Virus record (IMG/VR): IMGVR_UViG_3300042542_001271 | Span: 1 to 26,744 of that record | Direction: 5' to 3' (one strand) | DNA length: 26,744 nucleotides | Source of the DNA: a virus | Part shown: one piece after another, positions 1-26,744 of the stretch | How positions within the stretch are numbered: the first letter of the stretch is position 1 | How the letters are laid out: the number at the start of each line of letters is the position of its first letter | Position numbers and translations under genes: made by a program | The notes under the pieces: model-generated | The model's input: the letters and a program-made list of their open reading frames with translations, nothing else | What the model was told of the DNA's origin: nothing | Database searches by the model: none

Positions 1-1004
1 TGGACGAGGCCCACCACACCACAGCTGGAACGTGGGCGGCAGTGGTGGAGCACTTCAACACCGCCAAGCTGCTTGGGGTGACGGCAACGCCGATCCGCGG
101 TGATGGCCGCGGCCTCGGCGAGCATTACCAGGCCATGGTTGAAGGCCCTAGCGCGCAGTGGTTGACCGATAACGGCTACCTGGCGGCTGCCCGGGTGCTG
201 GCACCGCCGGGCTTCAGCGCTGCCGGGATGCGCAAGCGAATGGGTGACTTCGACCAGCGCGATGCGGAGCAGCAGGTGCGGGCAATCCATGGCGACTGCG
301 TGAGCCACTACCGGCAGCACCTGAGCGGCCAGACCGCCATCGCCTTCTGCTGCAGCGTGGCGCATGCTGAGGCGGTGGCGGCATTGTTTAATGCCAGCGG
401 CATTGCTGCCGCCAGCATCGACGGCACCATGGATGCCGTCACCAGGCGCCACCTGCTGAAACAGCTGGGCGCTAACAAGATCAAGATACTGACTTCCTGC
501 GCGCTAATCGGTGAAGGCGTGGACGTGCCAAGCGTGGGCGGCTGCATTCTGCTGCGCCCCACGGCCAGCGTGGGGCTGCATCTGCAGATGATCGGCCGCT
601 GCCTGCGGCCATCCGGCAACAAGGTGGCTGTGGTGCTCGACCATGTAGGCAACTGCCTGCGGCTGGGCCACCACCTGGAGCCGCGCGAGTGGACACTGGA
701 GGGACTGAAGAAACAAGACCGCGAGAAGGCGCCATCGGTCAAGGTGTGCCCGAAGTGCTACGCCGCAATGGCCAGCCAGGCGCGGGTCTGCGGCGAGTGC
801 GGGCATACGTTTGCCGCTGAGGTGCGCGAGCTAGAGCAGGTGGATGGGCAACTGGTGGAAATGGCCGCCCGCCAACGCAAGCGCCAGCAAGGCACCGCGC
901 AGAGCCTCGACGACCTGATCGCATTAGGGCAGCGCAGGGGGTACAAGAATCCAGCGGCATGGGCCAAGTACGTCATGTATGGACGATCCCTGAAGGGTCG
1001 TTAA
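1..1004 (+). CDS. DEAH-box superfamily 2 helicase, C-terminal part (5' truncated by window edge)
   Basis: The reading frame is open from the first bases, so the gene begins upstream of the window. A GTG at 42 is not the true start, because the Walker B box D-E-A-H is read in the same frame from position 3. Motif III-like V-T-A-T-P-I follows, and the helicase C domain carries motif V (LTSCALIGEGVDVP) and motif VI (QMIGRCLRP, with the arginine finger). This is the layout of an SF2 RecQ/UvrB/RapA-like DNA helicase or translocase, which uses ATP to unwind or remodel DNA in the cytoplasm. The C terminus adds a putative four-cysteine zinc ribbon (CPKC and CGEC, roughly bases 745-810) and a basic tail. 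In phages such helicases sit beside recombination or replication genes, as here. The Walker A half is outside the window. The family is certain; the precise role (replication or recombination) is inferred. Confidence 0.9.
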   Translation, partial: DEAHHTTAGTWAAVVEHFNTAKLLGVTATPIRGDGRGLGEHYQAMVEGPSAQWLTDNGYLAAARVLAPPGFSAAGMRKRMGDFDQRDAEQQVRAIHGDCVSHYRQHLSGQTAIAFCCSVAHAEAVAALFNASGIAAASIDGTMDAVTRRHLLKQLGANKIKILTSCALIGEGVDVPSVGGCILLRPTASVGLHLQMIGRCLRPSGNKVAVVLDHVGNCLRLGHHLEPREWTLEGLKKQDREKAPSVKVCPKCYAAMASQARVCGECGHTFAAEVRELEQVDGQLVEMAARQRKRQQGTAQSLDDLIALGQRRGYKNPAAWAKYVMYGRSLKGR

Positions 1005-1030
1005 TCGGTTACAATAACGTGAGTCACCTT

Positions 1031-1588
1031 ATGGACATGGAAGAAACTTGGGCTCAGATCAAAGGCTTTGAAGGCATTTACGAGGTCTCAACGCTTGGCC
1101 AAATCAGAAGCCTTGACAGGCCGCAACGCGTCAGAGGCAATGGCATTTCACTTCAAAAGGGTCAAACCCTTAAGCAATGGAAGCAAGGTAGCTACATGTA
1201 TTGCGATCTCAGAAAGCCTGGCATTAAACAAAAAGCAAGAGTCCATGTTGTGGTTCTTGAAACTTTTGTTTGCCCTAGACCCAATGGAATGATTGCGTGT
1301 CACAACAATGGTGATCCAACCGACAATCGACTCTGCAATCTTCGATGGGGCACTCACGATGACAACGCCAAGGACAAGATTTTGCATGGAACACATCAAT
1401 ATGGAGAATCCTGCCCAAAATCAAAACTGACGGAAGCACAAGCTATTGCGATTCTTGAATCAACAAAAACCAACAGAGAAACAGCAAAGGACTTTGGGAT
1501 TTGCAGCGCAACTGTAAGCCACATCAAAACTGGCCGCAACTGGCCACATCTTCAAGCCAGACTGGCGAAGAGGCATGGCATCGCTTGA
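1031..1588 (+). CDS. HNH homing-type endonuclease (NUMOD4-HNH-HTH)
   Basis: The product is 185 residues from the ATG at 1031; an upstream in-frame extension to 959 overlaps the helicase and was not used. The N terminus (about 5-28, WAQIKGFEGIYEVS..G.IRSL) is a NUMOD4 motif. The nuclease core (about 90-115) reads A-C-H-N-N-G-D, then D-N-R-x-x-N-L-R-W and D-D-N, the HNH_3 pattern with His91 and Asn99/Asn103. The C terminus (about 136-175) looks like a helix-turn-helix that reads the target site. Such enzymes nick or cut DNA and spread themselves between phage genomes. The gene is visibly richer in A/T and uses different codons from the GC-rich genes on both sides, a sign of transfer. It sits exactly between two replication/recombination genes and ends in a TTGA overlap with the next start. 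Function as a free-standing homing endonuclease is inferred from family and context. Confidence 0.9.
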   Translation: MDMEETWAQIKGFEGIYEVSTLGQIRSLDRPQRVRGNGISLQKGQTLKQWKQGSYMYCDLRKPGIKQKARVHVVVLETFVCPRPNGMIACHNNGDPTDNRLCNLRWGTHDDNAKDKILHGTHQYGESCPKSKLTEAQAIAILESTKTNRETAKDFGICSATVSHIKTGRNWPHLQARLAKRHGIA

Positions 1589-1944
1589 CCGAGCAACAGA
1601 TCCAGCAGCACATCCGCCTTGCCCTTAGCCGCGGCCCGGTGCGCCTGTACCGCAACAACACCGGCACGCTGCGCGACCAGCATGGCCGCCCGGTGCAGTT
1701 TGGCCTGGCGGTTGGCAGCGCAGACCTGATCGGCTGGACCACGCGCACGATCACACCGGACATGGTGGGTCAGCAGGTGGCGGTGTTCACCAGCATCGAG
1801 GTGAAGAGCGCCACCGGCCGATTGCGACCGGAGCAGCGGCAATGGCTGGAGGCGGTGCAGGCAGCAGGCGGCATCGCCGGCGTCGCGCGCAGCGTTGAGG
1901 ATGCGGCACGGTTGACCATGGCTGACCACGGTGGTATAGTGTGA
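1585..1944 (+). CDS. VRR-NUC domain nuclease
   Basis: This is a 119-residue PD-(D/E)XK fold nuclease of the VRR-NUC family. Catalytic residues are visible as Asp47 in G-S-A-D-L-I-G and Glu72/Lys74 in the E-V-K triad, followed by the family hallmark region RPEQRQWLEAVQAAGG. Phage VRR-NUC proteins are single-domain nucleases thought to act on branched or damaged DNA, usually next to SF2 helicases, as here. I chose the TTG at 1585, which overlaps the TGA of the HNH gene and gives the natural N terminus M-T-E-Q-Q-I-Q. A longer TTG start at 1501 would only translate the shadow of the HNH gene. The unusual start may reflect insertion of the HNH gene, which could have replaced the original initiation region. 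The family is very likely; the start is uncertain. Confidence 0.85.
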   Translation: MTEQQIQQHIRLALSRGPVRLYRNNTGTLRDQHGRPVQFGLAVGSADLIGWTTRTITPDMVGQQVAVFTSIEVKSATGRLRPEQRQWLEAVQAAGGIAGVARSVEDAARLTMADHGGIV

Positions 1945-1948
1945 CCAC

Positions 1949-1965
1949 GCAGGCAACCCGCCTGC
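1949..1965 (+). other. GC-rich hairpin before the microprotein gene
   Basis: GCAGGC and GCCTGC form a perfect 6-bp stem around a 5-base loop, just after the VRR-NUC stop and before the start at 1982. No T-run follows, so it does not look like an intrinsic terminator. It could stabilise or separate transcripts, or be chance in GC-rich DNA. Confidence 0.35.
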
Positions 1966-1981
1966 ACCACACATCTCACCC

Positions 1982-2161
1982 ATGACAACCACACTGACCC
2001 TGATCCTTGCCCTGTTGCTGCTGCCGTTGCTGGTGCTGCTATGGGCAACAGAGTCAACCGAGCAACGCGCCAAGCGGCTGCGTGGTTACGGCTGGTCGCA
2101 GCGCCGCATTGCGGAGCACATGCACATCAGCCGTTACCGCGTCCGTTTAGCACTGGCATAG
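1982..2161 (+). CDS. 59-residue microprotein: one membrane helix plus helix-turn-helix-like tail
   Basis: ATG at 1982 to TAG at 2159-2161. Residues about 3-21 are almost all Leu, Ile, Val and Ala (one transmembrane helix or uncleaved signal anchor). Then comes a polar linker and a basic segment whose core GWSQRRIAEHMHISRYRVR (about 37-55) has the spacing of a homeodomain-like/resolvase-type helix-turn-helix. That combination suggests a DNA-binding tail tethered to the inner membrane, which is inference. The gene lies between the VRR nuclease and a small ORF, and a GC hairpin stands on each side (1949-1965 and 2167-2189). No good Shine-Dalgarno is seen. Coding quality is supported by the coherent two-part protein, but the ORF is short. 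It is one of several genes too short for a 60-residue cut-off. Confidence 0.65.
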   Translation: MTTTLTLILALLLLPLLVLLWATESTEQRAKRLRGYGWSQRRIAEHMHISRYRVRLALA

Positions 2162-2166
2162 AAAAC

Positions 2167-2189
2167 GACGGGGGCGCCACACCCCCGTC
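2167..2189 (+). other. Strong GC hairpin (8-bp stem)
   Basis: GACGGGGG pairs with CCCCCGTC across a 7-base loop, six bases after the microprotein stop and 25 bases before the next start. The stem is strong but no U-tract follows, so a Rho-independent terminator is only partly supported. It may attenuate transcription or protect the 3' end of the upstream message. Confidence 0.45.
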
Positions 2190-2213
2190 ATCCCTACCAA
2201 AGCCATCCTACCC

Positions 2214-2402
2214 ATGACATCAGACGATTTCTGGACATTCCAGACCGCCAAGCAGCACGGCGGCGGGTTCATCTCGCGCCTTGCTGATGCAGGGCTGGTT
2301 GCTGACCCCAGCAACCGACAGATCCTGCTGCAGGCGTTCCCGCAACTGCAGCACTGCTTTGGACCCCAAACCTTTATCCACCGCCAACTGAGGCAGAAAT
2401 GA
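2214..2402 (+). CDS. Small conserved-looking phage protein, 62 aa, unknown function
   Basis: ATG at 2214, stop TGA overlapping the ATG of the exonuclease at 2399 (ATGA), so the two are translationally coupled. The protein is soluble, with aromatic residues near the N terminus (D-D-F-W-T-F) and a glycine triplet. No known motif is recognised. Its coupling to the exonuclease suggests a role in the recombination module, possibly as an accessory factor, but that rests on position only. Confidence 0.65.
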   Translation: MTSDDFWTFQTAKQHGGGFISRLADAGLVADPSNRQILLQAFPQLQHCFGPQTFIHRQLRQK

Positions 2403-3184
2403 TCAGCAACTTTGACTACCACTCCGATCCAGCCGTCAGCGCCAGCCACCTGAAAGCGGTAATGCAATCGCCTTACCACTACTGGAGCCGGTACGTTGAC
2501 CCGAACCGCAGCCCGGTTGAACCGACTGCTGCGATGAAGCTCGGCAGCCTAGCCCACTGCGCCATCCTCGAACCCGACGAGCTGCTGAACCGCTACGGCA
2601 TCTGCGCACCACGCAACACCAAAGCCGGCAAGGAGCAGGCCGCGGCCATGGAGGCCGAGGGTATCGAGGTGGTCACCAGCTCAGACATGGCACTTGCCAT
2701 GGGCATGAGTGCTGCAGTGCAGGCACACCCTGCAGCATATGCACTGCTCAAAGAGGGCAAAGCTGAGCAGTCCTTCTGGTGGACTGACACAGCTACCAAC
2801 ATGCGCTGCAAGTGCCGTCCCGACTGGCTTAATGGCAGCACCGTGGTGGACATCAAGACCACTACCGACGCGAGCCCACAGGCGTTCTCCCGCAGCGTGT
2901 CGACTTTCGGCTACCACGTCCAAGCGGCGCATTACCTTGCTGGCTTGCACGGTGCTGAGCGTTTTGTGTTCGTGGCAGTCGAGAAAACCCACCCCCACGC
3001 CGTTGGCGTGTACGAGCTGGACGCCGATGCGCTTGCATTAGGGCGGATCACGCGGGATAATGCGTTGGACGTGATCGCCGGGTGCCATGCCGCCAATGTG
3101 TGGCCTGGCTATAGCGACACGTTCATTCATACCATCAGCCTGCCTAAGTGGGCAACAAATCCCATCCAAACTGAGATCTTCTGA
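2399..3184 (+). CDS. RecE-like exodeoxyribonuclease (PD-(D/E)XK, DUF3799/exonuclease VIII type)
   Basis: This is a 261-residue PD-(D/E)XK exonuclease. The core is visible: His53 in G-S-L-A-H, Glu123, Asp142 in R-P-D-W, the D-I-K catalytic pair Asp151/Lys153, and Gln175 in G-Y-H-V-Q-A-A-H-Y, the Q-x-x-x-Y motif of the RecB-like/RecE class. RecE-type enzymes digest the 5' strand of duplex ends, leaving 3' overhangs for an annealing protein. The partner annealase follows directly: TGA 3182-3184 shares one base with the next ATG. The protein matches the C-terminal catalytic part of E. coli RecE and is typical of the short phage versions. The N-terminal motif [16 protein letters not shown] is also characteristic of the DUF3799 group. 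High confidence in family, substrate polarity from homology. Confidence 0.9.
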
Positions 3185-3939
3185 TGACCAGCGTTTCAAT
3201 CACCACCTGGACCCCTGATCAGGTCCAACTGATCAGCAGCACCATTGCACCCGGCTGCACCAATGACGAGTTGCGGCTGTTTGCCTATGCCTGCCAGCGC
3301 ACTGGGCTTGACCCATTCAGCAAACAGATCTACGCCATCAAGCGTGGCGGCAAGATGACCATCCAAGCCGGCATTGATGGCCTCCGTGCCATTGCCGAGC
3401 GCACTGGGCAATTGGACGGCAGCCACACCGAATGGTGCGGCGAAGAAGGCGGCTGGGCTGACGTGTGGCTTGGCAGCAAGCCACCCGCTGCGGCCAAGAC
3501 CACCATCTGGCGCAAAGGCAGCCAGCACCCGTTTGTTGGCGTTGCCCGCTTTGCGGACTACAACGCCGGCCAAGGACTGTGGTCCAAGATGCCCGCCGCG
3601 ATGATCGCCAAATGCTCTGAGGCACTGGCGCTGCGTAAGGCGTTTCCTGCCGACATGTCCGGCGTTTACACCACCGACGAGATGGACCAAGCGACGGAGC
3701 CCGTAACGGTCACCACTGAGGCCGCGCCGGCACTACCTGCTGTCAAGGCCAAGGACACCAGCAAGACCTTTACCGCTGGTGCTGCCGCCATCGCCAAAGC
3801 CAAGAGCCTGCAGGATCTCGAGAACCTGCAACCGCGCATGGCAAAGCGGCTAGAAGATGGCGACCTGACGCAAGAGCAACACGACAAGCTGCTGCAGCAG
3901 ATGCTTGAGAAGGAGGCTGATCTTGTATCTGACGACTGA
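3184..3939 (+). CDS. bet: Single-strand annealing protein, Red-beta (Bet) family recombinase
   Basis: A 251-residue product. Residues 41-80 carry the Bet/RecT signature: [12 protein letters not shown] followed by M-T-I-Q-A-G-I-D-G and the R-A-I-A-E-R-T-G helix. Further on, A[17 protein letters not shown] (about residues 138-156) is the second conserved helix of the family. Red-beta proteins form rings or filaments on single-stranded DNA and anneal it to complementary strands, here on ends made by the RecE-like exonuclease immediately upstream, with SSB two genes downstream. The C-terminal 80 residues are Ala/Lys/Glu-rich and poorly conserved, probably the region that contacts SSB or the exonuclease. 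The 3' end contains the ribosome binding site of the next gene. Confidence 0.92.
3911..3916 (+). promoter_or_regulatory. Shine-Dalgarno AGGAGG that fixes the next start
   Basis: A perfect AGGAGG inside the end of the bet gene stands 6 bases before the TTG at 3923. This decides the TTG at 3923 over the earlier TTG at 3905 as the start of the HTH protein. Confidence 0.75.
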
Positions 3940-4126
3940 ACAGCTAGCAGCACGCTGGGGCTTGAAGCCAAGCACCATCAAATCCCAGCGGTTGCGTAAC
4001 CAGGGACCGTCTTACTACACGGTCCCCCGGTTCGGCTTGCCCTTAGGTGAGTCGCGGGTCAGGTATCCCATAGCGGATGTACTGGCCTTTGAAGAATCCA
4101 ATTCCATTACCCCCATCAACCCATGA
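3923..4126 (+). CDS. Excisionase-like / MerR-type HTH DNA-binding protein
   Basis: A 67-residue product from a TTG start with an ideal AGGAGG. Residues 2-30 ([19 protein letters not shown]...R) form the winged HTH_17 motif of excisionases and AlpA-like regulators, followed by a wing-like region ending in [12 protein letters not shown]. These proteins bind short direct repeats and either help excision or regulate transcription. It overlaps bet by 17 bases and SSB by an ATGA, so it is co-translated with the recombination genes. No integrase is in the window, so a true Xis role is not shown; a local repressor or a recombination-directionality factor are both possible. Confidence 0.8.
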
Positions 4127-4464
4127 GCCTTTATGCTTCCGGCGTCATTCGTATTATTAGCGAACCGCAGATTAAGTTTTTTGATTCTGGCACTTGTGTT
4201 TGCAACTTCGGTGGTGGCATCAGCGAAGGCAAAGACAAAGATGGTAATTACATCAATAATGCCATTGATGTAGAAGTCTGGGGTAAAGGCGGCGAGATGA
4301 TTTCCGACAACTGCAAAAAAGGCGACAGCATTATGGTGACAGGTGCCATCCGCCGCCAAGACTGGACCGATAAAGAGTCCGGCGCTAAGCGCAGCAAGCA
4401 TGTGCTGAACGTGCAGCGGTTTGAGTACCTGCCACGCACCAAGACCGAGGAGGCTGCGTTCTGA
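4123..4464 (+). CDS. ssb: Single-stranded DNA-binding protein
   Basis: A 113-residue OB-fold protein with SSB signatures: V-I-R-I-I-S-E-P-Q-I-K near the start, C-N-F-G-G-G-I, then the strand I-D-V-E-V-W-G-K and the block K-G-D-S-I-M-V-T-G-A-I-R. SSB coats single-stranded DNA in replication and recombination. The protein is shorter than bacterial SSB (about 170-180) because the disordered linker is nearly absent. It ends in E-E-A-A-F, a reduced version of the acidic D-D-x-P-F tip that recruits partner proteins. It starts by ATGA overlap and its stop shares a base with the next ATG. Codon use here is a little more A/T-rich than in the neighbours. Confidence 0.93.
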   Translation: MSLYASGVIRIISEPQIKFFDSGTCVCNFGGGISEGKDKDGNYINNAIDVEVWGKGGEMISDNCKKGDSIMVTGAIRRQDWTDKESGAKRSKHVLNVQRFEYLPRTKTEEAAF

Positions 4465-4616
4465 TGAACGAAACCGCCATCAAAGCAGCATTTGATGCGT
4501 GGTGGTGTGACAGCTATGGGGTGCCTCCGGGCACCCATGCCGTCATGACCCACGTTGCCTTCGCTGAACACATCCTCAAGCTGGTCGAGCTGATACAGCA
4601 GGAGGCCGAGCGATGA
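4464..4616 (+). CDS. 50-residue conserved-looking microprotein
   Basis: ATG 4464 shares its A with the SSB stop, and the TGA at 4614-4616 overlaps the next ATG (4613), so the gene is locked into the operon. The predicted protein is largely helical: A-F-D-A-W-W near the N terminus, then V-A-F-A-E-H-I-L-K-L-V-E-L-I. No domain is recognised. From memory it resembles small proteins recurrent in cyanophages, which I could not check. Confidence 0.65.
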   Translation: MNETAIKAAFDAWWCDSYGVPPGTHAVMTHVAFAEHILKLVELIQQEAER

Positions 4617-4963
4617 CCCATCCCATCACCCCACCGCCTGAACTGGTGCGCCAATGGATGGAGCGCACCGAGTATGACGAACACACATGGTTTTACGAAA
4701 GCTACATAGCAGAGCAAGCCGCCCGCTGGGGCGCAGATCAGGAGCTGGAGGCGGTTCAAAAAGAGATTATTGCACAAGCCTGGTTTGCAGATCCAAGGCA
4801 TCGCCTTGCTCAGCTCCGCGCTGCCCGTCGCCCCAAGCCGCCGAGCTTGAAGGAGCGGGCGCTCGATGATTTCAACGGCCTGATGCAAGAGCTTGACGGC
4901 GCTGGCGCCTATAGCAATTGTGCAGATCGGATCCGCCGCGCACTGGAGGCGCTACCTGAATGA
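4613..4963 (+). CDS. Hypothetical protein, 116 aa, cyanophage-type M-T-H-P-I-T-P-P-P family
   Basis: The N terminus M-T-H-P-I-T-P-P-P-E-L-V is followed by an aromatic segment (W-F-Y-E-S-Y), the helix QAARWGADQELEAV, and a conserved-looking R-R-P-K-P-P-S-L-K-E-R-A-L block. From memory this layout recurs in small cyanophage and picocyanobacterial proteins, but I cannot name a function. No catalytic motif, membrane helix or signal is seen. It overlaps both neighbours by ATGA. Its C-terminal helix (CADRIRRALEAL) has a heptad-like pattern, so oligomerisation or binding to another protein is possible. Confidence 0.75.
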   Translation: MTHPITPPPELVRQWMERTEYDEHTWFYESYIAEQAARWGADQELEAVQKEIIAQAWFADPRHRLAQLRAARRPKPPSLKERALDDFNGLMQELDGAGAYSNCADRIRRALEALPE

Positions 4964-5208
4964 CTGAACTATCACCACAAGCGCAGGCGGTGTTGGATGC
5001 AGCAACTTCCGTTTGTCACCCGGAAACCGAAATCGTTGCTTTTCAATGCACGCGATTGGAAGTGGCTGCCGCCCTGCGAGCTGCTGCTGATCAGGTGGTG
5101 CCGGAAACTACAACACCATGGAACTCCACTTTGACTCCAATGATTTCAGCAGGAGAAGTACGCGCTAAGTTCCTCGCCATCGCCGCCGAGCTGGAGGATG
5201 CGCAGTGA
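4960..5208 (+). CDS. Micro-gene family member A (82 aa), unknown function
   Basis: The product begins M-T-E-L-S-P-Q-A-Q-A-V-L-D-A and ends L-A-I-A-A-E-L-E-D-A-Q. The same framework (M-T-D/E-L-S-P-x-A-x-A-V-L-D-A ... A-A-A-L-R-A-A-A ... I-A-A-E-L-E) recurs in the gene at 5357, so these are paralogues made by local duplication. The middle part (about 45-60, with several Thr/Pro) is unique to this copy. It starts in an ATGA overlap and its 3' end carries the ribosome binding site for the GTG at 5205. The protein is short and helical; its function is unknown. Confidence 0.7.
   Translation: MTELSPQAQAVLDAATSVCHPETEIVAFQCTRLEVAAALRAAADQVVPETTTPWNSTLTPMISAGEVRAKFLAIAAELEDAQ
5184..5197 (+). repeat. 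Junction repeat copy 1 with embedded Shine-Dalgarno
   Basis: CGCCGAGCTGGAGG, first of three identical 14-base copies (also 5339-5352 and 5509-5522). Copies 1 and 3 match over 21 bases (5177-5197 and 5502-5522). Its GGAGG lies 7 bases before the GTG at 5205 while coding A-E-L-E in the upstream gene. Confidence 0.8.
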
Positions 5209-5360
5209 CTGACCGCGAACTGATCGAACGCCTGCTGTTCCTCGCTGGAACGGCTGTAGACCAGGCGCTGAACCTGAACTACGACGACCCCGAGGATTAC
5301 TTCATCTATCGCGAGCTGCGGGAGCTGAAGGCTGCTGTCGCCGAGCTGGAGGGCCAATGA
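5205..5360 (+). CDS. 51-residue microprotein ending A-E-L-E-G
   Basis: GTG start at 5205 with GGAGG 7 bases upstream, TGA at 5358-5360 overlapping the next ATG (5357). It is acidic and helical (R-E-L-I-E-R-L-L-F-L-A then D-Y-F-I-Y-R-E-L-R-E-L-K). The last residues A-E-L-E-G are shared with the flanking micro-genes, because the same DNA encodes the next ribosome binding site. No known domain. Coupled overlaps and good initiation signals support it as a real gene. Confidence 0.65.
   Translation: MTDRELIERLLFLAGTAVDQALNLNYDDPEDYFIYRELRELKAAVAELEGQ
5339..5352 (+). repeat. Junction repeat copy 2 with embedded Shine-Dalgarno
   Basis: The same 14 bases as 5184-5197. GGAGG ends 4 bases before the ATG at 5357, and the following AATGACTGACCT also recurs at copy 3. 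Confidence 0.8.
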
Positions 5361-5536
5361 CTGACCTTTCCCCCGCCGCAAAGGCGGTGTTGGATGCCGT
5401 GCGTTACGAGGTAAAGGCCGAGTGCTATTCACCGTGGATTGCTGCCGCCGCGCTGCGAGCTGCTGCTGTGTACTGCACACGCGAACGACGCATCTTGATG
5501 ACCATCGCCGCCGAGCTGGAGGGCAACAATGACTGA
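5357..5536 (+). CDS. Micro-gene family member B (59 aa), paralogue of the 4960 gene
   Basis: It begins M-T-D-L-S-P-A-A-K-A-V-L-D-A and ends with I-A-A-E-L-E-G plus a short tail. Both ends match the 82-residue protein at 4960, with the central segment shortened. The DNA shares GGCGGTGTTGGATGC near the start and a 21-base block near the end, so duplication was recent enough to see at base level. It overlaps the 51-residue gene by ATGA and the DUF3310 gene by 8 bases. Function unknown. Confidence 0.65.
   Translation: MTDLSPAAKAVLDAVRYEVKAECYSPWIAAAALRAAAVYCTRERRILMTIAAELEGNND
5509..5522 (+). repeat. Junction repeat copy 3 with embedded Shine-Dalgarno
   Basis: Third copy of the 14-base unit. 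GGAGG lies 6 bases before the ATG of the DUF3310 gene at 5529. Confidence 0.8.
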
Positions 5537-5735
5537 CCTCGTCAACCACCCACCGCATTACACGCAAGGCGGCATTGAGTGCATCGAGGCAATCCAAGCG
5601 GCACTGACCCCGGAAGAGTTCCGGGGTTACTGCAAAGGTCAGGTCATCAAATACATCTGGCGCGCTGAGCACAAAGGCAACCCAGCGCAGGACATGCGCA
5701 AAGCCAACTGGTATATGCAATGGCTGATAAGTTAA
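5529..5735 (+). CDS. DUF3310 (SaV-like) protein
   Basis: A 68-residue protein with the DUF3310 pattern: N-H-P-P-H-Y-T-Q-G-G-I-E-C-I-E-A-I near the start, Y-C-K-G-Q-V-I-K-Y-I-W-R in the middle, and a D-M-x-K-A-x-W-Y end. The family is widespread in phages, often loosely called nucleotide-kinase-like or SaV-like, and lies among nucleotide metabolism and replication genes; its biochemical role is not settled. Here it is five genes after SSB and three before the dCTP deaminase. A GGAGG at 5518-5522 supports the start, and the 3' end overlaps the next gene by 16 bases. Confidence 0.88.
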   Translation: MTDLVNHPPHYTQGGIECIEAIQAALTPEEFRGYCKGQVIKYIWRAEHKGNPAQDMRKANWYMQWLIS

Positions 5736-5983
5736 ACGATCGCAAACCTGACGGCAAGGGTCGTAACTTTACGGTCAACATCCGCATGACGCGAGAAGAG
5801 ATAGAAGCCGCACGCAAACTAGGCGACGGCAACATTAGCATGGGCTTCCGTCATGCCATCAGGTACGCCTGCTGGAAGGACATGAAACCAGTCAAGCTCA
5901 GCACTATGCTGCGCAGTGCGTCAGTCATGGCACAAAACCTAGAAGATGCCCGCCGTTCAAACACCATGCCCAAAATGCAATAG
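5720..5983 (+). CDS. Ribbon-helix-helix-like DNA-binding protein (candidate)
   Basis: An 87-residue protein with a basic N terminus (about 1-15). A likely beta strand N-F-T-V-N-I-R-M-T (16-24) comes next, then helix E-E-I-E-A-A-R-K-L-G and helix N-I-S-M-G-F-R-H-A-I-R-Y-A (38-50). That strand-helix-helix order matches Arc/CopG-type repressors, in which the strand pairs in the dimer and enters the DNA major groove. The C-terminal helix (about 60-80) is of unknown role. It overlaps DUF3310 upstream and the zinc ribbon gene downstream. The DNA-binding role is inferred from the predicted pattern, not from a match I can verify. Confidence 0.65.
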   Translation: MADKLNDRKPDGKGRNFTVNIRMTREEIEAARKLGDGNISMGFRHAIRYACWKDMKPVKLSTMLRSASVMAQNLEDARRSNTMPKMQ

Positions 5984-6152
5984 CCACTGTACTTATGTGG
6001 TTATGACAAAACAAAACGATGGCATAATTTACCGCCGTCGTAAATGCAAAGCCTGCAACCATCGTTGGTACACGCTGCAGCCTCAAGAGCAATTTTTACC
6101 CAATCATCTTGTTATCTGGAGCCATGATTCTGTGCGACACCGAGATCCATGA
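5946..6152 (+). CDS. Zinc-ribbon protein resembling the NrdR N-terminal domain
   Basis: A 68-residue protein with C8-P-K-C11, then I-Y-R-R-R-K-C33-K-A-C36-N-H-R-W-Y-T-L. The RRRxC..C..RW/F-T pattern is that of the NrdR zinc ribbon, which binds NrdR boxes and represses ribonucleotide reductase genes. The ATP-cone that lets NrdR sense nucleotides is missing, so this is only the DNA-reading part, or a general phage Ogr-like zinc finger. It lies immediately before dCTP deaminase, overlapping its start by 29 bases, a context that fits nucleotide metabolism. The end of the protein (after about residue 48) reads into the deaminase start region and looks unconserved. Confidence 0.7.
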   Translation: MPAVQTPCPKCNSHCTYVVMTKQNDGIIYRRRKCKACNHRWYTLQPQEQFLPNHLVIWSHDSVRHRDP

Positions 6153-6675
6153 CCTCATCCAGCAAGGAATGGTCAAGAACCATCAGCCGGAACTGATCAA
6201 TCCCGCCAGCTTGGACCTGCGGTTGGGCGACCTGATCATGCTGGAGTCGGTGGAATCCCACCAGATGATTCCGCTGTCAATCAAGGAGTACACCGCTGAG
6301 CACCCGTATCAGTTGGTACCAGGGCAGTTCATTTTGGCGCAGACAATCGAGACATTCTTCATGCCTGAGGATGTGGCCGGATTGTTCTTCCTTAAGTCCA
6401 GCCGCGCCCGTGAAGGCTACGAGAACTTGCACGCCGGCTATGCAGATCCCGGCTGGCATGGCAGCGCGCTAACGCTGGAGCTGAAAAATGCCCGCCAGTT
6501 GCAACCGCTGCCGATCTATCCAAGGCTCAAGATCGGTCAAATGGTGTTCTTTCGAATGAGCCAGCGCCCAGCGCTCAGCTACGCGCAAGTGGGACATTAC
6601 AACAACGACAAGCTAGTCGCAGCTTCCAAGCAGTTCCTCGGCCGCGGCCAAGTGCCACGACTCGACGCTGCATGA
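6124..6675 (+). CDS. dcd: dCTP deaminase (dUTPase superfamily)
   Basis: A 183-residue product from ATG 6124, which follows GGAG and is preferred to a TTG at 6109. Family motifs are in order: P-A-S-L-D-L-R-L-G-D (27-36), P-G-Q-F-I-L-A-Q-T (66-74), K-S-S-R-A-R-E-G (91-98), Y-A-D-P-G-W-H-G (106-113) and L-E-L-K-N (118-122) with the catalytic glutamate Glu119. The enzyme converts dCTP to dUTP, a step toward dTTP. Some relatives also hydrolyse dUTP, and the sequence alone does not settle whether this one is bifunctional. It is a cytoplasmic homotrimer in the family. Phages use it to raise the thymidylate supply, fitting the replication genes upstream. Its last 63 bases overlap the 3' end of a candidate antisense gene. 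Confidence 0.92.
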   Translation: MILCDTEIHDLIQQGMVKNHQPELINPASLDLRLGDLIMLESVESHQMIPLSIKEYTAEHPYQLVPGQFILAQTIETFFMPEDVAGLFFLKSSRAREGYENLHAGYADPGWHGSALTLELKNARQLQPLPIYPRLKIGQMVFFRMSQRPALSYAQVGHYNNDKLVAASKQFLGRGQVPRLDAA

Positions 6676-6855
6676 ACGCATAGCTTCACGCACCAGCCAG
6701 TTGATTTGCGATCGCTGGCTGGCCTCTTGCTCTGCCAGCAACAGGGCATATTCCAACAAAGCGTTCCAATCCTGCTGCTGATGTAGCTTGCGCAACATGC
6801 TGGCATTGGCAGCGCCGTGAAATTGTGCTTCTATGGTATGAACCAATGGATTCAT
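6613..6855 (-). CDS. Candidate antisense gene between dcd and the sigma factor, 80 aa
   Basis: The 181 bases between the deaminase stop and the sigma ATG hold no plus-strand gene, but on the minus strand they encode an 80-residue protein. Starts at 6855 or 6858 are possible; I use 6855 (M-N-P-L-V-H-T-I-E-A-Q-F-H). The predicted protein is helical with regular Leu/Ala spacing (L-R-K-L-H-Q-Q-Q-D-W-N-A-L-L-E-Y-A-L-L-L) and a second helix INWLVREAMRS. That is unlike a random shadow frame and resembles a compact protein-binding domain. Its start codon overlaps the sigma start head to head, and its end runs into the end of dcd. It lies against the direction of the whole early block. A sigma regulator (for example an anti-sigma factor) is an attractive idea but is inference only. 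Confidence 0.55.
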   Translation of the reverse strand: MNPLVHTIEAQFHGAANASMLRKLHQQQDWNALLEYALLLAEQEASQRSQINWLVREAMRSCSVESWHLAAAEELLGSCD

Positions 6856-6856
6856 C

Positions 6857-7747
6857 ATGTCTGACAGTATCAAGGATTATCTCAACAGTATCGCCAAATA
6901 TCCGTTGTTGACACCTGAGCAGGAGATACAACTTGGCAGGCGGGTAGCACGGCTTAAAGAATTGCAACAACTGGAAAGGCCATTAACAAAAGATGAGCAG
7001 CGCGAGGTGCGCAGTGGCGAACGTGCTCGGCAGCGCTTTATTCAGTCCAACCTGCAACTTGTCGTACATATCGCCCGCAAGTACAACAAACGCCAGAACA
7101 AGACGCTCGAGTTCATGGATCTGATCCAAGAAGGCAACATCGGCCTGTCACGCGCTGTGGACCTGTTCGATCCCACCCGCGGCTACAAGTTCTCGACCTA
7201 CGCCTACTGGTGGATCCGCCAGGGCATCACCAGGGCTCTAATCATTTATGACGGCATAATCAGGCTGCCGATTGGTGTGCACGAGATGCTGTACAAGGTC
7301 AACCGCACCATTCAAGATCTCGGTCATGAGCTAGGCCACGCGCCAAATACCAGTCAGGTGGCAGAGCATCTGGACATGGACCCTAAAGATTTATCCATAC
7401 TGCTGCGGCAGGGTTATCGCGTAACCAGCCTTGACCAGCACATCACAAACTCTGAAAGCCACACCATTGCAGAAACAATTGCAGACCCCGCATACAATCA
7501 AGAGGATGCCGCAACGCATCAAGATATACAAAATATGATGGAATACTTCGCAAAATACCTTGATAAGACAACGCAAACAGTGCTTAAAGCACGCATGATT
7601 TGCCAGCCAATTACTTGGTCAGAACTGGAACGCACGACCGGCATTAGCAAGACACGATTGCACACCATTGAGCAACGTGGCATTGCCCGCCTCCGTATGC
7701 TGATGAGCAATCCGCTGGCAGGCACGCCTCTTGGAACCAACGATTGA
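6857..7747 (+). CDS. Phage-encoded sigma-70-family factor with altered region 4
   Basis: A 296-residue product. Region 1.2 is residues 4-30 (SIKDYLNSIAKYPLLTPEQE). Regions 2.1-2.4 span 57-127 with F-M-D-L-I-Q-E-G-N-I-G-L, F-D-P-T-R-G-Y-K-F-S-T-Y-A-Y-W-W-I-R-Q-G-I-T-R, keeping the Trp pair and the Gln/Thr that read the -10 element. Region 3 is about 135-200, and region 4 about 226-283. It is closest in style to cyanobacterial group 2 factors and lacks region 1.1. After W-W-I-R-Q-G-I-T-R-A-L the usual A-D-Q-x-R-T-I-R is replaced by I-I-Y-D-G-I-I-R. In region 4.2 the canonical S-R-E-R-V-R-Q-I-E reads S-K-T-R-L-H-T-I-E, so the main -35 contacts are changed. It should direct host RNA polymerase to phage promoters. 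It is the last convincing gene of the plus block and faces the late block. Confidence 0.93.
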   Translation: MSDSIKDYLNSIAKYPLLTPEQEIQLGRRVARLKELQQLERPLTKDEQREVRSGERARQRFIQSNLQLVVHIARKYNKRQNKTLEFMDLIQEGNIGLSRAVDLFDPTRGYKFSTYAYWWIRQGITRALIIYDGIIRLPIGVHEMLYKVNRTIQDLGHELGHAPNTSQVAEHLDMDPKDLSILLRQGYRVTSLDQHITNSESHTIAETIADPAYNQEDAATHQDIQNMMEYFAKYLDKTTQTVLKARMICQPITWSELERTTGISKTRLHTIEQRGIARLRMLMSNPLAGTPLGTND

Positions 7748-7904
7748 AAAATACGGCGATGTATGGCGCGTTTGTCTAAATGGCATGTGCAAAGATCATG
7801 TGCAAGATTGGCAAGCATTTATTTTTTATCATCAGATGTTGAATCAATCAACCAGTCCTGAATCTTTAGCACGCGATCAACAGTCCATGACTCCTGACGG
7901 CTAA
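7731..7904 (+). CDS. Candidate 57-residue gene in the convergent junction (antisense to the HNH gene)
   Basis: An open frame follows the stop at 7704-7706. A TTG at 7731, inside the sigma 3' end, gives M-E-P-T-I-E-K-Y-G-D-V-W-R-V-C-L-N-G, then H-V-Q-D-W-Q-A-F-I-F-Y-H-Q-M-L. This reads like a compact alpha/beta domain with several Trp and aromatic residues, and from memory resembles a small protein seen in cyanophages. The last third overlaps the end of the minus-strand HNH gene (7819) and is less protein-like. No strong Shine-Dalgarno is visible. It is either a true last gene of the plus operon or a fossil fragment. Confidence 0.4.
   Translation: MEPTIEKYGDVWRVCLNGMCKDHVQDWQAFIFYHQMLNQSTSPESLARDQQSMTPDG
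7748..7818. other. Convergent junction of the early (+) and late (-) blocks
   Basis: These 71 bases separate the sigma stop from the HNH stop. Transcripts meet here, so a bidirectional terminator would be expected. I see only an A/T-rich run (TTTATTTTTTATC, from 7818) and no convincing stem, so termination may be Rho-dependent or the transcripts may overlap. Confidence 0.5.
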
Positions 7905-8139
7905 ACCACTTTCGCCATTCCTCGCTGCCTTTGCGGCGGTTGCATTCGCGGCAGGCTGGCACCAGATTGCTAGCAACTGTGGCGCCACCTTTATGGCGTG
8001 GTTTGACGTGGTCTAAGGTATCAGCCGGCGCACTGCAGTACGCGCATTCACGACCCCACGCCTCAAAGATTTGCTGTCTAAATTGATGCTTTGCACTGCG
8101 TTTTGATACGAGGTTAGAGCCATCAATCGAGTGATCCAC
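7819..8139 (-). CDS. HNH endonuclease (four-cysteine type)
   Basis: From GTG 8139 the product is 106 residues. The core is C-A-Y-C, then L-D-H-V-K-P-R-H-K-G-G, then N-L-V-P-A-C-R-E-C-N-R-R-K-G-S, the classic HNH (beta-beta-alpha metal) fold with two CxxC pairs for a structural zinc. The open frame continues to an ATG at 8190, but that extension only repeats the neighbouring gene in another frame (68-base overlap), so I prefer the GTG, which overlaps by 17 bases. Such small HNH proteins may help DNA packaging as terminase partners or act as nicking enzymes. Here it is the last gene of the late block, far from any terminase in the window. Nuclease family is certain, role open. Confidence 0.85.
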   Translation of the reverse strand: MDHSIDGSNLVSKRSAKHQFRQQIFEAWGRECAYCSAPADTLDHVKPRHKGGATVASNLVPACRECNRRKGSEEWRKWFSRQESWTVDRVLKIQDWLIDSTSDDKK

Positions 8140-8305
8140 GCAGTTCCGGGATGGGTAGCACCTGAACCGATAGGCCCAGGATGTGATCATTAGACGGCGC
8201 TAACTCAGTGAGTCGCGCAATAAAGTCATCTGATACCGCTTCCGGGTCGTCGCTGTCGCTTTCCACCACGATGGTGTACTCGATCTCAAGGACGTATTGC
8301 CTCAT
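8123..8305 (-). CDS. Small hypothetical protein, 60 aa
   Basis: ATG at 8305 overlaps the metallophosphoesterase stop (ATGA), and its stop overlaps the start of the HNH gene. The sequence begins with a strand-like M-R-Q-Y-V-L-E-I-E-Y-T-I-V-V-E-S, then an acidic D-S-D-D-P-E patch, a helix and another strand (I-L-G-L-S-V-Q-V-L-P). That suggests a small alpha/beta fold. No family recognised. Position in a tight overlap chain supports coding. Confidence 0.65.
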   Translation of the reverse strand: MRQYVLEIEYTIVVESDSDDPEAVSDDFIARLTELAPSNDHILGLSVQVLPIPELRGSLD

Positions 8306-9153
8306 ACCGTGGGCCTACAGGTGATGTCAACACCACCACGCTCCCGTGGCCGCAGCGTTAGCCATATCCCACCAAGTGACTTAGGCATCACGATCCGCTC
8401 AATTGCCCATCCACCCGTAGCGCCAAACTCCTGCTTGTATGTGCCGGTCTGCAAGTGCCAGCGCTGCTCAATCCATGCCTTGCCGTTTTCTGCGATGCGG
8501 TAACACGGATGCGCGACCATGCTGCGCTCGTGGTTATGGCCGTTGACCATGATGTCCGCATCAGGTGCAATCTGCGCATATCGGCCGCCACCCATGGTGC
8601 CTTTGGTGACGATGCCGCCCCATGCTCCGTGATGGAAGAACAATGTACAGCGCCTTGTACGGCCTGCTGATTTGCGGAATGCAAACCGCACAAAGCCTTG
8701 GTAACCCATGTGCTCAGTTACGGCGCCATCGTTGCGCATAAGCCTGACCACGTTCTCTAGCGGGTCGATCTCTTGATTATTGAGCACGGCGGTTTCGTGG
8801 TTGCCGTCGCCCATCATCAGGATCATGTCGCCGTATGGCCTGAGCAAGTCTGCCGACTCGCGGAACACAAGATCGAAGTAATTGCCGCCGAGATGCTCCG
8901 GCCTGATGTCGCCCTTACTGCCGCGCCGGTCCTTTTTGCCTTGCATCAGGCAAAGTACATCACCAAACATCAACGCATGGCCACCAATGGCCTTGCATTC
9001 CTCAAGGTGCTGCAGCAGCAGCTTGCGGTTGCATTTCGGATTGTCTAGATGGATATCCGATAGCAAAAGAAAGGTTGCCTCTTCCTTGGTGCTGCTGTAC
9101 GGTATCCGTATCTCCAAAAGCTCTGGCGATACTCTCGTAGATGTAATCGCCAT
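8302..9153 (-). CDS. Calcineurin-like metallophosphoesterase
   Basis: A 283-residue product. All metal-binding motifs are present in order: D33-I-H35, G64-D65, G117-N-H-E120, H174-H-G, and G205-H-N-H208. These coordinate two metal ions (usually Mn or Fe/Zn) for phosphoester hydrolysis. Phage members act on nucleic acids, cyclic nucleotides or phosphoproteins, and the substrate cannot be read from sequence. The gene follows the endolysin on the same strand with a 27-base gap and is coupled by ATGA to the next small gene. A hairpin (9153-9178) lies over its start region. No signal peptide or membrane segment, so it is cytoplasmic. A role in DNA repair or in RNA processing late in infection is possible but unproven. 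Confidence 0.88.
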   Translation of the reverse strand: MAITSTRVSPELLEIRIPYSSTKEEATFLLLSDIHLDNPKCNRKLLLQHLEECKAIGGHALMFGDVLCLMQGKKDRRGSKGDIRPEHLGGNYFDLVFRESADLLRPYGDMILMMGDGNHETAVLNNQEIDPLENVVRLMRNDGAVTEHMGYQGFVRFAFRKSAGRTRRCTLFFHHGAWGGIVTKGTMGGGRYAQIAPDADIMVNGHNHERSMVAHPCYRIAENGKAWIEQRWHLQTGTYKQEFGATGGWAIERIVMPKSLGGIWLTLRPRERGGVDITCRPTV

Positions 9154-9178
9154 GCCGTTTGTAGCGGCTTACACGGCA
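9153..9178 (-). promoter_or_regulatory. Hairpin over the phosphoesterase start codon (candidate)
   Basis: TGCCGT and ACGGCA pair across 14 bases, and the loop contains GTA/TAC that can add three more pairs. On the minus strand the 3' arm ends on the A of the ATG at 9153, so folding could hide the initiation site, which also lacks a clear Shine-Dalgarno. It could couple phosphoesterase translation to the upstream endolysin. Confidence 0.35.
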
Positions 9179-9180
9179 GT

Positions 9181-10248
9181 CTAATAGTCCCAGCGCGCGC
9201 GTGGCCGGCCAGCGCGGATGCCTAGGTGGATGAATCCCTTCGGCGCGCCATAACCGACGCTGTACGGCCACTCACGATCCACCCATGCTTGCACCTTGTT
9301 GATGTCAGCGCCATCGACGTAGAAGTCAACAGCTCCTACATTGGGCGCGTCGTAAAGATGCTCACTGCCTGATGCGCCACCGACGGCGCGGTTGATTGCA
9401 GCCGGCCTGTACCCGCTGGTGATCGTGATGAACTTGCCGCCAAATGCCGTGCGCACGCGCTCCAAGAATGCTACTAGCTCTGCTGCAGTATCAATTTGAT
9501 GCTGCGCCACAAAACGCCGCGCTGGATCGCCTAGGGCAAACTCACCTAGGGTGAAATGCGCCGACAGCTTGGTGCTGAACGGATCACTGGGTTTCACCTT
9601 GTACGGCAAGGCTTGCGCAGCTTCGCCCCACAGTCGCCCTTCTGCTTGCCGGCGGCGCAGCAACCCAGCCTCGACACTGGTGCCAGGGTTGCGGTAGAGC
9701 AACATCGCTTCTGGGACTGCATCCCAGTCCTTTTCTTTTAGCCGCTTGCTAATCGTTTCAAAACCAGTGGTGCCGTAGAAATCGCTGCCGAGGTTATAGG
9801 CAAAGCTAATCAAGGCAGACTGCTTGTCGCCATTCATGGCATTCCAGAACGGCACCGTAACGCGCAACTTGTTGACAATCCGCTCAATCTCAAGCTCCAG
9901 CAGCTTGCTGGCATCAATGACTGTGAGCTTGTCGCCGCGCTGCACCTTGCGGCCGTCGCTGTACCTAGTGGTGCCATAGCCGATGGTCCAGGGATCGCCG
10001 CCGCTAAGCGGATCTGGGTAGGCCGACAGGTGGCACCCTTCAAACTCTTTGATCAGCTTTGTCGCTGCCTCATAGCTGTGCAGTTTACCGTCTTGGCTCC
10101 AAGTCTGAAACCAAGGCTGACTCCTGTCAAACAGTTCAGGCGCAACCTTTAATAGCTCGGCTTCTAGTTCAGAGATTGCCGCCTGCTGATGCGGCAACCC
10201 CTTCCAGTAGCGAAACAGGTTGCTGGGTTTGATTGGTGATTTACTCAC
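9181..10248 (-). CDS. Two-domain endolysin: GH24 lysozyme plus M15 D-Ala/L-Ala-type peptidase
   Basis: A 355-residue product. Residues about 60-208 form a phage GH24 lysozyme. E-F-E70-G, Y-P-D79 and T88-I-G-Y-G match the E-D-T catalytic triad of T4 lysozyme, with a G-G-D-P-W insertion before the threonine, and R-R-R-Q-A-E-G-R-L-W closes the domain. Residues about 230-355 form an M15 zinc peptidase: S-G-Y-R (278-281), S-E-H297 and V-D308 with the final ligand H341 in F-I-H-L-G. The enzyme would cut both glycan strands and peptide cross-links of peptidoglycan. There is no signal peptide, so it depends on a holin; candidate one-TM proteins lie just upstream. The N-terminal 55 residues are a helical region of unknown role. 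Confidence 0.9.
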   Translation of the reverse strand: MSKSPIKPSNLFRYWKGLPHQQAAISELEAELLKVAPELFDRSQPWFQTWSQDGKLHSYEAATKLIKEFEGCHLSAYPDPLSGGDPWTIGYGTTRYSDGRKVQRGDKLTVIDASKLLELEIERIVNKLRVTVPFWNAMNGDKQSALISFAYNLGSDFYGTTGFETISKRLKEKDWDAVPEAMLLYRNPGTSVEAGLLRRRQAEGRLWGEAAQALPYKVKPSDPFSTKLSAHFTLGEFALGDPARRFVAQHQIDTAAELVAFLERVRTAFGGKFITITSGYRPAAINRAVGGASGSEHLYDAPNVGAVDFYVDGADINKVQAWVDREWPYSVGYGAPKGFIHLGIRAGRPRARWDY

Positions 10249-10251
10249 AGA

Positions 10252-10392
10252 TCAGCGACGCTTGGGGAACATCATCCGGCCAGCCTGCAGCAGCAACTGC
10301 ACCCAGCTATTGGACTTGAGCGGTGTCAACGCGATGATCTCGCTGCCAGCAGCAAGAACGATGGCGATAATGGCGACGGTTTGCGCGTCCAT
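10252..10392 (-). CDS. 46-residue one-helix membrane microprotein (lysis cassette)
   Basis: ATG at 10392, TGA at 10254-10252, four bases before the endolysin start region. It begins M-D-A-Q-T-V-A-I-I-A-I-V-L-A-A-G-S-E-I-I (one membrane segment, about 5-22), followed by P-L-K-S-N-S-W-V-Q-L and a basic end P-K-R-R. Its location directly before the endolysin and after another one-TM protein fits a holin, antiholin or small spanin-like role. From memory, similar tiny proteins recur in cyanophages. The basic C terminus predicts N-out/C-in topology. Confidence 0.65.
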   Translation of the reverse strand: MDAQTVAIIAIVLAAGSEIIALTPLKSNSWVQLLLQAGRMMFPKRR

Positions 10393-10394
10393 GA

Positions 10395-10643
10395 CTAATG
10401 ATGTGGGCGTGCCTCTAGCGTAGCCACCCGCTGCTCGACGCCATTGAGCCGGTTAAATGTCTCTTGGCGATCGCTGCGGATGTCGGTATGGAGCACTTCG
10501 AGTTGGGTGGCGATGTGCTCCACTGCGGATGTCAGGCGTATTACCGCCTCTCGGGCTTCGTCGCTGCGGCGGCTGAAACCCATAGCGCCCATGGCTGCCA
10601 CGGATATTGATGCGCCAGCGATGGCGGCAATCACTTCGATCAT
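10395..10643 (-). CDS. Holin-like protein: N-terminal membrane segment plus coiled coil
   Basis: An 82-residue protein. Residues about 3-22 are hydrophobic (I-A-A-I-A-G-A-S-I-S-V-A-A-M-G-A-M-G). The rest is a charged helix with heptad spacing (VIRLTSAVEHIATQLEVL, then LNGVEQRVATLE). This resembles XhlA/hemolysin-type phage proteins, which act with holins, with the order reversed (TM first). It stands two genes before the endolysin. Its stop is two bases from the next ATG, so the two are read together. A holin or lysis-timing role is inferred from position and topology; a structural role for the coiled coil cannot be excluded. Confidence 0.7.
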   Translation of the reverse strand: MIEVIAAIAGASISVAAMGAMGFSRRSDEAREAVIRLTSAVEHIATQLEVLHTDIRSDRQETFNRLNGVEQRVATLEARPHH

Positions 10644-10667
10644 GGCAGTGGGCGCTACCTAAGTAGA

Positions 10668-10802
10668 TTAGCGGCCCTGCCCGTGGCGCAATTTACGTGT
10701 GCCGCGAGGTTTGCTGTGCTGGCCGTTTCCCTGTTTAGATTTTTTGGGGCGGCCGGGTTTGTGGTCGACGCGGCCCAGTGCGGTTTTTGATTTAACGGCC
10801 AT
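10668..10802 (-). CDS. 44-residue strongly basic microprotein with G-R-P-K-K motif
   Basis: ATG at 10802 shares a base with the stop of the gene upstream. The product contains many Lys/Arg and almost no hydrophobic residues: M-A-V-K-S-K-T-A-L-G-R, then H-K-P-G-R-P-K-K-S-K-Q-G and R-K-L-R-H-G-Q-G-R. The P-G-R-P-K-K core resembles an AT-hook, so binding to DNA or RNA is plausible. From memory, comparable small basic proteins are recurrent in cyanophages. It lies between a small conserved gene and the lysis genes. Function unknown. Confidence 0.65.
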   Translation of the reverse strand: MAVKSKTALGRVDHKPGRPKKSKQGNGQHSKPRGTRKLRHGQGR

Positions 10803-11119
10803 CAGTTAGCGCTCCAGGGCAGGCCGGATGCGCGGGTCGGCTGGTGCTGTTCGTCGAGTTGTGCTTGGAGGGCTGCCTCGATTTCGCTCACCTTTTCGGG
10901 GCCGCCGAGTTTGTCTTGTACCCAGTCGATCACGAGTTCTTCGGTCAGATCGGCGAAGGGGATGAGGGCAGCGTCGCCGCGCTCCAATCCGATGCTGCCG
11001 TAAGCGCCGGCGTTGTAGGTGCCGTCACTGGCGTCCACGGTGTAGTGGGCGGTGTAGACGTAACCGTCGGCGGTCTCGCGCTCAAGGTTGGCGATGTGCC
11101 ACTGGAAGGTGGTGGTCAT
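10802..11119 (-). CDS. Conserved-looking small cyanophage protein, 105 aa (DUF7936-like)
   Basis: The natural start is ATG 11119 (M-T-T-T-F-Q-W-H-I-A-N-L-E-R); an extension to 11173 would run into the fibre gene. The sequence D-G-Y-V-Y-T-A-H-Y-T-V-D-A-S-D-G-T-Y is beta-rich, followed by A-G-A-Y-G-S-I-G-L-E-R and a helical end V-S-E-I-E-A-A-L-Q-A-Q-L-D-E-Q. From memory this matches a family recurrent in cyanophages (I believe DUF7936; unverified). It directly follows the long tail fibre, so a fibre accessory, chaperone or small virion protein is possible. Confidence 0.75.
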   Translation of the reverse strand: MTTTFQWHIANLERETADGYVYTAHYTVDASDGTYNAGAYGSIGLERGDAALIPFADLTEELVIDWVQDKLGGPEKVSEIEAALQAQLDEQHQPTRASGLPWSAN

Positions 11120-11124
11120 TATGT

Positions 11125-14100
11125 TTACCAAGAAGAAATGGCTGTGCGTCGCCACGTATTTGTGGCAGTGCAAACGTAAATATAGTTGGCATCCCAGCAG
11201 ATTTCACCGGCGGTGCCAGTGGCGGTTGCTGATGCTGGAGTACGGGCAGTGCGCAAGCGAACGGTGTCAGAGTTTACATCTAACAGCGTGGTAGGACTAC
11301 TAATCCCAATCCCCACGCGACCTGATCCATCGACACAAAACTGAGTATCCCAAGTAGTTCCACCAGCAAATTGCCTAATAGCAAAAGTTCGGCTATCGGT
11401 ATTAACACTATTTGTTGCACCCGAGGAAAGGTTTCCACTTCCTTTATCAATAGAAAACCCCCAAAAAGACCTGATATGACAGTCACCAGCGTTATTTTGA
11501 GCTATGCCATTTACACCTATTCCTATAGATGTTGAATTAATTTGCGCAGCAGTTAACCCAGGGCTAGCGATGGCTGCTTCCACACCATTACTTACGCTTG
11601 AAGTATCTGGACCGGAGACAACTTGAAGCAGTTTTGTGGGGCTACTCGTCCCAATCCCCACGTTGCCGGAGCTGTCGATGCGCATGGCTTCAGTGCCGCC
11701 TTCAACAAAGGCCAGCGTGTCTGCGCCAGGGCTGTAGATGCCGGTGTTGGTATCGCCGGTAAAGGTGATGGTCGGCGCGCCAGCGGTGCCGAGTGCAGCG
11801 CTGAATAGGCCAGTTGTGGCGACTGTTTGGCTGCCAAAGTCGGGGTTGATTTTGGTGCCGGCAATCGCCGCAGATGCGTTGACATCGGCATTGACAATGC
11901 TGGCGTTACCGCTGACCAGTACAGTGCCGGTTTGGTTTGGCAGTGTAATTGTGCGGTCAGCCGTTGGATCGGCAACTGTCAGCGTGGTTTCGTTGCCATC
12001 GCTGGAGCTGCCTTCAAACACCAAGGTGCCTGCGCTGCCGATCAGCAACTCACCAGTAACAGTGCCACCGGCTGCAGGTAGCGCCAGTGCAGCCAAGTCG
12101 TAGGCGCTCTTGACTGCCGTGGGAGTAGCGGCGAGAACGCTGCTAGTAGTGCTGGTGCTGTCGCTGAGTTGGACGATGCCATCGACGCTGGTAGTGGCAG
12201 CGCGAAGAGTTAATGCTGGTGTAGTAGTGGCCGTAGCAACAGTCAGTGCAGCAGTGCTGCTGGTGACGGTGGTGACAGTGCCAACAAAATCAGCGCCGTA
12301 TTCCAAGCCAGTAGCAGTGGCGCTATTGGCGCGTAGTACTTGGCCATTAGTGCCGACCGGTAGCTTGGTAAGCGTGGTTGCCGCACTTGCAACTAGCAGG
12401 TCGCCTTTGGTGTAGCTAGCTACATTGGTACCACCTCGCGCTACAGCCAGTGTGCCGCTAGTGATGTTGTCGGCGTTGCGGCATTCAGTGCTAACTTCTT
12501 GGATTGCAGTTTGAACGTTAGTAGCTGCAATATCACCAGCCGGCACAAAGCTAACATTAGATGCTGCAATAGCACCGGCGCCTGCTGATACGTCAATTTC
12601 TACCCATTGCGGGAGAGTAGTGCTATACACCGACAGCAGCAAGTCGGGTGGAGCTAGCGTCCCCGCAGGCGCATTGCCGGAGGTGATTGTGCCGCCTTCG
12701 CTGACGACAAAGTAATGCTTGTTGTTCCCTAGCGTTGGTGCAGGTAGTGCGGCATTAACTACAAAGCCAGCAGCAACGCCTTCAGGCGTAAGACTTTGTA
12801 TTTTGCCAACGCCGGCTGGGGTACTGGCATCAAACGTGCCGGCTAGAACAATTTGCCCGGCTGAGATGCCGATTGGCACCCAGACGTTACCGTCCCACAT
12901 GTAGAACGAGCGGTCTAGTGAGTTCAGGTGTAGTTGACCTGTAAACGTTGCCGCCGGGAACTCCGCACCTATTGATGCTGTTGAGTAGTCAGCCATTTTG
13001 GCAATGGTGACCGCTGCATCAGCCAACCGAGCAGTTGGCAGTGCGCCTGTGGTGATCTTGGCAGCATCTAGGCTAGGAATATCCGAGGCTTCCAGTAGCT
13101 GGCCCTGACTGACGTGGCCTTGTGCGTCCACCACCAATCGGGTGTAGGTGCCAGGAGTGACGGTGTTGCTGTGGTTCAAGACGCCAGCATTAACAAGAAG
13201 GCCCGTACCTGGCTGCACAATGCCCTTGCTGCTAGCTGTAGCGTCTGGCAGGTCCGCAGGCGTTAATGCGCGGAATGTAGGTGCAGCGTTAACGCCACTG
13301 GTGGGGCCTACGAAAACCGCGTTTGCCGCCTGCGTGTCAAGCGTGGTTGTGATATTAGCGGTGTGATTATCGGGGTAGGCAACTGCAAAGTTCAGCGGTG
13401 TGGTGTCACTGAAGTTGATGGCATTGAGCGCAGCCTGCCTAATCCAAGCGCTACCGTTCCAGACGTATTTGACGCTGGTATTGGTGTCAAACCAAAGCTG
13501 GCCTTCATAGGCGCCGCTGCCCACGGGGGTGCCAGCTTGCACAATTGTGGTGCTATCGGCAGCGAGTTTGGCGGCGGTGATGGCGCCATCAAGTACCTTG
13601 CTGGTGGTGACGGCGTTAGTGGCGATGGCCGCTTCACCGAGGCCGGCCGCATCAATCTTGTCGGTGGTGATAGCACCAGTGGCTAGTTTGGCGTTTGTAA
13701 TAGCAGAGTCAGCTAGCTTGCCGGTGGTGACATTTAGGTCTGTCAACGCACTGGTGGTTACAGCGTCTACCGCCAGCTTGGCGCTTGTAACACTGGCATT
13801 GCTGAGTTTTGCGCCAGGTACGCTGCCATCGGCAAGGTTAAGCTTGGCGTAAGTAAGGCTGGCGTCGGCAACCTTGGTAACCGTTACAGCAGCAGTGCCG
13901 ATCTTGCTTTCGGTGACTGCACCAGTGGCTAGTTTTGCCTCCGTAACATTGGCGTCGACGATGGCGGCGGTATCAACCGAGTTGCTTGCGAGTTCAGCGG
14001 CTGTCACCGCATCAGCAGCAATCTTGGCGGTAGTAACGGACAGCGCCGCAAGTTTGCCAGTAGTAACGGCAAGGTCTTGAATTTTGGCGGTGGTAACGGA

Positions 14101-14592
14101 ATCAGTTGCCAGCGCTGCGGCTGCCAGTCCAGCAGCATCTACCTTGGCGGTGGTGACGGCGTTGTTAGCCAGCTTGCCAGTGGTAACGGCAAGGTTTTCA
14201 ATGCCAGCAGTGGGTGCCACCACTTGCTGGAAAGCGCTGCCGTCCCACACCTGCAAGTTTTTGCTGGTGCTGTTGACGTAGCCACGGCCTTCAAAGTTAT
14301 TGCTGCCGGGTGCTACCGAGTCGTAAACAATGCTGCTATCGTCGGCCAGTTTTGCTGCTGTGACGGCGTCGTCAGCCAGCGCCGTGGTGCCCAGCTTGGT
14401 GGCGCTGGATTGGTTCAGCTTGATCAGGTCGATGCTGGCGTTGTCGGCTAGGTTGGCGCCAGCTTGAAACAGATCTTTGGCTTCTACTTTTTTGGTGGTA
14501 CTGGCGCCGACGTCAACAATCGGCAGCACGTCATTAGCAGCGAGATCACCCTGGGCAAGCTTCGTGAGCTGCGAAATGCGTTGGTCGGCCAT
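11125..14592 (-). CDS. Long tail fibre protein with many short repeats
   Basis: A 1155-residue product, start ATG 14592 with an AAGGTGA ribosome binding site. The N terminus (about 1-45, M-A-D-Q-R-I-S-Q-L-T) likely attaches it to the tail. Residues about 55-350 are a long run of imperfect 10-18-residue repeats of the form A-V-T-T-A-K-L-A-x-x-A, low in aromatic residues, typical of trimeric fibre shafts. The middle carries I-Q-P-G-T-G-like domains and Gly-rich beta segments. The C-terminal part has two copies of a G-x-V-G-I-G-(T/I)-S-S-P-T-x-L-L motif (near bases 11625-11680 and 11280-11320) and ends with a likely receptor-binding tip. It probably recognises the host surface. Confidence 0.85.
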   Translation of the reverse strand: MADQRISQLTKLAQGDLAANDVLPIVDVGASTTKKVEAKDLFQAGANLADNASIDLIKLNQSSATKLGTTALADDAVTAAKLADDSSIVYDSVAPGSNNFEGRGYVNSTSKNLQVWDGSAFQQVVAPTAGIENLAVTTGKLANNAVTTAKVDAAGLAAAALATDSVTTAKIQDLAVTTGKLAALSVTTAKIAADAVTAAELASNSVDTAAIVDANVTEAKLATGAVTESKIGTAAVTVTKVADASLTYAKLNLADGSVPGAKLSNASVTSAKLAVDAVTTSALTDLNVTTGKLADSAITNAKLATGAITTDKIDAAGLGEAAIATNAVTTSKVLDGAITAAKLAADSTTIVQAGTPVGSGAYEGQLWFDTNTSVKYVWNGSAWIRQAALNAINFSDTTPLNFAVAYPDNHTANITTTLDTQAANAVFVGPTSGVNAAPTFRALTPADLPDATASSKGIVQPGTGLLVNAGVLNHSNTVTPGTYTRLVVDAQGHVSQGQLLEASDIPSLDAAKITTGALPTARLADAAVTIAKMADYSTASIGAEFPAATFTGQLHLNSLDRSFYMWDGNVWVPIGISAGQIVLAGTFDASTPAGVGKIQSLTPEGVAAGFVVNAALPAPTLGNNKHYFVVSEGGTITSGNAPAGTLAPPDLLLSVYSTTLPQWVEIDVSAGAGAIAASNVSFVPAGDIAATNVQTAIQEVSTECRNADNITSGTLAVARGGTNVASYTKGDLLVASAATTLTKLPVGTNGQVLRANSATATGLEYGADFVGTVTTVTSSTAALTVATATTTPALTLRAATTSVDGIVQLSDSTSTTSSVLAATPTAVKSAYDLAALALPAAGGTVTGELLIGSAGTLVFEGSSSDGNETTLTVADPTADRTITLPNQTGTVLVSGNASIVNADVNASAAIAGTKINPDFGSQTVATTGLFSAALGTAGAPTITFTGDTNTGIYSPGADTLAFVEGGTEAMRIDSSGNVGIGTSSPTKLLQVVSGPDTSSVSNGVEAAIASPGLTAAQINSTSIGIGVNGIAQNNAGDCHIRSFWGFSIDKGSGNLSSGATNSVNTDSRTFAIRQFAGGTTWDTQFCVDGSGRVGIGISSPTTLLDVNSDTVRLRTARTPASATATGTAGEICWDANYIYVCTATNTWRRTAISSW
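13540..14430 (-). repeat. Imperfect repeat tract encoding the fibre shaft
   Basis: Within the fibre gene, short units such as A-V-T-T-A-K-(I/L)-A-x-(D/N)-A-V-T recur about twenty times with variable spacing. At base level, words like GTGGTAACGG and CTTGGCGGT recur on the plus strand. Such tracts change length by slippage or recombination. Confidence 0.75.
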
Positions 14593-14617
14593 GTTGGAGT
14601 CACCTTATGCGATCAGT

Positions 14618-15493
14618 TTAATCCTCAACTTCCGTTAGCAGGAAGGCAAGGTTGTCTTGGTTGAGCGCAATGCGGTCATCGTCTTGTTTGAGGAGGTAAC
14701 CAGAGGGGCGCCCAACCAATAGTTTAATTTCGCCAGTGGTGACGAAATCAATGCTGCAAGTAATTAACTCCGATGCTGATACTTGCAAGCCCGAACGAGT
14801 TACCATTGCGGTGAACTCGTAGAATATATCTAACTGGCTAGGGTCATTATCGCTGTCAGTAATGGACAGCAGGCAGTCAAATTCGCTACCGATATCAACG
14901 CGGTTAATGAGTTGCAATGCCAGCAGCGGGGTTTCTTTGACGCCCGATGTTTGATTATTAAAAATGCAGTCAATTTTGCCAGAACCGCTAATCAAACCAG
15001 CGCTGTACATGCGCTTAAACTTATCGCTTAATGCAGTAGTTTCCAGTGCTTCGCGGTCGGTATTAAACTCATAAGAAGTGACATCGCCTAGCACGTTGGG
15101 ACTGATGTCACGCACATGCACTTGCACGGGCAAGGGACCACCTCCAAAGTTTTGGATGGTGTATTCTTGTGCCCTGTCATTATTAACTGCTGACTGAAAA
15201 CTAGGAAAGAACCTAATGCCGCCAGCAGCATTGACATTTATATACGCACTAAAGGTGCGAAAGGTTACGCCTTCGCCATCCACCCATGAGTTGACAGGCA
15301 GAAATACCAGCCCGCGTGCATCGCTTGTAGATACTGTTATTTTATCGCCGGTCAGCAAATTATCAATAGCACCTTCAATACCAACGCGGTTAAGCACAGG
15401 TATTGTGTCCGCATCTTTAATGATGGAGGTTAGTACATTTTCGGAGTTACGACGCAGGCGCACATTGCCTACGTTGCCGAGAAAATACGTCAC
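14618..15493 (-). CDS. Virion structural protein of the tail region, 291 aa
   Basis: It starts at ATG 15493, overlapping the stop of the tube-like gene upstream. The protein is beta-rich with many Thr, Ser and Asp residues and no membrane segment or enzyme motif. It opens with M-T-Y-F-L-G-N-V-G-N-V-R-L-R-R-N and ends L-N-Q-D-N-L-A-F-L-L-T-E-V-E-D. Its place between the tube-like protein and the fibre, in an all-tail operon, suggests a virion part such as a tip or fibre-attachment protein. No known family recognised. Confidence 0.75.
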   Translation of the reverse strand: MTYFLGNVGNVRLRRNSENVLTSIIKDADTIPVLNRVGIEGAIDNLLTGDKITVSTSDARGLVFLPVNSWVDGEGVTFRTFSAYINVNAAGGIRFFPSFQSAVNNDRAQEYTIQNFGGGPLPVQVHVRDISPNVLGDVTSYEFNTDREALETTALSDKFKRMYSAGLISGSGKIDCIFNNQTSGVKETPLLALQLINRVDIGSEFDCLLSITDSDNDPSQLDIFYEFTAMVTRSGLQVSASELITCSIDFVTTGEIKLLVGRPSGYLLKQDDDRIALNQDNLAFLLTEVED

Positions 15494-15975
15494 GAATCAA
15501 TCAACTCTAGGAAGGCCCCATCAACGGTGAATTGCAACGAGACGCTAGTCAGTTCGCCAGTGCCAACCGTGATACCTGCACTAGTGATGTAAGCGTTGAA
15601 GGCAATATCATCCTTGATGTCGACGCCCGCACCTGGCTGAGCGCCAGCGCGGAGCACCATGCCGACGCGATCCGACTCACTGACGCCATCATTACTGGTT
15701 TTCATCACCTTGTTAAGCAGTTGATCAAACTGCACACCGACGTCACCAGCTTCGGTACGGTAGTACATCACAGTGGCCGATCCTGTGGAACTGACCATGC
15801 CAGGCGTGTAGCGCTTGACGGCGGTGTCGATCGTGGTAGTTTCCAGCAGTTCCAGCGTGGTTTCCAGTGACCAGTCACGAATCTTCAGCACCGACTGAGC
15901 CTCGCTTGGGTTAGGCGCAGTAGTGAGAATTGAAGAAAGGAACAGCTTGCCGCTGCGTCCGGTGTAGAAGCCCAT
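15490..15975 (-). CDS. Second tail-tube-fold protein, 161 aa
   Basis: Residues about 32-72 read D-W-S-L-E-T-T-L-E-L-L-E-T-T-T-I, then Y-T-P-G-M-V-S-S-T-G-S-A-T-V-M-Y-Y. The same framework (W-S-x-E ... T-T-I ... Y-x-P-G ... S-G-T-A-T-V-Y) is visible in the major tail protein at 23420-24178. Tube-fold proteins build the hollow tail and also the distal tip rings. Because this copy comes after J, not before the tape measure, it is probably a tip or baseplate-hub ring component, or an alternative tube subunit. Starts at ATG 15975; overlaps the next gene by 4 bases. Confidence 0.75.
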   Translation of the reverse strand: MGFYTGRSGKLFLSSILTTAPNPSEAQSVLKIRDWSLETTLELLETTTIDTAVKRYTPGMVSSTGSATVMYYRTEAGDVGVQFDQLLNKVMKTSNDGVSESDRVGMVLRAGAQPGAGVDIKDDIAFNAYITSAGITVGTGELTSVSLQFTVDGAFLELIDS

Positions 15976-16005
15976 TGCGTTGCGCCAGTAGTCTCTGCTG
16001 TCAGT

Positions 16006-19000
16006 TTACTCTGCTGCGCCGTCTATGGTAAATAGTCCGGCGACGTAGGTGTCAAGTCCTTGTGCAATAAACGAGTTGCCGTTGGTGTCACACGGATGCT
16101 CGACAGCGCGGATGGTGGTTTCGCCTTCCTCTTCCATGGTTACTTCGGTGACACGGAAGACGCGCTTGCTGCGGACTGCTTGCCCTAGCACAAACAACTG
16201 GCCCGACTGTGGGCTGAGGCTGGCTGCTACTCCGCCTGTGACGCTGATACCCGTGAATGAACGGGTGCCGTCGCTGCTGCCGTAGGTCAGCACATTGTAA
16301 GTACCGTTTGGGATGGTGTTGGCGATCGGTACATTCAACACGCCGCCGCTTTCGATGCGGCCGGTGTAAATGCCGTCCCACTGGTTGTTGCTGGTTTCGA
16401 CGTACACATAGCTGCCGGGCATTACAAAAATATCGGTTGGGAAAGTCTTAAACTCGACGGCGCGACGGTTGAAACGGCGCACTTGACACAGGTACTTACC
16501 CAGCAGGATGGCTTGGGCGCGGGTGGTAACAAACTGCGAAATGTCCAAGCTTTCGCGGATGGCATTGGCTTCCTGGGTGTCCGTGCGCTTAATTTCTACG
16601 CTGTTGTTGCGCGGGAACACGCCGTTACGCTCCACGTCGCGGTAGATCAGGGTGACGATCACGTCTTGAACGCTGGCGCCATAGTCGATAAACTCCTCTT
16701 TGAAGCTGTCATCAAGGATGTTGCCTTGGTTAAACAGCGCCGTGATTGAGATGGCACGAGTGATAGCTCCTGTTGATTTGACATAAGGCAACGCCGGTAC
16801 CAAAGTTTCTTTGCCGCCAATCTTGCCAAGCTCTAGCAGACTGAACGGTGCTACTTGCACCCAAAATTCGCGCCATGGGCGGCCATCAGCGATTACGCCA
16901 TCCATAAACAGGCTGTTGCGCTGGCAGTACCGCTTGCTTTGCGCCAGTTGCATTACGTCAACAGAATGCAAGCTGGCGTAGCGACCGATGCCGTTGGTGC
17001 CATCCAACACTGTGTCTAGAAAGATGTCAGGAGCAAATGATGTGGAATTGCTCGGGGCGCTGGCGGCAAAAGCCGCCACCGTAGCATCGTTGACCGCCCC
17101 GGTTGCCTCGTTGCCAAAATAATCCAAACTGGTAGGCAGCAAGCGCACTCGCTTGCCTTCAGTGATATAGGCACTGACGCTGCGTAGGTCTTGCGTACCT
17201 GAGCCTGACACTACATGTAGGGCCAGTGTGGACAAGCCACGGTACAAGTTGGGGCTGTAGTTGCTCCATGGTTCTATGAGCTGTTCAGTTACGGCAGTAA
17301 TTTGAACTTCCGTAGATGAATCGAAGGAGAAGGTGGTTTGCGAAAATGCGTCGTAATTGAACAGGTCAAATTCGGTGGTGTTAAGCGGAGACTTGTTAAA
17401 TGGGGGGTAGTCACCACGGGAACCATCTAGGTAGATGGAACCGTTGAAGTAGACTTCTAGACCAGCGTTCCCGACAAAGTCGGTGCTTAGTGTGACAAGC
17501 GGCGCCGTGGTGTTGAGGTAACAGTAACCGCGTGTATAGAAGGTGCGGATCTCAGTAAAGGTATCGACGACCGCTTCAAGTTTGACTTCGATAAAGCGAG
17601 CAACGTTCCGAGAAATAAGCTTAATGTAGGTAAAAACGTTTTGTTCGTTAAAACCACGGCAGCAAAAAATGTAAGGCAATCGAGCATAATCTCCGCTATT
17701 ATCAAAGCGATACCAGAGAGCAAACATACTGGTACGTGCTTTGGCGCCGTTGTCGGAGGCGCTGTGGCCATAGTTGACTTGATCTTTGCCGTAGACATTG
17801 GCGCGGCCGCTTAGCCTGCGATATGCCTGAAAACGAAGTGCTATGTCAAGGACGTTGCATTTGGTGACGCTCGCGTAAGCGGCTTCTTCGATGCGAGCTA
17901 AACCCTTGACATGGAATGTTTCGGGGCCACCTTGAGAACCAAGGCTGTTGATTTGATTCTGGATATTGTCGTTTTCAGCAAGATAAACCGCAATAGTATT
18001 GTTACGACTGTCTATAGCGCCTTGATGATAACCTCTTTCCTCGTCGGTTAAGTACCAGTAATTTGATGACAAAGTATACTGATCATTTTGGTTCTCTTCT
18101 TGAAGTCTGGCAATTTCGTTGTTGTTGTTGTTGATCTGATTACGCAGCGCGTTGGCTTGATCCCCTTCTTGCGCCCAGTGTGCAAAGCCGTAACGCGCTC
18201 GGGGAAGTTTGCCTACGCGGATGCACTCCAGCGTCGCTGTGAGATTGCCCTCTTCAATGCCATTGGCGCTTCCGCCATAGGACGCGGACACCACGCGGAA
18301 TAATGCTGAACCTGCTTTGAAGATGGCGCCATTGTCAATCTGTGAGGCAGCAGCCCGTAAGGCATCTTGCCGGGCGATGCCAGCGGTGTCGCTAGACGCC
18401 AGGTTTTCTGTTGTGTTGTTGATTACCAGCGTCCATCGGTTACCCACGGGCACCATGGGGCGGTTGTCACCATCCGGCCAGTAGTCTCCGTTTTGCGATT
18501 GGTAATAGGTGTCTACGCGGCGGCGCACAGTATTTCCGGCTTCGTTGAGGATCAACACGTCGGCGTTAATTGGAATAAAACCGGTTACGCCAACCGTGTT
18601 AGCCGTAGTCGGAGAGAATGATTGGCTGAAGCCTTCAGCAGCGCCAGGGAGGCCGTTTAGTTTTGCTGTGGTGTCATTCGGCGTGGTAATTGTTGGATCG
18701 TTGGCGTCACCGCGAATGAGATGGTTGTATCGAGTGGGGCCGTCAGCGTTGTAATACTGCCAGACATTGCTAAGCACCAAATCCTTAGCGGGGAACTGTC
18801 CCAAGGCGGTGCGTTCAGGGTCGATGCGAGCAATGTTGGACGCCCCGAGCGTCATCATCAGCCGCATGAATTGATTGTTGCCGAAACTCAAGATTGCAGA
18901 CCACAGCAATAGCGTGGATAGCCGCACACCCCCGTTACTATTTTGAGCGGTGTTGGTGTAGACCAGCGGCACCGTATCGCCGTAGATAGCAAGATCTTGC

Positions 19001-19311
19001 GATCCGTTAAATCCCAGTCGGGGCGATAACTTTTGGTCGCGTGTTTGCTCTGTTCCTTTCTGCTCTTGCTGCTGCTGCTGCTCCGGCAGGCTGGGTTTAG
19101 GCATCAGCAATACAGATGCCACTTGAAAAAGAATGCCTACGATAGTAAGAACTAATGCTGTGATGCCGAGGTCGTTTCGCGCATCCAAGGCGGTTCCTTC
19201 TTTTACATCTTCGTAGATATGCTGCTGCGCTATAAAGTCAAGATAGTCTTCCTTGCTAACGCCTAGTGCATCAATCAAGTCATATTCGTAGGGCAGCAGT
19301 TTGCGGGTCAT
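16006..19311 (-). CDS. Tail tip protein, J/host-specificity-like, with an N-terminal membrane-type hairpin
   Basis: A 1101-residue product, start ATG 19311, overlapping the NlpC-like gene by 4 bases. Residues about 48-72 are a hydrophobic segment (I-T-A-L-V-L-T-I-V-G-I-L-F-Q-V-A-S-V-L-L-M), followed by P-K-P-S-L-P-E and a Gln-rich spacer. That pattern is like lambda gpI joined in front of gpJ. The large middle is beta-rich. A coiled-coil stretch with Asn repeats (N-N-N-N-N-E-I-A-R-L-Q-E-E-N) lies at about residues 385-410. The C-terminal part contains hub and fibronectin-like motifs (R-R-A-V-E-F-K-T-F-P-T-D, G-S-Y-V-Y-V-E). It should form the tip that holds the tape measure and contacts the receptor. 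Family is inferred from size, gene order and the N-terminal pattern. Confidence 0.8.
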   Translation of the reverse strand: MTRKLLPYEYDLIDALGVSKEDYLDFIAQQHIYEDVKEGTALDARNDLGITALVLTIVGILFQVASVLLMPKPSLPEQQQQQEQKGTEQTRDQKLSPRLGFNGSQDLAIYGDTVPLVYTNTAQNSNGGVRLSTLLLWSAILSFGNNQFMRLMMTLGASNIARIDPERTALGQFPAKDLVLSNVWQYYNADGPTRYNHLIRGDANDPTITTPNDTTAKLNGLPGAAEGFSQSFSPTTANTVGVTGFIPINADVLILNEAGNTVRRRVDTYYQSQNGDYWPDGDNRPMVPVGNRWTLVINNTTENLASSDTAGIARQDALRAAASQIDNGAIFKAGSALFRVVSASYGGSANGIEEGNLTATLECIRVGKLPRARYGFAHWAQEGDQANALRNQINNNNNEIARLQEENQNDQYTLSSNYWYLTDEERGYHQGAIDSRNNTIAVYLAENDNIQNQINSLGSQGGPETFHVKGLARIEEAAYASVTKCNVLDIALRFQAYRRLSGRANVYGKDQVNYGHSASDNGAKARTSMFALWYRFDNSGDYARLPYIFCCRGFNEQNVFTYIKLISRNVARFIEVKLEAVVDTFTEIRTFYTRGYCYLNTTAPLVTLSTDFVGNAGLEVYFNGSIYLDGSRGDYPPFNKSPLNTTEFDLFNYDAFSQTTFSFDSSTEVQITAVTEQLIEPWSNYSPNLYRGLSTLALHVVSGSGTQDLRSVSAYITEGKRVRLLPTSLDYFGNEATGAVNDATVAAFAASAPSNSTSFAPDIFLDTVLDGTNGIGRYASLHSVDVMQLAQSKRYCQRNSLFMDGVIADGRPWREFWVQVAPFSLLELGKIGGKETLVPALPYVKSTGAITRAISITALFNQGNILDDSFKEEFIDYGASVQDVIVTLIYRDVERNGVFPRNNSVEIKRTDTQEANAIRESLDISQFVTTRAQAILLGKYLCQVRRFNRRAVEFKTFPTDIFVMPGSYVYVETSNNQWDGIYTGRIESGGVLNVPIANTIPNGTYNVLTYGSSDGTRSFTGISVTGGVAASLSPQSGQLFVLGQAVRSKRVFRVTEVTMEEEGETTIRAVEHPCDTNGNSFIAQGLDTYVAGLFTIDGAAE

Positions 19312-19700
19312 TCGTGCATCCAGAAGAAGTGTCCCACCTCAGCAGGTAAAGGCGCTCTAATCACAGTGCCGCCTGGTGATAGAAATAAGGTCCCGTCTTC
19401 TACAATTGTACCCAAGGCTGACCCCACTGATGCAGGCAGCAAGGCAACAGCTCCAATGCGTGGTGCTTGTAGGCGTTTGCCATTTTGCAGCATCCATCGC
19501 ACCAGCAGCCCCTTAGGGAATGTTTCTTCGTCATACAACTCATAAACCCAGTCAAACTTGCTGGTGTAGTCGTTAAAGCCCATACGGCGATGCACTTCGC
19601 ACGCCAGTTGGAAGCAATCGGTAAAGCCCGTGTTGGCCCATGGGGATGCACCCCAGCGGTAACGCAAGCCAATCAGATCATTGAAGGACAAGTTGTGCAT
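19308..19700 (-). CDS. NlpC/P60-like tail protein (gpK-like), catalytic His apparently missing
   Basis: I choose ATG 19700 (M-H-N-L-S-F-N-D-L-I-G-L), giving 130 residues; an extension to 19868 would overlap the upstream gene by 190 bases. The N half fits NlpC/P60: D-L-I-G-L-R-Y-R-W-G then T-D-C-F-Q-L-A-C-E-V, where Cys is the nucleophile. In the second half, where the family has H-(V/L)-G-(I/L), this protein has S-A-L-G-T-I-V-E-D-G, so the histidine is replaced by alanine. Its position just before J matches lambda gpK, which is part of tail tip assembly and may cleave peptidoglycan. Here it could be an inactive structural version, or use a different His. Confidence 0.75.
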   Translation of the reverse strand: MHNLSFNDLIGLRYRWGASPWANTGFTDCFQLACEVHRRMGFNDYTSKFDWVYELYDEETFPKGLLVRWMLQNGKRLQAPRIGAVALLPASVGSALGTIVEDGTLFLSPGGTVIRAPLPAEVGHFFWMHE

Positions 19701-20142
19701 TGAGCGGAAGGGGGCCAACCAGGCTACGAGTGAGGGTTTGCGCGGGGAATGCAGCGCCAACGGAATCCATGGCAGTGCGGTAACGCAGTTCAATCGTAGT
19801 ATCGGAATAGCTGGCGCCAATGCCGACGTAACGCTCTTCGTACGTGCGTGATGGCACCAGGGCGGCATTTAACCATTGCGTGGTAATGGTCAGGCGGCTT
19901 AGGCGGTTGCCGTCCCCTTGTTCCACTAGCCGGATGGCGTACTCCACATTGGGAAACAGCACCCGCACTAAAGCGTTGTCGCCGTTAAGGTTAGCGGTGC
20001 TACCTTCGGCGCGGAATGGCGCAAACTCAAAGCGAGCGCCGGCCAAGGTGCGTGGTTCTTGGACGAAAAAGTTCTGGTAGCGGTGGCGCACACCGTTGGC
20101 AGTGGTCAGGTCGAAATACTGCGCGATGCGGATTTGGGTCAT
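19678..20142 (-). CDS. Minor tail protein, lambda gpL-like / DUF1833-like, 154 aa
   Basis: Start ATG 20142, overlapping the M-like gene by 4 bases; stop overlaps the NlpC gene by 23 bases. The protein is beta-rich: N-F-F-V-Q-E-P-R-T-L-A-G-A-R-F-E-F-A-P-F, then R-L-V-E-Q-G-D-G-N-R-L-S-R-L-T-I-T, and a C-terminal E-L-R-Y-R-T-A-M-D with P-L. Order M, L, K, J is the lambda tail order, which is the main evidence for the name. It would join the distal tail hub to the tip. Cannot distinguish gpL from DUF1833 by eye. Confidence 0.7.
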   Translation of the reverse strand: MTQIRIAQYFDLTTANGVRHRYQNFFVQEPRTLAGARFEFAPFRAEGSTANLNGDNALVRVLFPNVEYAIRLVEQGDGNRLSRLTITTQWLNAALVPSRTYEERYVGIGASYSDTTIELRYRTAMDSVGAAFPAQTLTRSLVGPLPLNAQLVLQ

Positions 20143-20522
20143 CGGATTTCGCCTATCAACTTGACCGTCACGCTGCTGCGGTCGCGCAAGACGCTGCTAA
20201 CGCTAGGCGGCTCGGCGTACAGCCACTCAATGCCAGTAGGGTTCTGGGCACGGTTGCGCAAGTCAGCGCTGTACCCGGCAAACACCGTTGCAGGCAAGGT
20301 AAAGCCAAGTGTGCCGCCGCCTTGGGTGTTGTAATGGTCGATGATCGTGTTGACCGTGGTTTCTGGTACGTTGTCGAAACGCAGATCCAATGTGTGGCCG
20401 AATGGGCGGTTGCCAAAACTGCGGCGCAGCGTGGCACCAGACATGGCTCGATACGTTTTGATTGGGTACTGCCCCAGTTGGAAATTGCGAGCCGTTGGTG
20501 TTAGCGCGGGAAAATCAGCCAT
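20139..20522 (-). CDS. Minor tail protein, lambda gpM-like, 127 aa
   Basis: ATG 20522 overlaps the tape measure stop (ATGA-type overlap) and its own stop overlaps the L-like gene. The protein opens M-A-D-F-P-A-L-T-P-T-A-R-N-F-Q-L-G-Q-Y-P and carries R-S-F-G-N-R-P-F-G-H-T-L-D-L-R-F, a beta-barrel type pattern of distal tail (Dit/gpM) proteins. It would form a ring at the end of the tape measure, to which L and J attach. Named by gene order and fold pattern only. Confidence 0.7.
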   Translation of the reverse strand: MADFPALTPTARNFQLGQYPIKTYRAMSGATLRRSFGNRPFGHTLDLRFDNVPETTVNTIIDHYNTQGGGTLGFTLPATVFAGYSADLRNRAQNPTGIEWLYAEPPSVSSVLRDRSSVTVKLIGEIR

Positions 20523-22897
20523 TAGACGCCAATCCTCCGACGGGTGGAACTGCTGTTCTGGATGCGGTCAAGGGTCATTGTCATGCCACGGCTGGCGCCA
20601 TCGCGTGTGGCTTGGCGGCGGGTCTCGGCCATGGCTGCTTCAAGCTGGTCGCGGCTGACATATTCCACACCGCCGATACTGGTGGTCTCGAAGCTCATAT
20701 TAAGCACAGGTGAGTTGCTGGCGCCGCCGCCTTGGTTGTTCATCGCAGAGCGTAGGTCGTTGTTAGACATCACGCCGCCGTTGCTGCTAGGCACAAACAA
20801 CTCGGGGCCACGCTCGCCTACCAGATAGGGTGTGCCGCCTGCAGTTGGGCCGCCGTTAGCACGGTAGCCAAAACCTCGAGCAAGAAAAGACAATATGCCT
20901 TGAGGATTGTCCGCACCGCCTCCTAGTGCACCAAGCGCTTGGGCTATACCGTACATGATGAGCATATTTCCAATTGTTGCCAGTAATTTGCGGCCAATAT
21001 CTCCTAATGCTTCGCCAAGTGTTTTAGTGCTATCAGTGACTGCATCAATAGCGGAAGAAAACGCGCCAGCAACGCTGCTAGACATCCTCTCAAAAATTTC
21101 TTCATTTTTGCTGCTTTCATTTTTTATTTGTTCGGTGGTCATTAGTATCTCTTTCAGTCGATTTAGCTGCGCCTCGGTAAGGTTTAATTTCGTAATCGCA
21201 TCAGATTTAAGTTGTTGATCAATTTGCAATTCAGCGCGCTTTAGCGGATCTTTTTGGCGTGCCAGTTCTAATTCATATTCTGCACTGCTTAGCAGTTCAT
21301 TAACTGCCAAAAGGCGTTCGGTTTCAGTCTTTGCTGCTTGCCTGTTTTGAGCCTCTGCCTTACCAAGCTGCTCAAGTAAGATTTGATCAATCTCGCGTTC
21401 AAGATTAACTCGGGCGGATTTCAGGTCTGTGGTTTGTTCGTCAAAAGCCAATGCGGCATACATTTTATCATTGGAGCTTGCAATAATTTGAGCGCGTACC
21501 TGTTCCCTGCCCGTAATCGTCGCGTCAATAGCATCAATTTGGTACTTAATATTCAACAACTTGGATGTTGCTTCAACAATACGTTGCGCTTGCTCGGCAT
21601 TTGGCTGCTGCGCCGCAACATTTAAGTTGGCTTGAGTTGCGACTTGCAGTCGCGCTTGGGCTTCACGTAATTTGCGTTGAATATCGCCACCAAGTAAATC
21701 ATCAACAGATAATTGCCTTCTTGCTTTTGGTTCTTCAGTCAAAAGAGCCGGAACATCAGTAGGGGTTTGAGTTTGTTTCTGACTTTTCTTTAACGTGTCA
21801 AGAGCATTTTGTAGCTGTTGAACTTTTTGCTGTGAAGCCCTTTGGATTGCTTCCGCCAGTGACTGTTCCTGCTGCGTAACACCAAATGGACGCGATGCGT
21901 TGATATTGCTTAGAACATTGGCGACTGCAGTTTGATTGGTTTTGATTTCATTTGCGACCTGCTGAATGCCGGATGCGCCTAAACCCTGCGTCGAAATGCC
22001 TTGCGTTAAAGCGAGTATCTTTTTTAGGTCATCAACTGTATTACCCGGCAAGACAAGGGCAGTTCTAAGCTCTATTGCTTGTTTTGCAAAACCACCGGCA
22101 AGAACATTGCCAATAGCATTAACAGCGCCGATAGCAAGATTTAAGACATTTTTTAATGCCGGTGCAAGTTTTGTACCAATGTCACGCGCAAGACTTTCAA
22201 TACCATCCCGCAAAGTGCTGAATTTGCCCGCCAACGTATCGCTTTGGGCAATAGCACCATTGGCGTATTTGCCGCCAGCATTCGTCAGACGTGTAATTGC
22301 AACTTCAACTGCCTCTGCGCTGATGCGGCCTTTGCTTAAAGCCTTCTGGAACTCCTCTCCAGACAGGCCATACATCTTGCGCAATTCTTCCTGCAGCGCT
22401 ACGCCACGCTCTTGGAACTGCAGCAGCTCTTCACCCTGCAACCTGCCCTTGGCCTGTACCTGGCCATAGGCAGTCACCAAACCTTGCAGTTCGGCCCCCG
22501 TGGCGCCGCTTACGTCGGCAAGCCTCTTGGTGGTTTCGACGACATTGTTTGCCTCAACGCCAAATGCCTGCAGCCGTTTTGCCGCATCAATTAACTCAGT
22601 GCTGGTAAACGGTGTGACCGCACCAAGCTGCTGCAGTTCTTTAATAATTTGTCCAGCTTTTTCCGCGCTACCAGTTAATACCTGCAGGCTGCGCGTTTGA
22701 GTTTCCAGTTCTGCAGTCTTGGCAAAAATAAACTTAATCGCTTGAATACCGCCAAATGCAACTGCTAACTTTCCAACAGCGGCGCCAAGTCTGTCAAAGC
22801 CACGTTCTGTTTGCTGCGCCTGTGACTGAACGTCACGCAGCTTCGAGACGGCAGCGCGGCTGTCAACGTTAATAGCAACGTTTGCTACGACAGACAC
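20522..22897 (-). CDS. Tail tape measure protein
   Basis: A 791-residue, mostly helical product. The start has the tape-measure N-terminal pattern (V-D-S-R-A-A-V-S-K-L-R-D-V-Q) and the core T-R-S-L-Q-V-L-T-G-S and V-T-P-F-T-S-T-E-L-I-D-A-A-K-R-L-Q-A-F-G blocks characteristic of the family. Long coiled coils lie at about 360-560, and a hydrophobic segment (L-L-A-T-I-G-N-M-L-I-M-Y-G-I-A-Q-A-L-G-A-L) sits at about 645-670, typical for the part inserted in the membrane at DNA ejection. The length sets tail length: at about 1.5 angstrom per residue, near 120 nm. It follows the chaperone genes. It is the most divergent-looking of the tail genes, with A/T-rich patches (21050-21800). Confidence 0.92.
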   Translation of the reverse strand: MSVVANVAINVDSRAAVSKLRDVQSQAQQTERGFDRLGAAVGKLAVAFGGIQAIKFIFAKTAELETQTRSLQVLTGSAEKAGQIIKELQQLGAVTPFTSTELIDAAKRLQAFGVEANNVVETTKRLADVSGATGAELQGLVTAYGQVQAKGRLQGEELLQFQERGVALQEELRKMYGLSGEEFQKALSKGRISAEAVEVAITRLTNAGGKYANGAIAQSDTLAGKFSTLRDGIESLARDIGTKLAPALKNVLNLAIGAVNAIGNVLAGGFAKQAIELRTALVLPGNTVDDLKKILALTQGISTQGLGASGIQQVANEIKTNQTAVANVLSNINASRPFGVTQQEQSLAEAIQRASQQKVQQLQNALDTLKKSQKQTQTPTDVPALLTEEPKARRQLSVDDLLGGDIQRKLREAQARLQVATQANLNVAAQQPNAEQAQRIVEATSKLLNIKYQIDAIDATITGREQVRAQIIASSNDKMYAALAFDEQTTDLKSARVNLEREIDQILLEQLGKAEAQNRQAAKTETERLLAVNELLSSAEYELELARQKDPLKRAELQIDQQLKSDAITKLNLTEAQLNRLKEILMTTEQIKNESSKNEEIFERMSSSVAGAFSSAIDAVTDSTKTLGEALGDIGRKLLATIGNMLIMYGIAQALGALGGGADNPQGILSFLARGFGYRANGGPTAGGTPYLVGERGPELFVPSSNGGVMSNNDLRSAMNNQGGGASNSPVLNMSFETTSIGGVEYVSRDQLEAAMAETRRQATRDGASRGMTMTLDRIQNSSSTRRRIGV

Positions 22898-22900
22898 GGC

Positions 22901-23089
22901 CTACCGTCGATGTTGCTTCATTCTACGTTCTTGCTCTTCATTGAGCACGTCGAAATAAGCTGACCATAAAAGCAGTTCTTCTATGGTCAGCTCTGACTTG
23001 AGCCGTGTCAAGGTGTAGCCCAATTCTTTGGCTACACCTAGTTGCAGCATCAGCAGGTTATCGCGCTTTAGCTCGGCCTTTAGGGCTTT
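22901..23089 (-). CDS. Tail assembly chaperone, T part (expressed as G-T fusion by frameshift)
   Basis: A 62-codon frame with no good own start, opening right after a TGA at 23092-23090 and overlapping the end of the G gene by 32 bases. It is in the +1 frame relative to G. The peptide (A-K-E-L-G-Y-T-L-T-R-L-K-S-E-L-T-I-E-E-L-L-L-W-S-A-Y) is typical of the T partner in lambda-like tails. The fusion with G would be 172 residues. A second route is re-initiation at ATG 23050, 7 bases after the G stop, giving 49 residues. Lies between G and the tape measure, exactly where T belongs. Confidence 0.75.
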   Translation of the reverse strand, partial: KALKAELKRDNLLMLQLGVAKELGYTLTRLKSELTIEELLLWSAYFDVLNEEQERRMKQHRR

Positions 23090-23420
23090 TCATGTCTACC
23101 TCTTCGGTAGCCTCCGGGTCGGTAATGATTGCAAGCATCATGGCCTGCAGGTCACTATCGAGCACTTCGTTTTTCAGCTCAGCAATTTCGCCGGCTTGAA
23201 ACAACCGCTGGCCTGCATCGTCCACTGCTTTGGTAATAAGCAGGTTGAGAGCAAAGCCGTTGGTTTCATCACCACCGGGCATCTTCTGCGCCCGTTCACG
23301 TTCGGCCATGGTTAGCGGCGTCGCGTAAAATTCAAACTCGCTGCCGTCATAAAGAACGACAGTCCGCTTGGAGGGCGTTAGATTAGCTGCTTTTTTAAGG
23401 CGTGCAAGTGCAGTAGACAT
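23058..23420 (-). CDS. Tail assembly chaperone, G part
   Basis: A 120-residue protein, ATG 23420 sharing a base with the stop of the major tail protein. It has the usual features of gpG-like chaperones: a basic N terminus, V-V-L-Y-D-G-S-E-F-E-F-Y, P-L-T-M-A-E-R-E-R-A-Q-K and a helical end. These proteins coat the tape measure during tube assembly. It ends M-K-S-P-K-G-R-A-K-A-R, and the DNA of this last part contains three Lys AAA codons that can slip +1. The T part is in the +1 frame over the same region. Located between the tube and tape measure genes, as in lambda. Confidence 0.85.
   Translation of the reverse strand: MSTALARLKKAANLTPSKRTVVLYDGSEFEFYATPLTMAERERAQKMPGGDETNGFALNLLITKAVDDAGQRLFQAGEIAELKNEVLDSDLQAMMLAIITDPEATEEVDMKSPKGRAKAR
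23067..23090 (-). promoter_or_regulatory. Candidate +1 ribosomal frameshift window
   Basis: In the last codons of G, three AAA codons can slip one base forward and re-pair. AAA-A (23090-23087) becomes AAA, and AAA-G (23081-23078 and 23069-23066) becomes AAG, all read by tRNA-Lys. The window is bounded by the TGA of the +1 frame (23092-23090) and the TAA of G (23060-23058). No -1 shift reaches the T frame. Confidence 0.6.
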
Positions 23421-24178
23421 TAGGCGCTCGTGCTGAAGTCAAACGATGGCGCACCGGTCGGGCGGAATGTGATTTCCACCTGTTGCGCATCGTCTGGGTT
23501 GATGTTGAGGGTAGCAGTAAGCAGCACGGCGTCCATGCTGATGCTGCGACTGAGGGCCTCGGTTGCCTGCAGATCGGTATAAAGCTTGAATGCGCAACCG
23601 ACCTGCTGACGTTGCAGCACGTCTTCAACCATGCGGTTGGAGAGTGCAGCATCTTCGTTGGTCACGTAGACGGTAGCAGTACCGCTGCCATCTGCAAAGC
23701 CAGGAATGTAAGCCCGGAACGGAGCATACTGACCAGCGGTCTGGCCGATGGTGGTGACGTCAATTTCAGCGCGGTTGACCTCAAAAGACCAAGACTGCAC
23801 CTGCCCAACAGCGGCGAATGCTGCGTAGTAAACCTCAAATTCGTTGGGTGCTACGGCAGTGCCATCATCGGTGATCGCAAGGATGGTGCCGCCTAGCGTG
23901 CCTGAAACGGTCAGTGCGCCAGTGGCTGCCGTGTAGGTCAACACAAAATAGGTAGTGGCCGCATCGATTGGCGAAGGCAATGTGCCAGTGCCGGATCCAC
24001 CGGTTTGGCTGTTGATGACGCGGAACCTAACCGGGTCGCCGGGCTTGAAGTTCAGGTATGGCTGAACGGTAATGACATCAGTGCTGGCATTCACGCCAGT
24101 CTCACCGAAGGTGCCAGTAGTGCCGGCGGGTTTGTAGTAAAGTGCGCCGGATGTACCGGACAAAACTGTAACAGCCAT
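23420..24178 (-). CDS. Major tail (tube) protein
   Basis: A 252-residue product. The core at about 128-180 reads V-Q-S-W-S-F-E-V-N-R-A-E-I-D-V-T-T-I, then Y-I-P-G-F-A-D-G-S-G-T-A-T-V-Y-V-T, the family pattern of siphovirus tube proteins. The N-terminal part holds an extra Thr/Gly-rich domain (about 35-110, with P-G-D-P-V-R-F-R-V), likely a surface-exposed insertion. Subunits stack as hexameric rings around the tape measure. The next gene is chaperone G, the usual order. Another tube-fold protein occurs at 15490-15975. Confidence 0.88.
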   Translation of the reverse strand: MAVTVLSGTSGALYYKPAGTTGTFGETGVNASTDVITVQPYLNFKPGDPVRFRVINSQTGGSGTGTLPSPIDAATTYFVLTYTAATGALTVSGTLGGTILAITDDGTAVAPNEFEVYYAAFAAVGQVQSWSFEVNRAEIDVTTIGQTAGQYAPFRAYIPGFADGSGTATVYVTNEDAALSNRMVEDVLQRQQVGCAFKLYTDLQATEALSRSISMDAVLLTATLNINPDDAQQVEITFRPTGAPSFDFSTSA

Positions 24179-24202
24179 GTTATGGACGGTAGTTGGCTGG
24201 CG

Positions 24203-24625
24203 TCAGTCTACATATGCTTCGAACGTCATGGTCAATTGAGTCTGGTAATACGGTTCAGGTGATGCTGGTGTTACTTGCGCAGGGCCTGATGCGGCATCAA
24301 AAATAATGCCAGACACTGTGCGCCGGTCGAACAGATCCTTCACACGCTCTGCAATGGTGAAGTTTGCACCAGCGCCAGCGCCGACAGGCGTAAACACGTT
24401 TACCACAAGCGTGCCGTTTTGCCGGTTAAAGCCCGAACTGCCGATAGGACGCAGTGTTGCGTAAGCATTATCGCCAAAGCGGATGAATGCCTGCAGCCAA
24501 GGCGTGTTATTGGGCGGACTGAACGGGACGTTCTGATAACTGACCGGATATGCCGGTGCAATGGCCATTTCGGTGGCGATGCGACCTTCAATGGCAGCGC
24601 GGACGTCGTTGTAGGTGCTGCTCAT
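24203..24625 (-). CDS. Tail completion/terminator protein (DUF4128-like, gpU position)
   Basis: A 140-residue protein. Pattern Y-N-D-V-R-A-A-I-E-G-R-I-A-T-E-M at the start, P-W-L-Q-A-F-I-R-F-G in the middle, and F-D-A-A-S-G-P-A-Q-V plus Q-T-Q-L-T-M-T-F-E-A at the end match DUF4128-type tail proteins that cap the tube. It is between the gp10-like gene and the tube gene, the position of lambda gpU. It overlaps the upstream gene by 4 bases. Confidence 0.8.
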   Translation of the reverse strand: MSSTYNDVRAAIEGRIATEMAIAPAYPVSYQNVPFSPPNNTPWLQAFIRFGDNAYATLRPIGSSGFNRQNGTLVVNVFTPVGAGAGANFTIAERVKDLFDRRTVSGIIFDAASGPAQVTPASPEPYYQTQLTMTFEAYVD

Positions 24626-25020
24626 GATTCCCTGCCGATGCGGTCTGCATTGACGCGAACAAATCCCTGGATGTCCTTGGCGATGCCTTGAACCCAGCCC
24701 GCTGGTGCCTGCTTGCTGCTGCCATTGGCCAACGGCTCAGCATATGGCAAGTTGTTATGGACTGAGTAGATGTTGCCTACCTTCTCTTGGCCGTAGCCAA
24801 TTCGGTCGATTGGTGGTGTGGACGTGTAACTCCCTTCTGGCGCCTGTCCGCCTGGTGCTGCATTCTCACCAACCTGCCAACTAACGCGGAACCTACCGGT
24901 ATCAACGGGGCTGGCCAGCTTAAGGCGGCTATCGGTTTCCAGCACCGCAACCCGCAGCAGTTTTTCATACTGCTGGCTGGCGTAGTCGCCAATGTCTGCA
25001 ATGCGGATGGTGCGTGCCAT
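24622..25020 (-). CDS. HK97 gp10-like neck/tail protein
   Basis: A 132-residue protein with the HK97-gp10 pattern: L-A-S-P-V-D-T-G-R-F-R-V-S-W near residue 37, and Y-S-V-H-N-N-L-P-Y-A-E-P-L-A-N-G-S-S at about 85-102. gp10-like proteins sit at the neck and help join head and tail. It shares one base with the stop of the head-closure gene and overlaps the terminator gene by 4 bases. Confidence 0.85.
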   Translation of the reverse strand: MARTIRIADIGDYASQQYEKLLRVAVLETDSRLKLASPVDTGRFRVSWQVGENAAPGGQAPEGSYTSTPPIDRIGYGQEKVGNIYSVHNNLPYAEPLANGSSKQAPAGWVQGIAKDIQGFVRVNADRIGRES

Positions 25021-25376
25021 CAGTCCCTCAGGATCAGTTCGTAAGTGATGGCCGTATTGTCCTGCTCAATGGTGCGCACCTCAATGATTTGCATGCTACG
25101 GCTGCTGATAATGACGCGGTCGGCTGTCGTCGGTGCACTTGCCAAATCAGCCGCTGCAATCATCAGCCTCTTATCGCCTTGCTGCACCAGGTCGTTTACC
25201 TCGCTGCGGCGCACGTCCTCCAGCACGCCACGCACTGTAGTGTCAATGCTCGTTTCGCTAATGGTGCCAGTGGTTGCGTTATAGACACCAGTCGTCACAC
25301 TGCGCAATGTGATAGTGCCGCCAAAACGAGCCATTAACTTGCTGGCAACCTTGCGTAGCGGGCTGGCTAGTGTCAT
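25020..25376 (-). CDS. Head closure / head-tail joining protein (SPP1 gp16-like)
   Basis: A 118-residue beta-rich protein. The run G-G-T-I-T-L-R-S-V-T-T-G-V-Y-N-A-T-T-G-T-I is typical of the head-tail joining family, followed by V-R-G-V-L-E-D-V and a later D-R-V-I-I-S-S-R-S-M-Q-I-I-E-V strand. Such proteins form a ring under the portal connector that seals the head. The order stopper, gp10-like, terminator, tube matches other siphophages. Placed by pattern and gene order. Confidence 0.75.
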   Translation of the reverse strand: MTLASPLRKVASKLMARFGGTITLRSVTTGVYNATTGTISETSIDTTVRGVLEDVRRSEVNDLVQQGDKRLMIAAADLASAPTTADRVIISSRSMQIIEVRTIEQDNTAITYELILRD

Positions 25377-25903
25377 GCGAACACCTCGCTGGCTATAAGC
25401 CTGCCGCGCGAAAAGGTGATGTCAACGTTGCTGCTGTGGTTGGCGATGAACAGTGCTACTTCATCGTTAGCGGCCATGCTGATCATCCAGTTGGTGACCA
25501 ACTTGGCTTCTTCGTTGCCCGAGCCGGTAGAGGCGCGGCATTCGGTTTGATCTATGGCGGTGCCGTTCTTGGCCAGCTTGATGCCGAGCACTTTGTTGTT
25601 GCCGCTGACGGTCTTGGCGTCGATGCTGCCATAAAAACGCAGCAGCTTTGTGCTACCGCTGGTGTTTTTCAATGCAAAGGCATGTGTTGTGCCAAGCGTC
25701 ATGCCGTTGGCAGTACTGGCGTCAAGCGTTGCAGTTAATCCGGTGGTGACATATACGCCCTGCGTAACTATGTCAATGGTGCCGCTGTCCATCTTGCTGG
25801 CTTGGCCGCGCACCATGACTGCAGCCGCGCCAGATGGGCCTGCTGGGCCTGGCGTGGTAACAGTGACTGTGTTGGTAGCCTCGTTGACGATTACGGATGT
25901 CAT
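25373..25903 (-). CDS. Virion fibre/decoration protein with a short collagen-like segment
   Basis: A 176-residue protein. It has a Val/Thr-rich N-terminal strand region (M-T-S-V-I-V-N-E-A-T-N-T-V-T-V-T), then G-P-A-G-P-S-G-A, a collagen-like triple-helix nucleus, and a C-terminal beta domain of about 140 residues (with N-G-M-T-L-G-T-T-H-A-F-A-L-K-N, E-V-A-L-F-I-A-N-H) that resembles a jelly roll. This architecture is common in trimeric head or tail fibres of cyanophages. It lies in the head-tail junction region, so a head fibre is likely. Overlaps both neighbours by 4 bases. Confidence 0.7.
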   Translation of the reverse strand: MTSVIVNEATNTVTVTTPGPAGPSGAAAVMVRGQASKMDSGTIDIVTQGVYVTTGLTATLDASTANGMTLGTTHAFALKNTSGSTKLLRFYGSIDAKTVSGNNKVLGIKLAKNGTAIDQTECRASTGSGNEEAKLVTNWMISMAANDEVALFIANHSSNVDITFSRGRLIASEVFA

Positions 25904-26241
25904 GGTGCTGTGTAGCCCTCCGAGACGAATACGATGCCTTCTAGGTAATAGTTGCGCAAGCCGCTGGAGTCTTCCAGCAAAACATCGTAATAGGCTTCAT
26001 TGGGAAAGCCTGCAGTCTGCGTATCGGTTAATGCAATGCTAATTTGTCCAGCAGAGCGGTTGGTGTAGGTAACAGCAAAGTCAGCATATTTGGTGGTGCG
26101 GCCTTCATTCCACACTTGCGCGTAAGCAGTCCAGCCGGTCAGGTTGATATTGGCATTGTTGGAATCTTTGAACTGCAGCGACAGGTCATAATCAGCCCGT
26201 CGCTGGATGGCGATATTGTGCTGGCCGGGTTGAACGCTCAT
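25900..26241 (-). CDS. Small structural protein, BppU-N-like beta domain, 113 aa
   Basis: It begins M-S-V-Q-P-G-Q-H-N-I-A-I-Q-R-R-A-D-Y-D and continues L-S-L-Q-F-K-D-S-N-N-A-N-I-N-L-T-G-W-T-A-Y-A-Q-V, the beta-sandwich pattern seen at the N terminus of phage baseplate and head-fibre proteins (BppU-like). The pattern of D, N-L-T-G-W and Y-D-V-L-L-E-D at about 85-91 supports it. It is coupled by ATGA-type overlaps to the fibre gene and the upstream gene. Probably a virion fibre adaptor. Confidence 0.65.
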   Translation of the reverse strand: MSVQPGQHNIAIQRRADYDLSLQFKDSNNANINLTGWTAYAQVWNEGRTTKYADFAVTYTNRSAGQISIALTDTQTAGFPNEAYYDVLLEDSSGLRNYYLEGIVFVSEGYTAP

Positions 26242-26525
26242 AGCCAGACTCTAACCGGCTGCTCAGGGCTCACCGCATACTCTGCCCACCCATCAGGCAA
26301 GTCACCGATGTAGTTGACGTGCCAGCCGCTCAGCAGCACGGGTGGTGTGATCACCTCGCCGGCCTCGGGGTCGTAGGTGCCACCTGTGTAGATGGGACCG
26401 ATCACATCCAGGGCGTGGGTGTGGCTGGCGGTGAGGGGGTGGTCGTCAGCGTCCAGAAGGCCAGCAGCATCCAGGGCAGCCATGCCGGTGGATTCGTCGG
26501 GGAAACGTAGGTATGTGGTGGTCAT
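26238..26525 (-). CDS. Small structural protein, 95 aa, unknown
   Basis: It starts at ATG 26525 and ends overlapping the next gene. The sequence opens M-T-T-T-Y-L-R-F-P-D-E-S-T-G and contains H-T-H-A-L-D-V-I-G-P-I-Y-T-G-G-T-Y, G-W-H-V-N-Y-I and W-A-E-Y-A-V. It looks like a compact beta domain. No family is recognised. Its setting among fibre proteins suggests a small fibre or fibre-chaperone part. Confidence 0.65.
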   Translation of the reverse strand: MTTTYLRFPDESTGMAALDAAGLLDADDHPLTASHTHALDVIGPIYTGGTYDPEAGEVITPPVLLSGWHVNYIGDLPDGWAEYAVSPEQPVRVWL

Positions 26526-26744
26526 AGCGTGATCGCCTGGAGGGTGCTGTTGGACAGGCGTTGGGGCCAGTAGGTCAGGCGGCGGATGGTGCTGTTGAGA
26601 GCGTTTGCGCCTGTCGGGTTGGCACCAATTCTTAGTTGATCAACAGTTGGAATTGTTGCGCTTGTGTCTTCAGTTCCAAGCGTTCCAGCATTTGCAAAGT
26701 TAATTGAGTTCAGTACATAGGAAAGTGCAAACTGCTGTTGCGCT
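26522..26744 (-). CDS. C-terminal end of a lectin-like fibre/structural protein (5' end beyond window)
   Basis: An open frame runs from the right edge to TGA 26524-26522, giving 73 C-terminal residues. The end reads V-D-Q-L-R-I-G-A-N-P-T-G, then L-N-S-T-I-R-R-L-T-Y-W-P-Q-R-L and S-N-S-T-L-Q-A-I-T-L. That is the C-terminal strand pattern of concanavalin/LamG-type domains in phage fibre proteins (R-L-x-Y-W-P-x-R-L). The gene starts upstream, outside the window. It is coupled to the next gene by a 4-base overlap. Confidence 0.75.
   Translation of the reverse strand, partial: AQQQFALSYVLNSINFANAGTLGTEDTSATIPTVDQLRIGANPTGANALNSTIRRLTYWPQRLSNSTLQAITL

Follow-up and report, generated by a model that had tools for sequence, protein, structure and literature searches.

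In the virus examined here and its relatives, a phage sigma factor with a rewritten region 4 was found alongside a promoter-like late-strand box, TA[AG]ACT(G)-N5-A, which lies at late gene junctions and has no -35 counterpart; this box is the new observation of the present analysis, and it is likely linked to the rewritten sigma helix. We hold with moderate confidence that host polymerase would act early through a two-box promoter, and that the phage sigma factor would then take the core enzyme to the late genes by the -10 box alone. A preliminary description of this DNA had proposed that late promoters carry either a new -35 box or none, and this proposal was supported in part: a late box without -35 information or a TGn element favors none, and a new -35 box found no support.

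The window, i.e., the whole stretch of DNA that was analyzed (26,744 bases), comes from an IMG/VR virus record, and the host of the virus is likely a cyanobacterium. The plus strand encodes exonuclease VIII, a RecT-like protein, SSB, dCTP deaminase, and a gene like helicase A47 of S-LBS1, up to the sigma gene. The minus strand carries a long gene block that includes an endolysin, with an HNH gene (7819-8190) at the block end, and was taken for the late block because its genes match late genes of phages that include KBS-S-2A and S-H1. The sigma gene proved to have the coordinates and strand first assigned to it (ATG at 6857, stop at 7747, plus strand, 296 aa). It had also been called the last convincing early gene; it does stand at the early/late border, but because a conserved 57-codon ORF starts inside its 3' end on the same strand, it is not quite the final early-strand gene. 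The features of the sigma gene are as follows, with residues of the form E585 numbered on E. coli K-12 RpoD.

6857-7747, plus strand: phage sigma-70-family factor, 296 aa (Pfam, PHROG 351, TIGR02997)
7241-7264, plus strand: IIYDGIIR, in place of the block that follows region 2.4 in E. coli (444-451; alignment)
7559-7708, plus strand: region 4, residues 235-284, with F563-G564-I565 missing (alignment and model)
7646-7675, plus strand: start of the recognition helix, SKTRLHTIEQ, residues 264-273 (E585T, R588H, Q589T; alignment)
7731-7904, plus strand: conserved small ORF of 57 codons starting inside the sigma 3' end (21 of 23 sequences, i.e., the window and 20 of 22 relatives)

The phage sigma factor encoded here is of the cyanobacterial group 2 type. 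Its best families were PHROG 351 (E 7.9e-61) and the NCBIfam model TIGR02997 of cyanobacterial RpoD-like factors, where its 239.6 bits lie under the cut-off of 384.5, so that it counts as related and not as a filed member. A Pfam search matched sigma-70 regions 1.2, 2, and 3, all above cut-off, and did not match region 4; despite this, region 4 was alignable to that of E. coli. An AlphaFold2 model (mean pLDDT 76, pTM 0.47) placed region 4 helices at residues 237-247, 254-261, and 265-284, and region 4 is thus still predicted to form a helix-turn-helix. A Foldseek search with the model returned ordinary sigma factors.

In the alignment, E. coli T583, R584, E585, R586, I587, R588, Q589, I590, and E591 correspond to S264, K265, T266, R267, L268, H269, T270, I271, and E272 of the window protein. 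The changes E585T, R588H, and Q589T are therefore real, as is the replacement of the block after region 2.4, where E. coli ADQARTIR (444-451) has become IIYDGIIR (residues 129-136); R448 and H455 are each replaced by G, and R451 and E458 are retained. Where a canonical -35 reader of the sigma-70 family has the equivalents of E585, R588, and Q589, the window protein has T, H, and T. According to the available excerpt of one study, E585Q and R588H each make recognition at -33 less specific in E. coli, R584C has this effect at -31, and the TGn element is where H455 and E458 act (PMC2613000); R588H, one of the changes that relax reading at -33, is present in the window protein.

These changes extend to a whole clade, which was tabulated as 53 distinct proteins: besides the window protein there were 54 distinct ones from IMG/VR, of which two cut by contig ends (L012, L013) were dropped, leaving 52. 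E585 was retained in none of the 53, R588 in none, and Q589 in two, and 51 of the 53 had none of the three. R448 and H455 were lost throughout and E458 was kept throughout. In addition to what had been described before, F563-G564-I565 of region 4.1 were absent from all 53 proteins. The earlier statement that regions 1.2 and 2 are well kept was borne out by the Pfam matches and by the -10 readers, since Y425, Y430, W433, W434, and Q437 were invariant in 53 of 53; T440 was T in 39, G in 10, and S in 4. Likewise invariant were R593, R597, R599, and the W at 573.

Host and other phage proteins were aligned for comparison. Cyanobacterial group 2-type factors resemble the window protein in having TIGR02997 as the best general match and in carrying regions 1.2, 2, and 3, with 35-44% identity. 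The 36 host factors (36 of 80 host loci were aligned and 44 left out) did not restore the -35 residues: unlike the window protein, all 36 retain R584, R588, and R448, 35 have H at 455, 32 have Q at 589, and position 585 holds E in 32 and D in the other four. Among 72 distinct proteins from 75 of 95 new phage loci, R448 was retained in 71 and all three of E585, R588, and Q589 in 35; nine had none of the three, indicating that the -35 readers have changed in other lineages too. In a quick tree of 166 rows, the 53 clade proteins formed one branch (SH-aLRT 100). As judged from these alignments, loss of the -35 readers is a trait of the clade, beyond chance.

Selection on region 4 was assessed from dN/dS over 93 close pairs, which was 0.022 for region 2, 0.051 for region 4.1, 0.179 for region 4.2 (residues 259-280), and 0.105 for residues 264-273. 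Region 4.2 therefore evolves faster than region 2, yet is under purifying selection; the recognition helix varies between sub-clades and is constrained within each.

The late strand was surveyed in 15 records, the window and 14 of 16 relatives (the other two being G002, omitted for a gene layout like that of G001, and G014). TAAACTG occurred 27 times on the late strand and once on the early strand, TAGACTG 21 times and twice, and the bare hexamer TARACT 85 and 28 times. TAAACT and TAGACT were the top two enriched hexamers in 151 de-duplicated late junction zones (17 copies with 3.3 expected, and 15 with 2.7 expected, respectively). Copies of the box numbered 37 in 14.1 kb of late junctions and 18 in 330 kb of late gene interiors, compared with none in 6.5 kb of early junctions and one in 123 kb of early interiors; the scarcity on the early strand may reflect avoidance or codon use. 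The junction test somewhat favors TAA and TAG words, because such words cannot occur in frame inside genes, and its controls are the zero copies at early junctions and the rank among all hexamers. TACACTG was likewise late-biased in the 15 records (23 vs 3), and TARACT may thus be too narrow a definition of the late box. As an early lead, word counts over pooled gaps had given mostly codon-like words, with GTAAACTG as the sole lead. In the open-access literature, to which the search was confined (subscription journals lay outside its scope), no description of a TARACT late motif was recognized.

A strict junction test was passed by 47 of the 85 late-strand TARACT sites and failed by 38, including three in the window (14726, 11276, and 10087). 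In 16 of the 47 strict sites, the TAR of the box is the called stop codon of the preceding gene; stop-codon context alone gave a weak enrichment (11 of 191 late and none of 105 early; p 0.009), and the junction test is the stronger one. After thinning to 19 sites, G directly followed the box in 15, and A stood seven places past the box in 14 (p 6.8e-6), or in 11 of the 16 without an ATG there (p 1.9e-4); these p-values are too optimistic, because the thinned sites retain some orthologous pairs (e.g., window 9183 and G006 24244). According to the accessible text of one source, the most frequent distance from the -10 element to the start is 6 bp (PMC8407463), which fits the predicted start A after the late box. 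TGn was found at none of the 19 thinned sites. Furthermore, with spacers of 14-19 the same sites gave no -35 signal, the best six-column block being matched by 644 of 1000 random sets, and the mean best TTGACA match upstream was 3.0 of 6, the same as at 121 control sites. In relatives G001, G003, G007, and G010, TARACT was also seen exactly 6 nt ahead of an ATG at late sites, an arrangement that would give leaderless late mRNAs.

Within the window itself, TARACTG occurred five times on the late and never on the early strand, and bare TARACT was not strand-biased (7 late vs 6 early). Four boxes were strict late sites, and three of them have A at the predicted start:

24198-24210, minus strand: TAGACTGACGCCA, a candidate late promoter ahead of gene 24178-23420, with its box at 24210-24205 and its predicted start at 24198
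15996-16008, minus strand: TAAACTGACAGCA, a candidate late promoter ahead of gene 15975-15490, with its box (16008-16003) overlapping the stop codon of gene 16006-19311 and its predicted start at 15996
14608-14620, minus strand: TAAACTGATCGCA, a candidate late promoter ahead of gene 14592-11125, with its box (14620-14615) overlapping the stop codon of gene 14618-15493 and its predicted start at 14608
9171-9183, minus strand: TAGACTGCCGTGT, a candidate late promoter ahead of gene 9153-8302, with its box (9183-9178) overlapping the endolysin stop codon and its predicted start at 9171, where T stands in place of A

A different arrangement was found on the early strand, where TTGACC-16/17-TAnnnT was present in 16 of 16 records, G002 included. 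The window copy is of host type:

1912-1940, plus strand: candidate early promoter TTGACC-17-TATAGT

Host RNA polymerase would transcribe the early genes from this two-box promoter. The phage sigma factor, as one early product, would bring host core polymerase to the late genes, where it would read the -10 box only and not a -35 box, and region 4 would mainly dock on the polymerase at the beta flap or bind a phage partner, with no base reading at -35. A single short box can overlap the stop codon of the preceding gene and so suits a tightly packed late block. On one reading, single-box late promoters came first, and region 4 may then have been free to lose its -35 readers. A scan with a promoter consensus over 10 kb near the sigma gene found nothing above chance (1 found, 2.3 expected).

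The early/late divergence of relatives, which lies outside the window, speaks against a general absence of -35 boxes from the late strand. There, two overlapping back-to-back promoters with TTG-type -35 boxes were recognized by eye, and the late-facing one, which precedes a small ORF of no recognized kind, is of host-type appearance. The divergent promoters of relatives overlap a dyad (CTTGACA...TGTCAAG in some; e.g., G001 at about 12911-13124 after reversal), which is perhaps an operator; a general divergent-dyad pattern fitted only 4 of 16 records, and no general claim is made for it.

A less probable, though serious, alternative is that the TARACTG promoters are real, that the host holoenzyme reads them, possibly aided by a phage activator, and that the phage sigma factor serves another purpose, e.g., host genes or other phage promoters. 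Two phages speak for it: KBS-S-2A has a canonical helix (RERVRQ) yet carries TARACTG at five late sites and three early ones (A in three of the five late), and S-H1 has four late sites and no early one, all four with A at the start position, in a record where no sigma match was found. The S-H1 record ends where the early and late blocks would meet, and the window's endolysin, 10395-10643, dCTP deaminase, and sigma proteins gave no hit in it, so its missing sigma factor may be an artefact. Host promoters cut both ways, as S. elongatus promoters are given in the available excerpt of PMC3219970 as having a -10 box of Ta-aaT, A at +1, and no clear -35 motif: this general form suits reading by the host holoenzyme, but the -10 box itself differs from TARACT. 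Nor is TARACT a usual upstream word in hosts, with a single copy in the 17.2 kb of gene-upstream sequence from 34 host loci. Finally, in non-redundant downstream flanks, TARACTG was found at 30 late and 2 early sites in the window's clade (30 flanks; A in 12 of 30 late copies) and at 7 late and 2 early sites in KBS-like phages (5 flanks; A in 1 of 7), but it had no strand bias in other sigma-bearing phages (8 late vs 6 early in 34 flanks). The KBS-S-2A and S-H1 sites, the host promoters without a -35 motif, and the TTG-type divergence promoter of relatives keep late reading by the phage sigma factor through the -10 box short of full support.

It is quite unlikely that a new -35 box, varying from sub-clade to sub-clade and missed when sites were pooled, is what the rewritten helix reads. 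Such a box would accord with the sub-clade pattern of helix variation described above, and it could have been obscured by the pooling of sub-clades and by the 18 of 47 strict sites that come from near relatives; moreover, TTGACC or TTTACC stands 18-19 nt ahead of two of the four window sites. However, the remaining two window sites have no such common box, many boxes lie inside the coding sequence of the preceding gene, and in the thinned set no upstream column stood out and the TTGACA match was no better than at control sites. Least probable of all is that region 4 is merely decaying, with no role left, once -35 reading became superfluous: dN/dS of region 4.2 is about eight times that of region 2, but these values are far under 1, region 4.1 is at 0.051, R593, R597, R599, and the W at 573 do not vary in the clade, and the helix-turn-helix is retained in the model.

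The sigma factors of KBS-S-2A (AGH57642.1), S-CBS1 (ADP06632.1), and S-CBS3 (ADF42487.1) are of the same size as the window protein and have 43-48% identity to it over the matched part, and the sigma genes of KBS-S-2A, S-CBS1, and S-LBS1 lie at the meeting point of early and late genes, as in the window (nearly so in S-CBS3, where four small genes follow). In contrast to the window protein, those of KBS-S-2A, S-CBS1, and S-CBS3 retain R-E-x-x-R-Q in region 4.2, R448, and a loop of the FGL/YGL type; the S-LBS1 factor, like that of the window, departs from the canonical helix. TARACT is nearly absent from both strands of S-CBS1, S-CBS3, and S-LBS1 (L205, L206, and L207; 0, 0, and 1 copies, respectively).

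The window protein probably acts in the manner of the single-element phage sigma factors (T4 gp55, phiEco32 gp36), but it retains region 4, the absence of which marks that class, and it is not a member. To our knowledge, no gp33-like flap partner has been recognized for it. The late promoter of phiEco32 gp36 is described, in the available excerpt of PMC8948821, as the single element tAATGTAtA without a -35 box, with the start 6-8 bp after it; gp36 differs in having another box and no region 4 homology, whereas the window protein retains the domain. In T4, gp55, gp33, and gp45 likewise serve late genes through a -10-like element only, but gp55 is described as having only a domain homologous to sigma region 2, with the beta flap occupied by gp33 (PMC7892883, available excerpt). 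SaPh711_gp47 of phage 7-11 is, like the window protein, a phage sigma factor with a region 4 homologue, and it serves late genes; its promoters, however, are given as bipartite, GTAAtg-(16)-aCTA, in the same excerpt of PMC8948821.

The sigma gene is also flanked by a conserved gene on the opposite strand:

6613-6855, minus strand: conserved antisense gene of 80 aa, with one base between its start codon and that of the sigma gene

This gene was retained in 77 of 78 loci with enough flank. Its dN/dS in frame was 0.10, no stop was found in 33 thinned sequences, variation fell mostly on the third codon position (0.109, 0.080, and 0.304), and 37 positions were invariant across 28 aligned proteins. 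Searches of the protein against Pfam, PHROG, and phage records gave no match; its model was all-helical and weak (mean pLDDT 72), and Foldseek returned nothing below E 1. No TARACT was found on the minus strand between 9183 and the antisense gene. At the sigma/HNH junction, where the 57-codon ORF overlaps the HNH gene on the opposite strand, a strong hairpin with a T run was not found in 20 of 21 sequences (the exception, L027, is on the plus strand), and in a looser terminator scan minus-strand matches inside the sigma gene were not above chance (5 in the stretch, 3.2 expected). With no TARACT after 9183 and no strong terminator at this junction, late antisense read-through could express the 80-aa gene. 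A feedback loop is unlikely, if conceivable, in which TARACTG late transcripts would cross the HNH end (7819) and run antisense to sigma into the 80-aa gene, with the antisense RNA, with or without the protein, shutting down or retuning the sigma factor behind those transcripts; in such a loop the small helical protein would perhaps be an anti-sigma factor or a flap-binding partner.

Two gaps of near-constant length, one before the presumed tape-measure gene and one after sigma, were dropped as regulatory candidates because their alignments (G002 included) look like coding sequence. Before the presumed tape-measure gene of relatives (e.g., G001 37564-37742 after reversal), conserved reading continues past the A-run GCAAAAAAA, and we take this to resemble the frameshift of tail assembly proteins.

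Phage sigma factors that use single-element promoters have been described among those lacking region 4; in the present case, a full group 2-type factor seems to drop -35 reading and keep the domain. The canonical helix of KBS-S-2A and S-CBS1 and the altered helix of this clade thereby form a natural series for a role of region 4 without DNA reading. The phages of the clade also gain a predicted late promoter, whose candidates can be listed record by record. Taken together, a sigma factor that would read the -10 box only and late genes with a single box suggest a simple switch from early to late transcription.

Follow-up and report, generated by a model that had tools for sequence, protein, structure and literature searches.

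A conserved ATG_AAA_AGC site and a probable +1 ribosomal frameshift in the tail chaperone genes G and T of a probable cyanophage

The window, by which we mean the whole 26,744-bp stretch of DNA analysed here, is IMG/VR virus record IMGVR_UViG_3300042542_001271 and is related to Synechococcus siphophages. It raises the question of how T, an open frame that overlaps the end of gene G, comes to be translated. The structural genes lie on the minus strand in the order head closure, neck, tail terminator, major tail protein, G, T and tape measure, and G and T, flanked by the genes for the major tail protein and the tape measure (recognized through phrog_158 and TMP_3, respectively), occupy the place of a lambda-type G/GT pair (Table 1). 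At the DNA level the nearest isolate is KBS-S-2A, a cyanophage of Synechococcus WH7803. This relationship, together with a sigma factor whose nearest counterparts are in KBS-S-2A and S-CBS1, makes a Synechococcus/Cyanobium-type cyanobacterium the probable host. The sigma factor (6857-7747, plus strand) is a phage sigma-70 protein of the group-2 type of cyanobacteria, in which regions 1.2-3 are strong and region 4 scores below the Pfam cut-off. Elsewhere the window encodes a probable endolysin combining phage lysozyme and M15 peptidase domains in a single protein (9181-10248, minus strand), two HNH endonucleases that are likely homing-type, one of them with a NUMOD4 motif (959-1588, plus strand; 7819-8190, minus strand), and a repetitive tail fibre of 1155 aa with numerous degenerate AVTTAKLA-like repeats and one Phage_fiber_2 repeat (11125-14592, minus strand).

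Relative to G, the T frame is +1, or equivalently -2. It is closed by a TGA at 23092-23090, then stays open for 62 codons (23089-22904) up to the TAG at 22903-22901. A slip at the first AAA of the overlap would give a computed G-T fusion of 111 + 61 = 172 aa. The preliminary description of this locus had already placed T in the +1 frame and proposed a 172-residue fusion; its coordinates check, and the length is confirmed for a slip at that first AAA.

Table 1. Coordinates of the G-T region and its neighbours in the window.
Feature	Position	Strand	Remarks
Major tail protein	23420..24178	-	directly upstream of G; phrog_158, 2.8e-10
G, tail assembly chaperone	23058..23420	-	120 aa; ATG 23420, TAA 23060-23058; ORF, phrog matches and AlphaFold model
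Putative slip site ATG_AAA_AGC (E, P and A codons)	23085..23093	-	NTR_AAA_AGN in 225/225; includes +1-frame TGA 23092-23090
Second AAA-G of the preliminary description	23078..23081	-	no conservation as slip site
Third AAA-G of the preliminary description	23066..23069	-	no conservation as slip site
T-frame ATG, proposed re-initiation start	23048..23050	-	not conserved; often CTG/TTG in relatives
T segment after the slip	22901..23086	-	61 codons 23086-22904 plus TAG 22903-22901; conserved +1 frame, phrog_337/phrog_14766/phrog_26456, helical model
Tape measure protein	20522..22897	-	directly downstream of T; Pfam TMP_3, 4e-23

Relatives were gathered from IMG/VR scans and phage records, and loci were scored with small profile HMMs of G and T. 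Both genes were found in 318 loci. Relative to G, T is shifted +1 in 225 of them and -1 in 93, counts that contain some contigs fetched twice; a same-frame fusion occurred in none. Removal of G sequences at least 95% identical left a non-redundant set of 119 +1 loci, made up of 78 in a clade with ATG before the slip codon (the ATG clade, that of the window) and 41 in a second, marine clade with TTR in that place, together with 44 -1 loci. Throughout the 318 loci T is open in a frame other than that of G, overlaps the end of G and is conserved at the protein level, and in the +1 loci both frames are under purifying constraint. A scan of prokaryote genomes with T as query found no relative.

Comparison of these loci establishes the two frames, the position at which the frame changes and the conservation of the slip site. 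All 225 +1 loci carry [ATG/TTG/TTA] AAA AG[C/T/G], or NTR_AAA_AGN, within the G-T overlap. In every one of them T opens exactly at the AAA of this site, because a +1-frame TGA or TAA lies immediately 5' of it. Positions -3 to +5 of the slip show zero variation among the 78 non-redundant ATG-clade loci. Upstream of the slip the variability sits at third positions of G codons (1.34 bits vs 0.75 and 0.66); downstream it sits at third positions of T codons (1.21 bits vs 0.50 and 0.19). The G codon that follows AGC is unconstrained (T, V, A, P, R, G, S or I), and the T residues opposite this free codon are kept (A, L/V/I, K). The slip lysine is encoded by AAA in 78/78 loci of the ATG clade and 41/41 of the marine clade; the remaining conserved lysine columns of G in the ATG clade are AAA/AAG mixtures with 28-94% AAG. 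Of the codons that follow the +1-frame stop and precede the first T-constrained codon, AAA alone can re-pair after a +1 movement. Since it is also invariant, the slip is placed at AAA_A, 23090-23087, inside ATG_AAA_AGC. The residue preceding the lysine is M or L in all 225 loci, in contrast to V, A, P, L or T in the -1 relatives, and it is I in a small third +1 lineage described below, which suggests that the E codon of +1 sites is constrained at the nucleotide level. In-frame AAA-AGY occurs twice in the ~7,900 codons of the window genes, one occurrence being the slip site, against ~5 expected from codon use, a weak hint that it is avoided in these coding genes.

The preliminary description had listed three lysine codons, AAA-A, AAA-G and AAA-G, as sites able to slip, and had suggested comparing them among related phages. 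That comparison favours the first, AAA AGN being invariant in all 225 loci, and speaks against the other two, which are lost in some relatives or lie beyond the stop. The second reads CAA-G in several relatives (L003, L004, L007-L010) and is absent from the marine +1 clade. The third falls past the end of G in most relatives, among them all those in which G ends AAA-GGC-TGA. In 49 of the 119 non-redundant loci the first AAA is followed by no further in-frame AAA-R codon before the G stop. Equal use of the three sites was rejected, since only the first is conserved across relatives.

What kind of proteins are G and T? In the profile searches G matched phrog_20784 (3.5e-33) and phrog_344, a tail assembly chaperone family (0.012), and curated family scores for G and T were weak or below cut-off. 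A Pfam search with the window G gave no match; Phage_TAC_13 (TAC_13) was matched in 10 of 44 relatives, with a best E of 0.002, and scored below cut-off for the KBS-S-2A G. Comparison of the G and T profiles with the sequences of solved structures returned nothing relevant. AlphaFold models were built with sequences from IMG/VR loci only. The model of G (pLDDT 83) had as its first PDB match the HK97 tail assembly chaperone 2ob9 (probability 1.00, E 1.5e-3, TM about 0.5), with no other confident match, and structural comparison thus gives the modelled G a tail assembly chaperone fold. T was modelled as a helical domain (pLDDT 93), and among its weaker fold matches is a protein of Rhodobacter phage RcRhea annotated as a tail assembly chaperone. 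When the fused G-T proteins of the window phage, AG-345-A17 and KBS-S-2A are compared with the 224-aa tail protein profile phrog_14766, the alignments span the junction, which supports the fusion as the functional unit.

Because the two frames and the slip site are conserved, G has the modelled chaperone fold and the gene order is that of lambda, G and T very probably form a lambda-type chaperone pair in which some ribosomes shift +1 at ATG_AAA_AGC by P-site slippage. The site has the conserved E, P and A codons and the good +1 re-pairing, AAA with AAA, of P-site +1 slippage. In a fraction of the ribosomes translating G, with peptidyl-tRNA(Lys) occupying the P site at AAA and the A site, at AGC, still empty, the tRNA-Lys would re-pair with the overlapping AAA one base downstream, GCC (Ala) would enter the A site, and reading would continue in the T frame to yield the 172-aa G-T. 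Ribosomes that do not slip would terminate at the TAA and release the 120-aa G. On the model of lambda, G would coat the tape measure protein and the T part of G-T would recruit the major tail protein. We infer this role in tail assembly, as we do ribosomal slippage as the event, the P-site re-pairing and its efficiency.

The same T frame would be reached by a -2 shift, which is known for the G-T pair of phage Mu (PMC5009743), and frame alone does not tell the two apart. Base pairing favours +1: a -2 movement from AAA would leave the tRNA-Lys mismatched at the first position of UGA or UAA, whereas a +1 movement would bring it to AAA with perfect pairing, and the relatives have no conserved run that would permit -2 re-pairing. 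A backward shift of this kind is very unlikely here. The preliminary description had also raised re-initiation as a rival: ribosomes would terminate at the end of G and start again at the T-frame ATG, ~7 nt downstream of the TAA, so that T would be a protein of its own. Such an ATG does lie shortly past the stop in the window, yet between the slip and the T core an ATG is found in only 25 of 119 loci, and in 60 of 119 there is no ATG, GTG or TTG, leaving the proposal unsupported. The T residues before this ATG, KALKAELKRDN, are moreover conserved though they would be untranslated under re-initiation, and the invariant ATG_AAA_AGC would be left unexplained; the chance that T is made in this way seems slim indeed.

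An altered frame might also arise in the mRNA, by RNA polymerase slippage on the run of A that forms the slip site. Transcription slippage normally needs longer runs, and here the run comprises 4 A in 99 loci and 5 A in 20 of the 119, never more; the conserved E and A codons would again go unexplained, and we regard this route as extremely improbable. Finally, one single-base indel in an assembly, or in a decaying gene, would likewise split a single ORF into two frames, and the preliminary description had named a one-base sequencing error as a possible undoing of the frameshift. The identical +1 arrangement recurs in 225 loci on many independent contigs with both frames under purifying constraint, which rules out such an error and gives a broken ORF a negligible probability.

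Several features that might promote P-site slippage were considered. By the codon use of the window, rarity of the A-site codon does not account for a pause, AGC being the commonest serine codon (47% of Ser codons). A Shine-Dalgarno stimulator was rejected as not conserved: some SD-like tetramer occurs upstream in 29 of 78 ATG-clade loci, and a close one in 0/78. Among the few windows of this clade that were folded downstream of the site, no common RNA shape was evident. All 225 loci have a +1-frame stop immediately before the slip codon, but the third lineage lacks one, and such a stop was rejected as essential.

The preliminary description had contrasted the +1 frame with the usual -1 shift, and the nearest isolates do use -1 in the same gene. 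KBS-S-2A (HQ634187), whose proteins are 67% identical to those of the window in G and 71% in T, has T in the -1 frame, as have its relatives, with sites A_AAA_AAC, A_AAA_AAA or C_CCA_AAA. The classical arrangement, T in the -1 frame with a heptamer X_XXY_YYZ, is thus found in this group and not at the G-T locus of the window, where T is +1. The public record of KBS-S-2A leaves T (HQ634187.1:34107-34274) without annotation, although a -1 shift at A_AAA_AAC would give access to it. Also -1 are Prochlorococcus phage MED4-184 and its relatives, S-H1 and S-2L. The marine +1 clade, which includes the single-cell virus AG-345-A17 (MH327491), has TTR_AAA_AGY. A small third +1 lineage (L408, L409, L410, L411), near S-2L and with G 33-39% identical to that of S-2L, has ATC_AAA_AGC, its AAA_AGC core standing without a directly preceding +1-frame stop. 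The best trees need 2-3 changes of direction, and with ~150 columns and long branches the AU test did not reject a single +1 clade (p 0.37). The predicted shift direction has changed at least once.

The marine clade shows a further signal upstream of its slip site. At -18 to -7 from the slip AAA, GAGGCTAAAGCC (GAG GCT AAA GCC; L084:2828-2839) is invariant at silent sites in the 41 non-redundant loci, the only four-codon run of such invariance in the last ~95 codons of G. Upstream hairpins that adjoin the E site stimulate +1 shifting on 70S ribosomes (PMC6321510). In the marine clade, GGC/GCC pairing is possible within GGCTAAAGCC, and a mini-hairpin GGC-UAAA-GCC near the E site might aid the +1 shift.

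How does the locus compare with known recoding systems? It resembles lambda gpG/gpGT, an arrangement conserved in long-tailed dsDNA phages, in having the major tail and tape measure genes on either side, in a short G with a predicted, rarer G-T made by recoding near the end of G, and in the chaperone fold of the modelled G. Lambda and most of the others slip in tandem by -1, whereas the window virus would shift +1 at a single P-site codon. KBS-S-2A has the same gene pair but with T in the -1 frame. AG-345-A17 is alike in a predicted +1 shift at TTG_AAA_AGC with a +1-frame stop directly 5', and unlike in that its G is ~40% identical, stops one codon past the slip and has extra silent-site conservation upstream. 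Tailed phages are reported to use -1, -2 or +1 shifts for the G-T pair (PMC5009743; PMC8211752). In the same papers the tail chaperone of the haloarchaeal myovirus HSTV-2 is reported as very likely +1 (PMC5009743; PMC8211752); it is compared here by shift direction, and its host is an archaeon. At UCC_UUU_CGU of influenza A PA-X, slippage of the P-site tRNA on a tetranucleotide depends on conserved E and A codons, and a wider class of such sites has been predicted (PMC3498833). PA-X is alike in outline only, as a +1 P-site slip with conserved E and A codons; it is not a homologue, its gene and host are unrelated, and its A-site codon is rare, in contrast to the common AGC here. Bacterial prfB (CUU_UGA) likewise slips +1 at the P site in bacteria (PMC10885494). 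According to the PRFect authors, forward (+1) frameshifts lack an identified general motif (PMC10885494), and among the open-access papers searched we found none reporting on this cyanophage group.

The tail-chaperone function and the class of recoding, including +1 shifts in tail chaperones, are therefore already known. What is new is a defined candidate nine-base E/P/A motif, present in two +1 lineages and represented by its AAA_AGC core in a third, together with the contrast between predicted -1 and +1 shifts among close kin. The frameshifted arrangement explains the missing annotation of T in this group, as in KBS-S-2A. More speculatively, and we hold this as a tentative idea, NTN_AAA_AGY may be a bacterial +1 motif that works without a rare codon, stop or Shine-Dalgarno sequence, and at least three tail-chaperone lineages may have acquired or retained it, with close relatives flipped to -1 heptamers. 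If this is true, frameshift direction would be interchangeable within one gene family and NTN_AAA_AGY would be a specific, predictable +1 signal. The nine-base E/P/A context, which is exceptionless in two +1 lineages, is a candidate +1 motif supplied by evolution, and the +1 lineages beside their -1 sisters with A-run sites offer matched pairs for testing how ribosomes would be sent forward or backward in the same gene.
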